A DNA stretch of 64,000 nucleotides. Source: Oscillospiraceae bacterium. GTDB taxonomy: Bacteria; Bacillota; Clostridia; Saccharofermentanales; Saccharofermentanaceae. Location of the stretch: positions 1-64,000 of the forward strand of contig CADCLV010000002.1 in the NCBI GenBank assembly GCA_902802325.1, read 5' to 3'. Below are positions 1 to 64,000 of the stretch, piece by piece. The notes below the pieces were generated by a model that saw only the letters and a program-made list of their open reading frames with translations, ran no database searches and had not been told where the DNA came from. The stretch's first letter is position 1. Every line of letters begins with the position of its first letter. Made by a program: the position numbers and the translations under genes.

Positions 1-25
1 TTTTTCTTGTGACAAGGAAAACTAC

Positions 26-54
26 TTGACAGCATTCTGTTTGTTTGGTATTCT
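26..54 (+). promoter_or_regulatory. Promoter for the ylxM-ffh operon
   Basis: A consensus TTGACA (26-31) is separated by exactly 17 bases from TATTCT (49-54), a good sigma-A type promoter. It lies just upstream of the ylxM ribosome site. The window starts 25 bases before it, so upstream control sites cannot be judged. Confidence 0.7.
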
Positions 55-82
55 CTTCTAGCGTGTGAAGGGAGGATTTCTC

Positions 83-403
83 GTGGAAAGCGTGAATGTA
101 TGTATGTTGCTTGACTTTTACGGGCAGCTTTTGACAGATCGTACCAGAGAGATCCTGGAGATGCGTTTTGCAGAAGATATGTCTTTGGCGGAGATCGCCG
201 AGGAACTTTCGATCTCCCGTCAGGCGGTTCATGATACCATCCACAGAGGTACCACAACGCTTACGGATTATGAGGAGAAACTTAAGCTTGTAGCACGGTT
301 CACACAGCAGAAAAAGACCATCGCCAGTGCTTTTAACGCATTGGAGGAACATAACGAAGAGAAAGCAAAGGAACTGCTCTCTACATTAGTTGAGGAATTG
401 TAA
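83..403 (+). CDS. ylxM: YlxM-family helix-turn-helix protein linked to the signal recognition particle
   Basis: A small DNA-binding-type protein of the UPF0122/YlxM family, which is almost always encoded directly before ffh and is thought to be an accessory factor of the signal recognition particle pathway. I place the start at GTG 83 because GGAGG (71-75) stands seven bases upstream. An in-frame GTG at 65 has no such site. The 106-residue product has a sigma-70 region 4-like helix-turn-helix at about residues 33-56 (MSLAEIAEELSISRQAV) and an acidic helical tail. Its stop lies five bases before the ffh start, so the two are surely co-transcribed. Family assignment is firm; the molecular role is known only loosely even in well-studied relatives. 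Confidence 0.9.
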   Translation: MESVNVCMLLDFYGQLLTDRTREILEMRFAEDMSLAEIAEELSISRQAVHDTIHRGTTTLTDYEEKLKLVARFTQQKKTIASAFNALEEHNEEKAKELLSTLVEEL

Positions 404-408
404 GTAGA

Positions 409-1782
409 ATGTTTGAAAGCTTATCGCAAAAACTGCAGAATATCACGGCGAAGATCCGCGGCAATGCCCGTGTGACCGAGGCGGATATCAAGGCCATGAT
501 GAAAGAGATCAGAATGGCGCTGCTGGAAGCTGACGTAAATTATTCGGTCGTAAAGGAATTTGTTTCCGATATGTCCGAGAAGTGCAAGGGCGCGGATGTG
601 ATGAAGAGCCTGACACCGGGACAGCAGATCGTAAAGATCGTGCATGAGGCCCTGGTGGAGCTTCTTGGTGAAACTACAAGCAAGCTGGCTGTTTCGCCTT
701 CCGGATTTACTGTGATCATGCTTTATGGTCTTCAGGGTGCCGGTAAAACGACCACCGCTGCCAAGCTGGCACGTATTCTGAAAAAAGACGGAAAGCGTCC
801 GTTACTTCTTTCTTTGGACGTACATCGTCCCGCTGCTGCCAAGCAGTTGGAAGTACTGGCCCAGAAGGTGGAAGTACCGAGTTTTATCATGCCGGAAGAG
901 AAAGATCCGATCGTGATCGCGAAAGCCGGTATCGAGCGTGCGAAGTATCTTCTTTGCGATACGCTGATCGTAGATACCGCCGGCCGTATGACCGTTGACG
1001 ACGAACTGATGGAAGAACTCATCAAGATCGGTGACTTTGTTAAGCCCCATGAGAAACTTCTCGTTGTTGATGCCATGATCGGTCAGGAAGCGGTGGCAGT
1101 TGCCCAGAGCTTCGAAGATCGTATCGGTCTTGACGGTTTCATTATGACAAAACTCGATGGTGACGCCAGAGGCGGTGCGGCGCTTTCGATCCGCAAGATG
1201 ACCGGTAAGCCGATCAAGTACATCTGCGTCGGTGAAAAAGTCGAAAATATCGAAGAATTCCATCCGAACCGGATGGCTGACCGTATCCTGGGCATGGGTG
1301 ACGTTCTGTCCCTGATCGAAAAAGCCCAGCAGAATATTGATGAGGAAGAGGCGGCGAAGTCCGTAGAAAGAATGCTCAGTAATTCTTTCAACATGGATGA
1401 CCTTCTTTCCCAGTTTGAACAGCTCAAGAAAATGGGCTCTATGAAGGATGTTCTGGGTATGATCCCGGGAGCAGCCGGAAAGATCAAAGATGCAGATATC
1501 GATGACAAGGTCATCGACATCAATATGGCCATCATCCGCTCCATGACGAAAAAGGAGAGAAGGGTGCCGAATATTCTGAATGCCAGCCGCAGAAAGAGAA
1601 TTGCGGCCGGTTCCGGAACTACGGTACAGCAGGTCAATCAGCTGATCCGTCAGTATGAGCAGACTTCCGAGATGATGAAGAAGTTTACTAAGATGACCAA
1701 GGGTGGTAAGAAGGGCTTTAAAGGACTTCCGGGCGGTCTTGGCGGTCTTGGAGGATTCGGAAACAAGAAGTTTCCGTTTTAA
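409..1782 (+). CDS. ffh: Signal recognition particle GTPase Ffh (SRP54)
   Basis: The protein subunit of the signal recognition particle, which binds 4.5S/6S RNA and hydrophobic signal sequences on nascent chains and delivers ribosomes to FtsY at the membrane. At 457 residues it has the normal length. The N domain spans roughly residues 1-95. The G domain shows the P-loop GLQGAGKTT near residue 107, DTAGR near 188 and TKLDGDARGG. The C-terminal M domain ends in a Gly/Phe/Lys-rich tail typical of Ffh. It follows ylxM by five bases, the usual Firmicutes arrangement. A candidate promoter inside the following 102-base gap suggests that the ribosomal-protein genes downstream are also transcribed separately. 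Confidence 0.98.
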   Translation: MFESLSQKLQNITAKIRGNARVTEADIKAMMKEIRMALLEADVNYSVVKEFVSDMSEKCKGADVMKSLTPGQQIVKIVHEALVELLGETTSKLAVSPSGFTVIMLYGLQGAGKTTTAAKLARILKKDGKRPLLLSLDVHRPAAAKQLEVLAQKVEVPSFIMPEEKDPIVIAKAGIERAKYLLCDTLIVDTAGRMTVDDELMEELIKIGDFVKPHEKLLVVDAMIGQEAVAVAQSFEDRIGLDGFIMTKLDGDARGGAALSIRKMTGKPIKYICVGEKVENIEEFHPNRMADRILGMGDVLSLIEKAQQNIDEEEAAKSVERMLSNSFNMDDLLSQFEQLKKMGSMKDVLGMIPGAAGKIKDADIDDKVIDINMAIIRSMTKKERRVPNILNASRRKRIAAGSGTTVQQVNQLIRQYEQTSEMMKKFTKMTKGGKKGFKGLPGGLGGLGGFGNKKFPF

Positions 1783-1818
1783 GTGATGTTCACGCGAGCC
1801 TTAGGGAAGGCAGTGCTT

Positions 1819-1847
1819 TTGCCGGGGAATGAACGCGAGAATATATG
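1819..1847 (+). promoter_or_regulatory. Candidate promoter for rpsP and downstream genes
   Basis: TTGCCG (1819-1824), a 17-base spacer and TATATG (1842-1847) lie in the ffh-rpsP gap. The match is fair (four of six at each element). Read-through from the ylxM promoter is also likely, since no terminator is visible between ffh and rpsP. Confidence 0.4.
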
Positions 1848-1884
1848 AGTTTATATAAAAGATATTGCTAGGAGGAAAAGAAAA

Positions 1885-2133
1885 ATGGCAGTAAAAATTC
1901 GTCTGAGAAGAATGGGTGCAAAGAAGGCTCCGTACTATCGTGTAGTTGTAGCGGATGGCCGCTATCCGCGTGATGGTCGTTTCATCGAGGAGATCGGTTC
2001 TTACAATCCGCTGATGGATCCGGCTGAGATCAAGATCGATACTGAAGCTGCAAAGAAGTGGATCGCTAACGGCGCACAGCCGACTGATACAGTTCGTGCT
2101 CTTTTGAAGAAGACAGGTGTTATCGAGAAGTAA
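1885..2133 (+). CDS. rpsP: 30S ribosomal protein S16
   Basis: A structural protein of the small ribosomal subunit that helps 16S rRNA fold. The 82-residue sequence opens with the family signature [19 protein letters not shown] and continues with the [13 protein letters not shown] motif, so identification is straightforward. A strong ribosome site (AGGAGG, 1871-1876) precedes the ATG. It heads the classic rpsP-khpA-rimM-trmD-rplS group, which joins ribosome assembly with tRNA methylation in Firmicutes. Length is normal and nothing is unusual in the sequence. Confidence 0.98.
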
Positions 2134-2155
2134 TTTCTTTTCGAATTAATCACGT

Positions 2156-2207
2156 AAGGAGGCATGCAGCACACCTGCTTCTATCTACATGCTGCAAATT
2201 GTAGACT
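2156..2207 (+). promoter_or_regulatory. khpA leader: distant Shine-Dalgarno, hairpin and short ORF
   Basis: AAGGAGG (2156-2162) is the only good ribosome site before khpA but lies 45 bases from its ATG. Between them TGCAGCA (2165-2171) can pair with TGCTGCA (2190-2196). That would bring the site to about 13 bases from the start. An 18-codon ORF from ATG 2164 to TAA 2218-2220 overlaps the khpA start in another frame, although its spacing from the site is only one base. Either hairpin bridging or translational coupling is possible. Confidence 0.4.
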
Positions 2208-2435
2208 ATGGAATTATTAACTACAATGGCCAAGTCTTTGGTCAACCATCCTGAGGATGTATCCGTAAAGAAGTCCGAAAGAGGCAACACTGTTGTTCTC
2301 GAGCTTGTTGTAAACCCGGAAGATATGGGTAAGGTCATCGGTAAGGGCGGCCGCCGCGCTCAGGCGATCCGTTCCATCATGAAGGCCAAGTATCTTCGTG
2401 AAGGCAAGCGTGTCATCGTAGACATTGTCGGATGA
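2208..2435 (+). CDS. khpA: KhpA, small KH-domain RNA-binding protein
   Basis: A single-KH-domain RNA-binding protein (YlqC family) that in other Firmicutes pairs with KhpB and affects cell elongation and mRNA control. The 75-residue product carries the KH signature loop GKGG at about residues 45-48, inside VIGKGGRRAQAIRSI. The start at ATG 2208 fits the family N-terminus (MELLTTMAKSLVNHPEDVSV), but no ribosome site adjoins it; see the leader entry. It lies between rpsP and rimM, its conserved position, and its end overlaps the rimM start by four bases (ATGA), implying coupled translation. Assignment is secure by sequence and context. Confidence 0.93.
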   Translation: MELLTTMAKSLVNHPEDVSVKKSERGNTVVLELVVNPEDMGKVIGKGGRRAQAIRSIMKAKYLREGKRVIVDIVG

Positions 2436-2956
2436 AAGACTATCTGATCATCGGAAAAATCGGCGGCGCACATGGCGTCCGCGGGGAAGTGCGTGTCACT
2501 CCTCTGACGGACGATGTGCGTCGCTTTTCTAAACTCAAAGAATGCCTGATCTTAGATGAGAAAGAAAACCTCAAGGGAAGTAAGAAGGTGCAGTCGGCCA
2601 GGATCGATGACAGCCGTACCCTTCTGAAATTTGAGGACGTCAATGACAGAGATGAGGCGGCAAAATGGAACGGCTTCTTTATCGGGGTGACCCGGGACCA
2701 GGCCGTAAAGCTTCCGAAAGACCGGTATTTTATCGCAGATCTTATTGGACTTACTGTCGTGGACAGTGAGCGCGGTGATCTGGGAAAGATCTTTGACATC
2801 ACCAATTCCGGCGCCAGCGACATCATTATCGTAAAGAGAAAAGGGAAGAATGAGCTTCTGATCCCTTATCTGAAAACTGTCGTGACAAAGGTGGATCTGG
2901 AAGAGGGAAAAATGTATGTGACCCTTCCCGATGGCCTTTATGAGATCTATGAGTGA
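2432..2956 (+). CDS. rimM: 16S rRNA processing protein RimM
   Basis: A maturation factor for the 30S subunit that binds S19 and promotes assembly of the 16S head domain. The 174-residue protein begins with the typical IGKIGGAHGVRGEVRVTPLTD motif region (residues about 6-27) of the RimM N-terminal barrel. A PRC-barrel half follows (YFIADLIGLTVVDSERGDLG, about 100-119). The start overlaps the khpA stop and the stop lies seven bases before trmD, so this is a tight operon. Length and motifs are normal. Confidence 0.97.
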   Translation: MKDYLIIGKIGGAHGVRGEVRVTPLTDDVRRFSKLKECLILDEKENLKGSKKVQSARIDDSRTLLKFEDVNDRDEAAKWNGFFIGVTRDQAVKLPKDRYFIADLIGLTVVDSERGDLGKIFDITNSGASDIIIVKRKGKNELLIPYLKTVVTKVDLEEGKMYVTLPDGLYEIYE

Positions 2957-2963
2957 GGAGAAA

Positions 2964-3737
2964 ATGAAGTTTTCGGTTCTGACGCTTTTCCCTAAACAGG
3001 TAAAGGACTTTCTCTCGGAGAGTATTCTCGGCCGGGCGGAAGAAAAAGGCATATTGTCTGTAAATGCCATCGATATCCGGGATTTTTCCGGAAACCGCTA
3101 TGGAAAAGTAGACGATACGCTTTTTGGCGGCGGAACCGGAATGCTGATGCAGTGCGAGCCGGTCTATCAGGCTTTTTCGTCTCTTTATGATGCGAAGAAG
3201 GAAGAAAAGCCCCACTGTATCTTTATGAGTCCGAAAGGGCAGGTGCTGACCCAGAAAAAGGCGAGAGAACTTTCCAAGTACGATCACCTGGTGATCCTTT
3301 GCGGTCACTATGAAGGGATCGATCAGCGTGTCCTCGATGAGATCGTGGACGAAGATCTGTCTATCGGCGATTATGTGCTGACAGGCGGTGAAGTAGCGGC
3401 CTGCGTGGTCATCGATTGCATTTCCCGCATGATCGACGGAGTGCTTCCAAATTCCGAAGCCTATGAAGAAGAATCCCATATGCAGGGGTATTTAGAGGCA
3501 CCGCAGTATACGAAGCCGAATACCTGGCATGACAAGACGGTTCCGGAAGTCATGCTTTCCGGAAATCACGCCAGGATCAAGGAATGGAAGCGTCTGCACG
3601 GATTATATGATACCTGGAAGCGCCGTCCGGATATGATGGAAAAACTGGATATCTCTTCCGATGACTGGAAAAAGCTCCTTCAGATCGAAAGGGAAAAGAA
3701 GGAAGAAGAGAATAAAGGTATTCCTTCTGCAAAGTAA
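2964..3737 (+). CDS. trmD: tRNA (guanine-37-N1)-methyltransferase TrmD
   Basis: Methylates G37 next to the anticodon using S-adenosylmethionine, which prevents +1 frameshifting. I choose ATG 2964 because a GAGGAG site (2955-2960) stands before it and the product then begins MKFSVLTLFP as in relatives. A longer frame from 2931 overlaps rimM. The 257-residue enzyme shows FGGGTGM, the knot region LCGHYEGIDQRV and LTGGEVA, the hallmarks of the SPOUT trefoil-knot fold. The C-terminal tail is acidic and lysine-rich. It closes the rimM-trmD pair found almost universally. Confidence 0.97.
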   Translation: MKFSVLTLFPKQVKDFLSESILGRAEEKGILSVNAIDIRDFSGNRYGKVDDTLFGGGTGMLMQCEPVYQAFSSLYDAKKEEKPHCIFMSPKGQVLTQKKARELSKYDHLVILCGHYEGIDQRVLDEIVDEDLSIGDYVLTGGEVAACVVIDCISRMIDGVLPNSEAYEEESHMQGYLEAPQYTKPNTWHDKTVPEVMLSGNHARIKEWKRLHGLYDTWKRRPDMMEKLDISSDDWKKLLQIEREKKEEENKGIPSAK

Positions 3738-3772
3738 GACAGAAATGGTTATCTGCTGAGGTTAAAAGAAAA

Positions 3773-4414
3773 ATGCGTATAGAAGTGGAAAATGATCGGG
3801 TCCGTGCCCGTAAAAAGCAGGAATATGAAGATCTGGTTGCAGAGAAAGAAAAAGAAGGTTTTGAAGCACACCTTGAAAAGATCAGTGTTTTGGGAGCGAA
3901 TGTTTTCGGCATACTGGTCATGCTTATTACGGCGGCGATCACTTTTCCTTTGTTCGTGGTAGTCAATGGATCTGACGCCCTCGATCCGAACAGGGTTTTC
4001 GGATTTCCCGGCTATGTCGGACTGCTTTTTTTCTTAGTGCTTTACGCAGTATCGATATTTGTTCATGAGTTTATTCATGGTTTCTTCTGGCATTTTCCCT
4101 GTAAAAAGAAGTGGGGAAGTATCGATTTCGGATTTAATCCGAAGAATATCACCCCTTACTGCCATTGCTGTGAAGCGTTGAGTGTTCCGGTATATTTCTG
4201 GGGCGCGATCGCACCGACACTGATCTTAGGAGTGCTTCCGATCATCATCGGGATCTTTTCCAAAATCTTGTTTCTCGTGACACTCGGCGTGGTCGGTGTG
4301 GTCGGCGGATGCGGAGATATTCTGGTCATCTGGACCCTTAGAAAACACAAAGATTGTCAGCTTTTCGACCATCCTTATGAGGTCGGATATGCGTATTTTG
4401 TGAAAAAACAGTAG
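3773..4414 (+). CDS. DUF3267 membrane protein with HEXXH motif
   Basis: A 213-residue integral membrane protein of the DUF3267 family, a group that looks like membrane metalloproteases but has no agreed substrate. Residues 1-40 form a charged cytoplasmic helix. Hydrophobic segments lie at about 45-65, 80-103, 140-165 and 168-190. HEFIH (residues 98-102) matches HEXXH in the second segment and could bind zinc. A Cys/His cluster (YCHCCEAL, about 125-132) may be a second metal site. It sits between trmD and rplS, which are normally adjacent, so it is an insertion into this conserved block. Protease activity is inferred from the motif only. Confidence 0.75.
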   Translation: MRIEVENDRVRARKKQEYEDLVAEKEKEGFEAHLEKISVLGANVFGILVMLITAAITFPLFVVVNGSDALDPNRVFGFPGYVGLLFFLVLYAVSIFVHEFIHGFFWHFPCKKKWGSIDFGFNPKNITPYCHCCEALSVPVYFWGAIAPTLILGVLPIIIGIFSKILFLVTLGVVGVVGGCGDILVIWTLRKHKDCQLFDHPYEVGYAYFVKKQ

Positions 4415-4441
4415 AAATACTTGATTTTTCGGCAAAAACAC

Positions 4442-4470
4442 TTGCATCTGAAAATTCGTTATGGTAATAT
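4442..4470 (+). promoter_or_regulatory. rplS: Promoter and leader of rplS
   Basis: TTGCAT (4442-4447), 17 bases, then TAATAT (4465-4470). The transcript would have a leader of about 65 bases with small inverted repeats (GGGAT at 4484-4488 with ATCCC at 4502-4506). That could be an autoregulatory L19 leader as in other Firmicutes, but I cannot confirm the fold. Confidence 0.6.
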
Positions 4471-4540
4471 TTAACGGCTAAAAGGGATGGTCCGCTGCGT
4501 GATCCCGCATGAACATCTATCGGAAGAGGAGGAAAAGCAT

Positions 4541-4894
4541 ATGGATTTAGTTAAAGCAGTCGAGCAGGATAATCTGCGTAATAGCTATTCCGAGGTCGAG
4601 GTCGGTGATCTGGTAAAGGCTCATCTGAAGATCAAGGAAGGTTCCCGTGAGCGTATCCAGGTATTTGAAGGCTATGTGATTGCACGTAAGGGCGGCGGTC
4701 TTTCTGAGACCATGACAATTCGCCGTCTCTCCTATGGAGTTGGTGTTGAGCGTGTTTTACCCGTTCATTCTCCTAACATTGATAAGATTGAGATCGTCCG
4801 TAAGGGCCGTGTAAGAAGAGCGAAGCTGTATTACCTGCGTAACCGTGTCGGTAAGGCAGCCAGAATTACTGAGAAGCTTTCTTCTAAGAAGTAA
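4541..4894 (+). CDS. rplS: 50S ribosomal protein L19
   Basis: A large-subunit ribosomal protein at the 30S-50S interface. The start is ATG 4541, preceded by AAGAGGAGG (4524-4532). An upstream in-frame extension from 4487 is outside the family pattern. The 117-residue product has the signature [16 protein letters not shown] and [28 protein letters not shown]. It has its own promoter and is followed by a strong terminator, so it forms a single-gene transcript, separated from its usual partner ylqF by a gene on the other strand. Confidence 0.98.
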
Positions 4895-4920
4895 TTCGGT
4901 TTCACAACTGGAAAAACATG

Positions 4921-4955
4921 AGAAGGTGTCTTTTGATAAGGCACCTTCTTTTTAT
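4921..4955 (+). terminator. Rho-independent terminator after rplS
   Basis: AGAAGGTG (4921-4928) pairs with CACCTTCT (4942-4949) across a 13-base loop, followed by a run of T. It ends the rplS transcript before the convergent peptidase gene. Confidence 0.85.
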
Positions 4956-5012
4956 TCCGAGTAGTGTAATGCATTCGCCTATAGAGAAGAAGCCCATATA
5001 GTGCATTTCCCG

Positions 5013-5045
5013 CAGAAAAAGAAGAAAGACCATCTTCCGATGGCC
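5013..5045 (-). terminator. Terminator of the M1-peptidase lipoprotein gene
   Basis: Read on the minus strand, GGCCATC (5045-5039) pairs with GATGGTC (5034-5028) around a GGAA loop. A T-rich stretch (5027-5013) follows. It lies about 40 bases beyond the minus-strand stop codon. Confidence 0.65.
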
Positions 5046-5082
5046 ATTTCTACTTGGAGGGGGTATGAAAAAATATAGAGGG

Positions 5083-6747
5083 TTATTCGAAGTGATGGAG
5101 ATAGACCGTAAACAGTTCTTCAAAGTCACCGTATTCTTTCCAGAAGAGCTGGAAGGCTTCCGGGGTGACCTCTGAGAAGGCAAAGGTCTGTACATAGTCT
5201 TTCAAGGCGCGGGCGAATGTTTCCGGCCCAAGATCGGAATACATGTGATAGATCATGGCCGCACCCTTGTCGTAGATATCATAGTAAGTTTCATCTTCAT
5301 TTTTTGATATGTAGTCATAAAGGGAAAGATTCAAATCGACGGGCATCGGGTTTTCAACCTGATGGTTATATTCGGCATAAACGGTCTCATCAACATTCTT
5401 ATTTCTCTCAAAAAGCGGGTAGTTCACATCATCGATATCCATGGCATCCATGAAGTAGCCTTCCATAAAACGGCACATGCCTTCATCGATCCAGTGATAA
5501 CGGATCTCGTCATTACCAACAATGCCGTAGAACCACTGATGCGCGATCTCGTGAGTGACGTTACGGCTTAATTGCGTCACTTCAAACAGGGTATTTCTTC
5601 TAATATCATCATCGGTGATCGTCTCGTGTGTATCTGCCGGTTCGGAATCACCTGACGCATGATCCTGCTTCTGGATCTTTTCTTTCAACTCTTCTAATGT
5701 GATCCGGTCATAGTAAAGATCAAAGGCGTCATCTGTTGCTTCTCCTGCAGAGATCATGACCAGTCCCGGATACTCCATTCCGCCGATTCCGCCGGCCTGA
5801 GGAGATAATACGAGATTCAGGGTGTCGTAGGGGTAGCCGCCCAGTTTTTCGCTATAGAAGGCCAGAGATTTCTTGGCGATCTCCATAACATGGGAAGCGG
5901 CTGCGGCATTTTCCTGAAGATAGAACACGTTTACGTTTACATTCATGATCGTATCACTTAAGATCTGACAGTCTTTAATGATCGAAAGGGCGAAGTCACG
6001 GACGTCTTTTGCCACATATACACCATCATTATTCAATGTGCCGGAAGAAGCGACCCGGAATCCGTCCGGCACTTCCACAGATACGTTGAAATCGGAGATC
6101 TTGGTATAGAATGCATCGCCCAGATCCACATAAGGTTCCACAAGCCATTTGCCGTTTTCAAACTGTGCCGGGGTCACGATCATATTTCCCAGGTTATAGG
6201 TATTGTCGGTATATCCGAAACGGTTCTTCAAATTCGGGACGTTCACGGTATATTCCATATGGATCTTGGCAGTCCCGTCTTTTTCTAGCGAAGACGGAAG
6301 GGTAAGAGAATATACTGTGCCTTCGACCTGATTGAGAGTGCATTCCTGACCGTTGACCGTGATCTTGTTCATGGTTACCTTGCCACCGCTGCGGTCAAAA
6401 TAATTCGGGATCAGATTGAAATAGATCTCGGAAAGCGCCTGGCCGTTATCGTTGATATAGGTCAGATCCTGGATGACATCCACAGAATGGTCGGTATCAT
6501 TGAGTTTCATCTTAATATCGTACTGGTTCTTCGTAGAAGAAGTATTCATCAGCCGCTCGATCTTCGGTACCGGAGTCGGAAGAGGAGTGCTCGGAGAAGG
6601 ATCTTCCAGAGGTTCGATCTCCGACTGGGTGGCTTCTGTTGCACCGGTGATCTTGGTGGACTCTTTCGTATTATATGTCTTTGATTTACATGCTGTTCCG
6701 GAGAGGATGATCGATGTGATGAGCAAAGTGATGATTGTCTTTTTCAT
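5083..6747 (-). CDS. M1-family metallopeptidase lipoprotein
   Basis: A 554-residue surface peptidase of the M1 (aminopeptidase N-like) clan. The first 20 residues form a signal peptide ending in SGTAC, a poor but plausible lipobox. A Thr/Pro/Glu-rich spacer (about 25-65) follows, which suits a membrane-anchored extracellular enzyme. A beta-sandwich region precedes the catalytic part. There GGMEYPG resembles the substrate-binding GxMEN loop, H399-E-I-A-H403 is the zinc site, and E422 in WIDEG gives the HEXXH-x18-E spacing of M1 enzymes. An acidic insert (about 360-385) lies just before the active site. The gene is on the opposite strand between rplS and ylqF and has its own terminator. The peptide substrate is unknown. 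Confidence 0.85.
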   Translation of the reverse strand: MKKTIITLLITSIILSGTACKSKTYNTKESTKITGATEATQSEIEPLEDPSPSTPLPTPVPKIERLMNTSSTKNQYDIKMKLNDTDHSVDVIQDLTYINDNGQALSEIYFNLIPNYFDRSGGKVTMNKITVNGQECTLNQVEGTVYSLTLPSSLEKDGTAKIHMEYTVNVPNLKNRFGYTDNTYNLGNMIVTPAQFENGKWLVEPYVDLGDAFYTKISDFNVSVEVPDGFRVASSGTLNNDGVYVAKDVRDFALSIIKDCQILSDTIMNVNVNVFYLQENAAAASHVMEIAKKSLAFYSEKLGGYPYDTLNLVLSPQAGGIGGMEYPGLVMISAGEATDDAFDLYYDRITLEELKEKIQKQDHASGDSEPADTHETITDDDIRRNTLFEVTQLSRNVTHEIAHQWFYGIVGNDEIRYHWIDEGMCRFMEGYFMDAMDIDDVNYPLFERNKNVDETVYAEYNHQVENPMPVDLNLSLYDYISKNEDETYYDIYDKGAAMIYHMYSDLGPETFARALKDYVQTFAFSEVTPEAFQLFWKEYGDFEELFTVYLHHFE

Positions 6748-6824
6748 GTCTCCGTTCCTTTCTGTTTCCTGATGTTCATATTGTACTTTTCTTTCTTCCG
6801 GATTTACCTTTCTAATCCGTCATC

Positions 6825-6854
6825 TGACAGATATGTCACTTACTATGCTATAAT
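6825..6854 (+). promoter_or_regulatory. ylqF promoter with embedded palindrome
   Basis: TGCTATAAT (6846-6854) is an extended -10 element. The upstream TGACA (6825-6829) and TGTCA (6834-6838) form a perfect five-base inverted repeat around GATA, where the -35 and spacer should be. This could be a regulator site, or its left half may act as an imperfect -35. Confidence 0.55.
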
Positions 6855-6899
6855 TGAGAAGTTGAAAAATGCCTTCATTTCGAAATAAGGAGTGCTGAC

Positions 6900-7793
6900 A
6901 TGCCTGAAAATAAAGGAAATATCAACTGGTTTCCGGGCCATATGCGAAAAGCCCTCAATGAGATCAGTGATAAGCTGAAATATGTAGATGTGGTTTTTGA
7001 GACTGTGGATGCACGTATTCCGATCTCCAGCAGAAACCCGGAGCTGGATCCGCTGGTGGCGAAAAAGCCCCGTATTCTGGTTCTGAATAAGGCCGATCTG
7101 GCTGATGAAAATGTAACTTCTTCCTGGCTTTCCTATTATAAGGAGAAAAATATACCGGCGGTCGCGATCGATGCGTCCCATAAGAAGGGGCTGGATAAGC
7201 TTCGTAATCTGGCAGTGGAGCTTTGTTCCGATGTGCTTTCCAAAGCAGAGGCGAAAGGAAGAATGGGAAGACCTGTCCGTGCTATGGTTGTCGGCGTTCC
7301 GAACTCCGGTAAATCCACTCTGATCAATGGCCTTTGTAACCGTAAGATTGCGGTTACAGGGGATATGCCTGGTGTGACCCGTGACTTTAAATGGGCCAGA
7401 TCCGACGGTCAGCTGGAACTGATGGATATGCCGGGCGTTTTGTGGCCGAGGCTTGGCACACCGAGAAATCAGCTTGTGTTGACCTTGACCGGCGCGGTAA
7501 AGGTGGAAGTCGTGGATGTAGTGGATGTGGCTTATTCCGGCATGCTCCTTCTTGAAGAGCTTTATCCGGATGCGCTTTATACCAGATATAAGCTTGCCCC
7601 GAAAGGATCCGATGAGTATATCGAAGAAGATTATGAGCGGTTTGAACAGGCTGCCAGAAATATGGGCTGCATCCTTTCAGGCGGAAGGATCAACGATGAA
7701 CGCTTTGCCAAGCTGTTCCTGGATGATTTCCGCAATATCCGCATCGGCCGGATCTCTCTGGAGACTCCGGAATATGGGAAGAAAGAAAAGTAG
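6900..7793 (+). CDS. ylqF: Ribosome biogenesis GTPase YlqF/RbgA
   Basis: A circularly permuted GTPase required for late assembly of the 50S subunit. The G motifs come in the order G4-G5-G1-G2-G3. NKAD lies near residue 63, GVPNSGKST near 131, PGVTRD near 152 and DMPGVLWP near 179. The N-terminus (INWFPGHMRKA) and the C-terminal helical domain are typical of RbgA, and the 297-residue length is normal. ATAAGGAG (6885-6892) precedes ATG 6900. It is followed immediately by rnhB, as in Bacillus, and has its own promoter because rplS is no longer contiguous. Confidence 0.97.
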   Translation: MPENKGNINWFPGHMRKALNEISDKLKYVDVVFETVDARIPISSRNPELDPLVAKKPRILVLNKADLADENVTSSWLSYYKEKNIPAVAIDASHKKGLDKLRNLAVELCSDVLSKAEAKGRMGRPVRAMVVGVPNSGKSTLINGLCNRKIAVTGDMPGVTRDFKWARSDGQLELMDMPGVLWPRLGTPRNQLVLTLTGAVKVEVVDVVDVAYSGMLLLEELYPDALYTRYKLAPKGSDEYIEEDYERFEQAARNMGCILSGGRINDERFAKLFLDDFRNIRIGRISLETPEYGKKEK

Positions 7794-7804
7794 TGGGTGA
7801 AGTC

Positions 7805-8434
7805 ATGACCAGAGAAGAGAAACTTATCGAAAAATATGAGGTTATGTCCGCTTTCGAAAAAGAATGCGCGGCAGAAGGAAAGGCTTTGTGTTGCGGTATT
7901 GATGAGGCGGGAAGAGGCCCTTTGGCCGGTCCTGTTGTGGCGGCCGCGTGTATCCTTGATCCGGATGTGCCGATCTATGGACTAGACGATTCGAAAAAGC
8001 TTTCTCCGAAAAAGAGAGATGCGCTTTATGATGAGATCACGAAGAAGGCCAAGGCTTTCTGTGTGATCCGTGTGGAACCGGAAGAAATCGACCGGATCAA
8101 TATCCTGGAAGCGACGAAAAACGCCATGCGTGCTGCGGTCAAAGGACTTTCCGTGAAACCGGATGTGCTTCTGATCGATGCCGTGAACCTGACAGGTACC
8201 GGCATTCCCGTAAAGCCGATCATTAAAGGTGATGCGAAAAGTAATTCTATAGCGGCGGCTTCAATCCTGGCAAAGGTTTCCCGAGACCGGATCATGGAAG
8301 AGTATGATAAAGAATATCCGGGATACGGATTTGCCCAGCACAAGGGATATGGCACCGCGGCGCATTATGCGGCGATCCATGAACTTGGGATCTCACCGAT
8401 CCACCGGATGAGTTTTCTGAAGAAAATGCACTGA
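7805..8434 (+). CDS. rnhB: Ribonuclease HII
   Basis: Cleaves RNA in RNA-DNA hybrids and incises at single misincorporated ribonucleotides. The signature GIDEAGRGPLAGP (about residues 31-43) holds the first metal-binding Asp and Glu. DSKKLSPKKRD and the later LLIDAV and DAKSNSIAAASILAKVSRD segments complete the RNase H-fold active site. I prefer ATG 7805 (209 residues), with a modest GGGTGA upstream. GTG 7793, overlapping the ylqF stop, is an alternative start. It completes the ylqF-rnhB pair. The next gene follows after only 17 bases, so the unusual trio downstream is probably transcribed from the same promoter. Confidence 0.95.
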   Translation: MTREEKLIEKYEVMSAFEKECAAEGKALCCGIDEAGRGPLAGPVVAAACILDPDVPIYGLDDSKKLSPKKRDALYDEITKKAKAFCVIRVEPEEIDRINILEATKNAMRAAVKGLSVKPDVLLIDAVNLTGTGIPVKPIIKGDAKSNSIAAASILAKVSRDRIMEEYDKEYPGYGFAQHKGYGTAAHYAAIHELGISPIHRMSFLKKMH

Positions 8435-8451
8435 GAAAGAAACGGACATAT

Positions 8452-9222
8452 ATGTGCGAGAGTGTGAGAAAACAGCTATTTCAAGTCAAACTGGCAGATG
8501 AGATCTTCCGGATCGAGTGCAGGTATTCCGAAACGAAGGAGTTTCTTTCGGAGTATCTGACTTGTGAGGAAAGTGTATCTTCTTATACTGTTTCTGTCGG
8601 ACCGGAAGATATCCGTTATGAACAGGAAAGATCCCGCATGTCAGCGGAAGCGGAAGGACGCGAGGTGATACACTGGTCGGATGCGTATCTTGAAAAACTG
8701 GCGGTCTATAGAAAGATCGCAGAGATCCTTCCGAAAAAAGGCGGGATCCTCTATCACGGCTCCGTGGTGGCAGTGGACGGAAAAGGTCATCTCTTTACCG
8801 CGATCAGCGGGACAGGAAAATCCACACATACCCGGCTCTGGCGGGAATATCTAGGGGATCGTGCCGTCATGATCAATGATGACAAACCCCTGATATGTAT
8901 CAAAGAGGGAGAAGTGCGTGTGTATGGAACACCCTGGGATGGAAAGCACCATCTGAGTATGAATGCTTCGGTTCCGCTGGTATCGATCGTGGATCTGGAA
9001 CGGGGAGAGAAAAACCATATTGAGAAAGTGGACCCCATGTCGATCTATCCGCTTCTTTTGCAGCAGATGTACCGGCCGACAGATCCGGATGCGTTGTCGT
9101 GTTCTCTGAAAATACTCGATCGCATCATGAAACAAGTGCATTTCTATCGGCTAAAGTGTAATATGGATATAGAGGCAGCCAAGGTTGCCTACGAGATTTT
9201 GGGAAGTGAGGAAAAGAAATGA
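8452..9222 (+). CDS. HPr-kinase-like P-loop protein
   Basis: A 256-residue protein resembling the C-terminal kinase domain of HPr kinase/phosphorylase and the HprK-like proteins found beside PqqD-like genes. The Walker A loop SGTGKSTHT starts near residue 119. NDDKP (about 142-146) and GTPWDGKHH (about 161-169) fit the conserved Asp and Gly-Pro segments after it. The N-terminal 100 residues are not the usual HprK sensor domain. It overlaps the following PqqD-like gene by four bases (ATGA) and is therefore translationally coupled. The phosphoryl acceptor is unknown: no HPr gene or lasso/RiPP precursor is nearby. Not to be read as the CcpA-pathway HprK itself. Confidence 0.75.
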   Translation: MCESVRKQLFQVKLADEIFRIECRYSETKEFLSEYLTCEESVSSYTVSVGPEDIRYEQERSRMSAEAEGREVIHWSDAYLEKLAVYRKIAEILPKKGGILYHGSVVAVDGKGHLFTAISGTGKSTHTRLWREYLGDRAVMINDDKPLICIKEGEVRVYGTPWDGKHHLSMNASVPLVSIVDLERGEKNHIEKVDPMSIYPLLLQQMYRPTDPDALSCSLKILDRIMKQVHFYRLKCNMDIEAAKVAYEILGSEEKK

Positions 9223-9482
9223 AGCTGAAAGAAGGATTCATTCCCCATATGGTAGAAGACGAGATGATGATCGTGGGAACCGGTTCTTCCGGATTTAACG
9301 GCGTCGTTCGAACCAATAAGACAGGTGCTTTTATCGTCGAAAAACTCAAGGAAGAGACGACCCGTCAGGAGATATTGGATGCCATGATCGAGCACTATGA
9401 AGGCGCTTCCTTGGAACTCATGGAAAATGATCTGGATAAAATGCTGACACAGCTTTCCGAAATCGGAGCACTGGATGGATAA
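9219..9482 (+). CDS. PqqD/RRE-like small protein
   Basis: An 87-residue protein with the PqqD fold pattern: a beta-rich N-terminus (MKLKEGFIPHMVEDEMMIVG), the motif GVVRTNKTGAFIVEKL near residues 28-43, and two C-terminal helices (QEILDAMIEH, LDKMLTQLSEIGAL). PqqD-type domains are RiPP recognition elements that bind leader peptides and hand them to modifying enzymes. This one stands alone, coupled to the kinase-like gene before it and overlapping the peptidase gene after it by eight bases. There is no PQQ pathway in the window, so the name indicates fold only. No precursor peptide is visible within the operon. Confidence 0.8.
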   Translation: MKLKEGFIPHMVEDEMMIVGTGSSGFNGVVRTNKTGAFIVEKLKEETTRQEILDAMIEHYEGASLELMENDLDKMLTQLSEIGALDG

Positions 9483-9939
9483 GATCTCTTTTGAAGAGTA
9501 TCTTTCGAAAAATGAGACCCTGACGTATAGAAATACCGGCTCAAGCATGATGCCGCTATTGAAAGAAGGCAGGGATCTTTTTACTGTACGAAGACTGGAA
9601 AAAGACGAGAGCCCGAAGGTCGAGGACGTGGTGCTGTTTCGGAGAAAAGGCGCGGACGGTGAGATGAAATATGTCCTTCACCGCATGATCTGCGATCATG
9701 GAAAAACTTTTGATTTTCTGGGCGATAATTGTATCAATCCGGAAAAGAATGTTCCCCGGGAAGATGTCTTAGGGATCATGACCGAATATGTCCGAAAAGG
9801 AAAGACCTGTAAAGTTTCAGACCGGGCTTTCCGGAGATATTCCTTTCGGATAAGACTATTCCGCCGGCCCAGGATCTTTTATAAGAAATGCCGCTTTAAG
9901 CTGGCAAAGATCTTTAGAAAACTGTTTTCCAGGAAATAA
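9475..9939 (+). CDS. S24/S26-type serine peptidase, soluble signal-peptidase-like
   Basis: A 154-residue protein with the signal peptidase/LexA-type catalytic core. GSSMMPLL (about residues 22-29) matches the nucleophile box GxSMxP. YVLHRM (about 66-71) matches the second box, with His where bacterial signal peptidase I has Lys, as in SipW/Sec11 types. NCINPEKNVPREDVLG resembles the third box (GDN...D...P...V.G). There is no membrane anchor, but the last 45 residues are strongly basic with aromatic residues, which might bind membrane or nucleic acid. It overlaps the PqqD-like gene. A role in trimming a peptide recognised by that protein is inference. Confidence 0.75.
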   Translation: MDKISFEEYLSKNETLTYRNTGSSMMPLLKEGRDLFTVRRLEKDESPKVEDVVLFRRKGADGEMKYVLHRMICDHGKTFDFLGDNCINPEKNVPREDVLGIMTEYVRKGKTCKVSDRAFRRYSFRIRLFRRPRIFYKKCRFKLAKIFRKLFSRK

Positions 9940-9948
9940 GGAGAGAGT

Positions 9949-10223
9949 ATGACCAGAAACCAGGATATCGGAAAAAAGTCGGAAGACTACGTGGCGGATT
10001 ACCTGGTTTCCAGAGGCGCGACGATCCTTAGCAGGAATTATTCCGTACATAATGTAGGTGAACTGGACATCATCTGCTCTTATAAGGGAAAAATCCTGAT
10101 ACCACGGCGTATTACTGCCATGAGAATCATATATCCCTGGATATCGTGTCGTATTATGTGGCGGCCGTGATCCATGACGACCAGGGGAATATACTGGACG
10201 TGAAGTTTACGCCTTTTTTCTAG
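9949..10223 (+). pseudogene. yraN: Decayed yraN (UPF0102 nuclease-like) gene
   Basis: The N-terminal 46 or so codons (IGKKSEDYVADYLVSRG, NVGELDIICSYKGKIL) match the YraN/UPF0102 family, which normally follows rnhB. The frame then changes near 10098. A second frame, beginning GAT ACC ACG at about 10099 and running to TAG 10221-10223, reads like the family C-terminus (SLDIVSYYVAAVIHDDQGN, then an aromatic end). About 30 residues between, including the E-x-K catalytic strand, are missing. I read this as an internal deletion with a frameshift. An intact ribosome site (AAGGAGAG) remains. In its own frame it would yield only a 73-residue fragment. A sequencing error could explain the frameshift but not the deletion. 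Confidence 0.6.
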
Positions 10224-10314
10224 ATCGTTGTTTACAAATTGGTCTTTTTGCTTTCACTGATTTGAAACGGGCTTTTTCTACAATTTTCTATAAGTGAACA
10301 GTAAAGAGGTACAT

Positions 10315-11742
10315 ATGAGAAGTAGATTTCTGAAGTTATTTGTCATTCCCGTTTTGATCCTATGCTTATTGACTGGTTGTGTGGAACTGGAAGGTTCTAC
10401 GACTGAATCAACCGGCGGTTTTACTCCGCCTTCTGGCAAGGCAACTACTGAGGAAGTGGCTGAGTCCACGGAAGAAACAACTTTACCTGAAACAGAAATT
10501 GAGAGCGAAACGGATGTTACTGAAGAATCGGATAGTAGTAAGCTGGAGTTGAGTGTTTCGCTTTCTGAAACAGAAGACACTTCGATGGAAACAGAGGCAG
10601 CAGAAGCTACTGAAACGAGCCAGTCAGAAGAGACTTTGCCGGAAACGGAGAATACAAGTGAAACAGAGCCAGAACCTTCTGAGTCCCCAAGACCAGAGAA
10701 ACAGGGTTTTGAGGTGCACTTTATAGATGTTGGCCAGGGTGATTCCTCTTTGGTGATCTGCGATGGAGAAGTCATGCTGATCGATGGCGGCTCCACCAGT
10801 AAATCGAGTGTGGTTTACACTTATCTGAAGAAAAACCACATCACGAGTATCAAGTATTTTGTCGCAACACATCCGGATGAGGATCATATTGGCGGACTGG
10901 CCGCAGCTCTGCAATCCACGTGCGTTGACCGTGCCTTTTCTCCTGTGCTTGAATACGATAGTGATCCGTTTGCGGCCATGGTGAAGTACCTGAAAAAACA
11001 GGGGAAAGAACTGGAACTTCCTGAGGTGGGAGCAGAACTGGCTTTAGGAAGTGCAACGGTTACGATCCTGGCCCCGATGGAATCTTTCGAGGAAAACAAC
11101 AATAATTCGATCGTGATCCGTGTCCAATACGGGAACACATCTTTCCTCTTTACAGGTGATGCGGAGTATGAAGAAGAGGAGTCGCTTCTTTCCTCCGGAG
11201 CAACTCTGGAAAGCACGGTATTGAAGATTGCACATCATGGAAGTGAGTACTCCACTTCCAAGAAGTTTCTGAAAAAAGTGAATCCTTCTGTGGCGATCAT
11301 CTCCTGTGGAAGTGAGAATACCTACGGATTCCCTACACAAAGCGTCTTGGACCGCCTTCAGAACAGAGGCGTGGATGTATACCGTACAGATCTGCAAGGT
11401 GATATTGTTGTTTATAGTGATGGCGAATCAATAACTGTCGAAACAGCAAAAGAGACGGAAGAGGATATATTCCTTGCGCCGGCACTGATTGTTGAAACAA
11501 CAGAAGAGGAATCGGAAACGGAGAGTACAACCACTGCTTCAAATGATTCGGATTCTTCCGGTTCGGGTGAGATCAATGAAGACAACTGTGATTATATCGC
11601 CAATACAAATACGTACAAATTCCATCGGCCTTATTGCAAATCGGTCAAACAGATGAAAGAAAAGAATAAGTTGTATTTTGTCGGTGACAGGCAGGATCTG
11701 ATCGATCGGGGGTATGTTCCTTGTAAGAATTGTGATCCGTAA
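10315..11742 (+). CDS. Metallo-beta-lactamase-fold lipoprotein with Zn-binding C-terminus
   Basis: A 475-residue extracellular lipoprotein. ATG 10315 follows AAAGAGG. The signal peptide ends in LLTGC, a good lipobox. Residues about 25-135 are a low-complexity Thr/Ser/Glu linker. The catalytic part resembles the nuclease-like domain of ComEC/Rec2: HFIDVGQGDSS, then HPDEDHIGG (metal-binding HxDxDH) and HHGSEYS. A second acidic linker leads to a C-terminal module with His and three Cys (FHRPYCKSVKQM ... VPCKNCDP), like the small metal site of Ada-type and secreted nuclease proteins. No ComEC membrane domain is present. A surface nuclease or phosphodiesterase is likely. It stands alone between a dead gene and a biosynthetic operon. 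Confidence 0.85.
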   Translation: MRSRFLKLFVIPVLILCLLTGCVELEGSTTESTGGFTPPSGKATTEEVAESTEETTLPETEIESETDVTEESDSSKLELSVSLSETEDTSMETEAAEATETSQSEETLPETENTSETEPEPSESPRPEKQGFEVHFIDVGQGDSSLVICDGEVMLIDGGSTSKSSVVYTYLKKNHITSIKYFVATHPDEDHIGGLAAALQSTCVDRAFSPVLEYDSDPFAAMVKYLKKQGKELELPEVGAELALGSATVTILAPMESFEENNNNSIVIRVQYGNTSFLFTGDAEYEEEESLLSSGATLESTVLKIAHHGSEYSTSKKFLKKVNPSVAIISCGSENTYGFPTQSVLDRLQNRGVDVYRTDLQGDIVVYSDGESITVETAKETEEDIFLAPALIVETTEEESETESTTTASNDSDSSGSGEINEDNCDYIANTNTYKFHRPYCKSVKQMKEKNKLYFVGDRQDLIDRGYVPCKNCDP

Positions 11743-12000
11743 GTTGAGACAGCCCCGTTTTTTCAGCTTTTACTTGTTAATATGCCCTTGCACGCCATGT
11801 GAAAAGGGGTTCTTTTGTCTATTTCATCGAATTTTGTTCTGTAGTTTGCAAGTTGCTTGCCAAAATCTTTCAAATATACCATAATGGGTAAGGTTCTGCG
11901 CCTGCATTATTTTCAAAAAATGCAAGGTCAGGGGAGTAAAAATTCTTTTTAAGTGCTTTTCAAGCAAAAAAATGGATAAATGGCAAGGAGGCCGGCATCG
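11743..12000 (+). promoter_or_regulatory. Intergenic region with promoter of the aminotransferase-purB operon
   Basis: TTGCCA (11857-11862), a 17-base spacer and CATAAT (11880-11885) form a good promoter. The transcript would carry a leader of about 110 bases with a short A/T hairpin (TGCATT near 11903 with AATGCA near 11920). Upstream, CCCC and TTTTC near 11753-11764 can pair with GAAAAGGGG at 11801-11809 before TTCTTTT, a weak possible terminator for the lipoprotein gene. I could not recognise a riboswitch here. Confidence 0.55.
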
Positions 12001-13290
12001 ATGAAGACGTATCTTGAGTTGAACAAAGCGGAGTTGAAGGACACACTCAAAGTATTGGAGCTCCGATATAACGAGTTGAAGTCCAGAAATCTGGCATTGG
12101 ATATGACACGAGGCAAGCCGAGCCCGGATCAGCTGAGCATCGCCAACGATATGCCGACTCTTCTGGATGTGGAGAATCTGAAGGCGGAAGACGGTTCTGA
12201 CTGCCGTAACTACGGTGTGCCTTTCGGACTGAAGGAGTCCAGAGAACTCTTTGGGGAGATTCTCGGCGTTGATCCGTCTCTTGTTACTGTTGGAAATAAC
12301 AGCAGCCTGCAGCTGATGTACGATACACTTTCCCGTTCCTTGATCTTTGGTGAGATCGAGTCTTCGAAGCCTTGGGGCCAGATCGAAGGCCGTAAGTGGC
12401 TGTGCCCGGTTCCGGGTTATGACAGACATTTTCTGGTTACCGAGACTTTAGGCTTTGAACTGATCCCGGTTCCGCTCAGTAAGGACGGTCCGGATATGGA
12501 TATGGTTGAAAAGCTGGTTTCGGAAGATCCGTCGATCCTGGGTATGTGGGCGATGCCGCTTTACAGTAACCCGGATGGCTATATCTATTCGGAAGAGGTT
12601 TGTAAGAGACTGGCTTCCATGAAGACAGCCGCTCCGGATTTCCGTATCCTCTGGGATAATGCCTATGTGGTTCACCACCTCTATGATGATGTAAATAAGC
12701 AGGGAACACTTCCGGATATCCTCAAGCTCTGCCGTGAGGCCGGTAACCCGAACCGTGTATATGAGTTTGCTTCCACAAGTAAGATCACTTTTGCCGGTTC
12801 CGGTATTGCTGCGATGGCAGCAAACCAGGAGAACACCGAGCGTGCCAGAAAGTACCTGGGTGTACAGTCCATCGGACCGAACAAGATCGTGCAGCTGATG
12901 CATGCCAAGTATATTCCGAATCTGGAAGCCGTGAAGAAGGTCATGAGCAAGCAGGCCGAGATCCTTCGTCCGAAGTTCGAAATGGTACTGAAGGTCCTGG
13001 GCGAAGAGTTCATGGATACAGGTATCTGCCGCTGGAATGCGCCTCTGGGCGGTTATTTCGTATCGGTATATCTCCTTAACGGTACGGCAAAAGAGACCGT
13101 CCGTCTGGCAAAAGAATGCGGTGTTGCTTTTACACCGGCCGGTGCGACCTATCCTTATAAGAAGGACCCGAATGACAGCAATCTCCGTCTGGCCCCGAGT
13201 TTCCCGAAGGTAGAAGAAATCGAAACAGCCGTTACAGTTTTCGCTGTTTGTGCTAAACTAGCAGCTGTAAGAAAACTTTTGGAGGAGTAA
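12001..13290 (+). CDS. PLP-dependent aminotransferase, aspartate aminotransferase-like (class I, MocR-type)
   Basis: A fold-type I aminotransferase of 429 residues belonging to the group with N-terminal motif LDMTRGKPSPDQL, which includes type Ic aspartate aminotransferases. ATG 12001 follows AAGGAGG (11985-11991). The pyridoxal-phosphate lysine is in FASTSKITFAGSG (about residue 260). DNAYVVHH supplies the cofactor-ring Asp region, and NLRLAPSFP near the C-terminus carries the carboxylate-binding Arg. purB begins three bases after its stop. Aspartate is the amino donor for adenylosuccinate, so aspartate formation is a sensible role, but substrate specificity cannot be read from sequence alone. 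Confidence 0.85.
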   Translation: MKTYLELNKAELKDTLKVLELRYNELKSRNLALDMTRGKPSPDQLSIANDMPTLLDVENLKAEDGSDCRNYGVPFGLKESRELFGEILGVDPSLVTVGNNSSLQLMYDTLSRSLIFGEIESSKPWGQIEGRKWLCPVPGYDRHFLVTETLGFELIPVPLSKDGPDMDMVEKLVSEDPSILGMWAMPLYSNPDGYIYSEEVCKRLASMKTAAPDFRILWDNAYVVHHLYDDVNKQGTLPDILKLCREAGNPNRVYEFASTSKITFAGSGIAAMAANQENTERARKYLGVQSIGPNKIVQLMHAKYIPNLEAVKKVMSKQAEILRPKFEMVLKVLGEEFMDTGICRWNAPLGGYFVSVYLLNGTAKETVRLAKECGVAFTPAGATYPYKKDPNDSNLRLAPSFPKVEEIETAVTVFAVCAKLAAVRKLLEE

Positions 13291-13293
13291 GTC

Positions 13294-14727
13294 ATGAAAG
13301 ATATCTATGAAAGTCCGCTGAATTCCCGTTATAGCAGTCCGGAAATGAAGGCCATCTTCTCGCCGGATCATAAGTTTAAGACCTGGAGACAGCTTTGGAT
13401 CTACCTGGCTACCTGTGAAAAAGAGCTGGGCCTCAACATCACCGATGAGCAGATCGCAGAACTGGAAGCCAGTAAAGACGATATCAATTATGATGTAGCC
13501 GCCAGAGAAGAGAAGCTGGTCCGCCATGATGTCATGGCGCACGTTCATGCGTATGGCGAGCAGTGCCCGAAGGCGAAAGGAATCATTCACCTTGGCGCGA
13601 CATCCTGCTACGTTGGCGATAATACAGATATTCTCCTTATGAGAGAAGCTTTGATCCTGACCCGTAAGAGACTGGTGGTCGTGATCGACAAACTCAGTAA
13701 GTTTGCAGATGAATATAAGGCCATGCCGACACTGGGCTTTACCCATTTCCAGCCGGCTCAGCTGGTTACCGTCGGTAAGCGTGCGACATTGTGGCTTCAG
13801 GATCTTCTGATCGATCTGGATGAACTGGATTATACTCTTTCCTGCTTAAAGCCGCTGGGCTGCAAGGGTACCACCGGTACACAGGCCAGCTTCCTGGATC
13901 TGTTCCAGGGCGACCACGACAAGGTGGAAAAACTGGATCAGATGATCGCAGAGAAGATGGGCTTTGAATCTTCCATCTCCGTTTCCGGTCAGACCTATAC
14001 CAGAAAACTGGATGCGAAAGTACTCAATACTCTTTCCGGTATTGCCACTTCCGCTCATAAGTTCAGTAACGATATCCGTCTCCTGCAGCATCTTAAGGAG
14101 ATCGAGGAGCCTTTCGAAAAGACACAGATCGGTTCTTCCGCTATGGCTTATAAGCGTAACCCGATGAGATCCGAGCGTATCTGCTCTCTGTCCCGTTACG
14201 TGATCTCTGCGGCTTTGAATCCGGCTATGACTGCTTCCGAGCAGTGGTTCGAAAGAACGCTGGATGACTCTGCCAATAAGCGTATCAGCGTGCCGGAAGC
14301 TTTCCTGGCTATCGATGCGATCCTGAGCATTTACCAGAACGTCGTATCCGGCCTGGTCGTTTATCCGAAGATGATCCACAAGCACATCATGGACGAGCTG
14401 CCTTTCATGGCGACTGAGAACATCATGATGGAAGCAGTAAAGCGTGGCGGTGACCGTCAGGAGCTACATGAGAAGATCCGTGTTCACTCCATGGCGGCTG
14501 GTAAAGTCGTAAAAGAAGAGGGTAAGCCTAATGACCTTCTTTCCCGTATCGCAGATGACCCGGCATTCGGTCTGGATAAGAATTCCCTGGATACTCTTCT
14601 GGATCCGAAGCTGTATATCGGCCGTTGCCCGGAACAGGTCACTTCCTTCCTCAAGAACGATGTTGAGCCCGTTCTGAAGATGTACGGCGAGTACCTGGAT
14701 ATGGAGGCTCCGGAACTGAACGTATAA
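13294..14727 (+). CDS. purB: Adenylosuccinate lyase
   Basis: Catalyses two fumarate-releasing steps in purine synthesis: SAICAR to AICAR and adenylosuccinate to AMP. The 477-residue sequence has the fumarase/aspartase superfamily signature SSAMAYKRNPMRSE (about residues 284-297) with the flexible catalytic loop, and HLGATSCYVGDNTD and GFTHFQPAQ in the first two conserved regions. The ribosome site lies in the end of the upstream gene. No other purine genes are adjacent. It is grouped with an aspartate-type aminotransferase before it and a cysteine desulfurase and thiI after it, with short gaps throughout. Confidence 0.96.
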   Translation: MKDIYESPLNSRYSSPEMKAIFSPDHKFKTWRQLWIYLATCEKELGLNITDEQIAELEASKDDINYDVAAREEKLVRHDVMAHVHAYGEQCPKAKGIIHLGATSCYVGDNTDILLMREALILTRKRLVVVIDKLSKFADEYKAMPTLGFTHFQPAQLVTVGKRATLWLQDLLIDLDELDYTLSCLKPLGCKGTTGTQASFLDLFQGDHDKVEKLDQMIAEKMGFESSISVSGQTYTRKLDAKVLNTLSGIATSAHKFSNDIRLLQHLKEIEEPFEKTQIGSSAMAYKRNPMRSERICSLSRYVISAALNPAMTASEQWFERTLDDSANKRISVPEAFLAIDAILSIYQNVVSGLVVYPKMIHKHIMDELPFMATENIMMEAVKRGGDRQELHEKIRVHSMAAGKVVKEEGKPNDLLSRIADDPAFGLDKNSLDTLLDPKLYIGRCPEQVTSFLKNDVEPVLKMYGEYLDMEAPELNV

Positions 14728-14742
14728 CGAAAAGAGAAAACT

Positions 14743-15882
14743 ATGAGCATTTATTTTGACAATAGTGCTACCACGAAGCCACTTCCCGAAGTGGCTCGTT
14801 TGGTATTTGAAAGCTTAAGCGGTGAGGACACTTTCGGAAATCCCGGATCCCTTCACCGACTGGGCGTGCTGGCAGAAAGAGACTTAAGTGCCAGTGCTGA
14901 AAAGATCAGTTCGCTTCTTTCCTGTAAGAAGGAAGAACTGATCTTTACGTCCTGCGGTTCAGAATCGGTCAATACGGCGATCATGGGCTATGTGCACCAG
15001 AATCCCCGGGCCGGAAAGAAGATCATCTCCACCAGAACCGAGCATAAAGCATCTCTGGAGTCCCTTTCCCGTCTGGAAAAAGAAGGGTATGAGATCTGCT
15101 ATATTCCGGTAGGCCTTGATGGCAAGCCGGATCTTACGGCTTTGGAAAATGCACTGGATGAGAACACGGCGCTTCTGACTTTTACGCATGTCAATAACGA
15201 GTCCGGAAGCATTCTTCCGCTTTCGGAAATTGTGGCGATCAGAAATAAGAAGAACCGGAATGCGAAGATCCATCTGGACTGTGTACAGTCTCTGGGAAAA
15301 CTGCCGATCGCTCTTTCACGCATGGGGGTGGATATGGCATCTTTCTCGGGGCATAAGATCCATGCTCTCAAAGGTTTCGGACTTCTTTATATCAAAAGCG
15401 GTGTGCGTGTCCAGCCCCTGATCATCGGCGGCGGGCAGCAGGGCGGTATGCGTTCCGGCACACAGAGCCCGTATCTGGCCAGTGCTTTTGCCCTGGCTTT
15501 AGAAAAAGCAACGGAGAAGATTGAGGAAAATCTTTCGAAGATGACAGAGCTTCGGGATTTCTTTAGTTGTGAACTGGAGAAAAAAGGTGTTTCGATCTTA
15601 TCTCCGAAGGATGCGCTGCCTTATGTATTAAATGTATCTTTTCCGCACTTTCAGTCGGAGACTATGTTACACTGTTTAGAGGAAAAAGAAATCTATGTAT
15701 CGACCGTATCTGCCTGCTCCAGTAAGACGAAAGCAGTAAGCTATGTTCTTTCGGAGATGGGGATCAAGCGCGAGATAGCAAAAAATGCAGTACGATTCAG
15801 CTTCAGCCGTTTTAATACGAAGGAAGAGATGCAGACTGCCCTTGATGCGATCTCAATGATCTATGAAAAGTATATGGTGTAA
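14743..15882 (+). CDS. Cysteine desulfurase, NifS/IscS-like, partner of ThiI
   Basis: A PLP enzyme that removes sulfur from cysteine and passes it on as a persulfide. The 379-residue sequence begins IYFDNSATTKPLPEV, the standard NifS start. It has the cofactor Lys in FSGHKIHALKG (about residue 205) and the persulfide Cys in STVSACSSK (about residue 326). thiI follows after 12 bases, the same pairing as the dedicated NifZ-ThiI couple of Bacillus. Its main task is therefore probably sulfur supply for 4-thiouridine in tRNA rather than Fe-S cluster building. No IscU/SufU gene is nearby. Confidence 0.92.
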   Translation: MSIYFDNSATTKPLPEVARLVFESLSGEDTFGNPGSLHRLGVLAERDLSASAEKISSLLSCKKEELIFTSCGSESVNTAIMGYVHQNPRAGKKIISTRTEHKASLESLSRLEKEGYEICYIPVGLDGKPDLTALENALDENTALLTFTHVNNESGSILPLSEIVAIRNKKNRNAKIHLDCVQSLGKLPIALSRMGVDMASFSGHKIHALKGFGLLYIKSGVRVQPLIIGGGQQGGMRSGTQSPYLASAFALALEKATEKIEENLSKMTELRDFFSCELEKKGVSILSPKDALPYVLNVSFPHFQSETMLHCLEEKEIYVSTVSACSSKTKAVSYVLSEMGIKREIAKNAVRFSFSRFNTKEEMQTALDAISMIYEKYMV

Positions 15883-15894
15883 GAGGAGAAAGAA

Positions 15895-17115
15895 ATGAGT
15901 CATTCGTATCGGACAATTATTCTGGCCAGAATGGGTGAGATTGCCCTGAAAGGTTTAAACCGCGGCAAATTTGAGCGCCAGCTCATGGATAATATGCGGT
16001 GGAGACTGAAAGAATTTGGTGCATTTACTATAGTACAGAGCCAGTCCCGTATCTGGATCGAACCTAAGGAAAGCAATGCGGATCTTCTGGAAGATCAGGA
16101 AGTGGCGCAGCAGGTTTTAAAGGCCGTGACCCAGGTCTTTGGTCTGGTGTCCGCAAGTCTTGTGCGCCGTTTCAGCGGGGATATGGAAGATATCAAGAAG
16201 CAATCCGTTCAGCTTACGGACGATATTCTTTCGGAACATGACTATAAGACATTTAAAGTAGAAAGCAAGCGTGGAAATAAGCGTTTCCCGCTGGCTTCTC
16301 CGGAGATCTGCGTAGATGTGGGAGAAGCGATCCTCATTGCCCATCCGGAACTGACTGTTGATGTGCATGAACCGGACTTCATTATCTATGTGGAAGTCCG
16401 TGAGGATCTTTATGTGTATAGTGAGAAACTGGAGGGACATCGTGGTCTTCCTGTCGGCACGGCAGGAAAAGGAATGCTTCTTTTGTCCGGTGGTATCGAC
16501 AGCCCGGTTGCCGGTTATATGATGGCATCCCGCGGCATGCAGCTGGAGGCGATCTATTTCCATTCCTATCCGTATACCAGCGAAAGAGCCCTGGAGAAGG
16601 TAAAAGATCTGGCAAAGATCGTATCCCAGTACTCCGGAACGATACTTCTGCATGTTTGCAATTTTACAGATATCCAGCTTAATCTTTATAAGAACAGCCC
16701 GCAGGATATGCTGACCATTACCATGCGCCGCGTGATGTTTGAGATCGCGGAGGAGCTTGCCAATAAGCAGGGATGCAAATGTCTGATCACCGGTGAATCT
16801 CTGGGTCAGGTGGCCAGTCAGACCATCGAAGCGATCCAGATCACTAATGAGGTCGTCAAAACCATGCCGGTATTCCGTCCTTTGATCGGACTGGATAAAG
16901 AGGAGACCTGCAATATCTCCCGCCGTATCGGTGCATTTGAGACATCGATCCTTCCTTATGAAGACTGCTGCACAGTATTTGTGGCGAAACATCCGAAGAC
17001 CCATCCGCAGAAGAAACATATTATCGAAGCGGAAGAGAAACTGGATATTCCGGCTCTTGTAAAGCAAGGTGTGGAAGGCATCGAAACATATAAGATCGAG
17101 CGCACATCGAAATAA
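15895..17115 (+). CDS. thiI: tRNA 4-thiouridine synthase ThiI
   Basis: Adenylates and thiolates U8 of tRNA using persulfide sulfur, and can also serve thiamine thiazole synthesis. The 406-residue protein has the N-terminal ferredoxin-like and THUMP domains (residues about 1-170) and a PP-loop domain with LLSGGIDSPVAGYMM at about 196-210. The two Cys in YEDCCTVF may participate in sulfur handling. It lacks the C-terminal rhodanese domain of the E. coli enzyme, as in Bacillus, consistent with direct transfer from the adjacent cysteine desulfurase. No terminator follows, and the next gene starts 80 bases on. Confidence 0.96.
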   Translation: MSHSYRTIILARMGEIALKGLNRGKFERQLMDNMRWRLKEFGAFTIVQSQSRIWIEPKESNADLLEDQEVAQQVLKAVTQVFGLVSASLVRRFSGDMEDIKKQSVQLTDDILSEHDYKTFKVESKRGNKRFPLASPEICVDVGEAILIAHPELTVDVHEPDFIIYVEVREDLYVYSEKLEGHRGLPVGTAGKGMLLLSGGIDSPVAGYMMASRGMQLEAIYFHSYPYTSERALEKVKDLAKIVSQYSGTILLHVCNFTDIQLNLYKNSPQDMLTITMRRVMFEIAEELANKQGCKCLITGESLGQVASQTIEAIQITNEVVKTMPVFRPLIGLDKEETCNISRRIGAFETSILPYEDCCTVFVAKHPKTHPQKKHIIEAEEKLDIPALVKQGVEGIETYKIERTSK

Positions 17116-17195
17116 TTATCGTTTGAGCTGCGGTGTTTTTGGTGTAGCAAAAGCACTGCTTTCGGGGGTGACTTTATAAATGAGGAGAAGAAGTC

Positions 17196-18380
17196 ATGTA
17201 TTTACGAAACAAACTCTTAACTGTGCTGAAGGTCAAGAACATCCTTTTGATGATTGCAGGTGTGTTCTTCCTATTTGTCGGATCATATAACATTCTGGAC
17301 CTTTTGATCTATTACAGAAATGACATTGAGACCGCATTGAATGCGAAATCCATGCCGGATTCGATCGATTTTGTCTTGATGGCCATTGTTTTCCTGTTCG
17401 TTGTGCTGCTGTCACGTAAGCTGATCGGGGATGCCCGTTTCTATTCCAGTTATTTCGAAGGTTCCCTTTATCAGCATATCCGTGTCAAAGATCTGGCAGC
17501 AGCGTCCGGTAAGCCGGCTTTTATCGTAGCCATCGAACTGTTTTTCTTCCGTTTCCTTTATATGAAGAAATATAAGTTCACAACGATCGAAGGAAAGCGT
17601 CTTATCGAACTTTTCAGTAAGAAAACTCTTTGCGAATGCAAAAACTGTGGCGCGCCTATCGATAAGAGTGTTTATTTTGCCGGTATCTGCAGCTACTGTG
17701 GAAGTTCCGATGTATTTGCCAAAGTTCTGGCCGGAGACCGTTTCTACAGTATTTCCAATGAAGTAAAAAGAGGTGTGAACTGTCCTTCTTACTACGAAGG
17801 GAAAAATCTGGGCGTGAAGAAGACTTTGTCCGTTATCCTGATCGTTGTTGGATTAGCTGTTGCTGCAATCATGGGATTCATGATTGCCGACAGCGCATCG
17901 AACTATAACAACAAAGAATATCTTCGTGAAAAGCTCTTCGATACATCGAATCATCTGTATTCTTTTGACGCGATCCGTGCCGAGCTGATCTCGCTTATCG
18001 TCTTTGGCGGAATTCTTCTTATTATTCTTCTTGTACTGGCTGCACGTCGTTTCTACAAGCTTTTCTTCATTAATGAAGCCGAGTCCTGTGCCAAGTATTT
18101 TTCTACCTGCAAGTCGCCTTTTATTCCGGCGGAAGGACTGCCGTCGATCAAGGCTTCCGGAAATAAGAAGATGAGAAGAGTCAGAGGTGCTCTGAAAAAT
18201 GCTTATCTTGCCCACTGTACGCTGGAAGTTCATGAGGAAGTCATGAAGGTGGCGCTGGCAAAAAAGATCGTGAAAGATACCTGCCCGAACTGTGCCTCTC
18301 CCATCAACGGTGCTGTTGATGAGAATTATGTCTGCCAGGTCTGCGGGAGTAAAATCATGGGTGTCATCGAGAAAAAGTAA
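17196..18380 (+). CDS. Unknown membrane protein with two zinc ribbons
   Basis: A 394-residue protein that I do not recognise. Hydrophobic segments lie at about residues 15-38, 58-75, 210-232 and 268-292. Between the second and third is a zinc ribbon, CECKNCGAPIDKS ... CSYCGSS (about 147-169). The C-terminal tail has another, CPNCASPING ... CQVCGSK (about 365-388). Both ribbons should face the cytoplasm if all four segments span. The remainder is basic and helical. The start at ATG 17196 has GAGGAG upstream. A terminator follows. Function is unknown; membrane-tethered zinc ribbons often scaffold protein or RNA partners, but that is only an analogy. Confidence 0.7.
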   Translation: MYLRNKLLTVLKVKNILLMIAGVFFLFVGSYNILDLLIYYRNDIETALNAKSMPDSIDFVLMAIVFLFVVLLSRKLIGDARFYSSYFEGSLYQHIRVKDLAAASGKPAFIVAIELFFFRFLYMKKYKFTTIEGKRLIELFSKKTLCECKNCGAPIDKSVYFAGICSYCGSSDVFAKVLAGDRFYSISNEVKRGVNCPSYYEGKNLGVKKTLSVILIVVGLAVAAIMGFMIADSASNYNNKEYLREKLFDTSNHLYSFDAIRAELISLIVFGGILLIILLVLAARRFYKLFFINEAESCAKYFSTCKSPFIPAEGLPSIKASGNKKMRRVRGALKNAYLAHCTLEVHEEVMKVALAKKIVKDTCPNCASPINGAVDENYVCQVCGSKIMGVIEKK

Positions 18381-18405
18381 TCGAGAAGAGAAAATGAATG
18401 ATGAG

Positions 18406-18448
18406 AAAAGGACTGCCTTTATTATGGGGAAAGACAGTCCTTTTCTTC
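18406..18448. terminator. Bidirectional terminator between zinc-ribbon and esterase genes
   Basis: AAAAGGACTG (18406-18415) pairs perfectly with CAGTCCTTTT (18435-18444). The T-rich ends on both strands allow it to end the plus-strand gene and the convergent esterase-GH43 gene. Confidence 0.8.
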
Positions 18449-18493
18449 TGGAGTGAGGATAGAAAAATAGTATAACGGATAAGGCGGAGAACC

Positions 18494-21466
18494 TTATTCG
18501 TGAATACACTTTATGGAGCGAAGCATCACATCTCCGCCGCCCTTGTAGGTGAGATACAGGGCAGATACGCCGTCCGGGATCTTGCAGTCGGAAGTGTATT
18601 TCTTCCAGACAGTCATGAAGTTTACCGGGATCTCGGCAAGAACTTCACCATCGATCGAAGTTCTGACTTCAAATGTACCGTTACCGTAACCTCGGACTTC
18701 CAGTGTAATACCGGACACACCCTTAAAGTCAATGTACTTAAAGCCGATCACGGTACCTTCATGAATTCCGGCAATGAAGGCCGGATCACGGTCGCCGTCT
18801 TTTCCGTCCTGGGAAACATACGGTGCATGGAACTGCCCTAAGTAGGGGTTTTCCAGCATATCCCGGTTAAAGAGATGGCAGGCGATATAGGCCGGGATCT
18901 CTTCAGTGTCGCGAAGCGGACCGCCATTTAAACCGCAGGAAGTGATCTCTGCCTGCTTGATGCTGCCGTCTTCACGGAACTCGATCTTCTCGGCACAGCC
19001 CTGACGGGAATACCAGGTGTTGTTGGTATGACGGTGGTAGAAGATGTACCATTCGCCACAGATCTCGACGATGCTGCCGTGATTGTTGGCACCATAGGCG
19101 GACGGTTCTTCCGCTTTCTTATATGTATCGATACCCAGATCGCAGTTGCTGATGATGACACCGCCGTAGGTGAATGGGCCTTCCGGATCTTTCGAGGTGG
19201 CATAGCAGAGCTCGTGCATGACCTGCGAAGAATAGATGAAGTAGTAGATGCCGTTTCTTTCTCGGATGGAAGGCGCTTCGAAGAAGGCGTGACCTTCGTA
19301 TTCCGTGCCGCCGGCATACATGGTGCCCGGAACGATGAATTGCGGGCCTTTTTTAATTGTCAGCATATCTGCATCAAGTACGGTGACCATGGCTCCGTGA
19401 CGGGACGCATCGGTCTGGCCGCAGAAACCGGTATACAGATACGTGGTGTCGCCGATGGTGATGACACCCGGATCAAACTGCGGTTCATCTGTTTCTTTCT
19501 TTCCAAGAAGAGTACCGTCCTCGTAGTGGACATGGCCATAGAAGGAGAACGGTCCCTGTGGCTTATCGCTCTTGGCAACCGCAACGACACTCTGATTATC
19601 CAGTACATAGAAAAGATAATATTTTCCATCCGGGCCGACTGTGACATCCGGCGCATAGAGGCAGCCGTTGTTTTCCTGGTTGTCCGGGTCATCTGTACGA
19701 CGGTAGGAAACACCTTCGTATCTCCAGTTGCCGAGATCATTGACAGGGGCCGACCAGCTTACATAGTCACCGGGGCAGAAGAAGCGGCCGTTGAAATAGT
19801 CATGGGAACCATATACATAGATACGGTCACCAAATACATACGGCTCGCCATCCGGAATATATTCCCAGGAAGGAAGATATGGATTAAAGGCCTGCTTTTT
19901 AAGAGGTGCCTGCATAGCGGCGATACTTGCGTTCTGACGGTTTACCTGGCTCAGATTTCCCAGAGCGCGATCCGTCAGATAGTCGATAAAGAACTGGTAG
20001 AAAGCAGAATGACCGCATTTTGCTACACATCCGTCCGGCGTGAAATGCATCTCATTTTGTGCGTCATTCTTATACGGCAGCCACTTGGTCATTTCTGATC
20101 CGGTGATATCCATGCCGTTCGGGTCGCCGTTTTTAATGAAGTTTGTGATGTAGTTGGTCATCTGGCGGGCCAGGTCATAGTGACGGCCGGTGAACGGTCT
20201 CCAGCAGGCTGCCAATGTTTCAAAGAAGAACCACAGATCAACAGAGTGGAAGGTGCCCGGATTGTCTTCACCGGGGATATCGATCTCAAAGCTGTAGTAG
20301 AAGCCGGGAGCGGAAGTCTTGTCCAGCGCTGCCTTTACAGAAGCTTCAATACCGCGAAGTGTCGCATACTGGTTTCCGTTTTTCACTTCGTAGCTTTCCG
20401 GGAAGGAAAGGAAAGTATCGGCACGGTCTCCAAAGAGGTCTCTGGCTTTATTCTCGAAATCTTCTTTTGAATCCGCAAATATGAAACTTGGGAACTCATC
20501 AAAGGTGTTACCGGCAAGGATCGGCACATTTGCCTGCTTTCCCTGAAGCATCAGCTTGAAAGGTTCGTCCGTTAAATAGACATGATCGATGCAGGGAGTA
20601 AAGAAGAACATGTTCTTTTCACGGAACTCCGCATACTTATTGCGGATCGTCAGTGCATCGATCTTTCTTGCTTCCTCGATCGTGGAAACGCCCAGATCAG
20701 CCAGGAATTTCTCGCCCATCTTGCAGGTTTCTTCGATGGGACGGGGAGTGATAACGGAATCTTTGATATACGGGCTCTCGATGATTCCCGAATAAATGAT
20801 GGCTTTCTGGTAAAGTCCGATGCTGGACTTTGAAGTCAGATGTGTAAGAACAGAACCGCCGCCAGCGGACTGGCCGGAGATGGTGATGTTCTTCGGGTCG
20901 CCGCCGAAGTTTTTGATGTTGCGTACGACCCACTTAATGCCGGCCTGCTGGTCCAGATTACCGAAGTTTGCCGGAGCATCCGGAGATTCTTTTACGAGAT
21001 CCGGATGGGATAAAAAACCCAGGGCGCCGAGACGATAGTTGACACTGACAACAATGACACCACGCTTGGCGATGTTCTCACCGTTGAATTCCATTTCGCG
21101 TGGATATCCCCACTGGAATCCGCCACCAAAGAACCAGATCAGTACCGGCAAGTTATCGTTTTCCGACTGGGCCGGTGTCCAGACATTCAGGTAGAGGCAG
21201 TCCTCATCCATTTCAATATCTTTATCCACATGCCACTCCCGGCAGTATATATCTGTGCCGACGCCCGGCTGGTCCTGAACGGAGATAGGGGCGAACTTGC
21301 TGCACTCTCTGATTCCTTCCCAGTTTTCTACAGGCTGCGGAGCACGCCAGCGGTTTTCGCCGACCGGCGGAGCGGCAAAAGGAATGCCTTTAAAAACGGA
21401 GATGCGGGTGTTGTTTCCCTGAAATCCGCGTACAAGTCCATTTTCTGTCGATACCAGTTTTAACAT
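18494..21466 (-). CDS. Carboxylesterase - GH43 glycosidase - CBM-like fusion
   Basis: A 990-residue three-part enzyme. Residues 1 to about 515 are a type-B carboxylesterase: FGGGFQWG oxyanion region, GQSAGG with nucleophile S200, EDCLYLNVW. Residues about 535-850 are a five-bladed GH43 domain: IPDGEPYVFGDRIYVYGSHD, LYAPDVTVGPDGKYYLFY and FFEAPSIRERNGIYY supply the expected Asp, Asp and Glu positions. The last 130 residues look like a CBM6-type beta-sandwich (GYGNGTFEVRTSIDGE). There is no signal peptide, so it should act in the cytoplasm. It could remove acyl or feruloyl groups and then arabinose or xylose from imported oligosaccharides. It starts one base after the regulator stop, with AAAGGAGG inside the regulator gene. 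Confidence 0.85.
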   Translation of the reverse strand: MLKLVSTENGLVRGFQGNNTRISVFKGIPFAAPPVGENRWRAPQPVENWEGIRECSKFAPISVQDQPGVGTDIYCREWHVDKDIEMDEDCLYLNVWTPAQSENDNLPVLIWFFGGGFQWGYPREMEFNGENIAKRGVIVVSVNYRLGALGFLSHPDLVKESPDAPANFGNLDQQAGIKWVVRNIKNFGGDPKNITISGQSAGGGSVLTHLTSKSSIGLYQKAIIYSGIIESPYIKDSVITPRPIEETCKMGEKFLADLGVSTIEEARKIDALTIRNKYAEFREKNMFFFTPCIDHVYLTDEPFKLMLQGKQANVPILAGNTFDEFPSFIFADSKEDFENKARDLFGDRADTFLSFPESYEVKNGNQYATLRGIEASVKAALDKTSAPGFYYSFEIDIPGEDNPGTFHSVDLWFFFETLAACWRPFTGRHYDLARQMTNYITNFIKNGDPNGMDITGSEMTKWLPYKNDAQNEMHFTPDGCVAKCGHSAFYQFFIDYLTDRALGNLSQVNRQNASIAAMQAPLKKQAFNPYLPSWEYIPDGEPYVFGDRIYVYGSHDYFNGRFFCPGDYVSWSAPVNDLGNWRYEGVSYRRTDDPDNQENNGCLYAPDVTVGPDGKYYLFYVLDNQSVVAVAKSDKPQGPFSFYGHVHYEDGTLLGKKETDEPQFDPGVITIGDTTYLYTGFCGQTDASRHGAMVTVLDADMLTIKKGPQFIVPGTMYAGGTEYEGHAFFEAPSIRERNGIYYFIYSSQVMHELCYATSKDPEGPFTYGGVIISNCDLGIDTYKKAEEPSAYGANNHGSIVEICGEWYIFYHRHTNNTWYSRQGCAEKIEFREDGSIKQAEITSCGLNGGPLRDTEEIPAYIACHLFNRDMLENPYLGQFHAPYVSQDGKDGDRDPAFIAGIHEGTVIGFKYIDFKGVSGITLEVRGYGNGTFEVRTSIDGEVLAEIPVNFMTVWKKYTSDCKIPDGVSALYLTYKGGGDVMLRSIKCIHE

Positions 21467-21467
21467 G

Positions 21468-22430
21468 TCATGCCTCCTTTGTCCCGTGCTGTTCCATAGC
21501 CTCAGGGTTGCGACTGATGTAATAGATCTTCATTTGAATATTCTGGCTATAGTCTCCGAAGTCTTCACCGAATAATGTCAGACCGCCGCAGTTTGCCGTG
21601 TCTTTCGGAACGGCGAAAGTCAGGTCGATAGTGGAGTTATAGTCAATGGCCAGATCCGCGAGTGTTGTGTCGCCGATCCGGTTTGTTCCGTCGATGAACG
21701 TACCCTTATCATTGATGAGAAGAGTCTTTAAAAGTCCGTACTGGTTCAGTGGCGCCGGCCACCAGGTAGGGGAGATCATTCCCTTTCTGTCACCGAAGTC
21801 ACCGGGGCTGACCCAGCTTCCCAGGAATTTATCATTAATATAGAAATGTATATCACTGGGGTAATCATTATTGTAGGAAGGACATTCCGAAGAGATCTCA
21901 AAAGAGATCTGGATCTCACGGGCAACCTGTCCTGCTTTTAAGCGGTTCGGAAGATTATAGGTGATCGAGCCATACCCAAGCCACAGGATCCCTGCCTGAA
22001 ATCGCTCCGGATAAGAAAAGACACGCGGGTCATCGAATTCGCCGATGATCTCCTTCGGAGTACAGATACCGCAGGTAGGATGGATATCACAGCGTGTATA
22101 ATGCCCGACAGCAATGCTGTCTTCGTAGCTGGGAAGAAAATTCTGGTTTCTATCCGAAAACATGTCGATGATGATGCGGTCATGTACCGGCTGAACGATC
22201 TTCTGGACTCCGCGCTTTCCGGACGTGGTCTTAATGGTGACAAGTCCAGCGCTTTCCAGCTTGCTGACGTGAAGAGTGATCGCACTGTTGGTCACATTCA
22301 AAGTGGTGGCCAGATCATTCATGCTCAGATTATCGTTTTCATAGATCAGTTCCATGATCTGGAGACGGGTGGGTGTGCTTAATGCCTTAAATACTTCGGC
22401 TGCTTCCTGTAAGGAATGTAAACAAAGCAT
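21468..22430 (-). CDS. ArsR-family regulator with C-terminal sensor-like domain
   Basis: A 320-residue transcription factor. Residues about 8-95 are a winged helix of ArsR type (FKALSTPTRLQIMELI, NDLATTLNVTNSAITLHVSKLESAGLV). Residues about 115-320 form an unfamiliar domain with four Cys/His near 118-130 (RCDIHPTCGIC) and a beta-rich pattern that could bind a sugar. Regulators of this long type often lie beside pentosan genes in Clostridia. It is the first gene of a two-gene operon with the esterase-GH43 fusion and diverges from abfA. A promoter and a ten-base-arm palindrome lie in its leader, so autoregulation is likely. Inducer identity (arabinose, xylose or oligosaccharide) is inference. 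Confidence 0.8.
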   Translation of the reverse strand: MLCLHSLQEAAEVFKALSTPTRLQIMELIYENDNLSMNDLATTLNVTNSAITLHVSKLESAGLVTIKTTSGKRGVQKIVQPVHDRIIIDMFSDRNQNFLPSYEDSIAVGHYTRCDIHPTCGICTPKEIIGEFDDPRVFSYPERFQAGILWLGYGSITYNLPNRLKAGQVAREIQISFEISSECPSYNNDYPSDIHFYINDKFLGSWVSPGDFGDRKGMISPTWWPAPLNQYGLLKTLLINDKGTFIDGTNRIGDTTLADLAIDYNSTIDLTFAVPKDTANCGGLTLFGEDFGDYSQNIQMKIYYISRNPEAMEQHGTKEA

Positions 22431-22451
22431 GGTGAAACTCCTGTTCTACAG

Positions 22452-22477
22452 AGTATTTCACAAATGCGTGAAATACT
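22452..22477. promoter_or_regulatory. Palindromic operator candidate in the regulator leader
   Basis: AGTATTTCAC (22452-22461) and GTGAAATACT (22468-22477) are perfect inverted repeats around AAATGC. The site lies downstream of the regulator promoter, where bound protein would block transcription. ArsR-type dimers bind such symmetrical sites. Confidence 0.65.
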
Positions 22478-22496
22478 TCAGCATTTTCTCTATTCA

Positions 22497-22525
22497 ATAA
22501 TATCGAAGAAGATATTTGTCTTCAA
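22497..22525 (-). promoter_or_regulatory. Promoter for the ArsR regulator - esterase/GH43 operon
   Basis: On the minus strand TTGAAG (22525-22520), a 17-base spacer and TATTAT (22502-22497). A short inverted repeat, GAAGA/TCTTC (22508-22512 and 22519-22523), overlaps the spacer. Confidence 0.65.
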
Positions 22526-22561
22526 CATGAAAAAGTCTAGGTCAAATCCCTTGAAACTGCA

Positions 22562-22650
22562 CATTCCGAAAAGTTGTACTTGCTTTTTCGAATGTTGTCA
22601 TGTAACGTAAATTCAAGGAAAAAGTGTATTTTTTCAGCACTTTCGAAAGT
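22562..22650. promoter_or_regulatory. abfA upstream region with two TTCGAA-centred palindromes
   Basis: ACTTTCGAAAGT (22639-22650) is a perfect 12-base palindrome 42 bases before the abfA start. A related core TTTTCGAA (22585-22592) belongs to a looser inverted repeat with CATTCCGAAAA (22562-22572). The two cores are 55 bases apart. I could not place a convincing -35/-10 pair for abfA here. Confidence 0.45.
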
Positions 22651-22692
22651 AAAAACGTTTTTTGTTTCACTATCAACAGAAGGAGCTCGAAT

Positions 22693-24204
22693 ATGTTTAA
22701 ACTCGTGATGGATCCGGGCAAAGAAAAAGGACATATTGCGCCGGAGATCCAGGGGCATTTCTCGGAGCATCTGGGCCGCTGCATCTACGGTGGTGTCTTT
22801 GTAGGAGAAAATTCTGATATCCCCAATACTAACGGTATGCGAAACGATGTGGTGGAGGCACTGCGTAATCTTCAGATCCCGGTCCTTCGCTGGCCGGGCG
22901 GATGTTTTGCCGATGAATATCACTGGAAAGACGGAATCGGTGAGAAATCAAGCCGCAAAAAGATGATCAATACCAACTGGGGCGGTGTCGTGGAAGACAA
23001 CAGTTTTGGAACCCACGAGTATATGGAGCTTTGCCGCCAGCTTGGCTGTAAGACCTATATCAACGGAAATGTCGGTTCCGGAACTGTACAGGAGATGAGC
23101 GAGTGGGTCGAGTATATGACCTTTGACGGTGTCTCTCCGATGGCGGAACTTCGTAAGAAAAACGGAAGTGAAAAGCCGTGGACGGTGAATTACTTCGGTA
23201 TTGGAAATGAGAACTGGGGATGCGGCGGAAATATGGTTCCGGAGTACTATGCCAACCAGTTCCGTCAGTATCAGTCCTATGTAAAAAACTATGACCCCAA
23301 TAAGAAAATTTTAAAGATCGCCTGCGGTCCGAATGCTCAGGATTATGAGTGGACAGAGACGGTATTGAACCAGTGCCATAAACTGTCCGGTTCCTGGAAT
23401 AATGCACATGGTTTTATGGATGGTATTTCGCTTCATTACTATACGCTTCCGTATGACTGGAATAAGAAAGGCGCTGCAACCGGTTTTAATGAAAAAGAGT
23501 GGTATATGACTTTAAGTAAGACGCTCTTTATGGAAGAACTGGTCACTAAGCATTCGGCAATCATCGACCGTTATGATCCGGATCACCAGATCGGACTGAT
23601 CGTGGATGAATGGGGCACCTGGTACGATGTGGAAGAAGGAACCAATCCGGGCTTCCTATATCAGCAGAATACTATGCGTGATGCCCTGGTTGCCGCTATT
23701 AACCTGAACATCTTCAACAAGCACTGTGACCGTGTAAAGATGGCAAATATCGCCCAGCTGGTCAATGTCCTTCAGGCCGTGATCCTGACGGAAGGGGAAC
23801 AGATGATCAAGACCCCGACATATCACGTATTCGATATGTATAAGTACCATCAGGACAACACTCTGGTGGAAAGCTTTGTGGAAAGTGAAAACATTGGTCT
23901 GGAAGAACAGTATATGGTTCCGAACCTGCATGAATCCTGCTCGAAAGATAAGGATGGAAAATACCATATCACTCTGGCCAATCTTTCCTGCAAGGAAAGC
24001 TACGATATGGCTGTATGCCTTTTGGGAAATACGGTTTCTTCCGTCAAAGCACAGATCGTCAGCGGAAAGATGGATGATAAGAATACCTTTGATGATCCGG
24101 AAGCTGTAAAGGTGAAAGAGATGACGGATGTGAAAGCAGAGGCAGATCAGATCCGCTTTACGATCCCGGCATGTAGTGTGATCCATCTGGAGGTTACTCT
24201 CTGA
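22693..24204 (+). CDS. abfA: GH51 alpha-L-arabinofuranosidase
   Basis: Releases terminal L-arabinofuranose from arabinoxylan or arabinan oligosaccharides with retention. The start is ATG 22693 after AAGGAGC; a longer frame to 22624 would include the operator. The 503-residue length is usual for GH51. The acid/base Glu is E173 in [10 protein letters not shown], the position seen in characterised enzymes. The nucleophile is E306 in [10 protein letters not shown]. No signal peptide is present, so the enzyme is intracellular. It begins an operon whose next genes overlap or nearly touch (DUF6171, kinase, AraD), linking arabinose release to its metabolism. Confidence 0.95.
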
Positions 24205-24455
24205 TGGATTTTTCCAAGCCCTGCCGCCGCTGCCTTTTAAGTGAGATGGATGAGTCCTCTTATAAGAGTGTGGTGGAAAAAGGTCTTTCGGGTCTTTTGC
24301 CTGAGGATCGGGCAGAGGAAAAACTATACAAGGACCGCTTACAGATGTGCTGTTCTTGTGATAACTTAATGAGTGGAACGTGTCTTTCCTGCGGATGCTA
24401 TGTGGAGATACGCGCTGCGATCAATAAGGGACGTTGTCCCGAGAAAAAATGGTGA
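24204..24455 (+). CDS. DUF6171 Cys-rich small protein
   Basis: An 83-residue protein with nine cysteines: CRRC at residues 7-10, CCSC near 49-52, then TCLSCGCYVEIRAA and a final Cys near 78. The pattern suggests two zinc or Fe-S sites and matches DUF6171, a clostridial family without known function. Its ATG overlaps the abfA stop (TGATG), so it is translated with the arabinofuranosidase, and the sugar kinase follows after eight bases. A constant place in a pentose operon hints at a helper or regulatory role, but nothing in the sequence identifies it further. Confidence 0.75.
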   Translation: MDFSKPCRRCLLSEMDESSYKSVVEKGLSGLLPEDRAEEKLYKDRLQMCCSCDNLMSGTCLSCGCYVEIRAAINKGRCPEKKW

Positions 24456-24463
24456 GGTGTCTT

Positions 24464-26056
24464 ATGGATACGAAACAGTTGATCTTAGATGGAAAAAGTG
24501 TACTGGGTATCGAGTTCGGTTCGACCCGTATTAAGGCTGTTCTGGTAGACGGATCCGGAAACCCGATCTGCTCCGGAAGTAAAGAATGGGAGAACCGTTT
24601 TGAGAACGGGGTCTGGACCTACTCCCAGGAAGATATCTGGAATGGCCTTTCTGACTGCTATTCTGATCTGAAAAAGAATGTAAAAGAACAGTACGGCGTA
24701 ACACTGAAGAGTTTTGCCGCCATCGGTTTTTCCGCCATGATGCATGGTTATCTTCCGTTTAATGAAAAGGATGAACTTCTGGTTCCGTTCCGCACCTGGA
24801 GAAATACCATCACAGAAGAAGCCGCTGATCAGCTGACCGAGATGCTGAATTTCAATATTCCGCAGAGATGGAGCATTTCCCACCTTTATCAGGCGATCCT
24901 GAACGGCGAGGAGCATGTACCGCAGATCCGTCATTTTACGACACTGGCCGGTTATGTGCATTTCCGTCTTTCCGGTAAAAAAGTACTGGGCGTCGGCGAT
25001 GCATCCGGTATGTTCCCGATCGATTCCAAGACCGGCACATATGATGCGGCTATGCTGGAAAAAGTGGAAAAGAAGATCTCTGAGAAGAATTTCCCCTGGA
25101 AGCTTTCGCAGATCCTGCCGGAAGTGCTTTCTGCCGGAGAGAATGCCGGTTCTTTGACAGAAGAAGGCGCCAAGCTTCTCGATAAAGAGGGTGACCTTCT
25201 TTCCGGTATCCCGATGTGCCCGCCGGAAGGTGATGCAGGTACAGGTATGGTTGCAACGAATTCGGTCATGGTGGAGACAGGTAATATTTCTGCAGGTACA
25301 TCCGTATTTGCGATGATCGTTCTTAAGGAGAATATGAAGAATCTTCACAAGGAAATCGATATGGTCACTACTCCGGTCGGAGATCCGGTTGCCATGGTGC
25401 ACTGCAATAACTGCACATCGGAGATCAATGCCTGGGTAAAACTGTTCGATGAGTTCGGAAAACTCATGGGCCAGAATTATGACCGCGGAGCGCTTTTCGA
25501 AAAGCTGTATGGTGTTGCGCTGGAAGGGGATAAAGACTGCGGCGGCCTTGTATCCTATAACTATTTCTCCGGCGAGCCGGTTACCGGTTTTTCGAAGGGA
25601 AGTCCGCTGTTCTTCCGTCAGGCGGAAGATGCCTTTACACTTCCGAACTTTATGAGAATGCATCTGTATTCGGCGCTTGCCGCACTGAAGGTGGGCCTTG
25701 ATATCCTGACTGTGGAAGAGAAAGTAGTCGTCAAGAAAATGTATGGTCATGGCGGTTTCTTTAAAACACCGAAAGCCGGACAGACGATTGCTTCGGCAGC
25801 GATCGGTTCGCCGGTCTGCGTTATGGAAACAGCCGGGGAAGGCGGCGCCTGGGGTATCGCTCTTCTGGCTCTGTATATGGTGGCCAAAAAGAACGGGCAG
25901 AGCCTTGCTGATTATCTCAACGATGAGATCTATGCCGGATCTTCCGGAAGTGAACTTTCCGCAACAGCAGAGGATGTAGCCGGATTTAATGCATTCATGA
26001 AAAAGTATGTAGCCGGTCTTTCTGTGGAAAAGGCGGCTGTCGAACTTATTGACTAA
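24464..26056 (+). CDS. FGGY-family sugar kinase, probable L-ribulokinase
   Basis: Phosphorylates a ketopentose with ATP. Between an arabinofuranosidase and AraD the likely substrate is L-ribulose. The start is ATG 24464 after GGTGAGGTG; an upstream frame overlaps the preceding gene. The 530-residue protein shows the N-terminal phosphate loop [14 protein letters not shown] (about residues 14-27), [12 protein letters not shown] with the sugar-binding Met-His-Gly, and the second-domain loop [12 protein letters not shown]. These match the FGGY superfamily but not the classical AraB length pattern closely, so L-xylulokinase is an alternative. araD follows 13 bases later. Confidence 0.82.
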
Positions 26057-26069
26057 GGGGGAATATAGA

Positions 26070-26762
26070 ATGTTAGAAGAACTCAAAAAGCAGGTTTTTG
26101 AAGCCAATATGCTTTTGCCGAAATATGGCCTGGTGACATTTACCTGGGGAAATGTCAGCGCTATTGACCGGGAATCGGGTTTGTTTGTCATTAAGCCCAG
26201 CGGTGTTCCGTATGAGACAATGACTGCTGATGATATGGTGGTAATGGACCTGGAAGGAAACCGGGTGGAAGGAAAGTATAAACCTTCTTCGGACACACCG
26301 ACACACCTGATCCTTTATAAACGTTTCAGAAATATCGGCGGTGTCGTTCATACCCATTCTTCCTATGCCACATCCTGGGCACAAAGCGGAAGAAGCATCC
26401 CTTGCTACGGTACGACCCATGCTGACTATTACTACGGTGCGATCCCCTGTGTCCGCTGCCTGAATAAAGAGGAGATCGAAGCGGATTATGAGACTAACAC
26501 AGGTATCCTGATCGCTGATTCCTTTGAGGAGGAAAAGCTGGATTACGAGGCGGTTCCGGGCGTGCTCTGCAAAAACCACGGCCCATTTACCTGGGGAAAA
26601 GATGCCCACGAGGCCGTGCACAATGCGGTGGTCCTTGAGGAAGTAGCAAAGATGGCCTACAGAACGGAAATAATTAATAAAGAAGTGCTTCCGGCTCCGG
26701 CTGAATTGCAGGACAAACATTATTTTCGAAAACATGGAAAAAATGCTTATTATGGTCAATAA
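26070..26762 (+). CDS. araD: L-ribulose-5-phosphate 4-epimerase
   Basis: Converts L-ribulose 5-phosphate to D-xylulose 5-phosphate, the entry to the pentose phosphate pathway. The start is ATG 26070 after AAGGGGGA. The 230-residue protein belongs to the class II aldolase/AraD family: [22 protein letters not shown] near the N-terminus, the zinc-binding [19 protein letters not shown] segment (about residues 95-113), [10 protein letters not shown] and the later [20 protein letters not shown]. All are standard for AraD. It is the last gene before a new promoter that drives the isomerase. Confidence 0.95.
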
Positions 26763-26765
26763 AAA

Positions 26766-26774
26766 TGCTATAAT
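26766..26774 (+). promoter_or_regulatory. Extended -10 promoter for the isomerase gene
   Basis: TGCTATAAT (26766-26774) lies right after the araD stop. A weak -35 (CTTATT, 26746-26751) falls in the araD end. AAGGAGG before ATG 26804 gives strong translation. Confidence 0.6.
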
Positions 26775-26803
26775 GGAATAACCAATTAAGGAGGATTTAA
26801 GAC

Positions 26804-28285
26804 ATGAACAACATTCCAGAAATCAAATTAGGTATCGTTGCTGTTTCCCGTGACTGTTTCCCGATCGCGCTCTCCGAGAAGAGAAGAAGTGCTATCAAGG
26901 CAGCTTATAAGGGTGAGCTTTATGAGTGCCCGGTAACAGTTGAGAACGAGCTCGATATGCTCAAGGCAGTGGAAGATGTAAAGAAGGCGGAGTGCAATGC
27001 ACTGGTTGTTTTCCTCGGCAACTTCGGTCCTGAAACACCTGAGACACTGATTGCGAAGAATTTTGATGGTCCTTGCATGTTCGTGGCTGCAGCAGAAGGT
27101 GACGGAGACATGGTCAATGGCCGTGGCGATGCTTACTGTGGTATGCTCAACTGCTCATACAACCTCGGTATGAGACATCTTGACGGATATATTCCTGAAT
27201 ATCCTGTCGGCACAGCTGAAGATATCGCTAAGATGATCGCTGATTTCGTACCGATCGCCCGTGCAGTTGTCGGTGTAAAGAACCTCAAGATCATTACTTT
27301 CGGACCTCGTCCGCAGGACTTCTTCGCTTGTAACGCTCCGATCAAGGGCCTCTATGAACTGGGCGTTGAGATCGAAGAGAATTCCGAGCTGGATCTTCTC
27401 GTTTCCTACAAGGAGCATGAGAATGACCCGCGTATCCCGGAAGTTTGCGCTGACATGGCAAAAGAAATGGGTGAAGGCAAGTACTATGCTGATATGAACG
27501 TTCGTATGGCACAGTTCGAGCTGACACTTCTTGACTGGGCTGAGAACCACAAGGGTGCCAGAAAGTATGTTGCTTTCGCTGATAAGTGCTGGCCGGCATT
27601 CCCGTCCCAGTTCGGTTTCGAGCCCTGCTACGTAAACAGCCGTCTGGCTTCCCGTGGCATTCCGGTATCCTGTGAAGTAGATATCTACGGCGCTCTTTCC
27701 GAGTACATCGGTATCTGCATCAGCAATGATGCCATCACTCTTCTTGACATCAACAACTCCGTTCCGCAGTACATCTACGATGAGGATAGAGCTGGTTTCA
27801 AGAACTACAAACTCACAGATACATTCATGGGCTTCCATTGCGGTAACACACCTTCCTGCAAGATGTGCGCAGACCGTGCAATCAAGTATCAGCTGATCCA
27901 GCACAGACTCCTTGAGCCGGCTGGTTCTGATCCGGATTTCACACGTGGTACTCTTGAGGGTGACATCGCTGCTTCTCCGATCACGTTCTATCGTCTGCAG
28001 TGCAACAGCGACGGAGAACTTGTCTCCTACATCGCTGAAGGTGAGATCCTCGACGTTAAGACACGTTCCTTCGGTGGTATCGCTATCTTCGCTATTCCGG
28101 AAATGGCAAGATTCTATCGTCATGTTCTTATCCAGGGTAGATTCCCGCACCACGGTGCTGTTGCTTTCGGTCACTACGGAAAGCTGATGTTCGAGACTTT
28201 TAAGCTCCTCGGCATCTGCCCGTGTAAAATCGGCTACAACAAGCCGGCTGGCGTTCTCTATCCGACAGAGAATCCGTTTGCTTAA
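26804..28285 (+). CDS. L-fucose/L-arabinose isomerase-family protein
   Basis: A 493-residue ketol-isomerase-like protein of the L-fucose/L-arabinose isomerase superfamily. Around it are an arabinofuranosidase, a kinase and AraD but no classical AraA. It probably makes L-ribulose from L-arabinose. Visible landmarks are the N-terminal substrate half (AEGDGDMVNGRGDAYCGM), an acidic metal-binding candidate in SCEVDIYGALSEYI, a His/Cys segment (GFHCGNTPSCKMCADRA) and a C-terminal His-rich end (GRFPHHGAVAFGHYG). It is clearly not the standard AraA sequence. It has its own promoter and unusually uniform codon choice (GCT, AAC, CGT), which suggests high expression. Specificity should be regarded as unproven. 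Confidence 0.75.
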   Translation: MNNIPEIKLGIVAVSRDCFPIALSEKRRSAIKAAYKGELYECPVTVENELDMLKAVEDVKKAECNALVVFLGNFGPETPETLIAKNFDGPCMFVAAAEGDGDMVNGRGDAYCGMLNCSYNLGMRHLDGYIPEYPVGTAEDIAKMIADFVPIARAVVGVKNLKIITFGPRPQDFFACNAPIKGLYELGVEIEENSELDLLVSYKEHENDPRIPEVCADMAKEMGEGKYYADMNVRMAQFELTLLDWAENHKGARKYVAFADKCWPAFPSQFGFEPCYVNSRLASRGIPVSCEVDIYGALSEYIGICISNDAITLLDINNSVPQYIYDEDRAGFKNYKLTDTFMGFHCGNTPSCKMCADRAIKYQLIQHRLLEPAGSDPDFTRGTLEGDIAASPITFYRLQCNSDGELVSYIAEGEILDVKTRSFGGIAIFAIPEMARFYRHVLIQGRFPHHGAVAFGHYGKLMFETFKLLGICPCKIGYNKPAGVLYPTENPFA

Positions 28286-28334
28286 TCTTTCCTGTTCCGG
28301 CTCATATAATGAGCGGTAAAGAATGATTGATCCA

Positions 28335-28368
28335 GACTGCCTTACGTAAAGTAGGGCAGTCCTTTTTT
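28335..28368 (+). terminator. Terminator after the isomerase gene
   Basis: GACTGCC (28335-28341) pairs with GGCAGTC (28355-28361), followed by a six-T run. It separates the arabinose operon from the two-component genes. Confidence 0.85.
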
Positions 28369-28373
28369 ATTTC

Positions 28374-28382
28374 TGTTATAAT
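28374..28382 (+). promoter_or_regulatory. Extended -10 promoter for the two-component operon
   Basis: TGTTATAAT (28374-28382) lies immediately after the terminator T-run, 36 bases before the kinase start. Confidence 0.55.
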
Positions 28383-28417
28383 GGGAAGGCGAGCAAGGCG
28401 GTAGCGGAGGAACCACG

Positions 28418-30187
28418 TTGATCCAGAAAGTATTGACCCGATTTCTGAATAAACTGAAACTGCATAATAAGTTTCTTATTATGTATGTTTTCTGTGTCAT
28501 TATTCCGCTGATCATTACCGACGCTGTTGTTCTCCGTGCTGTATATAAGAAAGAATACGACAGCCGTGTTTACGAAATGGACAAGATCGCCCAGCAGTAC
28601 AGTTCCTATATGTCCGGCGTCTTTTCCTATAACTCCAATCTGGCTCAGGCGATCTGTGATAACCAGGATTTTAATCACTTTCTGGATCGTACCTATAGAA
28701 GCAATTACGATTATTTCGTGAATTATCTGGACTTTATCAATAACTCCTTTTTCCGTACCATCGCCGGCATGCGTTCGGATAAGATCACGATCTATGTAGA
28801 TAACCCTACTGTCGGAGACGGCTTCTATTTTAAACCGATGTCATCTGCGGAAGACAAAGAATGGTACCGCCGTTTCAGTCAGTATGACGTGGATGAGTGC
28901 CTTTTGATCTACTACGACGAGACCGTCAATCTTCGTATCGAAAAACCTCAGAAAATCATCTATATCCGAAAGATGCGTATCTTCGATTCGAAATACGATA
29001 AACTCGTAAAAATCGAGATCGATGCCTCGGATATGCGTAATCAGCTGGTCAATATTTCCTCTGAATACCCCATGTATATCTGTAATGGAAACTATGTGGT
29101 GTTTACCCGAATCGGCGAGGCCGTGAAAACATTTAATGCGGAAAACATGAGAAGCCAGCATACGATGTATACTCACCGGCCTCTTTCTGTTCTGGGAAAT
29201 ACACTGGATATTTATCTTTACAGTGATGAATTATTGATAACGACGGTGCTTCGGAACAATATTGTGATCATTTTAAGCCTGGTCCTGGTGACCGTCATTC
29301 TGCCGGTAATTATCATGAAGATCATCGAGCAGTCACTGGCAAAACGAATCCAGATCTTAGGTGAAGCTTTTAGCGGAAACAAGATGGATAAATTCCTTCC
29401 TATCACGGACGTGGAAGGTAACGATGAGATCACTTCTTTGATGGAAAACTACAACAATATCGTTTCCATCAATAATGAGCTTATTAATACTTTATATAAA
29501 GACAAGCTTCGTGAGCAGGAAAGTGACATTGCCCGAAAGAATGCAGAACTTCTGGCGCTACAGAGCCAGATCAATCCGCATTTCCTTTTTAATGCTCTTG
29601 AAAGTATCCGTATGCACAGTATTCTGAAGGGTGAAGATGAGACTGCGGAGATGGTTGAAAAACTGGCCGTTATGGAACGTCAGAATGTTGAATGGAGCAA
29701 TGATCTGGTTACGGTGAAAAAAGAGACCGAATCGATTGAGGCGTATCTGTATCTGCAGAGCTATCGTTTTGGTGACAGGCTTTCTTTCGATATCGATGTG
29801 GAAGAAGACTGTGAATCCTACCTGATCCCGAAACTGACGCTGGTTACGTTTGTCGAAAATGCCTGTGTTCACGGGATCGAGTCGAAACCTACTGCCGGCT
29901 GGATCTTCGTCCGGGTATATAAAAAAGGCGAGGATCTGGTCATGGAGATCGAAGATACCGGCGGCGGTATGACGGATAAAGAAGTGTCAGCTTTGATCCG
30001 GAGTATCGAACATGTCAGTATCGATAAGATCAAGAACATGAAGCATGTCGGTATCCTCAATGCCTGCCTTCGTATGAAAATGCACACGGATAATATGGTA
30101 AAGTTTTCGATTGAAAGTGAAGTGGGTGTGGGCATGTGTGTCATGATCCGAGTACCGCTTTCCAAACTCAAACAGAGTGAAACATAA
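28418..30187 (+). CDS. YesM/LytS-type sensor histidine kinase
   Basis: A membrane sensor for extracellular sugar or binding-protein signals. Translation appears to start at TTG 28418, with GGAGG (28406-28410) seven bases before; no nearby ATG fits. Transmembrane helices at about residues 18-40 and 275-300 flank a 235-residue external domain. HAMP-like sequence is followed by the His_kinase domain with INPHFLFNALESIRMH (phospho-acceptor H388), then the HATPase region FVENACVHGIE and EDTGGGMTD. The 589-residue length is normal. Its response regulator starts 23 bases after its stop. The pair probably controls the adjacent transporter genes. Confidence 0.93.
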   Translation: MIQKVLTRFLNKLKLHNKFLIMYVFCVIIPLIITDAVVLRAVYKKEYDSRVYEMDKIAQQYSSYMSGVFSYNSNLAQAICDNQDFNHFLDRTYRSNYDYFVNYLDFINNSFFRTIAGMRSDKITIYVDNPTVGDGFYFKPMSSAEDKEWYRRFSQYDVDECLLIYYDETVNLRIEKPQKIIYIRKMRIFDSKYDKLVKIEIDASDMRNQLVNISSEYPMYICNGNYVVFTRIGEAVKTFNAENMRSQHTMYTHRPLSVLGNTLDIYLYSDELLITTVLRNNIVIILSLVLVTVILPVIIMKIIEQSLAKRIQILGEAFSGNKMDKFLPITDVEGNDEITSLMENYNNIVSINNELINTLYKDKLREQESDIARKNAELLALQSQINPHFLFNALESIRMHSILKGEDETAEMVEKLAVMERQNVEWSNDLVTVKKETESIEAYLYLQSYRFGDRLSFDIDVEEDCESYLIPKLTLVTFVENACVHGIESKPTAGWIFVRVYKKGEDLVMEIEDTGGGMTDKEVSALIRSIEHVSIDKIKNMKHVGILNACLRMKMHTDNMVKFSIESEVGVGMCVMIRVPLSKLKQSET

Positions 30188-30210
30188 TTAGTTCATATAG
30201 GAGAATATGT

Positions 30211-31797
30211 ATGCTCAAAGTAATGATCATTGATGATGAACCCTATATTTTGCAGGGACTTCAGATCCTGGTGGATTGGAACAGTGAGGGATTTGAGATC
30301 GATGCGCTGATGACAAACGGAAAAGATGCACTGGATTATCTCAAGACCCATAAAGTGGATCTGATCATTTCCGATATTCAGATGCCGATCATGACCGGAC
30401 TTGATCTTCTGGAAGAGATCAACCGCCAGAAGCTTTCGGATGCTAAGTTTGTCCTTCTGACGGGATATGATGACTTCTCCTATGTGCAGCGGGCTATCCG
30501 GAATAACTGTATGGACTATATATTGAAGCCGGTCGGAAAAGATGACCTTATCGCACTTTTACGTAAAGTGTCGAATCTGAATGAACAGAATGAGATCGTC
30601 CAGCAGAACCAGAAAAAGATGGAGGATGCTTATCTGGCCTCGAATCTGATGGCGATCATTAAGGGAAAATATGATGATACCGATCTGGAGTATGTTAACA
30701 AGCACCTGCAGCTGGCGGGAGGCATCCGCTTTGTGGATATTGAGATCATGACGGATTCGACGAAAGAGGAAGAGGATGATTCGGATCTCCGCGTCCAGCA
30801 AAAGCAGCTTTTCCACGCCTGTAAGGAAATCATGAAGGAGAATGCCAATCATTTTATCTTCGACGTTTCCTATGATAAGGATAATTACGATATCGGAATG
30901 ATCTATTGTGAAAATATGGCAACCAGAAGGGACATGAGCGAGAAGGACTTTTTCCAGATGTTCCTGAAAAAACTGGAAGTGCTTTTCCTGCGGCCGGTAA
31001 GAATTATGTGCGGAAAACTGGTTCCGAATATCGAATCTCTTTCGAAGTCCTACAGTTCTTGTATACGTATTAATAGTATTAAGGGATTCCATAATCAGAA
31101 GAATCTGTATTTCTATGAAGAGGATATCCAGGTCGGTCAGAACGGAATCGTACTTTGCAAATCTCAGCTGGATGAGTGTATTTCTGCGATCCAGTCAAAT
31201 AATAAGGATGCGATCAAGGAGGCGGTGCGCCGTCTTTATGAAGAAATGAATAATTCCGAAAGCAACAACGTGGTGGATCTGAATATCAACTACCTTTTGT
31301 TCCAACTGATCCATCTGGCAACTGAGCAGGACGATAACGTTAACCAGGAAGAAGTAATCGAGTATATTTCCGAACAATCCTTTGAGGACTCCCTGAAACG
31401 AGGCAGCTGCCAGCATATGGAACGCTTTGCTTTGGAATATGGTGATTATCTCATGGGCCTTCGTAAAAATGTGTCCCGCGGGATCCTTTCGGAGATCGAG
31501 GCGGAGATCAGGGATCACTATGCCGAGAATATCAGTCTTAGGAATCTGGGTGAGAAGTTCTTTATCAACAGTTCCTATCTTGGCCAGATCTTCCGGAAAA
31601 AGTATAACCAGTCTTTCAAAGATTACCTGACAAATTACAGAATCCAGGAAGCTGCCAGACAATTGATCTCCTCAGACAAGAAGATCAATCAGATCGCAGC
31701 GGACGTAGGATACCGTGATTGTGACTATTTTATCCGCAAATTTATCGAGCTTAAAGGCTGCACACCGTCAAAATACAGGAAGAGTGCAGGGGAGTAA
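30211..31797 (+). CDS. YesN-type response regulator with AraC DNA-binding domain
   Basis: A 528-residue regulator. The receiver domain (residues about 1-125) has acidic residues DDE at the N-terminus, phospho-acceptor D55 in LIISDIQMP, and the later T and K of LLTGYDD and ILKPVGK. A long helical middle region (about 130-420) leads to a C-terminal AraC double helix-turn-helix (NISLRNLGEKFFINSSYLGQ ... INQIAADVGYRDCDYFIRKF). This is the standard YesN design, activated by the sensor kinase encoded just upstream. Two 13-base direct repeats before the next gene are its obvious candidate sites. Confidence 0.94.
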   Translation: MLKVMIIDDEPYILQGLQILVDWNSEGFEIDALMTNGKDALDYLKTHKVDLIISDIQMPIMTGLDLLEEINRQKLSDAKFVLLTGYDDFSYVQRAIRNNCMDYILKPVGKDDLIALLRKVSNLNEQNEIVQQNQKKMEDAYLASNLMAIIKGKYDDTDLEYVNKHLQLAGGIRFVDIEIMTDSTKEEEDDSDLRVQQKQLFHACKEIMKENANHFIFDVSYDKDNYDIGMIYCENMATRRDMSEKDFFQMFLKKLEVLFLRPVRIMCGKLVPNIESLSKSYSSCIRINSIKGFHNQKNLYFYEEDIQVGQNGIVLCKSQLDECISAIQSNNKDAIKEAVRRLYEEMNNSESNNVVDLNINYLLFQLIHLATEQDDNVNQEEVIEYISEQSFEDSLKRGSCQHMERFALEYGDYLMGLRKNVSRGILSEIEAEIRDHYAENISLRNLGEKFFINSSYLGQIFRKKYNQSFKDYLTNYRIQEAARQLISSDKKINQIAADVGYRDCDYFIRKFIELKGCTPSKYRKSAGE

Positions 31798-31858
31798 ACG
31801 TGCAAACAGCATAAAGCATTTCCTGTTTCGCTCTGGTTTTCTTGTGGATTTTCACCTA

Positions 31859-31921
31859 GAGTTTTTCGGGTAGTCCGTGAGAGTTTTTCGGGTTGTGAGA
31901 AATAGTATTGAAATCTAAAAT
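31859..31921 (+). promoter_or_regulatory. Direct-repeat activator site and promoter of the sugar-binding protein gene
   Basis: GAGTTTTTCGGGT occurs at 31859-31871 and again at 31881-31893, a 22-base period that fits two AraC-type contacts on one DNA face. The second copy touches the -35 TTGTGA (31893-31898), followed by 17 bases and the -10 TAAAAT (31916-31921). This is the layout of a directly activated promoter. Confidence 0.75.
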
Positions 31922-31975
31922 TAAACATGAAATAAGTTGCACAAGCAACAAGTAAATTATTGAGGAGGTTATGTA

Positions 31976-33640
31976 ATGAAATCGAAGAAGATTTTCGCGC
32001 TCACAATGGCTTGCATGATGGGTATTGGTGCATTTGCAGGCTGCGCAAAAAAGAAAGATTCAATTACGAATTTCAAGATGTTCGCTTGTATGCCTGGTAA
32101 GGAAATCAACGACGGCAACCGCATTCAGGAAGAAATTGCCAAGTTGACAGGCGTACGAGTAAAGGAAACATGGCTCACCGGTCAGACTGCTACCGAGGCT
32201 GTTGGTTCCATCGTTGCTTCCGGTGACCTTCCGGACTTCATCGATGGTGGTGACGGTTCCGATGCTCTCTACGAGGCTGGCGTGCTGGTTGCCTGGGACG
32301 ATTATCTTGCTAAGCCGGAATACGCTAACCTGAAGGAAATGTATTCTGACAAAGAGTGGGAAATGTTCCGTAAGGCTGACGGCAAGATCTACTGGGCTAA
32401 CGTTTTCCAGAACACCTATGGTGAGTCCAAGGCTACTGGTCACAACGACGAGGCTTTCTGGATCCAGGTTCGTGTTCTTGAGTGGGCTGGCTATCCGAAG
32501 ATTGAGACTCTGGATGAGTATTTTGATCTTCTCGAGCGTTACTACAACGAGAACAAAGAGAACGCTGACGGCACAAAGATCATTCCTTATACCGCTCTTT
32601 GCGATGACTGGAGATATTTCTGTATTGAGAATGCTCCTGAATTCCTCGACGGTTATCCGAACGATGGTTCCGTTATCGTTAACCTGACTGACTATGACAA
32701 GCCGACAATTGTTGACTACAACACAACTCCTACAGCTAAGAGATATTTCGCTAAGCTGAATGAAGTGTACAACAAGGGCCTCATGGATCCGAACTTCGCT
32801 ATCCAGACATACGACGAGTATATGGCTAAGCTGTCTACCGGTGCTGTTCTTGGTATGTGCGACCAGTGGTGGGATTTCGCCTTCACTGTAAACGATCAGT
32901 TCAAGGCTTCTGGTTTTGATGAACTCGGTTACAACTACATTCCTCTCGGTCTGACGATCGATAAGGGTATGGTTAACCACTGGCACACCTACGGCGATAC
33001 TCTGAACGCCGCTTCTGGTTGCGCTGTTACTACATCCTGTAAGGATCCGGATAAGGCTTTCACATTCCTTAACAGACTTCTGGATCAGGATATGCTGAAC
33101 CTCCGTTTCTGGGGTCAGGAAGGTACTGACTATCTCGTAGACGAGAACGGTCTGTTCTACAGAACTCAGGAAATGAGAGACAACTGGGCTGATGCTACAT
33201 ATCAGGCTAACAACGTTTGTGCTTATTCCTACATGCCTCAGTATGGCGGTACTTCCCGTGACGGTAAGAACGCTATGACACCTGCTGAGCAGACATCCGA
33301 GTTCTTCGCAACTCTGGCTACTCCGCTCGTTAAATGCTTCGAGGCTTATGGTTACACCACATATGGTGATTTCCTTGGTTCTCCGGTTGAGGAGATGGGC
33401 TTCTGGTTCCCGATGTATTCTTACTCCAACAACATGTCCACCAACACAAAGGGTGGTGTTGCATGGATCAAGATGGGTGAGTGCAAGCACGAGTATCTCC
33501 CGAAGGTTGTAATGGCTTCTGACTTTGAGTCTGCTTGGGCTGATTACATGGAGGCTTACGCCGCTTGTAAGCCTGAGGACTTCCTTGCAGAAATGCAGAC
33601 AGAGCTCGATCGTCGTGTCGAGATGGGCAAGTCCGCTTAA
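31976..33640 (+). CDS. CUT1-type sugar-binding lipoprotein
   Basis: The extracellular solute-binding protein of an oligosaccharide ABC importer. The 554-residue precursor starts with a signal peptide ending in AFAGC, a proper lipobox, and TGAGGAGG stands before the ATG. The mature part is a large family-1 type binding protein of the LplA/LipO group. Aromatic-rich stretches ([17 protein letters not shown]) may stack on sugar rings. Two permease genes follow after a stem-loop. Codon choice is highly biased, as expected for an abundant protein. Ligand is inferred as arabinoxylo-oligosaccharide from the surrounding enzymes. A close paralogue lies at 42736-44523. Confidence 0.92.
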   Translation: MKSKKIFALTMACMMGIGAFAGCAKKKDSITNFKMFACMPGKEINDGNRIQEEIAKLTGVRVKETWLTGQTATEAVGSIVASGDLPDFIDGGDGSDALYEAGVLVAWDDYLAKPEYANLKEMYSDKEWEMFRKADGKIYWANVFQNTYGESKATGHNDEAFWIQVRVLEWAGYPKIETLDEYFDLLERYYNENKENADGTKIIPYTALCDDWRYFCIENAPEFLDGYPNDGSVIVNLTDYDKPTIVDYNTTPTAKRYFAKLNEVYNKGLMDPNFAIQTYDEYMAKLSTGAVLGMCDQWWDFAFTVNDQFKASGFDELGYNYIPLGLTIDKGMVNHWHTYGDTLNAASGCAVTTSCKDPDKAFTFLNRLLDQDMLNLRFWGQEGTDYLVDENGLFYRTQEMRDNWADATYQANNVCAYSYMPQYGGTSRDGKNAMTPAEQTSEFFATLATPLVKCFEAYGYTTYGDFLGSPVEEMGFWFPMYSYSNNMSTNTKGGVAWIKMGECKHEYLPKVVMASDFESAWADYMEAYAACKPEDFLAEMQTELDRRVEMGKSA

Positions 33641-33662
33641 TCTAAATGACGTAATTTAGGTG

Positions 33663-33695
33663 GTGGCGACCATGGCGAATAACCGTGGTCGCCAC
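33663..33695 (+). other. Strong stem-loop between binding-protein and permease genes
   Basis: GTGGCGACCA (33663-33672) and TGGTCGCCAC (33686-33695) are perfect inverted repeats; three further pairs extend the stem inward to a seven-base loop. No T-run follows. It is likely an mRNA-stabilising or partial-termination element that keeps binding protein in excess over permeases. Confidence 0.75.
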
Positions 33696-33724
33696 TTCTA
33701 AACTAATGGGGAGGCAAAGTAAGT

Positions 33725-34669
33725 ATGAGCCTTATGAATCCGAGTGCGCCGGCTTTAAAAGAGAAAACAACAAAAGCCGAAATTAAGCGCCAGAGCGTAT
33801 TGCTCATCATAGCTGCATTGTATGTTGTCTATGGTATTATTTTCTATTATTTGCCGTTAGTCGGTTGGCTGATGGCTTTTCAGACGTATACCCTGAAGGG
33901 TGGTATATTTGGTTCCGAGTGGGTTGGACTTAAGTGGTTCAAATTCCTCTTTACCGATGATACATTTGTACGTATTATCCGTAACACTCTCGCTATGGGT
34001 GTTATTAACCTTGTAGCAACAACCGTAACAGCGATCGGTTTTGCTATTCTCCTCAGTGAGGTAAAGAATATCTGGGGTAAGAAATTGGTTCAGACCATTT
34101 CCTATCTGCCTCACTTCCTTTCTTGGATCGTTGTAACAAGTATCGTTCATGAAGCTTTCTCCACTGAAGGTATGATCAACGAATTACTTGTTAACTTACA
34201 TATCTTGAAGACTCCGATCAGTTTCTTCTCCCATACTCAATATTTCTGGCCGATCGTTGCCATTTCGAATGTATGGAAGGAAACAGGTTGGAACGCAATC
34301 ATTTATTTGGCCACCATTACATCTATCGATCCGTCTCTCTATGAGGCAGCTGCGATGGACGGTGCCGGAAGATGGCAGAAAATCAAGCACATTACTTTCC
34401 CGGGTCTTCGTTCTACGATCATCATCCTTTTGATCATGAACATCGGTAACGTAATCAACGCCGGATTCGAAGTACAGTATCTGCTTGGTAACGGTCTTCT
34501 GCAGTCGGTATCCCAGACCATTGATATCTACGTATTGAAATATGGTGTTGGTAAGATGAACTACTCATTGGGTACCGCGGCCGGTGTGTTCAAGACTTTC
34601 GTATCTATGACATTGATCTTCCTGTTCAACTTCATTGCGAAGAAGACAGGCGACGAGCGCTTGTTCTAA
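33725..34669 (+). CDS. ABC sugar permease, LplB/YtcP type (first subunit)
   Basis: An inner-membrane subunit of the CUT1 importer. The 314-residue protein has six predicted membrane helices after a charged N-terminus. The ATPase-contact EAA loop reads EAAAMDGAGRWQKIKHITFPGL (about residues 205-226), the CUT1 consensus. It is preceded by a GGGGAGG-like site and followed by its partner 13 bases after its stop. No ATP-binding subunit is encoded in the cluster, so a shared MsmX-type ATPase elsewhere must power it; that is established practice for this transporter class. Confidence 0.93.
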   Translation: MSLMNPSAPALKEKTTKAEIKRQSVLLIIAALYVVYGIIFYYLPLVGWLMAFQTYTLKGGIFGSEWVGLKWFKFLFTDDTFVRIIRNTLAMGVINLVATTVTAIGFAILLSEVKNIWGKKLVQTISYLPHFLSWIVVTSIVHEAFSTEGMINELLVNLHILKTPISFFSHTQYFWPIVAISNVWKETGWNAIIYLATITSIDPSLYEAAAMDGAGRWQKIKHITFPGLRSTIIILLIMNIGNVINAGFEVQYLLGNGLLQSVSQTIDIYVLKYGVGKMNYSLGTAAGVFKTFVSMTLIFLFNFIAKKTGDERLF

Positions 34670-34682
34670 GGAGGGAAGAGAT

Positions 34683-35594
34683 ATGAATGGTAAAAACGAA
34701 AAGAAAAAGAGTATGATGAGCGGATGGGACTGGGCGTTCGTTATCTGTAATACGACCTTCCTCGTTCTGTTCTGTGTCGTCACACTCTACCCGATCCTCA
34801 ATACCCTCGCTGTTTCTTTCAACGATGGTCTCGATGCGGTAAAAGGTGGTATCCACCTCATTCCTCGTAAGTTCTCCTTGAGAGCTTATGATGCGGTTAT
34901 TCATAAGCAGGGTCTGCAGCAGGGCGCAATCGTTACTGTTGCAAGAACTGTAATCGGTACTCTCCTGGCTCTCGTAGCGAATGCTCTTCTTGCTTTCGTT
35001 GTATCCAGAAGAAGATTCCTGTTCCGTTCCAGCCTGTCTTTCTTCTGGGTTGTTACCATGTACGCTTCTGGTGGTATGATCCCGGGCTTGATCCTTATGA
35101 AGAACCTGCACCTGACAAACACATTCCTGGTTTACATTATTCCGGGTCTGGTAAGTGCTTTTAACGTATTGGTACTTCGTACCTACATGGAATCCCTGCC
35201 GGATTCCTATGAAGAGTCCGCTCAGCTCGATGGCGCCGGCTACATGAGAATTTTCGTAAGTATTATTTCTCCTCTTTGTAAGCCTGTATACGCTACCGTA
35301 GCCCTCTTCGTAGCAGTTGGTCACTGGAACTCCTGGTTCGATGCAATGCTCTACAACCGTAACCGTACTGAACTGACAACCCTCCAGTATGAGCTTCAGA
35401 AATACCTGAACAGCGTCATGCAGACACAGGGTAATACGAGTTCTAGCGGTAAGACTTCTTCGAGCTCCCAGGTTACACCTGTTACCGTCCGTGCGGCAGC
35501 TTCCATCGTAACCATGCTCCCGATCATTATGCTGTATCCTTTCTTGCAGAGATACTTCGTAACCGGTCTTACCATCGGTGGTGTTAAGGAGTAA
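34683..35594 (+). CDS. ABC sugar permease, LplC/YtcP type (second subunit)
   Basis: The second membrane subunit of the importer. The start is ATG 34683 after AAGGAGGG, and the product has 303 residues. It has six membrane helices and the EAA loop EESAQLDGAGYMRIFVSIISPL near residues 178-199. Between the fifth and sixth helices is a Ser/Thr-rich stretch (TSSSGKTSSSSQVTP, about residues 252-266) that is longer than I expect in this external loop. It ends at a terminator, yet the xylanase gene beyond appears to depend on read-through or its own control. Confidence 0.92.
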   Translation: MNGKNEKKKSMMSGWDWAFVICNTTFLVLFCVVTLYPILNTLAVSFNDGLDAVKGGIHLIPRKFSLRAYDAVIHKQGLQQGAIVTVARTVIGTLLALVANALLAFVVSRRRFLFRSSLSFFWVVTMYASGGMIPGLILMKNLHLTNTFLVYIIPGLVSAFNVLVLRTYMESLPDSYEESAQLDGAGYMRIFVSIISPLCKPVYATVALFVAVGHWNSWFDAMLYNRNRTELTTLQYELQKYLNSVMQTQGNTSSSGKTSSSSQVTPVTVRAAASIVTMLPIIMLYPFLQRYFVTGLTIGGVKE

Positions 35595-35612
35595 AATCCA
35601 GTTCGATTTTCT

Positions 35613-35654
35613 ACTACCTGCTCCGGGTCACTCGGGGCAGGTAGTATTTTTTTT
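35613..35654 (+). terminator. Terminator abutting the xylanase ribosome site
   Basis: ACTACCTGC (35613-35621) pairs with GCAGGTAGT (35637-35645), followed by eight T. GGAGG of the next gene starts at the last T (35655). It may attenuate expression of the enzymes relative to the transporter. Confidence 0.85.
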
Positions 35655-35665
35655 GGAGGAAAAAC

Positions 35666-36889
35666 ATGTCAAATATTGAACATCGTAAAGGTCAAAAAAT
35701 CATCCGTGTTCTGGATGCGCAGGAGAAGCCACTTTCCCATCTTCACATGGAGATCAGACAGAAACAGCATGAATTCCTCTTTGGCTGTGGTGCTTTTGAT
35801 ATCCAGGCCAATCTTATGAATCTCATTCCGTCTAAAAAGCCGATCTTTGAAAAACGCACAGAGATGTGGCTGGATGTGTTTAACTATGCTACGATCCCGG
35901 TTTATTGGGGCCTGTTTGAGCATGAAGAAGGGAAGCCGATGACGGAACTGGTTAAGGGACTGGCTTCCTATTTGAAAGAAAAAGACATTACCTTAAAAGG
36001 TCATCCGCTTTGCTGGCATACAGTTTGTGCGGATTGGCTGTTAAAATACGATAATAAAACGATCATGGAAAAACAGCTGGCACGAATTGCTCGCGAAGTA
36101 ACTGATTTTTCCGGCCTGATCGATATGTGGGATGTCATCAATGAAGTGGTGATCATGCCCAAGTTTGATAAATATGATAATGCGGTTACGAGGATCTGTA
36201 AGGAATACGGACAGGTTGAGTTAGTCAAAAAAGTCTTTGCGGAAGCAAGAAAGAACAACCCGAATGCTACGCTTCTGATCAATGATTTTAATACATCGAA
36301 AGCCTATGAGACGCTGATCGAGCAGTGTCTGGATGCAGGAGTGGAGTTCTCTGCTATTGGAATTCAGTCCCATCAGCATCAGGGATACTGGGGAAAAGAA
36401 AAGCTTATGGATGTTCTCGAGCGTTTTTCCCGCTTTGGTATTCCGCTTCACTTTACGGAAAATACGCTTGTATCCGGCGAACTGGTTCCGCCGGAGATCG
36501 AAGACCTGAATGACTGGCAGGTCGAGGACTGGCCGTCGCTTCCGGATGAAGAAGAACGGCAGTGTCAGGAACTTGAGGAAATGTATGAGATCCTTTTTGC
36601 CCATCCATCCGTGAAGGCCATTACCCAGTGGGATTTTTCCGATGGTGCCTGGCTTCATGCTCCGTCCGGTCTGATTCGGGAGAATAATACGGATAAGCCG
36701 TCTTACCGGATGCTTAAGAAAAAGATACGGGAAGAGTGGTTTACAAAGAGTGATAAAATAGTGACGAATGATGAGGGAACAGCACTTGCCTGCGGCTTCA
36801 AAGGGAAGTATGATTTACTCATTAACGGAAAAACATATGATCTGACTTTGGATGATTCTATGGATGAGCTGGTGATCCGGCTTACATAA
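35666..36889 (+). CDS. Intracellular GH10 endo-beta-1,4-xylanase
   Basis: Cleaves beta-1,4-xylosidic bonds in xylan fragments with retention. The (beta/alpha)8 barrel shows GHPLCWHT (about residues 112-119), the acid/base E160 in WDVINE and the nucleophile E265 in HFTENT, followed by QWDFSDGAW, all diagnostic of GH10. The 407-residue chain has no signal peptide and no cell-wall module, so it acts on imported oligosaccharides. About 50 extra residues at the C-terminus (from about 355) look like a small beta-domain of unknown use. It begins the enzyme half of the transporter operon. Confidence 0.94.
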   Translation: MSNIEHRKGQKIIRVLDAQEKPLSHLHMEIRQKQHEFLFGCGAFDIQANLMNLIPSKKPIFEKRTEMWLDVFNYATIPVYWGLFEHEEGKPMTELVKGLASYLKEKDITLKGHPLCWHTVCADWLLKYDNKTIMEKQLARIAREVTDFSGLIDMWDVINEVVIMPKFDKYDNAVTRICKEYGQVELVKKVFAEARKNNPNATLLINDFNTSKAYETLIEQCLDAGVEFSAIGIQSHQHQGYWGKEKLMDVLERFSRFGIPLHFTENTLVSGELVPPEIEDLNDWQVEDWPSLPDEEERQCQELEEMYEILFAHPSVKAITQWDFSDGAWLHAPSGLIRENNTDKPSYRMLKKKIREEWFTKSDKIVTNDEGTALACGFKGKYDLLINGKTYDLTLDDSMDELVIRLT

Positions 36890-36944
36890 TTACGGGAGTC
36901 GCTACATAAAGATTTCAGATCAATGAAAGGATCTACTGATTTAG

Positions 36945-37652
36945 ATGGATATGTTTAAGTTTGACAGTCCGGTTATGCGCTTTCTCAGCGCTATCACGGA
37001 TCTGTTTCTGCTAAATGTTCTATGTCTTATTTGCTGTATTCCGATCGTGACGATCGGTCCGGCTCTGGCTGCGAAATATGATGTGGCAATGCGTATTGTC
37101 CGTTTCGAGGAGCCGGCTGTATTCAAGCCGTTTTTCAAAGCGTTCAAGGAGAACTTTAAACAGGCTTTTATAGTCTGGATGTTCCTTTTGGTTGCTGTCC
37201 TGCTTTTGATGATCGACTGGACATGGATGTATGAGACAGGATTTTCCCAGGTCCCAACAGCGTATTTTGCCGGTGCGGTATTTGTCACCACGATCGTTTC
37301 TTTCATGATCATGACGATCTTTCCGATCCTGGCAAGATTTGAGATCACTATCAAAGAAGCGTTTAAAACAGCGATGATCTTTTCGATGCTGTATTTCTTC
37401 GGATTGATCTGCATCGTGATCCTTGTCCTTTTCAGTTTGTTCATGTGCATCAAGTATATGCGCTGGCTGCCGCTGGTTGTGGTCCTTTCTCATGTCACAA
37501 TCGTGTTCTGTCTCTGTCATCTTCTTATCCGAGGCTTCACCAAGCTTGAAGCGAAGTTTGCGCCGGAAGAAGAATCAGAGGAAGAGGAGAAGAAGAAAGA
37601 TAAAGGGGTTTCTTCGAAAATGGATCTGCAAGAGAAAGACGAGGAATCCTGA
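36945..37652 (+). CDS. YesL/DUF624 family membrane protein
   Basis: A 235-residue membrane protein of the DUF624 family, typified by Bacillus YesL, which is usually encoded with CUT1 importers and YesMN systems. Five or so hydrophobic segments lie at about residues 18-42, 70-95, 105-130, 140-165 and 170-190. The signature IPIVTIGPALAAKYDVAMR is near residue 32. The last 40 residues are a Lys/Glu cytoplasmic tail. It begins 55 bases after the xylanase and ends two bases before the next membrane gene. Role is unproven; an accessory function in transport or signalling is the usual guess. Confidence 0.85.
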   Translation: MDMFKFDSPVMRFLSAITDLFLLNVLCLICCIPIVTIGPALAAKYDVAMRIVRFEEPAVFKPFFKAFKENFKQAFIVWMFLLVAVLLLMIDWTWMYETGFSQVPTAYFAGAVFVTTIVSFMIMTIFPILARFEITIKEAFKTAMIFSMLYFFGLICIVILVLFSLFMCIKYMRWLPLVVVLSHVTIVFCLCHLLIRGFTKLEAKFAPEEESEEEEKKKDKGVSSKMDLQEKDEES

Positions 37653-37654
37653 GC

Positions 37655-38320
37655 ATGGCAGATACACCTACTCGGAAAGAAAAACGTGCAGAAGAAAAGA
37701 AGAGATTCAAGGAGCTGGGATTTCTTCAGAAGCTTACCTATATCCGTGACTACTATCTTTTGAAGATCGTTCTGGTGCTGGCTTTATTGGCCGGTATTGG
37801 TATTTTCATATACGATAATGTACGTGCCGCTAAGACTATCTATGTTGGTTCCACAGTCGGTTTTGATGTTTCAGATGAAGGTTATACGTATTTGACGGAT
37901 GGGTTCATCGACTCTCTTGGAAGAAAATACCGGAAAAAGAAAGCTGAGCTGACTCGGGACGTGCTGTCTCATCCTTATGAGGATGCGCAGTATCACGATA
38001 TGTCCATGGAATTGACGTATACGACCCAGATCAATGCGGGCATGTTTCAGTATGCGCTGATGGACAAAGACAATCTGGAGCATTTTTCCGGGTATGATTT
38101 TTATCTGGATCTATCTTATCTGAAAGAGGATCCGCAGTTTTCATCTCTAGAGTACTATACGGATGAAAAGGGAATTCCTTGCGGTATCCTTCTTCCGAAT
38201 CCCGTAATGGAAAAACTGGGAGTCAGTGACAAAGAGATCTATCTTTGTTTTATCTATACGAAAACGCCCAACGACTTAAATAAGAGTCTGGTTGCCTATC
38301 TGTTCGGCATGGATGAGTAA
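37655..38320 (+). CDS. Unknown single-pass membrane protein in the xylan operon
   Basis: A 221-residue protein that I do not recognise. A very basic N-terminus (residues 1-40) precedes one transmembrane helix at about 40-60. The remaining 160 residues should be outside the cell. The outer part is rich in Tyr, Asp and Leu (GYDFYLDLSYL, SSLEYYTDEKG) without Cys pairs or a catalytic motif. Its ATG lies two bases after the YesL stop, so the two are coupled and may form a complex. The acetylesterase gene follows 15 bases later. A helper to the importer or the sensor kinase is possible but unsupported by sequence. Confidence 0.65.
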   Translation: MADTPTRKEKRAEEKKRFKELGFLQKLTYIRDYYLLKIVLVLALLAGIGIFIYDNVRAAKTIYVGSTVGFDVSDEGYTYLTDGFIDSLGRKYRKKKAELTRDVLSHPYEDAQYHDMSMELTYTTQINAGMFQYALMDKDNLEHFSGYDFYLDLSYLKEDPQFSSLEYYTDEKGIPCGILLPNPVMEKLGVSDKEIYLCFIYTKTPNDLNKSLVAYLFGMDE

Positions 38321-38335
38321 GAAGGAGGCTGTATT

Positions 38336-39946
38336 ATGAAGTTATCCAGTATCTATAGTGATGGTATGATCCTGCAGCGCGGTAAGGATATCTGTATCCG
38401 TGGTACATGTGGATCAGATGAGAAGATCATCGTTTCTTTTTCCGGGAATACATATGATGCCCTGGTGGATACGGAAAAAGCACTGTGGACCTGTATGATC
38501 CCGGCCCAGAAAGAAGGCGGCCCGCATCAGATCACCGTGACATCCGGTCCGCAGAGCCAGACGATCTCGGATGTTTATTTTGGTGATGTCTTTATTCTGG
38601 GCGGACAGTCCAATATGGAACTTCCGGTGATCTGGACCACGGACTGTGCTTATGATGAGATCATTTCGGCAGATTTTCCGCTGATCCGTCAGTTTGAAGT
38701 ACCGAAGATCCCGAAGTTCGGAGTCAAAGACGAGATACTGGAAGGTGGAAACTGGGTCAACTGTGACCAGAAGCATATCTGGAATTTCAGCGCGATCGGT
38801 TTCTATTTTGCCAAGTATAAATTCTTAAAAGACGGTGTACCGGTGGGACTTGTTCAAACGGCTGTCGGCGGAGCGCCGGTAGAAAGCCTGATGAGCGAGG
38901 AGAACCTTCGTGCCTCTATGGGGAGCTTTGAAGATGAGCTTAAAGATTCCGGAACCTGTAACGGGGATAAGAGTAAAGGCTGTCTCTGGTGCTATAAGGA
39001 AAAACTTGAAAAATACAGTGATCCGGAGTATGTAGTAAAAACCGTGGAATCGGATATGGAAAGACAGAATTCCTGGCATCAGAATGTGGATAAAAATGAT
39101 CCGGGCCTTTCCGGAAACTGGATGACGTCCTGGCCCGAGGAGGGAAAGGATCTTGTCTTTACCATGCCGCAGACCTTCTATCAGACTGATCTGGAAACAT
39201 ATAAGGGAAGTATCTGGATCCAGAAAAAAGTCTCTGTGCCGGCATCCTGGTGCGAGAAAAGAGTCGAGCTTCGTCTGGGAACCTTAATTGACGGTGATCA
39301 AACCTATGTAAATGGAAAGAAAGTCGGGGAGACAGGTTTTAAGTATCCGCCAAGACGGTATTTTATGGAGCCGGGTACCTTAGTTGCAGGCGAAAATACC
39401 ATTACTGTCCGTCTGGTGATCGATACCAATATCGGCGGTGCCGTGGAGAAGTGCCCGTATTTCCTGAAGAACGGGGAAGAGACGATTTCTCTTGAGGGAG
39501 AATGGAAGATGCGCCTTGGCTTTAAGGCTGAAGATCTGGAGGGACAGACCTTCTTTATCTGGTCTCCGACAGCGCTTTTCAACTCGATGCTTTACCCGAT
39601 CCGGGAGTATTCCTGTAAGGCTATATTCTTCTATCAGGGAGAATCCAACTGCGAGTATCCGCAGTACTACGGCCAGCTCCTGAAAGATATGGTAAAGGAA
39701 TGGCGTTCTCTGTATGGCAATGTACCGTTTTATATGGCAGAAGTAACTTACTGGCTGGGTGACGGTCCTGTGTATGAAGCGGATCCTTTCGATGCGGTAA
39801 GGGATGTGCAGAGAAGTGTGATCTCCGAGATCCCAGACGGGTATCTGATCCCGACTTATGACCTTGGCGCCTATAACGATCTGCATCCACAGAATAAAAA
39901 GGATGTGGGACTTCGTTTCCTGAAAGCCTTTGAAGAAAATATGTAA
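38336..39946 (+). CDS. SGNH-type acetylesterase (sialate O-acetylesterase family)
   Basis: A 536-residue deacetylase, in this context probably acting on acetyl groups of xylo-oligosaccharides. SGNH motifs are clear: GGQSNMELP with nucleophile S92, GGAPVES, YQGESN and the D515-x-H517 pair in YNDLHPQ. An inserted beta-sandwich like that of GH2 enzymes (about residues 265-385, WIQKKVSVP ... TYVNGKKVG ... NTITVRL) splits the catalytic domain, as is common in this family. There is no signal peptide. It closes the operon and meets a terminator shared with the convergent recombinase gene. Sialic acid is an unlikely substrate here. Confidence 0.88.
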   Translation: MKLSSIYSDGMILQRGKDICIRGTCGSDEKIIVSFSGNTYDALVDTEKALWTCMIPAQKEGGPHQITVTSGPQSQTISDVYFGDVFILGGQSNMELPVIWTTDCAYDEIISADFPLIRQFEVPKIPKFGVKDEILEGGNWVNCDQKHIWNFSAIGFYFAKYKFLKDGVPVGLVQTAVGGAPVESLMSEENLRASMGSFEDELKDSGTCNGDKSKGCLWCYKEKLEKYSDPEYVVKTVESDMERQNSWHQNVDKNDPGLSGNWMTSWPEEGKDLVFTMPQTFYQTDLETYKGSIWIQKKVSVPASWCEKRVELRLGTLIDGDQTYVNGKKVGETGFKYPPRRYFMEPGTLVAGENTITVRLVIDTNIGGAVEKCPYFLKNGEETISLEGEWKMRLGFKAEDLEGQTFFIWSPTALFNSMLYPIREYSCKAIFFYQGESNCEYPQYYGQLLKDMVKEWRSLYGNVPFYMAEVTYWLGDGPVYEADPFDAVRDVQRSVISEIPDGYLIPTYDLGAYNDLHPQNKKDVGLRFLKAFEENM

Positions 39947-39952
39947 AAAAGA

Positions 39953-39990
39953 AAGCCGGTCTTAGGAAGGATCGGCTTCTTTCTTTTTAC
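39953..39990. terminator. Terminator between acetylesterase and recombinase genes
   Basis: AAGCCG (39953-39958) and CGGCTT (39973-39978) form the stem, extended by wobble pairs. A-rich sequence on the left and T-rich on the right let it serve both strands. It overlaps the recombinase stop codon. Confidence 0.7.
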
Positions 39991-40996
39991 GTGCTGTTGT
40001 CTTTGAAATATTGGCCAGAGGATTCTTGGAAACGGCTTCGTGAAGAAGTTCCTCGTCAACATGGGTATAGATCTGTGTTGTAGCTACACTTTGGTGGCCC
40101 AAAATCGTCTGTAGGGTACGGATGTCGACTTCGCCGTATTTATACATAAGAGTCGCAGCCGTATGGCGAAGCTTATGTACAGAGTATCCGGCCGTATCGA
40201 TGCCGGATTCGGAAAGAAGTCTTTTGATAATGTTCTGGATCATCGGCTTACTGATCCTTGTGCCCCGTGAACTTAAGAAAAGCGCCTGCTCATCTTTTAC
40301 TTTCAAGGTGTCACGATAAGGATAGTATTCCCGAAGAGCCTGAAGGCAGGCATGATTCAGATAGACTGTCCGTTCTTTGTTGCCTTTTCCGACAACGCGG
40401 AGAGTATCTTCTACTATATCTGAAAGATCGATCCCCTGAAGTTCGGAAAGACGCATCCCGCAGTTGAGAAACAAAGTCACGATGCAGTAGTCCCGGACTG
40501 ATGTTTCTTTCTCCGAATGCTCTGCTGTCGAAAGAAGCTTTAAGCTCTGATCCAGATTCAGATATTTCGGAAGACGTTTTGCCCGTCTTGGAGTTTCCAG
40601 CTCATAGGAAGGATCGTCTTTAATGATCCTTTTTTTCTGGAAAAGATACTTGAAGAAGGACTTCATAGTTGCTACTTTTCTGGCACGGGTGGCCGAAGAT
40701 GCATTTCGCTCACGGGACAAAAAGATCATAAAAGCGAAAAGATCGTCTTGCGTGATACTGTTTAAAAACTTCTCATCGATATCTGAAATCGGGATATCCT
40801 CAAAATGGAGTTCGTCGGAAAGCTTAACCAGTCCCCGGTCTTTTTTCAGAAAACGGAAAAGAAGGATCAGATCATACCGGTATTCCTTGATCGTCAGGGG
40901 AGATTTTTCCTGTACCGCCTGCATATAGCGCAGATACTGCTCCATGATAGGGAAGGTGGCATTTTCTCCCGATGATTTGCCCTTGGGACGACTCAT
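39962..40996 (-). CDS. Tyrosine recombinase (XerC/XerD-like)
   Basis: A site-specific DNA recombinase of 344 residues. Minus-strand ATG 40996 follows GGAGAG; a longer frame to 41026 lacks a ribosome site. The N-terminal SAM-like DNA-binding domain (residues about 25-130) is normal. Catalytic residues are complete: Arg in CGMRLSELQG, Lys in VGKGNKERTV, HKLRH, LGH and the Tyr in TQIYTHVDEE. Length and order fit chromosomal XerC/D-type enzymes better than phage integrases. It stands alone between the xylan operon and asd with no excisionase or phage genes. It may be the dimer-resolution enzyme or a remnant of the island's arrival. Confidence 0.88.
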   Translation of the reverse strand: MSRPKGKSSGENATFPIMEQYLRYMQAVQEKSPLTIKEYRYDLILLFRFLKKDRGLVKLSDELHFEDIPISDIDEKFLNSITQDDLFAFMIFLSRERNASSATRARKVATMKSFFKYLFQKKRIIKDDPSYELETPRRAKRLPKYLNLDQSLKLLSTAEHSEKETSVRDYCIVTLFLNCGMRLSELQGIDLSDIVEDTLRVVGKGNKERTVYLNHACLQALREYYPYRDTLKVKDEQALFLSSRGTRISKPMIQNIIKRLLSESGIDTAGYSVHKLRHTAATLMYKYGEVDIRTLQTILGHQSVATTQIYTHVDEELLHEAVSKNPLANISKTTARKKKEADPS

Positions 40997-41096
40997 GATG
41001 CTTCTCTCCTTGATTAAACAAAACACATTTCTTTATTTATAGTAACACAAAGGGAAGAACAGGGGCAGAAATAAACCGGAAATATAAAAAAGTCTA

Positions 41097-41125
41097 TTGC
41101 TTTCCCAAAGACGTTGCGATATAAT
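41097..41125 (+). promoter_or_regulatory. asd: Promoter of asd
   Basis: TTGCTT (41097-41102), 17 bases, then a perfect TATAAT (41120-41125). The leader to ATG 41181 is about 50 bases long, with no recognisable lysine riboswitch. Confidence 0.8.
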
Positions 41126-41180
41126 ACACCCATCAAAGACAAATGTCCACCGTGCGTGGACAGCGAGTGAGGAAAAGAAA

Positions 41181-42266
41181 ATGGCAAAGTTAAGAGCAGG
41201 CGTCATTGGCGCAACTGGTTATGTAGGACAAAGATTTATCTCTCTTCTGGACAACCATCCGTGGTTTGAGTGTGTGGCTGTCGTTGCTTCTCCGCGTTCC
41301 GCCGGAAAACCGTATGCAGAGGCAGTTGAAGGCAGATGGAAGATCGATTGTGAGATGCCTTCTTATGTGAAGGATATGGTTGTCGAGAGTACTGAAAATA
41401 TTGAAGAAGTCTGCAAGAAGGTTGACTTTGTTTTCTGTGCTGTTGATATGAAGAAGGACGAGATCCGTGCTTTGGAAGAGAAGATCGCCAAGCTCGAGAC
41501 ACCGGTTATTTCCAATAACTCTGCAAACAGATGGACTCCGGATGTTCCGATGATGGTTCCGGAGATCAACTCCGATCACGCTGCCATCATTGAAAAGCAG
41601 AGAGAAAGACTTGGAACCAAGCGCGGCTTTATTGCCGTTAAGCCGAACTGCTCCATCCAGAGCTATGTTCCGGCCCTGACTCCGCTTCTCGGATTCGGTA
41701 TCAAGTACATCAATGTCTGCACCTATCAGGCGATTTCCGGTGCCGGTAAGACTTTTAAGGATTGGCCGGAAATGGTTGGCAACATGATTCCGTATATCGG
41801 TGGTGAAGAGGAGAAGAGTGAGCAGGAGCCGCTGAAGGTCTGGGGCCATATCGAGGGCAACGAGATCGTTAAGGCTTCTCAGCCGGTTATCTCCGCTCAG
41901 TGCTATCGTGTTGCTGTTCAGGAAGGTCATACTGCTGCAGTTTCTGTTAAGTTCGATAAGAAGCCGACAAAGGAAGAGATGATCGAAGCCTGGAAGAACT
42001 TTAAGGGACTTCCGCAGGAAATGGAACTTCCGCACGCTCCGAAGCAGTTCCTCCAGTACATCGAGGAAGACAATCGTCCGCAGCCGGCATTGGATGCCAT
42101 GTTCGAAGGTGGTATGGGCGTATCTGTCGGCCGTCTCCGTGAGGATCCGATCTTTGACTATAAGTTTACCTGCCTGTCTCACAATACTCTTCGTGGTGCA
42201 GCCGGCGGTGCTATGCTGACAGCAGAAATGCTCTATAAGAAGGGTTATCTGTCCGCAAAGGACTAA
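41181..42266 (+). CDS. asd: Aspartate-semialdehyde dehydrogenase
   Basis: Reduces aspartyl phosphate to aspartate semialdehyde with NADPH, feeding lysine, diaminopimelate, threonine and methionine synthesis. I use ATG 41181 after GTGAGGAA; the frame continues upstream through the promoter and should not be used. The 361-residue product has the nucleotide loop GVIGATGYVGQRF, the catalytic Cys157 in KPNCSIQ, and the later acid/base His region YRVAVQEGHTAAV. The length is that of the archaeal/fungal-like ASADH group. It is a single-gene transcript ending at a strong terminator. Confidence 0.95.
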   Translation: MAKLRAGVIGATGYVGQRFISLLDNHPWFECVAVVASPRSAGKPYAEAVEGRWKIDCEMPSYVKDMVVESTENIEEVCKKVDFVFCAVDMKKDEIRALEEKIAKLETPVISNNSANRWTPDVPMMVPEINSDHAAIIEKQRERLGTKRGFIAVKPNCSIQSYVPALTPLLGFGIKYINVCTYQAISGAGKTFKDWPEMVGNMIPYIGGEEEKSEQEPLKVWGHIEGNEIVKASQPVISAQCYRVAVQEGHTAAVSVKFDKKPTKEEMIEAWKNFKGLPQEMELPHAPKQFLQYIEEDNRPQPALDAMFEGGMGVSVGRLREDPIFDYKFTCLSHNTLRGAAGGAMLTAEMLYKKGYLSAKD

Positions 42267-42291
42267 TCCTTGTTTGAAAATGTTATTGTGA

Positions 42292-42326
42292 AGGGGGCAT
42301 CCGGATCTCCGGATGCCCCTTTTTTC
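42292..42326 (+). terminator. Terminator after asd
   Basis: GGGGCATCCGG (42295-42305) pairs perfectly with CCGGATGCCCC (42310-42320) around an ATCT loop, followed by six T. Confidence 0.92.
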
Positions 42327-42366
42327 ACGGATCATTCAGATTGATGGAAATATTTTCAAAAAGGTG

Positions 42367-42395
42367 TTGACGGAAGAAATGTTTATCGGTATAAT
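42367..42395 (+). promoter_or_regulatory. Promoter of the two-tRNA transcript
   Basis: TTGACG (42367-42372), 17 bases, TATAAT (42390-42395), a near-consensus promoter 42 bases before the first tRNA gene. Confidence 0.85.
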
Positions 42396-42436
42396 CTTTC
42401 TTGCGCTTTGAGAAATGGGTACAAACTCAAATAAGC

Positions 42437-42513
42437 GGGCCTTTAGCTCAGTTGGTTAGAGCAACCGGCTCATAACCGGTCGGTCCTGGGTTCGAGTCCC
42501 TGAAGGCCCACCA
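42437..42513 (+). tRNA. tRNA with CAT anticodon (Met, or Ile2 if modified)
   Basis: A full cloverleaf: acceptor GGGCCTT (42437-42443) with AAGGCCC (42503-42509), discriminator A and encoded CCA (42511-42513). The anticodon stem ACCGG/CCGGT holds loop CTCATAA, so the anticodon is CAT. The T-loop TTCGAGT and D-loop are normal. The sequence does not decide between elongator Met and lysidine-modified Ile2; the initiator is excluded by the paired acceptor end. Confidence 0.92.
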
Positions 42514-42547
42514 CTTTGAAGCCAATTGACAATCATATATATTTCGA

Positions 42548-42632
42548 GGGAGAATTCCCGAGCGGCCAAAGGGGGCAGACTGTAAATCTGTTGTCACCGA
42601 CTTCGGTGGTTCGAATCCACCTTCTCCCACCA
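42548..42632 (+). tRNA. tRNA-Tyr (GTA)
   Basis: Acceptor GGGAGAA (42548-42554) pairs with TTCTCCC (42622-42628), with discriminator A and encoded CCA. The anticodon loop CTGTAAA gives GTA. A long variable arm (about 42590-42607) marks the class II structure expected for bacterial tRNA-Tyr. Confidence 0.95.
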
Positions 42633-42633
42633 G

Positions 42634-42669
42634 GAACCTTTTCTGAGTATTCAGAGAAGGTTCTTTTTT
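42634..42669 (+). terminator. Terminator after tRNA-Tyr
   Basis: GAACCTT (42634-42640) pairs with AAGGTTC (42657-42663), with additional inner pairs (CTGA/TCAG), followed by six T. Confidence 0.88.
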
Positions 42670-42684
42670 GTTGTAACGAATCTT

Positions 42685-42693
42685 TGATATAAT
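42685..42693 (+). promoter_or_regulatory. Extended -10 promoter of the second sugar-binding protein gene
   Basis: TGATATAAT (42685-42693) is an extended -10. No clear -35 is visible because the preceding bases are the terminator T-run. No copy of the 13-base repeat found before the paralogue is present. Confidence 0.5.
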
Positions 42694-42735
42694 TTGTCCT
42701 ATAGGAAAAGGTCATGTATAGAGAGGGTTACGATT

Positions 42736-44523
42736 ATGAAGAAAAAAGTGATGCAAGTCATGGCATCCATACTGATGTTTTCTGTTTTGTGCGGATGCCA
42801 GTCTTCTGAGACAACAAAAAAGAAGAAGAAAACAAAGAAATCCACAAAGGTGACAACTGTCAGTAAAGAAACGACGGAAGAGACAACGGAGACACCATCT
42901 GAGCCGACTACAGTTCCTTCATCCGATCCTTCTGGTCCGAAAAGTGTGCCGGGAGGCGGGCATGAGTATTCTATGTTTATTACTTTACCCGTGGTTAAAA
43001 TTTCCGATGATAATGATATCAAGTTAGAAATTGCCAATCGTACCGGTGTACAGATCGAAGAAACATTTTTAACGGGTCAGACACCACAGGAAGCGCTGGG
43101 AGCCATTCTTGCATCCGGAGATTATCCTGATCTTTTGTACGCAGGAAATGAATTGACGGATTTTTATCAAATGGGAGCATTGGTTGCCTGGGACGACTAT
43201 TTAAACGATCCTGCTTATTCAAATCTTCGGAATATGTATACTGACAAAGAATGGGAAATGTTCCGTCAAAGTGACGGGCATATCTATTGGGCGGATGTTT
43301 ACGGTACTCAAGGGGAAAGTAAGACTTTCACATATAATGATCTTGCTTTCTGGATCCAGGTACGGGTTCTGGAATGGGCCGGTTATCCAAAGATCGAGAC
43401 ACTCGATGAGTATTTTGACCTTCTGGAGAGATATGCAGCGGAAAACCCGGAAGATCAGGATGGAAATCCGGTCATCCCTTATACTATTCTTACTGATGAC
43501 TGGAGATATTACTGTCTTAATATGCCGCCGATCGGTCTTGCGGGATATCCCAATGACGGGACAGTTGCAGTAGATGATTCGGATCCGGAGCATCCGGTCA
43601 TTGTGGACTATAATGTTCTTCCTTCCACCAAGGACTATTATCGGAAACTGAATGAAGAATATCATAAGGGAATCATCGATCCTGAATTTGATGAAATGAA
43701 CTATGACACATATATTTCCAAGCTGGCAAACGGAAATGTACTTGGCATGTGCGATCAATGGTGGGATTTTGCCTACAATATAAATGACCTTTTTAAGTCA
43801 AACGGAATGGATCAGCTTGGATATAATTATGTGCCTCTTGGATTAACACTTGAAAAAGGTGCCCCCAATTATTGGCATGTGGATGAGAGAACGATCAATA
43901 CAGCCGGCGGCGTGGCCGTCACGACACAATGTATGGATCCGGATGAAGTATTTGCATTTATGAACCGCCTTTTGGATCAGGATATGCTGGATCTTCGTTT
44001 CTGGGGAATCGAAGGGGTAGATTATGAAGTGGATTCACAGGGGCTCTATTACCGTACGGAGAAGATGCGGACATTGTGGGAGGACTATTCCTATTTGGGA
44101 TCTCATGCCTGCCCGTATTCTTATCTTCCCCAATATAAGGGAACTTCGACAGATGGGATCAATGCCATCCTTCCAAAAGAACAGCCTTCCGAAGCCCGTG
44201 TAGAACTTCCGGAAAAAGTCCAGGAGTGCTTTGACGCCTATGGCTACGATACTTATGTGGATTTCCTTGATTCCGAAGAAAAAGAACCGGGACCTTGGTA
44301 TCCGATGTATTATGTTTCCAATTCGCTGACTACCGGTACAGCTCCCGGAGATGCCTGGAATAATATACAGACGATGTTTCATCAACAGCTTCCGGAGCTG
44401 GTCAAGGCTGACGATTTCGATGCGGCATGGGATACCTATATAAAAGCGTATGAAGAATGCCATCCGGAGTACTTCATTGATTATATGCAGCAGCAGTTAG
44501 ACATAAGCGTGCAGATAGGATAG
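42736..44523 (+). CDS. Orphan CUT1-type sugar-binding lipoprotein (paralogue)
   Basis: A second family-1 binding protein, 595 residues, starting at ATG 42736 after GAGAGGG. The signal peptide ends in FSVLCGC. A Lys/Thr/Ser/Pro linker (residues about 27-82) then holds the binding domain away from the membrane. The rest aligns by eye with the protein at 31976-33640: both have [32 protein letters not shown] and LRFWG.EG.DY. No permease genes adjoin it; galE follows after 31 bases. It may share the distant permeases or act as a sensor. Codon use is ordinary here, unlike its paralogue, so expression is probably lower. Confidence 0.88.
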
Positions 44524-44554
44524 AATGAAATCTACTACTAACGGAGGTAGAGTT

Positions 44555-45556
44555 ATGAATATTCTTGTAACCGGTGGAACCGGATATATCGGTTCTCATA
44601 CATGTGTTGAACTTCTTTTGGCCGGCCATGATGTGGTGGTATTTGATAACCTCTGTAATTCAAAAGAAGAGGCTTTGGATAAGATCGAAAAGATCACCGG
44701 TAAAAGACCGAAGTTTTATCGTGCGGATATGCGTAATGAAGCTGAGCTTGAACCTGTTTTTTCGGAGAATAAGATCGATGCCGTCATCCATTTTGCAGGA
44801 TTGAAAGCTGTCGGTGAAAGTGTCAGTAAGCCTTGGGAATACTATAGTAATAACGTGGGTGGTACGCTTAATCTTCTCCATGTGATGGAAAAGTATAACG
44901 TAACGAAGATCATTTTTTCATCCTCGGCGACGGTATACGGAAAACCGGCATTTGTTCCGATCACGGAAGAGTGCCCTTTAGGTGATACCACCAATCCGTA
45001 CGGAGAAACAAAGAAAATGCTGGAGCGGATCCTGAAAGACTATCAGAAAGCACATCCGTCCTGGCACGTTGTCCTTCTTCGTTACTTTAATCCGATCGGC
45101 GCTCATGAAAGCGGCCTTTTGGGAGAAGAACCCAATGGTATTCCGAATAATCTGATGCCGTACATCATGCAGGTCACTGTCGGAAAACTTCCTTTCCTCC
45201 GTGTGTTCGGAAATGATTATGATACCCCGGATGGAACCGGTGTCCGTGACTATATCCATGTTGTCGATCTGGCTTTGGGTCACGTAGCCGTGATGCAGAA
45301 ATTCCAGGATGAAGCCGGCGTCTTTATTTACAACCTCGGTACCGGGATCGGCTACAGCGTTCTGGATATCGTTCACGCGTTTGAAAAGGCGAATGGCGTT
45401 GAGATCCCCTATCAGATCGTGGGGAGACGTCCGGGTGATATCGATTCCTGTTATTCGGATCCGTCGAAGGCGGAAAAAGAACTGGGATGGAAGGCAAAGT
45501 TCGATCTGGAGCGCATGTGCAAAGATTCTTACCGCTTTGCCAAGGGCCTTCTTTGA
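44555..45556 (+). CDS. galE: UDP-glucose 4-epimerase
   Basis: Interconverts UDP-glucose and UDP-galactose, supplying surface polymers or galactose metabolism. ATG 44555 follows ACGGAGG (a longer frame from 44525 is not needed). The 333-residue protein has the NAD-binding loop [19 protein letters not shown] with the catalytic Ser and the YxxxK pair in NPYGETKKM, plus [17 protein letters not shown], all typical of GalE. It follows the orphan binding-protein gene and may share its promoter. A tRNA promoter starts four bases after its stop. Confidence 0.94.
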
Positions 45557-45559
45557 GAA

Positions 45560-45589
45560 TTGACAATCTCTTTTTGAGTGTGCTAATAT
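45560..45589 (+). promoter_or_regulatory. Promoter of tRNA-Leu
   Basis: TTGACA (45560-45565), 18 bases, TAATAT (45584-45589), with TG at 45581-45582 making an extended -10. Confidence 0.8.
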
Positions 45590-45603
45590 TGTCTGCGTCA
45601 CAA

Positions 45604-45688
45604 GGGGTTGTGGCGGAATGGCAGACGCAGCAGACTCAAAATCTGCCGACCTTAAATCGTATGGGTTCAAGTCCCATCAGCCCCACCA
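45604..45688 (+). tRNA. tRNA-Leu (CAA)
   Basis: Acceptor GGGGTTG (45604-45610) pairs with CAGCCCC (45678-45684); discriminator A and CCA follow. The anticodon stem GCAGA/TCTGC holds CTCAAAA, anticodon CAA. The long variable arm (near 45644-45658) is that of class II tRNA-Leu. Confidence 0.93.
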
Positions 45689-45703
45689 TTTGTTAATGTG
45701 CAA

Positions 45704-45735
45704 TAGAAACACCTGTCCGCGGGTGTTTTTATTGT
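45704..45735 (+). terminator. Terminator after tRNA-Leu
   Basis: AAACACC (45707-45713) pairs with GGTGTTT (45722-45728), flanked by complementary AATA and TATT, with T-rich sequence on the right. Confidence 0.75.
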
Positions 45736-45770
45736 ATTTAAAGGAAATACACATTTTTTCAGACTATGTG

Positions 45771-45776
45771 TATAAT
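45771..45776 (+). promoter_or_regulatory. Possible promoter of the surface glycopolymer cluster
   Basis: A perfect TATAAT (45771-45776) lies 40 bases before the first gene of the cluster. The -35 region (near 45748) is a poor match, so this may need an activator. Confidence 0.4.
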
Positions 45777-45815
45777 AATCAGGAAGTATACTATTTTCTA
45801 GGGTTTAAGATACAT

Positions 45816-47141
45816 ATGGAAAAGAGAATTATCAAATTCAGCCCGCCGGATATCGGTGAGGACGAGATCAAAGAAGTATGTGAAGCGATGCGTTCCGGAT
45901 GGATCACCACAGGTCCCAGAACTAAGCTTCTGGAAAGACGGTTAGCCGCCTATATTGAAACCGGCCGTGCAGATTATGATACCGAAAGTGAAGCGGATCG
46001 CTGGTCGAACCGCGTTGTCTGCCTGAATTCTGCTACTGCTGCGGAAGAACTGAATCTTCGTATCATTGGCGTAGGAGAAGGTGACGAGGTCATTGTCCCG
46101 GCTTATACTTATTCTGCTTCAGCGTCTGCTGCCATTCATTGCGGGGCAACGATCCGCTTTGTGGATATCCAGAAGGACGGCGATCCCAAGACGCATATGC
46201 CGGAGATGGATTACGATAAACTGGAAAAAGCCATCACTGAAAAGACAAAGGCTGTGGTTTGCGTCGATCTTGCCGGTATTGTCTGTGATTATGAGAAAGT
46301 CTTTTCCATAGTGGAGAGCAAGAAGTCTCTCTTTACTCCGAAAGAATCTGACGGCACACCTTTATCTGATTTTTCTTCCCGTATTCAGAAAGCTCTGGGT
46401 CGTGTGGCTGTGGTTTCTGACTGCGCCCATGGTTTAGGCGGAAGCCGTATGTTCCGCGGGGAAAAGAAGAATTGCGGTGCTTTGGCTGACTTTACAGGCT
46501 TTAGCTTCCATGCCGTAAAGAACTTTACGACTGCCGAGGGCGGAGCGGCCACCTGGAAGCCGGTCCCGGGAATCGATAACAGCGAGATCTATAAATTCTT
46601 CCAGCTTCTTAGCCTTCACGGACAGAATAAGGATGCGCTTGCCAAGACCAAGGTCGGCGCATGGGAGTACGATATTATCGGGCCATGGTATAAGTGCAAT
46701 ATGACGGATATTATGGCGGCCATCGGTCTTCGTCAGCTGGACCGTTATCCGGGACTTCTGAAAAGAAGAGAAGAGATTATCGCAAAATATGATGCTGTTT
46801 GTGATGAATTAGGGATTTCCCATCTTTATCACCATGTGGATGGAATCGACAGCAGCAACCATCTGTATCTGATGCGTATCCCGGGGATCCACGAGGAGGA
46901 AAGAAACGAGATCATCGTGAAACTTGCGGATATGGGAGTGAATACGAACGTTCACTATAAGCCTCTTCCTATGATGACGGCCTATCGTTCTTTGGGATTT
47001 GACATCAAGGATTTCCCGAATTCGTTTGATTACTATGAGGATCTGATCACTTTGCCGCTTCATACACTTTTGACGGATGAAGATGTGGAATATATCTGTG
47101 CTGCTTTAAAGAGCGTGATGAGGGACGGGAAGGAATGCTGA
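45816..47141 (+). CDS. DegT/DnrJ/EryC1-family sugar aminotransferase
   Basis: A PLP enzyme that aminates a nucleotide-linked keto-sugar. ATG 45816 begins MEKRIIKFSPPDIGEDEIKE, the family start; the frame runs back through the tRNA and must be trimmed. The ribosome site is weak. K235 in FSFHAVKNFTTAEGG is the cofactor lysine, and SATAAEELNLRI and VVSDCAHGLG are standard. At 441 residues it is about 50 longer than usual. The extra sequence is at residues about 45-65 (TGRADYDTESEADRW) and about 160-190. It overlaps the sugar-phosphate transferase gene by seven bases, so its product is probably the first sugar of the polymer. Confidence 0.88.
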   Translation: MEKRIIKFSPPDIGEDEIKEVCEAMRSGWITTGPRTKLLERRLAAYIETGRADYDTESEADRWSNRVVCLNSATAAEELNLRIIGVGEGDEVIVPAYTYSASASAAIHCGATIRFVDIQKDGDPKTHMPEMDYDKLEKAITEKTKAVVCVDLAGIVCDYEKVFSIVESKKSLFTPKESDGTPLSDFSSRIQKALGRVAVVSDCAHGLGGSRMFRGEKKNCGALADFTGFSFHAVKNFTTAEGGAATWKPVPGIDNSEIYKFFQLLSLHGQNKDALAKTKVGAWEYDIIGPWYKCNMTDIMAAIGLRQLDRYPGLLKRREEIIAKYDAVCDELGISHLYHHVDGIDSSNHLYLMRIPGIHEEERNEIIVKLADMGVNTNVHYKPLPMMTAYRSLGFDIKDFPNSFDYYEDLITLPLHTLLTDEDVEYICAALKSVMRDGKEC

Positions 47142-47830
47142 AGAAGTGGAGCGCACTTCCGGAAAATATGAAAGTGCCGGAAGTTCAACCTTATTATGAT
47201 GCGTTAAAAAAGAAGCAGTTTTCGCTTCTTTGTAAGCGTATCGGGGATTTCATTCTGGCGCTTCTGATGCTGATCCTTCTTTGCCTTCCGATGCTGATCC
47301 TGGCGATCATAATTAAATGCGACAGTAAGGGTCCGGTTTTTTACCGTCAGGAACGGGTCACCACGTATGGCAAGCATTTCCGTATCCATAAATTCCGCAC
47401 GATGGTCAATAATGCCGATAAGATCGGGTCTGCCGTCACTGTCGGAAATGACAGCCGCATTACCAGGATCGGCGCGAAACTTCGCGGATGCCGACTGGAT
47501 GAACTTCCGCAGCTTATTGATGTGCTGACCGGGAACATGAGCTTTGTCGGTACCCGCCCGGAAGCCGTTAAATATGTTGATCAGTACAAGCCTGAATACA
47601 TGGCGACACTCCTTCTTCCGGCAGGAATTACTTCGGAAGCCAGCATCCGCTATAAAGATGAGGCAAAGCTTTTAGATGCCGCTTCAGATGTGGATAAAGT
47701 CTACATTGAAGAAGTCCTTCCCCAGAAGATGCAGTTTAATCTGAAAAGTATCCGTGAATTCGGTTTCTTTAAAGATGTGGCGACTATGTTCCGCACGGTC
47801 TTTGCCGTGTTGGGAAAGGAGTATAACTGA
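47135..47830 (+). CDS. Initiating sugar-phosphate (polyprenyl) transferase
   Basis: A bacterial sugar transferase (WbaP/PglC type) that moves a sugar phosphate from a nucleotide sugar to undecaprenyl phosphate, starting a repeat unit. At 231 residues it has one hydrophobic re-entrant segment (about residues 37-60) and the catalytic core: GPVFYRQERV, FRIHKFRTM, GCRLDELPQLIDVL and GTRPE. The large N-terminal membrane part of WbaP is absent, as in monotopic PglC enzymes. Its start and stop both overlap the neighbouring genes. Together with the aminotransferase before it, an amino-sugar is the probable first residue. Confidence 0.92.
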   Translation: MLKKWSALPENMKVPEVQPYYDALKKKQFSLLCKRIGDFILALLMLILLCLPMLILAIIIKCDSKGPVFYRQERVTTYGKHFRIHKFRTMVNNADKIGSAVTVGNDSRITRIGAKLRGCRLDELPQLIDVLTGNMSFVGTRPEAVKYVDQYKPEYMATLLLPAGITSEASIRYKDEAKLLDAASDVDKVYIEEVLPQKMQFNLKSIREFGFFKDVATMFRTVFAVLGKEYN

Positions 47831-48648
47831 TGGCGGAATTCAGCGTTCTGATGTCAATTTATATCAAAGAAAAACCGGAATATGTCCGTTCCTGTTTTCA
47901 GAGCCTTCTTGATCAGACTGTGAAAGCGGATGAATGGGTCGTTGTGGAAGATGGACCGCTGACCGAGGAGATGTATGCACTTCTCGATCAGTACCAGAAA
48001 GAACTTCCGGGACTTATCCATCGTGTTCCGCTTTCTAAGAATCAGGGCCTGGGACTGGCACTTCGGGCCGGTGTCCCGGAGTGTAAATATGATCTGATCG
48101 CCCGTATGGATACAGATGATATTGCCAGAAAAGACCGCTTTGAAAAACAGCTTTCCATGTTCGAAAAGAACCCGCAGCTGGATATCTGCGGCAGCGATAT
48201 CGATGAGTTTGAAGATACACCTGATAACATCGTAGCCAAGCGTACTGTGCCGTCCACACATGATGAGATCGTAAAGTATCAGAAGAGAAGAGATGCTTTT
48301 AATCACATGACGGTCATGTTTAAAAAGGAAGCTGTGCTGTCGGCCGGAAACTATGAATCCTGCCCTCTGATGGAAGATACCTATCTTTGGGCCAGAATGC
48401 TGAAGAACGGCGCACATGGCATGAACATCAATGAGCCTCTGGTATTTGCCAGGATCGGACATGATATGTTTGAACGCCGTGGCGGATGGAGTTATTTCAA
48501 GAAATACCGTGCCGGAAAAAAGCAGGTCCGAAAGACCGGATTTATATCCCGCTGGGATTATCTCTATACGGTAGGGATCCAGTTCATAGTAGCGCTGGTT
48601 CCGGGAAAGCTTCGCGGTTTCATTTTCAAGAAACTTCTGCACCGGTAG
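47830..48648 (+). CDS. Family 2 glycosyltransferase
   Basis: Adds a sugar to the growing lipid-linked repeat. The 272-residue protein has a GT-A fold: FSVLMSIYIKEKPEYV at the N-terminus, VVVEDGPLT for the first Asp, ARMDTDDIARKDRFEKQ with the DTDD metal-binding motif (about residues 93-96), and a PLMEDTYLW segment where the catalytic base is expected. The C-terminal 50 residues are basic and partly hydrophobic and may touch the membrane. Its ATG overlaps the previous stop. Donor and acceptor cannot be told. Confidence 0.88.
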   Translation: MAEFSVLMSIYIKEKPEYVRSCFQSLLDQTVKADEWVVVEDGPLTEEMYALLDQYQKELPGLIHRVPLSKNQGLGLALRAGVPECKYDLIARMDTDDIARKDRFEKQLSMFEKNPQLDICGSDIDEFEDTPDNIVAKRTVPSTHDEIVKYQKRRDAFNHMTVMFKKEAVLSAGNYESCPLMEDTYLWARMLKNGAHGMNINEPLVFARIGHDMFERRGGWSYFKKYRAGKKQVRKTGFISRWDYLYTVGIQFIVALVPGKLRGFIFKKLLHR

Positions 48649-48693
48649 AAAAGACGGAAACCGGGATTGTTACGAAACGGTCACCCTGCGCCG

Positions 48694-48722
48694 TTGCGAT
48701 GTGGAATAGGGATTGGTAAAAT
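48694..48722 (+). promoter_or_regulatory. Internal promoter before the first licD gene
   Basis: TTGCGA (48694-48699), 17 bases, TAAAAT (48717-48722), in the only sizeable gap (146 bases) in the front half of the cluster. Confidence 0.55.
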
Positions 48723-48794
48723 ACAGATGACTTCCGATACGCCTGGGAATTTAGTGAGTATCGGACCGAATTAAAGGGGAGAATAAGAAAAAGC

Positions 48795-49607
48795 ATGAAT
48801 GAGCTTTCACTTCAGGAAATACATGAGGTCCAGCTGGAACTTCTCATGAAATATGATCAACTGTGCCGCGAGCATGGGTGGCGCTATTCCATGGGTGGAG
48901 GCAGTCTCCTCGGAGCAGTGCGTCACAAGGGCTTTATTCCGTGGGATGACGATGTGGATGTCATGATGCCCCGTCCGGATTACGATGCATTTATCCGCTA
49001 TTGCTCGGAAAATGATGCAGGTTTTACGCTTCTTGATTATCTTCATACAAAAGGGTATGACGATCTTTTTGCGAAGATCTATGACCCGTCTACCAGGATG
49101 GTGGATGAGGCCATCAGTCTCCCCTACGATATCGGTATCTCCATTGATGTTTTCCCCCTCGACGGTTTGGGAGACAGTGAAAAAGAAGCCTTTAAGATTT
49201 TTAAAAAGACGACATTTAAAAGAGAACTTCTGAATGCCACCCGCTGGAAGAAGTATTTCAGAAGTAAGACACATAGTATCCTGGTGGAACCGGTACGTCT
49301 GGCATTATTCGTTTTAAGCCGGTTTGCCAATCCGAGAAAACTGATTGAAAAGATCGATAAAGAGAACCTTAAGCATCCTTTCGAGGGCGCAAAATACGCA
49401 GGCTGTGTATGTGGTTCTTACCGGGAAGACGAGATCATGACACAGGATACGTTTACGAATTATATTGAACTGGATTTTGAAGATCAGAAGGTGATGGGGA
49501 TCAAGAACTATCACGACTATCTGACCAAGCATTATCGGAACTACATGGAATTGCCGCCGGAAAATAAGCGGGTTGCCCATCACACGACCAAGGCCTACCG
49601 CCGTTGA
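48795..49607 (+). CDS. LicD-family phosphotransferase (first copy)
   Basis: LicD-type enzymes transfer phosphocholine or another phospho-alcohol from a CDP-activated donor to surface glycans. The 270-residue protein has the family core GGGSLLGAVRHKGFIPWDDD (residues about 32-51), continuing VDVMMPRPDY, and IGISIDVFPLDG further on. The C-terminus YMELPPENKRVAHH is also typical. The best ribosome site (AAGGGGAG) is somewhat far from the ATG. A cytidylyltransferase gene follows 29 bases later and could make its CDP-linked donor. A second licD closes the cluster at 58682. Confidence 0.9.
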   Translation: MNELSLQEIHEVQLELLMKYDQLCREHGWRYSMGGGSLLGAVRHKGFIPWDDDVDVMMPRPDYDAFIRYCSENDAGFTLLDYLHTKGYDDLFAKIYDPSTRMVDEAISLPYDIGISIDVFPLDGLGDSEKEAFKIFKKTTFKRELLNATRWKKYFRSKTHSILVEPVRLALFVLSRFANPRKLIEKIDKENLKHPFEGAKYAGCVCGSYREDEIMTQDTFTNYIELDFEDQKVMGIKNYHDYLTKHYRNYMELPPENKRVAHHTTKAYRR

Positions 49608-49636
49608 GCCGGACATATGAGGATTAGATAACGAGA

Positions 49637-50365
49637 ATGAATGTAGCTGTGATTTTTGCCGGTGGAACCGGAAAAAGAATGAAGACTGTTTCGAAACCCA
49701 AGCAGTTCCTGGAATTGCATGGCAAACCGATCATTATCTATACGCTGGAGCATTTCGAGGCACATGAAAGCATTGATGGCATCGTGGTCGTCTGTGTTTC
49801 CGATTGGATCGACTACTGCAGGGAACTGATCGATCGTTTCCATATTTCAAAAGTAAAGGCGATCGTTCCCGGCGGAGAAACCGGAATGATGTCCCGTTTT
49901 AACGGCATTTCGAAGGCCGCGGAGTTATACCCGGAAGACACGGTCTGCCTGGTTCATGATGGCGTCCGTCCGCTGATCGATCAGGAGACGATCACGAAGA
50001 ATATCGAATCGGTTGAAAAGTATGATTCCGGAGTGACCGTCACTCCGGCGATCGAGACGATAGCGGTGACAGGGGAGGAAAATGCAGTCGGCAGGATCAT
50101 CGACAGAGAAGATTGCCGTATGGTGAAAGCTCCCCAGTCTTTCCGTCTGGGAGAGTTGGTAAAAGCCCACAAGGAGGCAATCGGGAAAGGTATGAAAGAC
50201 TGTATCGATACAGCTTATCTTATGCAGCTTTCCGGCCATTCGATCCATGCTGTGGACGGCCCGTCTGAGAACATTAAGATCACAACTCCGTCAGATTATT
50301 TTACATTTCGTGCGTTAATGGATTTGAAAGAGAATCCGCATATGTTGGATGAGGAAGATGAATAA
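49637..50365 (+). CDS. IspD/TarI-family cytidylyltransferase
   Basis: Transfers CMP from CTP to a phosphorylated alcohol. The 242-residue sequence has FAGGTGKRMKTVSKPKQFLEL (signature loop at about residues 7-27), VHDGVRPLI and QSFRLGEL, which fit both IspD (isoprenoid) and TarI (ribitol-5-phosphate). Location between a LicD and an NAD-dependent epimerase in a surface-polymer cluster favours a CDP-polyol or similar donor over isoprenoid synthesis. The ribosome site is weak. Its end overlaps the next gene by eight bases. Confidence 0.85.
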   Translation: MNVAVIFAGGTGKRMKTVSKPKQFLELHGKPIIIYTLEHFEAHESIDGIVVVCVSDWIDYCRELIDRFHISKVKAIVPGGETGMMSRFNGISKAAELYPEDTVCLVHDGVRPLIDQETITKNIESVEKYDSGVTVTPAIETIAVTGEENAVGRIIDREDCRMVKAPQSFRLGELVKAHKEAIGKGMKDCIDTAYLMQLSGHSIHAVDGPSENIKITTPSDYFTFRALMDLKENPHMLDEEDE

Positions 50366-51398
50366 GGTTTTTACTGAAGATTATCAAAAGCTTTCGGAGC
50401 TTTCTTTTATAGATTGGGAACAATTCCGGAATAGCACGGTTCTGGTCACCGGCGCAACCGGTCTGATCGGACTGAATCTGGTACGGGCACTTTCGTTTAC
50501 CTCGGAGGCAAAAGCACTGTCTGTGAAGATCCTGGTCCTGGTTCGTAATACGGACGCGGCGAAAGTGCTTTTCCCGTCGGAAAATGTCACGATCCTTCCG
50601 TATGAATTAGGTTCGGTTCCGGCGATTTCCGAGAAGGTGGATTATATCGTTCACCTGGCAAGCCCCACAAGTTCGAAGTACTTTATGGAAAAACCGGTAG
50701 ATACGCTTCTTGCAAATATCGAGGGAACGAAAGCTCTTCTTGAGTGGGCGAAGGACAATCCGGTCAAGAAGTTTATCATGGTATCCACCATGGAAGTGTA
50801 TGGATTCCCGGAAAAGGGCCATAAGGTCACGGAAAAAGAAGTGGGCGGATTTCTGCCGCAGAACAGCCGCAACAGTTATCCTGTTGGAAAGATCGCGACG
50901 GAAGCTTTGTGCTACGGGTATTTTGCCCAGTACGGGATCCCGACGGTCGTTCTTCGTGCGACCCAGACTTTCGGGCCGGGCGTCAAATATGACGATGGCC
51001 GGGTATTTGCCCAGTTCATGCGTTGTGTCATGGAGAAAAAAGATATTGTGCTTCGTTCTCTTGGACTTACGGAGAGAAGCTATCTTTATACGGCGGATGC
51101 GGTATCTGCCATCCTTTTGTGCCTTTTGAAAGGACAGAACGGGGAGGCGTATACTGTCGCCAATCCGGCTACTTACTGCTCGATTTCCGACATGGCAAAA
51201 GAGGTGGCCGGAAAGCTTTCCGGCGGCGAGATTTCCGTGAAGTTTGATGTGGCTGAAGATATCACGAAACTTGGATATGCGGAGACACTTTATATGGATC
51301 TGGATACAAGTAAGATCGAGGGCCTTGGCTGGAAAGCCCAGTATGGCCTGATGGAAATGTTCGAAAGAATGATGCGGGGTATGAAAGACGATGAGTAA
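50358..51398 (+). CDS. NAD-dependent epimerase/dehydratase
   Basis: An extended short-chain dehydrogenase of 346 residues that modifies a nucleotide-activated sugar or polyol. The NAD loop is VTGATGLIGLNLV (about residues 30-42), the serine region VSTMEVYG and the YxxxK pair in SYPVGKIATEAL. I prefer ATG 50358, with GAGGAA just before it, to ATG 50349. It is coupled to the cytidylyltransferase before it by overlap, and its own end overlaps the following glycosyltransferase. Pairing with the cytidylyltransferase suggests they act on one CDP-linked compound; the exact reaction is unknown. Confidence 0.82.
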   Translation: MNKVFTEDYQKLSELSFIDWEQFRNSTVLVTGATGLIGLNLVRALSFTSEAKALSVKILVLVRNTDAAKVLFPSENVTILPYELGSVPAISEKVDYIVHLASPTSSKYFMEKPVDTLLANIEGTKALLEWAKDNPVKKFIMVSTMEVYGFPEKGHKVTEKEVGGFLPQNSRNSYPVGKIATEALCYGYFAQYGIPTVVLRATQTFGPGVKYDDGRVFAQFMRCVMEKKDIVLRSLGLTERSYLYTADAVSAILLCLLKGQNGEAYTVANPATYCSISDMAKEVAGKLSGGEISVKFDVAEDITKLGYAETLYMDLDTSKIEGLGWKAQYGLMEMFERMMRGMKDDE

Positions 51399-52308
51399 TG
51401 TTGCCGTTCTGATGAGCACCTACAATGGTCAGACATATATCCGTGAGCAGATCGACTGCATTCTTGCTCAAAAGGATGTGAACGTTCAGCTTTTTATCCG
51501 CGATGACGGATCTTCCGACGACACTGTTTCTATCGTGAAAGAGTATACGGAAAAGTTCCCGAATGTGCATTTCTATCAGGGAGAAAACCTGGGAGTCGGT
51601 TCCAGTTTTATGGATCTTGCTTACCACGTGAATACGGATTACGATTACTACGCTTTTTCGGATCAGGATGATAACTGGCTTCCTGAAAAGCTTTCAGCAG
51701 GGGTGTCCAAACTTTCGGGCGAAAAAGGGCCTGTTCTTTACTGCTCGAATCAGATCCTGGTGGATAAAGACGAGAACCGTATGGGTATGCGGCATGTAAA
51801 GACACTCGACTGTTCCTGGATGCAGATCATGTGTAATAACAAGATCTCCGGCTGTACGATGGTGTGGAACAAGGATCTTCAGAAGATCCTGATTGAGCCG
51901 TCGCGCCGCCCGACGCCGGAACTTCTTCGGATCCGCATTCATGATGTATGGGTCGGAATGGTGGCGGCCACAGTCGGAAAGATCATCTACGATGAGAACG
52001 GGTATATTCTTTACCGGCAGCATGAAAATAATGTGGTCGGCGTCAGAGAGACAAGCCATCTGGAAGAGTATAAAAAGAAACTCAAGAAGAAGCATCTTCG
52101 CCGGGGAAGAAGTACTCTGGCAGGAATGATCGCGAAAAACTACAGTGATCTTCTTTCTTCTGATCTTCTGAAACGGTTATCAAAATACGGGAATTACCGC
52201 CGGTCCCCAATTCGGCGGCTGGGTATGTTCGGGGAGAAAGAGATCTATCAGCACACAGGGGAAAGTGCGATGGCCTATCGCGCAAAAGTGCTTTTGGGGT
52301 TGTTCTAA
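51391..52308 (+). CDS. Family 2 glycosyltransferase, rhamnosyltransferase-like
   Basis: A 305-residue GT-A enzyme: VAVLMSTYNGQTYIREQID at the N-terminus, FIRDDGSSDDTV, and FSDQDDNWLPEKL with the DQDD metal site (about residues 89-92). The DQDD form and the HDVWVGM segment (about 187-193) are common in rhamnosyltransferases such as RfbF/RgpB types. dTDP-rhamnose genes lie in the same cluster, so rhamnose is the most likely donor. It overlaps the preceding gene by eight bases. Confidence 0.85.
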   Translation: MSNVAVLMSTYNGQTYIREQIDCILAQKDVNVQLFIRDDGSSDDTVSIVKEYTEKFPNVHFYQGENLGVGSSFMDLAYHVNTDYDYYAFSDQDDNWLPEKLSAGVSKLSGEKGPVLYCSNQILVDKDENRMGMRHVKTLDCSWMQIMCNNKISGCTMVWNKDLQKILIEPSRRPTPELLRIRIHDVWVGMVAATVGKIIYDENGYILYRQHENNVVGVRETSHLEEYKKKLKKKHLRRGRSTLAGMIAKNYSDLLSSDLLKRLSKYGNYRRSPIRRLGMFGEKEIYQHTGESAMAYRAKVLLGLF

Positions 52309-52349
52309 GTGAAGATAGTACGCAATGAATTGTTGTCACGGAGAATGAA

Positions 52350-53657
52350 ATGTTAATAGCGACCTGGATCATATTGTTTATATTTGTTGTGCTTTCGTAT
52401 TTCTACTACAAGAAGGACCTGACGGGCCCTCTGTTTTTGCTGTGCGCCGCCATGCTCCTTTGTTTTTCGATCGTATGCATGAATTACGAGAACTGGGATA
52501 TGCAGGTCCATGGATTTCAATCCCTTACGACGATCACCTTCGTAGTGGCGATCGGGTCATTTTTCATCGGAACGCTCTGCAGCCGGGCACTTTTGTCGTA
52601 CCGGAAGAATCTTCTTTCCGATACGCGAAAAGAAGGCATTATGGAAAGAACCTCCGGACAATATCCATATCGGTTATTTGCCGCATTATCACTGTTTTTC
52701 CTGATGGCCTACTGCTTTGTTAAATTCCAGGGCGTAAGCCTGAGTTCATTTTCTTCCTTCCGCGCGTCTCTTCGGGAGATCTATGCGGCAGATAAGGAAT
52801 ATAACTTCTTTACCACACAGCTGTTTGAGATCCTTGTTGCCATCGGATATATCAGCATGCACCGTCTGGTTCTGGATAAATTCGTCCATAAAAAGAAGAT
52901 CAATCTTATGGTGTTTGTTCCCCTGGGAAGTTTTCTGATCTATGCGCTTTTATCTACAGACAGAAATATTCTGATCCGTTTCTTCCTGTTTGGACTTTTA
53001 CTTTTCATGACGACCTACGAATGGAAGAAGTCTGTTTTTGCCAGAAATAAAAAGCTTCTCATCAAAGTCGGCGCCATCGTTGCCGTATTTGCTCTGGTAT
53101 TCTGGGCCTTTGGCCGCATGAAAAACTATAAATCCAATTTCGAGCGTTCCATCGGTATCTACGCAGGTTCCGGCCTTTATGCCTATAATCTGTGGCTCGA
53201 GGATTTCGATGAGGACTATACTTATGGAAAACACAGCTTTTCCGTAGTACAGAATACACTAGCCGCAGTAGGGATCGGGCAGGAGTCGGATGTGCCGCAT
53301 AATTCCGAATACATTATTTACGAGTCTCCTAACGGCTATACCTTTGCTACCAATATCTATTCCACCTTCCGTCCGTATTATCAGGACTTCGGTATGGCCG
53401 GAGTAGCCATTATTCCGGGACTTATGGGAGTGCTTTTTGAATTCCTGTATCTTCTGAATAAAAAGGATAAATTCGGATTCTGGTGGATCTTCTATACGTC
53501 CCATGTCTATCCGGTCGTATATTACCCGATCCTGGAGCAGTTCCTGAAACGTTTCCATTTCGGTCTGGTATATGAGATCTGGTGGCTGGTGTTCTTTTAT
53601 TTCCTTGTCTATGCCAAGGAAGGCCTTTGGAGGGTCAAAGTTTCCGCCCAGCAGTGA
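52350..53657 (+). CDS. Wzy-like oligosaccharide repeat-unit polymerase
   Basis: A polytopic membrane protein of 435 residues with about ten to eleven hydrophobic segments and a large loop at residues about 240-340 holding Arg and charged residues (FERSIGIYAGSGLYAYNLWL, NIYSTFRPYYQDFGM). This layout, and the position between glycosyltransferase and flippase genes, marks an O-antigen/capsule polymerase that joins lipid-linked repeats outside the membrane. Members of this family share little sequence, so the call rests on topology and context. GGAG precedes ATG 52350. Confidence 0.8.
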   Translation: MLIATWIILFIFVVLSYFYYKKDLTGPLFLLCAAMLLCFSIVCMNYENWDMQVHGFQSLTTITFVVAIGSFFIGTLCSRALLSYRKNLLSDTRKEGIMERTSGQYPYRLFAALSLFFLMAYCFVKFQGVSLSSFSSFRASLREIYAADKEYNFFTTQLFEILVAIGYISMHRLVLDKFVHKKKINLMVFVPLGSFLIYALLSTDRNILIRFFLFGLLLFMTTYEWKKSVFARNKKLLIKVGAIVAVFALVFWAFGRMKNYKSNFERSIGIYAGSGLYAYNLWLEDFDEDYTYGKHSFSVVQNTLAAVGIGQESDVPHNSEYIIYESPNGYTFATNIYSTFRPYYQDFGMAGVAIIPGLMGVLFEFLYLLNKKDKFGFWWIFYTSHVYPVVYYPILEQFLKRFHFGLVYEIWWLVFFYFLVYAKEGLWRVKVSAQQ

Positions 53658-53697
53658 AGCGGGGTATATTCATAAATGTGTATGAGGAGTTAGTATT

Positions 53698-55125
53698 GTG
53701 CCCAAAGATCTAAAGAAGAATTCAATTAAGAAAAATGTTTTCCTGTCCTTGTTTGTACAGGTCATTTCTCTTGCGGTCAGTTTCATTCTGAACCTGATCG
53801 TACCGAAATTTATACCGGAACTGGAATATGCCTACTGGCAGTCCTTTGTCCTTTATGCCGGTTACGTTGGTGTACTGCATTTCGGACTATTGGACGGGCT
53901 GGTACTTCGGTATTCCCAGTATGATTACGATCAGCTGGATAAGCCGAGGATCCGCTCCCAGTTCCGTGCTTTGCTTTTCGGAAACGCGATCATTACCATG
54001 ACCACGATCCTTTTCGTATCGATCTTTGTCGGAGGCGTAAACCGTCTGGTGTTCATTCTGGTGGCATTAAGTGTTCTTTCCAGAAACTTGTTTACGTATA
54101 CCTCCTACATTTTCCAGATCACGAACCGGATCAATATTTATGCCAAACTCGTTATTTCCCAGAGAGTGTTCTTTGGTGTATTTACCGTTTTACTTCTGGT
54201 ATTTCACGTCGAGCAGTTCTATATGTACTGTATCGCGGACCTTTGCGCCGACTTCTTCGGCGTGCTGGTTGGTTTCTTTTACAACCGGGATATGTATATC
54301 GGAAGCTCCATCGCTACGAAAGAAGCCATGTCCGAACTCAAGCTCAATGTCAGTTCCGGATGTATGCTTCTGGTGGCAAACTGGTCTTCGGCGCTCCTGA
54401 TCAGTGGCGCGAAGATGATCATCCAGTGGCACTGGGGCGATCTGGCATTCGGAAAGATATCTTTTTCCTTCAGTATCTCGAATCTGTTCCTGGCATTTGT
54501 CACCGCCATCAGCGTAGTGCTTTTCCCGCAGCTGAAGCGTATGGAGAAGGATAAGCTCCCGCAGCTTTATATGACGATCCGGAACGCCATTACGCCGGTG
54601 CTGTTTTTATCCCTGTGGTGCTACTATCCCGGCTGCCTGGTACTGGAAAGATGGCTTCCGAAATATGTGGAGAGCCTTTCTTATTTAGGTATTATGATGC
54701 CGATCATCATCTATGCATCCAAGGTCAGCCTTCTGACCAACAATTACCTGAAGGCCTACCGTGCAGAAAAGAAGATGCTTCTGGTAAATGTGGTGGCAGT
54801 CGTATTGTCCATGACTTCGTTTTTGGTTTCGGCCTATGTGCTGGACAACATGAATCTGATGCTGTATTTCATCGTTTTCTTCATTATGTTCCGTTCTGTC
54901 CTTTCGGAAATGATCGTAGCCAAGATCATCCGGGTGAATATCATTAAGGACTATATCATCGAGGCATTTATGACGATGGCATTTATTCTTTGCGCCACAA
55001 GGCTGAAATTCGTATATGGTTTTGCAGTATACGGGGCGCTTTTGGTATTATATATTTATATCTATAGAAACAGTATCAAACAGCTTTTACAGAGAAAACC
55101 GAAAACTGTCAAAAAAGAGGAGTGA
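53698..55125 (+). CDS. Wzx-like polysaccharide flippase
   Basis: A 475-residue transporter of the MOP/MATE-like superfamily that flips lipid-linked repeats across the membrane. Translation starts at GTG 53698 with TGAGGAG nine bases before. About twelve to fourteen hydrophobic segments are visible from residue 12 to 465, and the N-terminal NVFLSLFVQVISLAVSFILN region resembles Wzx/RfbX. It follows the polymerase and is followed by rfbA three bases after its stop. Substrate is the repeat unit built by the genes upstream. Confidence 0.85.
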   Translation: MPKDLKKNSIKKNVFLSLFVQVISLAVSFILNLIVPKFIPELEYAYWQSFVLYAGYVGVLHFGLLDGLVLRYSQYDYDQLDKPRIRSQFRALLFGNAIITMTTILFVSIFVGGVNRLVFILVALSVLSRNLFTYTSYIFQITNRINIYAKLVISQRVFFGVFTVLLLVFHVEQFYMYCIADLCADFFGVLVGFFYNRDMYIGSSIATKEAMSELKLNVSSGCMLLVANWSSALLISGAKMIIQWHWGDLAFGKISFSFSISNLFLAFVTAISVVLFPQLKRMEKDKLPQLYMTIRNAITPVLFLSLWCYYPGCLVLERWLPKYVESLSYLGIMMPIIIYASKVSLLTNNYLKAYRAEKKMLLVNVVAVVLSMTSFLVSAYVLDNMNLMLYFIVFFIMFRSVLSEMIVAKIIRVNIIKDYIIEAFMTMAFILCATRLKFVYGFAVYGALLVLYIYIYRNSIKQLLQRKPKTVKKEE

Positions 55126-55128
55126 AGT

Positions 55129-56016
55129 ATGAAAGGTATTATTCTGGCCGGCGGTGCCGGTACACGTCTTTATCCGCTCACCATGGTGACCAGTAAGCAG
55201 CTGCTTCCGGTCTACGATAAGCCGATGATCTATTATCCGCTTTCCACACTGATGCTTTCTGGGATCAAGGAGATCCTGATCATCAGTACCCCTGAAGATA
55301 CCCCGAGATTCGAATCTCTTCTGGGCGATGGTTCCCAGTATGGTATTTCACTCTCTTATTGCGTACAGCCTTCTCCGGACGGACTTGCCCAGGCATTTAT
55401 TCTGGGTAAGGATTTTATCGGAGACGATGCCTGTGCGATGGTTCTGGGAGATAACATCTTCTACGGAAACGGTTTCAGCAAAGTCCTTCGCGCCTCTGTT
55501 GAGAATGCCGAGAAGAACGGAAGAGCTACTGTTTTCGGTTACTATGTAAATGACCCGGAGCGCTTCGGCGTGGTCGCTTTCGATGAAAACGGCACAGTAA
55601 CCAGCATCGAAGAAAAGCCGAAGGAACCGAAGTCGAATTATGCGGTTACCGGTCTTTATTTCTATCCGTCCGGTGTTTCGGAAAAAGCACTGCAGGTGAA
55701 GCCTTCTGCCCGTGGAGAACTGGAGATCACCACCCTGAATGACATGTATTTGACAGATGCCCGTCTTGATGTACAATTACTGGGACGCGGTTTTGCATGG
55801 CTGGATACCGGTACGATGGATAGTCTTGTAGAGGCAGCGGACTTTGTCCAGATGATCTCCAAGCGCCAGGGTATCACGATTTCAGCTCCGGAAGAGATCG
55901 CGTATGTAAATAAGTGGATCAATAAAGAAGAACTGCTCGCTTCGGCGGAACGTTACGGAAAATCTCCGTATGGCGCCCATTTGAAGTCTGTAGCAGAAGG
56001 AAAAGTCAGATATTAA
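55129..56016 (+). CDS. rfbA: Glucose-1-phosphate thymidylyltransferase
   Basis: First step of dTDP-L-rhamnose synthesis: dTTP plus glucose 1-phosphate gives dTDP-glucose. The 295-residue protein has [20 protein letters not shown] (about residues 6-25), [13 protein letters not shown] and VLGDNIFYG, all diagnostic of RfbA/RmlA. AGAGGAG precedes the ATG. It heads the contiguous rfbA-rfbB-rfbD-rfbC set and is part of the flippase transcript. Confidence 0.97.
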
Positions 56017-56029
56017 GGAGAAGTCACAC

Positions 56030-57094
56030 ATGAAAAAGTACTTGATCACCGGCTGCGCCGGATTCATCGGTTCCAACTTCGTATATTACATGCTGAATAA
56101 GTATGAGGATATCCTTCTGGTCAATCTGGATAAGCTGACCTATGCCGGAAACCTTGAAAACCTCAAGGATATCGAGGGTGATAAGCGCCATGTATTTGTA
56201 CATGGCGATATCTGCGATAAAGAACTGATCACGAAACTTTTTGAGCAGTATGATTTTGACTATGTCATCAATTTTGCGGCTGAAAGCCATGTTGACCGTT
56301 CTATCGCCAATCCGGAGATCTTCGTACAGACCAATGTTATGGGTACGGTAAATCTTCTGCAGCGTGCCAAGGAAGCCTGGTATGATGCGGAAAAGAAGAC
56401 CTGGAAAGAAGGTAAGAAGTATATTCAGGTCAGCACCGATGAAGTGTATGGTGCTCTGGGTGCAGACGGCTACTTCATGGAGACGACTCCGATCAATCCG
56501 CACAGCCCGTATAGTTCTTCCAAGGCTTCGGCCGACCATTTCGTAAAGGCTTTCCACGATACTTACGGCATGCCGATCAATATCACACGCTGCTCCAACA
56601 ACTATGGTCCGTATCAGTTCCCGGAAAAACTGATCCCCTTGATGATCAATAATGTGAAACACCACAAGCAGCTTCCGGTATACGGTGACGGTATGCAGAT
56701 CCGTGACTGGCTGTTTGTTGAAGACCACTGCAAGGCCATCGATATGGTTACGAATGACGGTAAGATCGGTGAGGTCTATAACGTTGGCGGTCATAATGAG
56801 CGTCCGAATATCTTTATCGTAAAGACGATCATTGAACAGCTCCACGACCGTCTGAAGGATGAGGGCATTTCCGAAGATCTGATCAAACATGTTGAGGATC
56901 GTTTGGGTCATGACCGCCGTTATGGTATCGACCCCAGCAAGATCAAGGAAGATCTCGGCTGGTATCCGGAAACTCCGTTTGAGGTGGGTATCGTAAAGAC
57001 CATCGACTGGTATCTGGAGCATGAAGAGTGGATGAATCGTGTTACTTCCGGCGCTTATCAGAAGTACTACGATGACATGTACAGCAACAAGTAA
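56030..57094 (+). CDS. rfbB: dTDP-glucose 4,6-dehydratase
   Basis: Second step of the dTDP-rhamnose pathway; oxidises C4 and removes water to give dTDP-4-keto-6-deoxyglucose. The 354-residue short-chain dehydrogenase has ITGCAGFIGSNFV (about residues 5-17), AESHVDRSI, VSTDEVYG and YSSSKASADH with the YxxxK pair, then RCSNNYGPYQFPEKLIPL, the RmlB signature. TAAGGAG lies upstream. Length is usual. Confidence 0.97.
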   Translation: MKKYLITGCAGFIGSNFVYYMLNKYEDILLVNLDKLTYAGNLENLKDIEGDKRHVFVHGDICDKELITKLFEQYDFDYVINFAAESHVDRSIANPEIFVQTNVMGTVNLLQRAKEAWYDAEKKTWKEGKKYIQVSTDEVYGALGADGYFMETTPINPHSPYSSSKASADHFVKAFHDTYGMPINITRCSNNYGPYQFPEKLIPLMINNVKHHKQLPVYGDGMQIRDWLFVEDHCKAIDMVTNDGKIGEVYNVGGHNERPNIFIVKTIIEQLHDRLKDEGISEDLIKHVEDRLGHDRRYGIDPSKIKEDLGWYPETPFEVGIVKTIDWYLEHEEWMNRVTSGAYQKYYDDMYSNK

Positions 57095-57116
57095 CTTTTT
57101 CTAACAGGTGAAGAGA

Positions 57117-58040
57117 ATGAAGATTTTTGTTACCGGTGTCGGCGGCCAGCTTGGTCATGACGTTGTGAATGAATTAAGTAAGCGTGGATACGAAGGGATC
57201 GGATCCGACATCCAGCCCCAGTATTCAGGTATCGCGGATGATAGTGCCGTTACAAAAGCACAGTATGTCCAGATGGATATTACAGATGCCTCCTCCGTGG
57301 AGAAGACGATCAAAGAGATCTGCCCGGATGTGATCATTCACTGTGCAGCCTGGACTGCGGTAGATGCAGCGGAGGATGAAGAAAATAAGGCGAAAGTTCA
57401 CGCGATCAATGCAGTCGGCACCGAGAACATTGCCCGTGCCGCCAAGGCCGTAGATGCGAAGATGGTCTATATCAGCACCGACTATGTGTTTGACGGGCAG
57501 GGGGATCGTCCCTGGCTTCCGGATGACAAGTGCTATGCCCCTCTAAATGTCTATGGTCAGAGCAAACTAGACGGCGAACTTGCTGTCAGCAGCATTCTCG
57601 ATAAGTATTTCATTGTCCGTATTGCCTGGGTATTTGGTCTGAATGGAAATAACTTCATCAAGACCATGATCAAAGTGGGAAAGACACATGATGAAGTCCG
57701 TGTGGTCAACGACCAGATCGGTACTCCGACATATACACTGGATCTTTCCCGTCTTCTGGTGGATATGGTGGAAACAGAAAAGTACGGCTATTATCACGCG
57801 ACCAACAGTGAGTCGGAAGAGGGCGGATATATTTCCTGGTATGATTTCTGCTGTGAGATCTATAAGCAGTGCGGCATGAGTACCAAGGTTACCCCGGTCA
57901 CCACTGCGGAATATGGTTTAAGTAAAGCAAAAAGACCGTTTAACAGCCGTCTGGATAAATCGAAACTTCAAAAGGCCGGTTTCACTCCGCTTCCGAGCTG
58001 GCAGGATGCCGTTGCACGTTATTTAAAGGAGATGCAGTAA
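57117..58040 (+). CDS. rfbD: dTDP-4-dehydrorhamnose reductase
   Basis: Last step of the pathway, reducing the 4-keto group to give dTDP-L-rhamnose. ATG 57117 (after AGGTGAAG) gives a 307-residue product starting MKIFVTGVGGQLGHDV, the normal RmlD N-terminus; GTG 57108 is less suitable. ISTDYVFDG, YGQSKLDGE and RIAWVFG are family motifs. The order A-B-D-C puts this reductase before the epimerase that precedes it in the pathway. Confidence 0.96.
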   Translation: MKIFVTGVGGQLGHDVVNELSKRGYEGIGSDIQPQYSGIADDSAVTKAQYVQMDITDASSVEKTIKEICPDVIIHCAAWTAVDAAEDEENKAKVHAINAVGTENIARAAKAVDAKMVYISTDYVFDGQGDRPWLPDDKCYAPLNVYGQSKLDGELAVSSILDKYFIVRIAWVFGLNGNNFIKTMIKVGKTHDEVRVVNDQIGTPTYTLDLSRLLVDMVETEKYGYYHATNSESEEGGYISWYDFCCEIYKQCGMSTKVTPVTTAEYGLSKAKRPFNSRLDKSKLQKAGFTPLPSWQDAVARYLKEMQ

Positions 58041-58041
58041 T

Positions 58042-58638
58042 ATGGGACAGATCAAGATCGAAAAAAATCTGGATGGAATCGAGGGCCTTTGCCTGATCAC
58101 TCCGGCAGTGCATGGTGATTCTAGAGGATATTTCATGGAGACATATTCCCAGAGAGATATGGAAGAAGCCGGTATCAATATCGTGTTTGTGCAGGACAAC
58201 CAGAGCATGAGCACCAAGGGCGTGCTTCGCGGCCTGCATTTTCAGAAGCAGTTCCCGCAGACCAAGCTGGTCCGTGTTATTAAGGGTGAAGTATTTGATG
58301 TGGCTGTCGATCTTCGTCCGGGAAGTGCTACTTATGGTAAATGGCACGGAGAACTCCTTACTGAAGAAAATAAGAATCAGTTCCTTATCCCTCGCGGATT
58401 TGCCCACGGTTTCGTAGTATTGTCGGACACCGCCGAGTTCTGCTATAAGTGCGATGATTTCTATCATCCGAATGATGAGGGCGGACTTGCCTGGAATGAT
58501 CCGAAGATCGGTATTGTATGGCCGCGTCTTTCCGGCGAGTATAAGGGTTCGGCTTCTGCGGAAGGCTATACTGTTGACGGTGTGGCTTTGAATCTCAGTG
58601 AAAAAGACCAGAAGTGGAGCGGCATCGACAGTCTTTAA
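58042..58638 (+). CDS. rfbC: dTDP-4-dehydrorhamnose 3,5-epimerase
   Basis: Third step of the pathway, inverting C3 and C5 of the keto-sugar. The 198-residue cupin has DSRGYFMETYSQ (about residues 29-40), FVQDNQSMSTKGVLRGLHFQ with the catalytic His, RGFAHGFVVLSD and the C-terminal NDPKIGIVWP, all typical of RmlC. It begins one base after the rfbD stop, with AAGGAG inside the rfbD end. The complete pathway is therefore present. Confidence 0.97.
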   Translation: MGQIKIEKNLDGIEGLCLITPAVHGDSRGYFMETYSQRDMEEAGINIVFVQDNQSMSTKGVLRGLHFQKQFPQTKLVRVIKGEVFDVAVDLRPGSATYGKWHGELLTEENKNQFLIPRGFAHGFVVLSDTAEFCYKCDDFYHPNDEGGLAWNDPKIGIVWPRLSGEYKGSASAEGYTVDGVALNLSEKDQKWSGIDSL

Positions 58639-58681
58639 GATCTGATGTCTTTCCGGAAATCTATCACCAGGAAGTGAAATC

Positions 58682-59497
58682 ATGAGTGAAAAACAGGAAA
58701 TGACCATTGAGGAGATCCGTCAAAAGCAGTTGGCGATTACGGATTATATTGATTCTGTCTGTGAAAAGGCAGGACTTCATTATTCCTTATCTTACGGCAC
58801 GCTTCTTGGTGCGGTCCGCCATAAAGGCTTCATTCCCTGGGATGATGATCTTGATGTCATGATGGTAAGGAAGGACTACGAGGCATTTATCAAAGCCGTG
58901 AAATCCGATAACAACCCGAATTTCCATCTTCTTTATCAGGAGAATACATGGTTTCCCTGGGTAAAGATCATCGCTTCTGATACATATATTATCGAGAGAG
59001 ATGATTACCATATCAAAGACTATGGCATCTGGGTCGATGTTTTTCCTTACGATGAAGTACCGGATCCGAATATCAAAGAAGCCGAGCGTTTTCACAAGAA
59101 GTACAATACACTTTTGCGAATGGCCAAGATCCGGGCTCTCGGCTACGAAAACGTGAAGAGAAGAAGTGCGCTCTCGGCCTTCCTCTTTGTCATCACACAT
59201 ACATTACTTCTTCCGTTTCCATATAATTATTTCGGAAAGAAAGTAGATAAGCTTGCTCAGAAGTATAACGGAAAGAATACCGGTTATATTGCCTATTCCG
59301 GTTCTGAGACGGTGAAACAGAAGTCAATACGTCCACAGGTTTTCGAAGGCACTGTCCGTCTGCCGTTTGAGGACCGGAATTACGTATGTATCAAGCAGTT
59401 TGATGAGTATCTGACCTCGATTTACGGGGACTATATGACTCCGCCTTCAAAAGCAAATCAGACGACCGATCATTCCTATCAGGCTTTTTTTCGATAA
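58682..59497 (+). CDS. LicD-family phosphotransferase (second copy)
   Basis: A 271-residue LicD protein with the core SYGTLLGAVRHKGFIPWDDD (residues about 38-57), continuing LDVMMVRKDY, and the later YGIWVDVFPYDEV. It ends YMTPPSKANQTTDHSY. The first licD, at 48795, has the same layout but clear differences throughout, so the two probably decorate different sugars or use different donors. It stands 43 bases after rfbC and ends the glycopolymer cluster. The donor (phosphocholine, phosphoribitol or other) cannot be told from sequence. Confidence 0.9.
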   Translation: MSEKQEMTIEEIRQKQLAITDYIDSVCEKAGLHYSLSYGTLLGAVRHKGFIPWDDDLDVMMVRKDYEAFIKAVKSDNNPNFHLLYQENTWFPWVKIIASDTYIIERDDYHIKDYGIWVDVFPYDEVPDPNIKEAERFHKKYNTLLRMAKIRALGYENVKRRSALSAFLFVITHTLLLPFPYNYFGKKVDKLAQKYNGKNTGYIAYSGSETVKQKSIRPQVFEGTVRLPFEDRNYVCIKQFDEYLTSIYGDYMTPPSKANQTTDHSYQAFFR

Positions 59498-59567
59498 TTT
59501 TGCAACAGATTTGCGATATACCTCGTCTTTATACTGAAAAGGGCTTTGTAAGTGATGTTTTAGTCAT

Positions 59568-59596
59568 TTGCAATCTCTTAAATTATGGAATAGTAT
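59568..59596 (+). promoter_or_regulatory. Promoter of the MoxR operon
   Basis: TTGCAA (59568-59573), 17 bases, TAGTAT (59591-59596). The leader to ATG 59652 is about 50 bases and contains GGAGGAG. The 154-base gap after licD holds nothing else I recognise. Confidence 0.65.
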
Positions 59597-59651
59597 ATAT
59601 AAGCACCATAATTAGCAATAAATCTTGTGGTTTATTTGGAGGAGAAGTAGA

Positions 59652-60641
59652 ATGGAAAATCGTTCTGAAATCACGAATGTTGAATTGGAAAAGAGCAAAG
59701 TCATTATTTCCAAGATCAACGACTATTACTATAAGAAGATGGTCGGACAGACCCGCCTTGGCTGGTCGCTTCTGATTGCCATCATTTCCAACGGACATAT
59801 TCTGTTGGAGTCTGTACCGGGTCTTGCAAAGACAACCGCGGCAAAAACACTGACTGATGCCGTGAATGGTAAATTCTCCCGTATCCAGTGTACCCCGGAC
59901 CTTCTGCCGAGTGATATCATCGGTACACAGATCTTTAACTACACCACAAATACATTTGAAACCAAGCTTGGTCCTGTATATGCGAACTTTGTTCTCCTCG
60001 ATGAGATCAACCGAAGCAGTGCAAAGACCCAGAGTGCTATGCTGGAAGTCATGCAGGAGCATCAGACCACGATCGGCGGTTATAACTACGCGATGCCGAA
60101 GATCTTCACGGTTATTGCAACCCAGAACCCGATCGAGCAGGAAGGTACGTATCTTCTTTCCGAAGCCCAGCTTGACCGTTTCCTTATTAAAGAGAAGATC
60201 GATTACCCGAATAAGGACGAGGAATTCGAGATCCTGAACCGTATCGAGAAAGATGTATTCTCCAAGTCGGAAGCAGTGGTTGAACTTGAAGATGTATATT
60301 TCCTGCAGCAGATGGCGAAGAAAGTCTATCTGGATGATTCCATTAAGAAGTACATTATCGATATTGTCAGTGCGACAAGAAAGCCGGCCGAGGTCATCGG
60401 CAAGGATCTGGCAGAGTACATCACACTGGGTTCCAGTACCCGTGGCTGTATCTCTCTGATGGAAGTATCCAAAGCGGTTGCGCTGATCAACGGCAGAAGC
60501 TATGTCACACCGGATGACGTTAAGACATTGATCCACAGTGTTCTTCGTCACCGTATTTCCCTGAACTTTGCCGCTGTGGCAGATGGTGTCACAGAAGAGC
60601 AGATCATTGACAGAATCGTAGGAGCTATTGCCACACCATGA
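59652..60641 (+). CDS. MoxR-type AAA+ ATPase
   Basis: A chaperone-like ATPase of 329 residues that works with von Willebrand A proteins to remodel or activate metal-dependent targets. ATG 59652 follows GGAGGAG. Walker A is the MoxR form ESVPGLAKTT (about residues 51-60), Walker B is VLLDEINRS (about 112-120), then ATQNPIEQEGTYLLSEAQLDRF with sensor 1 and the arginine finger region. The C-terminal lid is complete. It is the first gene of a tightly overlapping operon (DUF58, small membrane protein, two vWA proteins) that runs beyond the window. Confidence 0.95.
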   Translation: MENRSEITNVELEKSKVIISKINDYYYKKMVGQTRLGWSLLIAIISNGHILLESVPGLAKTTAAKTLTDAVNGKFSRIQCTPDLLPSDIIGTQIFNYTTNTFETKLGPVYANFVLLDEINRSSAKTQSAMLEVMQEHQTTIGGYNYAMPKIFTVIATQNPIEQEGTYLLSEAQLDRFLIKEKIDYPNKDEEFEILNRIEKDVFSKSEAVVELEDVYFLQQMAKKVYLDDSIKKYIIDIVSATRKPAEVIGKDLAEYITLGSSTRGCISLMEVSKAVALINGRSYVTPDDVKTLIHSVLRHRISLNFAAVADGVTEEQIIDRIVGAIATP

Positions 60642-61513
60642 TCTTGGATTATATAACCAAAATCCGAGCCAATATCTCGATTCATACGAATATCAAGGCA
60701 ACCAGTATCCTGGACGGATCTTATAATTCTGTATTCATGGGTCGAAGTCTGAATTTCGAAGATCTTCGTGAGTATATCCCGGGTGACAATATCCGTGATA
60801 TCGACTGGAAAGCCTCTTCGCGAAGCCGTATGCTTCTTGTAAAGCGCTATGTGGCGGAAAAGAAGCATAACATCATGATCGTATTTGATTCCGGTGCGAA
60901 GATGAATGCCCAGACGAGTACTCTGCAGGATAAGAAGGATGTGGCGATCTATACAGCCGGTACACTGGCTTACCTTGCCTATTCCAATGGCGATTTTGTT
61001 GGTTCGATGTATAACATTGACGGGAAGATGCGCTTTTTCCCGCTTCGGACACGTCTTTACGATATCGAGCATTTCCTGGCTTCCTACGATAAGGATGTAC
61101 AGAAATCCAAAAAGTCGGATCTGAATAAGACACTCGAATATCTGATGAAGAATTTCCGGAGAAAAATGGTCGTGTTCGTGATCACTGACCAGAAGGGAAC
61201 ATCGACTGTGTCGCAGCAGGTTCTGAAGAAACTGATGTGCCAGCACGATATCCTCTTTATTCATGTAAATGATGCTGACCTTTCCGGTGCCCATTCCTTC
61301 CGAGTCGAGAAGGAACGGTATCTGCCGCGTTTCTTAACAGAAGACAAGAAGCTGCAGAAAATGGAAAAAGAGATGAAAGAAAAAATGCTGAAGGAAAACG
61401 AGAAAATGCTGATGCACCATGCGATCCTTTCTACGGAGATCTCCAGCAAGGAGGAGGTAACAAATGGGATCACTGATCTTTTACAAAGACACCGATTTGC
61501 CAATATCCGTTGA
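60638..61513 (+). CDS. DUF58 domain protein
   Basis: A 291-residue protein of the DUF58 family, the constant partner of MoxR ATPases. LNFEDLREYIPGDNIRDIDW (about residues 38-57), continuing KASSRSRMLLVKRY, is the family signature. The following segment (IMIVFDSGAKMN ... VFVITDQKG) looks like a vWA-type Rossmann fold with an altered metal site. A Lys/Glu/Met coiled stretch (about 242-262) leads to the C-terminus. Its ATG overlaps the moxR stop by four bases, and its own end overlaps the next gene by 50 bases. Confidence 0.92.
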   Translation: MILDYITKIRANISIHTNIKATSILDGSYNSVFMGRSLNFEDLREYIPGDNIRDIDWKASSRSRMLLVKRYVAEKKHNIMIVFDSGAKMNAQTSTLQDKKDVAIYTAGTLAYLAYSNGDFVGSMYNIDGKMRFFPLRTRLYDIEHFLASYDKDVQKSKKSDLNKTLEYLMKNFRRKMVVFVITDQKGTSTVSQQVLKKLMCQHDILFIHVNDADLSGAHSFRVEKERYLPRFLTEDKKLQKMEKEMKEKMLKENEKMLMHHAILSTEISSKEEVTNGITDLLQRHRFANIR

Positions 61514-61976
61514 TCTTCAGGACCCGTTTTCCTATAACCTCCGCTTATTTATCATCTTAAGCGCGATAACGGTCGCTTCCATCATTGCTCTTATTGCGGT
61601 CTTTCTGATCCGTAAGAAGATGAAGCCTGCTGTTAAGAAGGTAGAGAAGATCCCGGTCTTTAAGCCGAAGGCTCCGGCGGAAGCCCAGAAGGAGTATCTG
61701 GCTAAGATCGATGCAATTGAACAGAAATATAAAAACGGCACTTTCGATGTGCGTACAACACATCTTGAGCTGTCTGCCGTTGTGCGTATGTTTGTACATG
61801 ACGTAACGGGAATCGAAGCGCAGAATTTCTCTTTGAATGAACTGAAAGAGAAGAACGTCTATCAGATCAGTGGGCTGATCGAGGAGTTCTATGCGCCTGA
61901 ATTCGCGCAGCGTACGGATAAAGAGACGATGGATTCGATCTCGGATGCAAGGAAGGTGATCTTAACATGGAAATAA
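61464..61976 (+). CDS. Small membrane protein of the MoxR operon (DUF4381-like position)
   Basis: A 170-residue protein with one transmembrane helix (about residues 28-50), a basic Pro/Lys linker and a helical cytoplasmic domain (about 75-170). ATG 61464 lies inside the DUF58 gene behind GGAGGAGG, a strong site, so the 50-base overlap is real. In other bacteria a DUF4381 protein occupies this place and is proposed to bridge MoxR and the vWA proteins. I see the same size and topology but cannot confirm the family by sequence. Confidence 0.65.
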   Translation: MGSLIFYKDTDLPISVDLQDPFSYNLRLFIILSAITVASIIALIAVFLIRKKMKPAVKKVEKIPVFKPKAPAEAQKEYLAKIDAIEQKYKNGTFDVRTTHLELSAVVRMFVHDVTGIEAQNFSLNELKEKNVYQISGLIEEFYAPEFAQRTDKETMDSISDARKVILTWK

Positions 61977-62983
61977 TGAATCCATATACGATCTATATCG
62001 GCATCCCGGTGGTCGTGGTTTTAGCGCTCATTACGTTTGGCTTCAGAAAGAAGTTTAAAGATGGACGTAAAGTGGCCAACACGGAAGATATTGAGAAGAC
62101 GAAGTACTTCAGAAGAAGACTTCTGGAATACCGTATCTTCAGTGTCACAGTGATTGTCAGCCTGGTTCTGGCATTGTCGATCGTTATGTGTATCCTGGCC
62201 CGTCCGTTCCGCTCCAAGCAGAATATTACGGAGATCCATAACCGTGATATTTTCCTTTGCCTGGATACTTCCGGATCCATGTTCGAAGTAGATCTGGAAG
62301 TCTGTGAAAGACTGAAGGATTTTGTTATGGGACTTCAGGGTGAGCGCTTTGGTATTACGATCTTTAACTGTCAGACAGTTACACTGGTTCCGCTGACTAC
62401 AGATTATGAGTATATTATTGAAGTCCTTGACCAGATCGAGGAAGCCTGCCGGATCGCGATCGATGTATTGGAAAACGGCAGCTATTACGATAGCGAAGAG
62501 TATGCCCAGTATCAGTACATTATTGATGGTACGATCACATATGATTACGAATCCGGATCTTCTTTGATCGGTGACGGCCTGGCATCGACTGTATTCCAGT
62601 TCCCGGGTGTGAAGGATGATGATTCCCGTACCCGTGTTATTCTTCTGGCGACGGATAACGAGCTGTGGGGTGAGCCTTTCGTACAGCTTGATGAGGCGGC
62701 CGCGATCTGTAAGAAGTATGGTGTCAAGGTATTTGCCGCAGCGCCTGAATATGTAGTTGATTACGATGGATATAAGGCAGCAGTCGAGAGCACCGGTGGA
62801 AAGCTTTTCACCCTTGCTTCGAAGACCATGGCCAAAGACATCATTAAAGAAGTTGAAAAGACGGAGACCTCTGTGATCTACAAGAGTGAAGTACAGATCA
62901 CCGAGTTCCCGGAAAAACTGGTTGGCGGTGTGACCATCGCACTGCTGATCTATTTTGCAGCAAGTAGAAGGATCAAGTTATGA
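61967..62983 (+). CDS. von Willebrand factor A membrane protein (BatA-like)
   Basis: A 338-residue protein with helices at about residues 8-24 and 60-80 and a third near the C-terminus (about 316-332), enclosing a vWA domain outside or beneath the membrane. The metal-ion site begins at D100 in LDTSGS; a conserved Thr/Asp follows in LATDNE. An insert of about 45 residues (NGSYYDSEEYAQYQY region, about 165-195) is acidic and Tyr-rich and lies before the second metal-site residue. It overlaps both neighbours. The target of the complex is unknown. Confidence 0.9.
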   Translation: MEIMNPYTIYIGIPVVVVLALITFGFRKKFKDGRKVANTEDIEKTKYFRRRLLEYRIFSVTVIVSLVLALSIVMCILARPFRSKQNITEIHNRDIFLCLDTSGSMFEVDLEVCERLKDFVMGLQGERFGITIFNCQTVTLVPLTTDYEYIIEVLDQIEEACRIAIDVLENGSYYDSEEYAQYQYIIDGTITYDYESGSSLIGDGLASTVFQFPGVKDDDSRTRVILLATDNELWGEPFVQLDEAAAICKKYGVKVFAAAPEYVVDYDGYKAAVESTGGKLFTLASKTMAKDIIKEVEKTETSVIYKSEVQITEFPEKLVGGVTIALLIYFAASRRIKL

Positions 62984-63945
62984 AGATACATCCGATTATC
63001 CCAATCTGGCTCATGGCGGTCGTTTGCGTGGGCATGCTGGTGATGAAGCGTAAAGGAGTCTGGAATTTTATCCGCCAGATCCTTATCGTAGCACTTCTTT
63101 TTGCCATCAATCTTCGTATTATGGTCTTTTCCCATGATGTGCCGAAAACGGTAATGAATATCGACGTTCTTCTGGTCGTAGATGACTCTATGAGTATGCT
63201 GGCGGAAGATTTTGACGGGGAAGGCCGACGGATCGATGCGGTGAAGGAAGACTGCGAATACATTATGGACAAGATGGATGGATGCCAGTTCTCCCTTATT
63301 TCTTTCGGAAACTACGCATATCGCCTGGCTCCGTTTACCAGTGATAAAGATATCGTACTGACTGCTCTGGAGCATTTGGAAGGCCAGACACAGTACTATG
63401 CACAGGGAACTTCACTGAATTTGCCATTTCCGGTTATGCTGGATGCATTAAAAAAGAATCAGGAACGGGACAAAGATCGAGTCCAAATCGTCTTTTTCTT
63501 TAGTGATGGTGAAATCACGAGTAAAAACGAGAAGCTGGGATCCTATGCCGATGCCGAGGAATACATTGTTTCCGGCGCGGTTCTGGGTTACGGCACAGAG
63601 GAAGGCGGTAGAATGAAGGTATTAAGTTACGAGGGAGACTACGGTGAACGCTTCTATATGAAGACCCGTGGCGCCGATGGCTATACAGATTACGCCCTGT
63701 CGAAGATCGATGAGGATAATCTGAAGTCCATTGCAGATGATCTGGGTGTGGAGTATTACCACATTGAGTCTCCTACGGATATGCGGGATATTGTTTCCAA
63801 TCTGATGGATGAGCTTGATGAATATGCCACATCGGGAGAAAGTGGAACAGAAGGCTATTCTGAGACCTATTACTGGTTTGCGATTCCGCTGGCGGCCCTT
63901 CTGGTCTATGACCTGATTTACTACAAGAGGAGATTGCGTGAATGA
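62980..63945 (+). CDS. von Willebrand factor A membrane protein (BatB-like)
   Basis: A second vWA protein, 321 residues, with N-terminal hydrophobic segments at about 5-20 and 28-48 and a C-terminal one near 298-314. The metal site is D68-D-S70-M-S72, a valid DxSxS, and FFSDGEITS supplies the later Asp. The region YCENDxx-type spacing is normal for BatA/BatB pairs. Its start overlaps the preceding gene by four bases and its stop overlaps the next start. Two vWA proteins with one MoxR suggest a paired membrane assembly, as in stress-tolerance operons of other bacteria. Confidence 0.9.
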   Translation: MKIHPIIPIWLMAVVCVGMLVMKRKGVWNFIRQILIVALLFAINLRIMVFSHDVPKTVMNIDVLLVVDDSMSMLAEDFDGEGRRIDAVKEDCEYIMDKMDGCQFSLISFGNYAYRLAPFTSDKDIVLTALEHLEGQTQYYAQGTSLNLPFPVMLDALKKNQERDKDRVQIVFFFSDGEITSKNEKLGSYADAEEYIVSGAVLGYGTEEGGRMKVLSYEGDYGERFYMKTRGADGYTDYALSKIDEDNLKSIADDLGVEYYHIESPTDMRDIVSNLMDELDEYATSGESGTEGYSETYYWFAIPLAALLVYDLIYYKRRLRE

Positions 63946-64000
63946 AAAAGAATATCATTATCATCTGTTATTCGGTTGTTCTGGTGGTCCTTTTCAAACT
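63942..64000 (+). CDS. Partial gene at window end (next member of the MoxR operon)
   Basis: ATG 63942 overlaps the preceding stop (ATGA). Nineteen codons are visible, basic then hydrophobic (MKKNIIIICYSVVLVVLFK), so the product starts with a membrane helix or signal anchor. In similar operons the next protein often has tetratricopeptide or further membrane segments. Nothing more can be said because the window ends. Confidence 0.6.
   Translation, partial: MKKNIIIICYSVVLVVLFK

Follow-up and report, generated by a model that had tools for sequence, protein, structure and literature searches.

The closest described counterparts of the locus examined here are the LPP-type RiPPs (linear phosphorylated or polyphosphorylated peptides), known from a paper of May 2026 (PMC13381572) on the lpp cluster of Paenibacillus alginolyticus DSM5050. 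That paper describes an enzyme set of a kinase (LppK), an RRE (LppB), a SipW-like leader peptidase (LppS) and an MsbA-like exporter (LppD), and reports biochemical proof in Paenibacillus that the RRE binds the leader, that LppK phosphorylates core Ser3, and that LppS cuts the leader in an RRE-dependent manner. Repeated phosphorylation of a core Ser is a mark of this class. The paper gives the leader consensus as YxxPxVLxHQxIxFETxxS, describes the clusters as compact, located in Bacilli and placed among capsule genes, and leaves the purpose of the phosphopeptides open.

Partial likeness is found in other systems as well. Paeninodin-like lasso clusters share with our locus an HprK-like kinase, a stand-alone RRE and an ABC exporter, whereas SipW and Sec11 signal peptidases share the Ser/His active-site motifs of the S26 type. 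SynChlorMet (SCM) cassettes carry radical SAM proteins, and their ScmC is the best named family of our kinase; however, there is no radical SAM gene beside the trio described below.

A three-gene locus beside rnhB

The window, i.e., the whole stretch of 64,000 nucleotides that was analysed, contains the following features:

7793–8434, + strand: rnhB, a housekeeping gene directly upstream of the trio; context only, outside the system
8452–9222, + strand: HprK-like P-loop kinase, LppK-like (256 amino acids), with Walker A GTGKSTH and an NDDKP motif
9219–9482, + strand: stand-alone RRE or PqqD-fold protein, LppB-like (87 amino acids), matching Pfam PqqD
9475–9939, + strand: Ser/His leader peptidase of S26 type (SipW/Sec11-like), LppS-like (154 amino acids), with weak S26 matches and Ser24/His69
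9949–10170, + strand: remnant of yraN, with an out-of-frame deletion of 88 bp; context only

The original prediction of three overlapping genes for a kinase-like, an RRE-like and a peptidase protein was correct, the kinase and RRE genes overlapping by ATGA and the RRE and peptidase genes by 8 nucleotides. They are not ‘fused’, as it had worded it; a true single ORF for kinase and S26-type peptidase, 388 amino acids long, occurs in the relative L080 (7824–8990). The predicted position beside rnhB also holds, as 17 nucleotides separate the rnhB stop from the kinase start, and rnhB and the trio probably form one transcript. The promoter scan gave a score not clearly above those of shuffled sequences. 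The trio is flanked by rnhB and yraN both here and in its nearest relative, L032. In L032 an intact yraN of 120 amino acids occupies the position that matches the deleted copy of the window, where the deletion may be either a real loss or an assembly error. The dN/dS values against the nearest relative were 0.15 for the kinase, 0.10 for the RRE and 0.18 for the peptidase, which indicates purifying selection on all three.

Folds and key residues of the three proteins

The kinase had no Pfam match over the cut-off; its best named family was NCBIfam ScmC (TIGR04249; E = 5e-6, far below the family cut-off), the NCBIfam HprK families matched it weakly, and a plasmid search returned weak partial matches and nothing better. 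It nonetheless retains an intact Walker A motif and NDDKP, i.e., the intact P-loop of an HprK-like, LppK-type kinase. The peptidase likewise gave weak S26 matches, such as that to signal peptidase I (E = 3e-5, which does not reach the family cut-off). Ser24, His69 and Asp84 are invariant in its family and Glu90 nearly so; by spacing, rather than by alignment with the LppS sequence, Glu90 falls at the position of the catalytic D93 of LppS. Both proteins are distant members of their families that have kept the key residues. Unlike SipW and Sec11, the peptidase is short, shows no transmembrane segment by eye, and is linked with a kinase and an RRE instead of Sec substrates; its C-terminal tail is basic.

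The RRE is a clear member of Pfam PqqD (E = 8e-12). Its AlphaFold2 model (pLDDT 90.9) found the TbiB1–leader complex as best PDB match (TM 0.82), which predicts a lasso-RRE fold, the kind that binds leaders. A single-sequence phmmer search against the PDB had found nothing, but the RRE family profile did match LppB (9x8z_B), and in the profile alignment Asn33 and Asp71 of the window RRE corresponded to N33 and D70 of LppB, so that the Tyr-binding Asp is kept.

Considering that lasso B1 proteins are the nearest counterparts of the RRE in both profile and fold, and that such kinases occur in paeninodin clusters, the locus could be imagined as a decayed lasso cluster of the paeninodin kind that has retained kinase, RRE and exporter. 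We regard this as extremely unlikely, since 44 genomes keep the kinase together with an S26-type peptidase, which is foreign to lasso clusters, and the trio is under purifying selection. The lasso reading was rejected, as neither a macrolactam cyclase nor a B2 leader protease was seen beside the trio, where the S26-type peptidase is found instead.

Co-occurrence of the trio and its exporter

Of the 115 family genomes, 48 had a kinase homologue. Kinase and RRE were both present in 47 genomes, the kinase alone in one, the RRE alone in one and neither in 66; kinase and peptidase were both present in 44, the kinase alone in four, the peptidase alone in none and neither in 67. Within a single genus, 30 genomes had both kinase and RRE, 55 had neither, and none had just one. 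Many genomes carry their RRE and kinase genes on different contigs, and yet the three genes occur together; therefore, adjacency is not what binds them. In the 51 neighbourhoods examined, the gene order varied (kinase–RRE–peptidase, RRE–kinase–peptidase, RRE–peptidase–kinase). The check originally proposed, i.e., whether the trio is conserved as a unit and which fourth gene accompanies it, was thus answered by a near-obligate co-occurrence in the genome sequences and, in most relatives, by an ABC exporter of about 560 amino acids. The sites are often housekeeping operons, such as rnhB–yraN, clpC, anaerobic ribonucleotide reductase or a CofD/YvcK-like gene.

A scan of GTDB genomes retrieved at least 577 kinase loci. 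Within 3.5 kb of the kinase in the best 80 of these, where many contigs end nearby, an RRE was found in 60, a peptidase in 57, an exporter in 39 and a precursor (see below) in 26. Isolates with kinase loci include Ruminococcus flavefaciens YAD2003, Y1 and ND2009, Ruminococcus sp. FC2018 and Faecalibacterium prausnitzii APC923/51-1. In YAD2003 and Y1, the genes for kinase, RRE, peptidase and exporter are contiguous.

The original prediction had recorded no transporter, which stands for the locus itself but not for the genome, where an MsbA-like exporter of the cognate type lies at a separate locus (contig C10 of G000, the genome of the window). It shares 62% identity with the exporter that is linked to the unit in L034, against 30% for the next paralogue. 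It lies directly behind an operon of clpC, identified in the analysis, and genes that we take to be ctsR, mcsA and mcsB (ctsR–mcsA–mcsB–clpC). In the relatives L033–L036, the clpC site holds the kinase with peptidase and/or exporter, and the simplest reading is that trio and exporter were split apart in this lineage.

Candidate precursor peptides encoded elsewhere in the genome

The claim that no precursor is visible was likewise valid at the locus, but not genome-wide. The suggested search for short ORFs with common N-termini revealed, close to the unit in 19 or more loci, a group of such ORFs with one shared N-terminal motif, and also five candidate precursor ORFs in the window's own genome (31–38 residues; profile E 5e-9 to 1e-5), all on other contigs:

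contig C67: MGIEQKTKYEELEVDVVVFDGTDVICASPNNETPREDA
contig C88: MEQYEKLKMEIITFEHEDVITTSLSETEGSIKTDIE
contig C4: MEKKYEALKLEIMEFDNEDVITASPYGNNEGQDGGGD
contig C81: MEKVEYEECKIEVIYFNSKDVITDSEFDSGWDE
contig C55: MEKYEEVKIEILEFENVDVITGSRDTNGEES

The leader motif reads Y-x2-[L/P]-x-[M/I/L]-E-V-I-x-F-x3-D-[V/I]-I-x2-S, and in an alignment of 15 precursors the Tyr, Phe, Asp, Ile and Ser were invariant, with Ser 19 residues after Tyr. In 61 peptides picked by a pattern that fixes these five residues, such that the other positions alone are informative, Pro occupied +3 in 16, and the tail after Ser was short (median 11), acidic and very variable. One precursor of the own genome differs from its orthologue in G113 by three amino acids, all of them at the leader end or beyond. 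NCBIfam gives the family no name, and a literature search found no paper on the leader motif.

Precursor and kinase were both present in 40 of the 115 family genomes, the kinase alone in 8, the precursor alone in 7 and neither in 60 (p = 7e-16, a guide only, as the genomes are mostly MAGs and related and p-values overstate their independence). Outside the family, in a class-wide draw of 243 genomes with at least 90% completeness requested, each of the 16 genomes with a precursor also had the kinase (p = 3e-10, to be read with the same reserve), although some of the class-wide kinase matches span the C-terminal part alone and may be other HprK relatives. Regarding the 8 genomes that have a kinase and no precursor above threshold, the diverged precursor types of L078/L079 and L069 show that the profile misses some. 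A genome may carry up to 13 precursors.

Four loci (L042, L067, L070 and L080) have radical SAM-type genes upstream of the kinase, and one of F. prausnitzii (L206) has the same leader behind a radical SAM-like ORF; it could thus be argued that the trio targets an unrelated protein, and that the peptides belong to another modifying system, e.g., radical SAM enzymes. We consider this very improbable, as no radical SAM gene was found near the own trio or most loci, and the peptide adjoins kinase, RRE or peptidase in many of them. In the locus of F. prausnitzii APC923/51-1 (L206:5926–8807), the kinase and the radical SAM-like ORF are accompanied by two precursors that combine this leader with Cys-containing cores; these peptides are possibly doubly modified RiPPs, and the leader may therefore be common to other modifying enzymes. 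In L080, a radical SAM/SPASM gene lies upstream of the fused ORF, and an RRE and an ABC exporter lie downstream.

Pairing of precursors with large secreted proteins

At 31 of the 34 loci inspected, the precursor lies shortly behind the end of a long ORF on the same strand. These ORFs mostly encode large secreted-type proteins with a common C-terminal domain, 42 of the 51 distinct upstream C-termini belonging to one family. The domain is predicted to consist of two similar modules, each of β-strands followed by helices; its model (pLDDT 80) had no PDB match at E ≤ 0.001, and Pfam gives it no name. Many of the proteins start with a Sec-type signal peptide, as judged by eye, and others carry DUF4838 (c16). 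In the own genome, the gene for a large secreted-type protein immediately precedes four of the five precursors; the exception is the C67 precursor, which itself precedes its secreted protein, and the partner of the C4 precursor has another type of C-terminus. All of this pairing lies outside the 64-kb window and was hence invisible to the original prediction. Within genomes, the precursor count correlated with that of the domain proteins (rho 0.88 overall and 0.51 among genomes with kinase and precursor); domain proteins without a precursor also exist (L215). The large secreted proteins were themselves considered as substrates of the trio and rejected, since they bear Sec-type signal peptides and the leader motif resides on the short ORF behind them.

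Since the precursors lie directly behind secreted-protein genes, the mature peptide probably has a joint function with its surface or secreted partner, a step inferred beyond direct precedent. A broader view, to which we give somewhat less than an even chance, is that of a genome-wide two-part surface system, in which one core would produce several phosphopeptides, each dedicated to its upstream secreted protein as ligand, anchor or assembly factor via the C-terminal domain, and maturation would serve protein display rather than a free natural product. It is rather unlikely, though by no means negligible, that the pathway is instead an ordinary LPP-type one for free signals or bacteriocin-like products, the position of the secreted genes being incidental and reflecting common expression only. 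The enzyme set is that of LPPs, the LPP clusters also lie among surface (capsule) genes, and the precursor tails are very variable, all of which would suit free products; however, the pairing is too regular for them, with 31 of 34 precursors behind a long ORF, most of one C-terminal family, and correlated copy numbers.

Alternatively, the trio may not act on the short ORFs, and these could instead be small accessory partners for the secreted proteins, with a co-occurrence that is merely phylogenetic. This would accommodate the seven family genomes with precursors and domain proteins and no kinase, two of which are nearly complete (G100, 99%; G031, 97%); in these two (L216–L219), kinase, RRE and peptidase were not detected. 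We nevertheless find it improbable, as the kinase accompanied the precursor in every one of the 16 genomes outside the family, the Tyr and Ser are spaced almost as the LPP leader and S3, and precursors often adjoin kinase and RRE.

Comparison with LPP-type RiPPs and proposed pathway

An HprK-like kinase, a stand-alone RRE, a SipW-like peptidase and an MsbA-like exporter are present both here and in LPP clusters, as are short precursors with an N-terminal Tyr motif, in which the Tyr-to-Ser spacing is 18 in LPP and 19 here; RRE residues N33 and D70 are also kept. The term ‘undescribed modification system’ can thus no longer be maintained in the strict sense, the enzyme set being that reported for LPP RiPPs in May 2026. 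There are also differences from the LPP system as set out in PMC13381572: the genes are dispersed over a Clostridia genome and do not form a compact Bacilli cluster; the leader is related yet distinct and does not conform to YxxPxVLxHQxIxFETxxS; Glu stands, by spacing, at the presumed catalytic Asp place; and one core goes with as many as 13 precursors in a genome, which are found beside genes for large secreted proteins. Such a layout is not described in the published account of LPP, although Clostridia members may be listed in the supplement of the paper.

In addition, the own genome had no match to PF14907. This is the family of the NTP transferase LppN, and a member is present near the trio in G102. 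Because leader, LppN, Glu, dispersion, precursor number and secreted pairing all differ, we take the system as a variant of the LPP type and not as a strict LPP member; we read it as a gut and rumen Clostridia variant of LPP RiPPs, with one maturation core and several scattered substrate cassettes, each with a secreted protein.

The trio is thus probably the maturation core of an LPP-type RiPP system used in trans. By analogy with the LPP experiments, the RRE (9219–9482) would bind the precursor leader via Y-x2-[L/P]-x-[M/I/L]-E-V-I-x-F-x3-D-[V/I]-I, the kinase (8452–9222) would phosphorylate the invariant Ser, 19 residues after Tyr, the SipW-like peptidase (9475–9939) would cut off the leader in an RRE-dependent manner, and the MsbA-like exporter would export an acidic phosphopeptide of about 10–15 residues. 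The original idea that the trio recognises, phosphorylates and cuts a peptide encoded elsewhere agrees well with the conserved unit, the five candidate substrates and the modelled lasso-RRE fold. LPP-type RiPPs would thereby extend from compact clusters in Bacilli to Clostridia that are common in gut and rumen (Ruminococcus, Lachnospiraceae, Faecalibacterium), where a RiPP core apparently works in trans on up to 13 scattered substrates, and the secreted-protein pairing offers a testable idea on the purpose of the phosphopeptides, which PMC13381572 leaves open.

Variant neighbourhoods

In a diverged branch (L069, L072, L073, L075–L077), the order RRE–peptidase–kinase–exporter is accompanied by a membrane acyltransferase. 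LPxTG-type surface proteins lie near the unit in L069 and L075–L077, and in L069 the leader motif heads a protein of 126 amino acids. In L034, L035, L049 and L048, TraX-like, acyltransferase-3 or TMEM164-like membrane proteins are encoded in or beside the unit, and these perhaps provide further tailoring.
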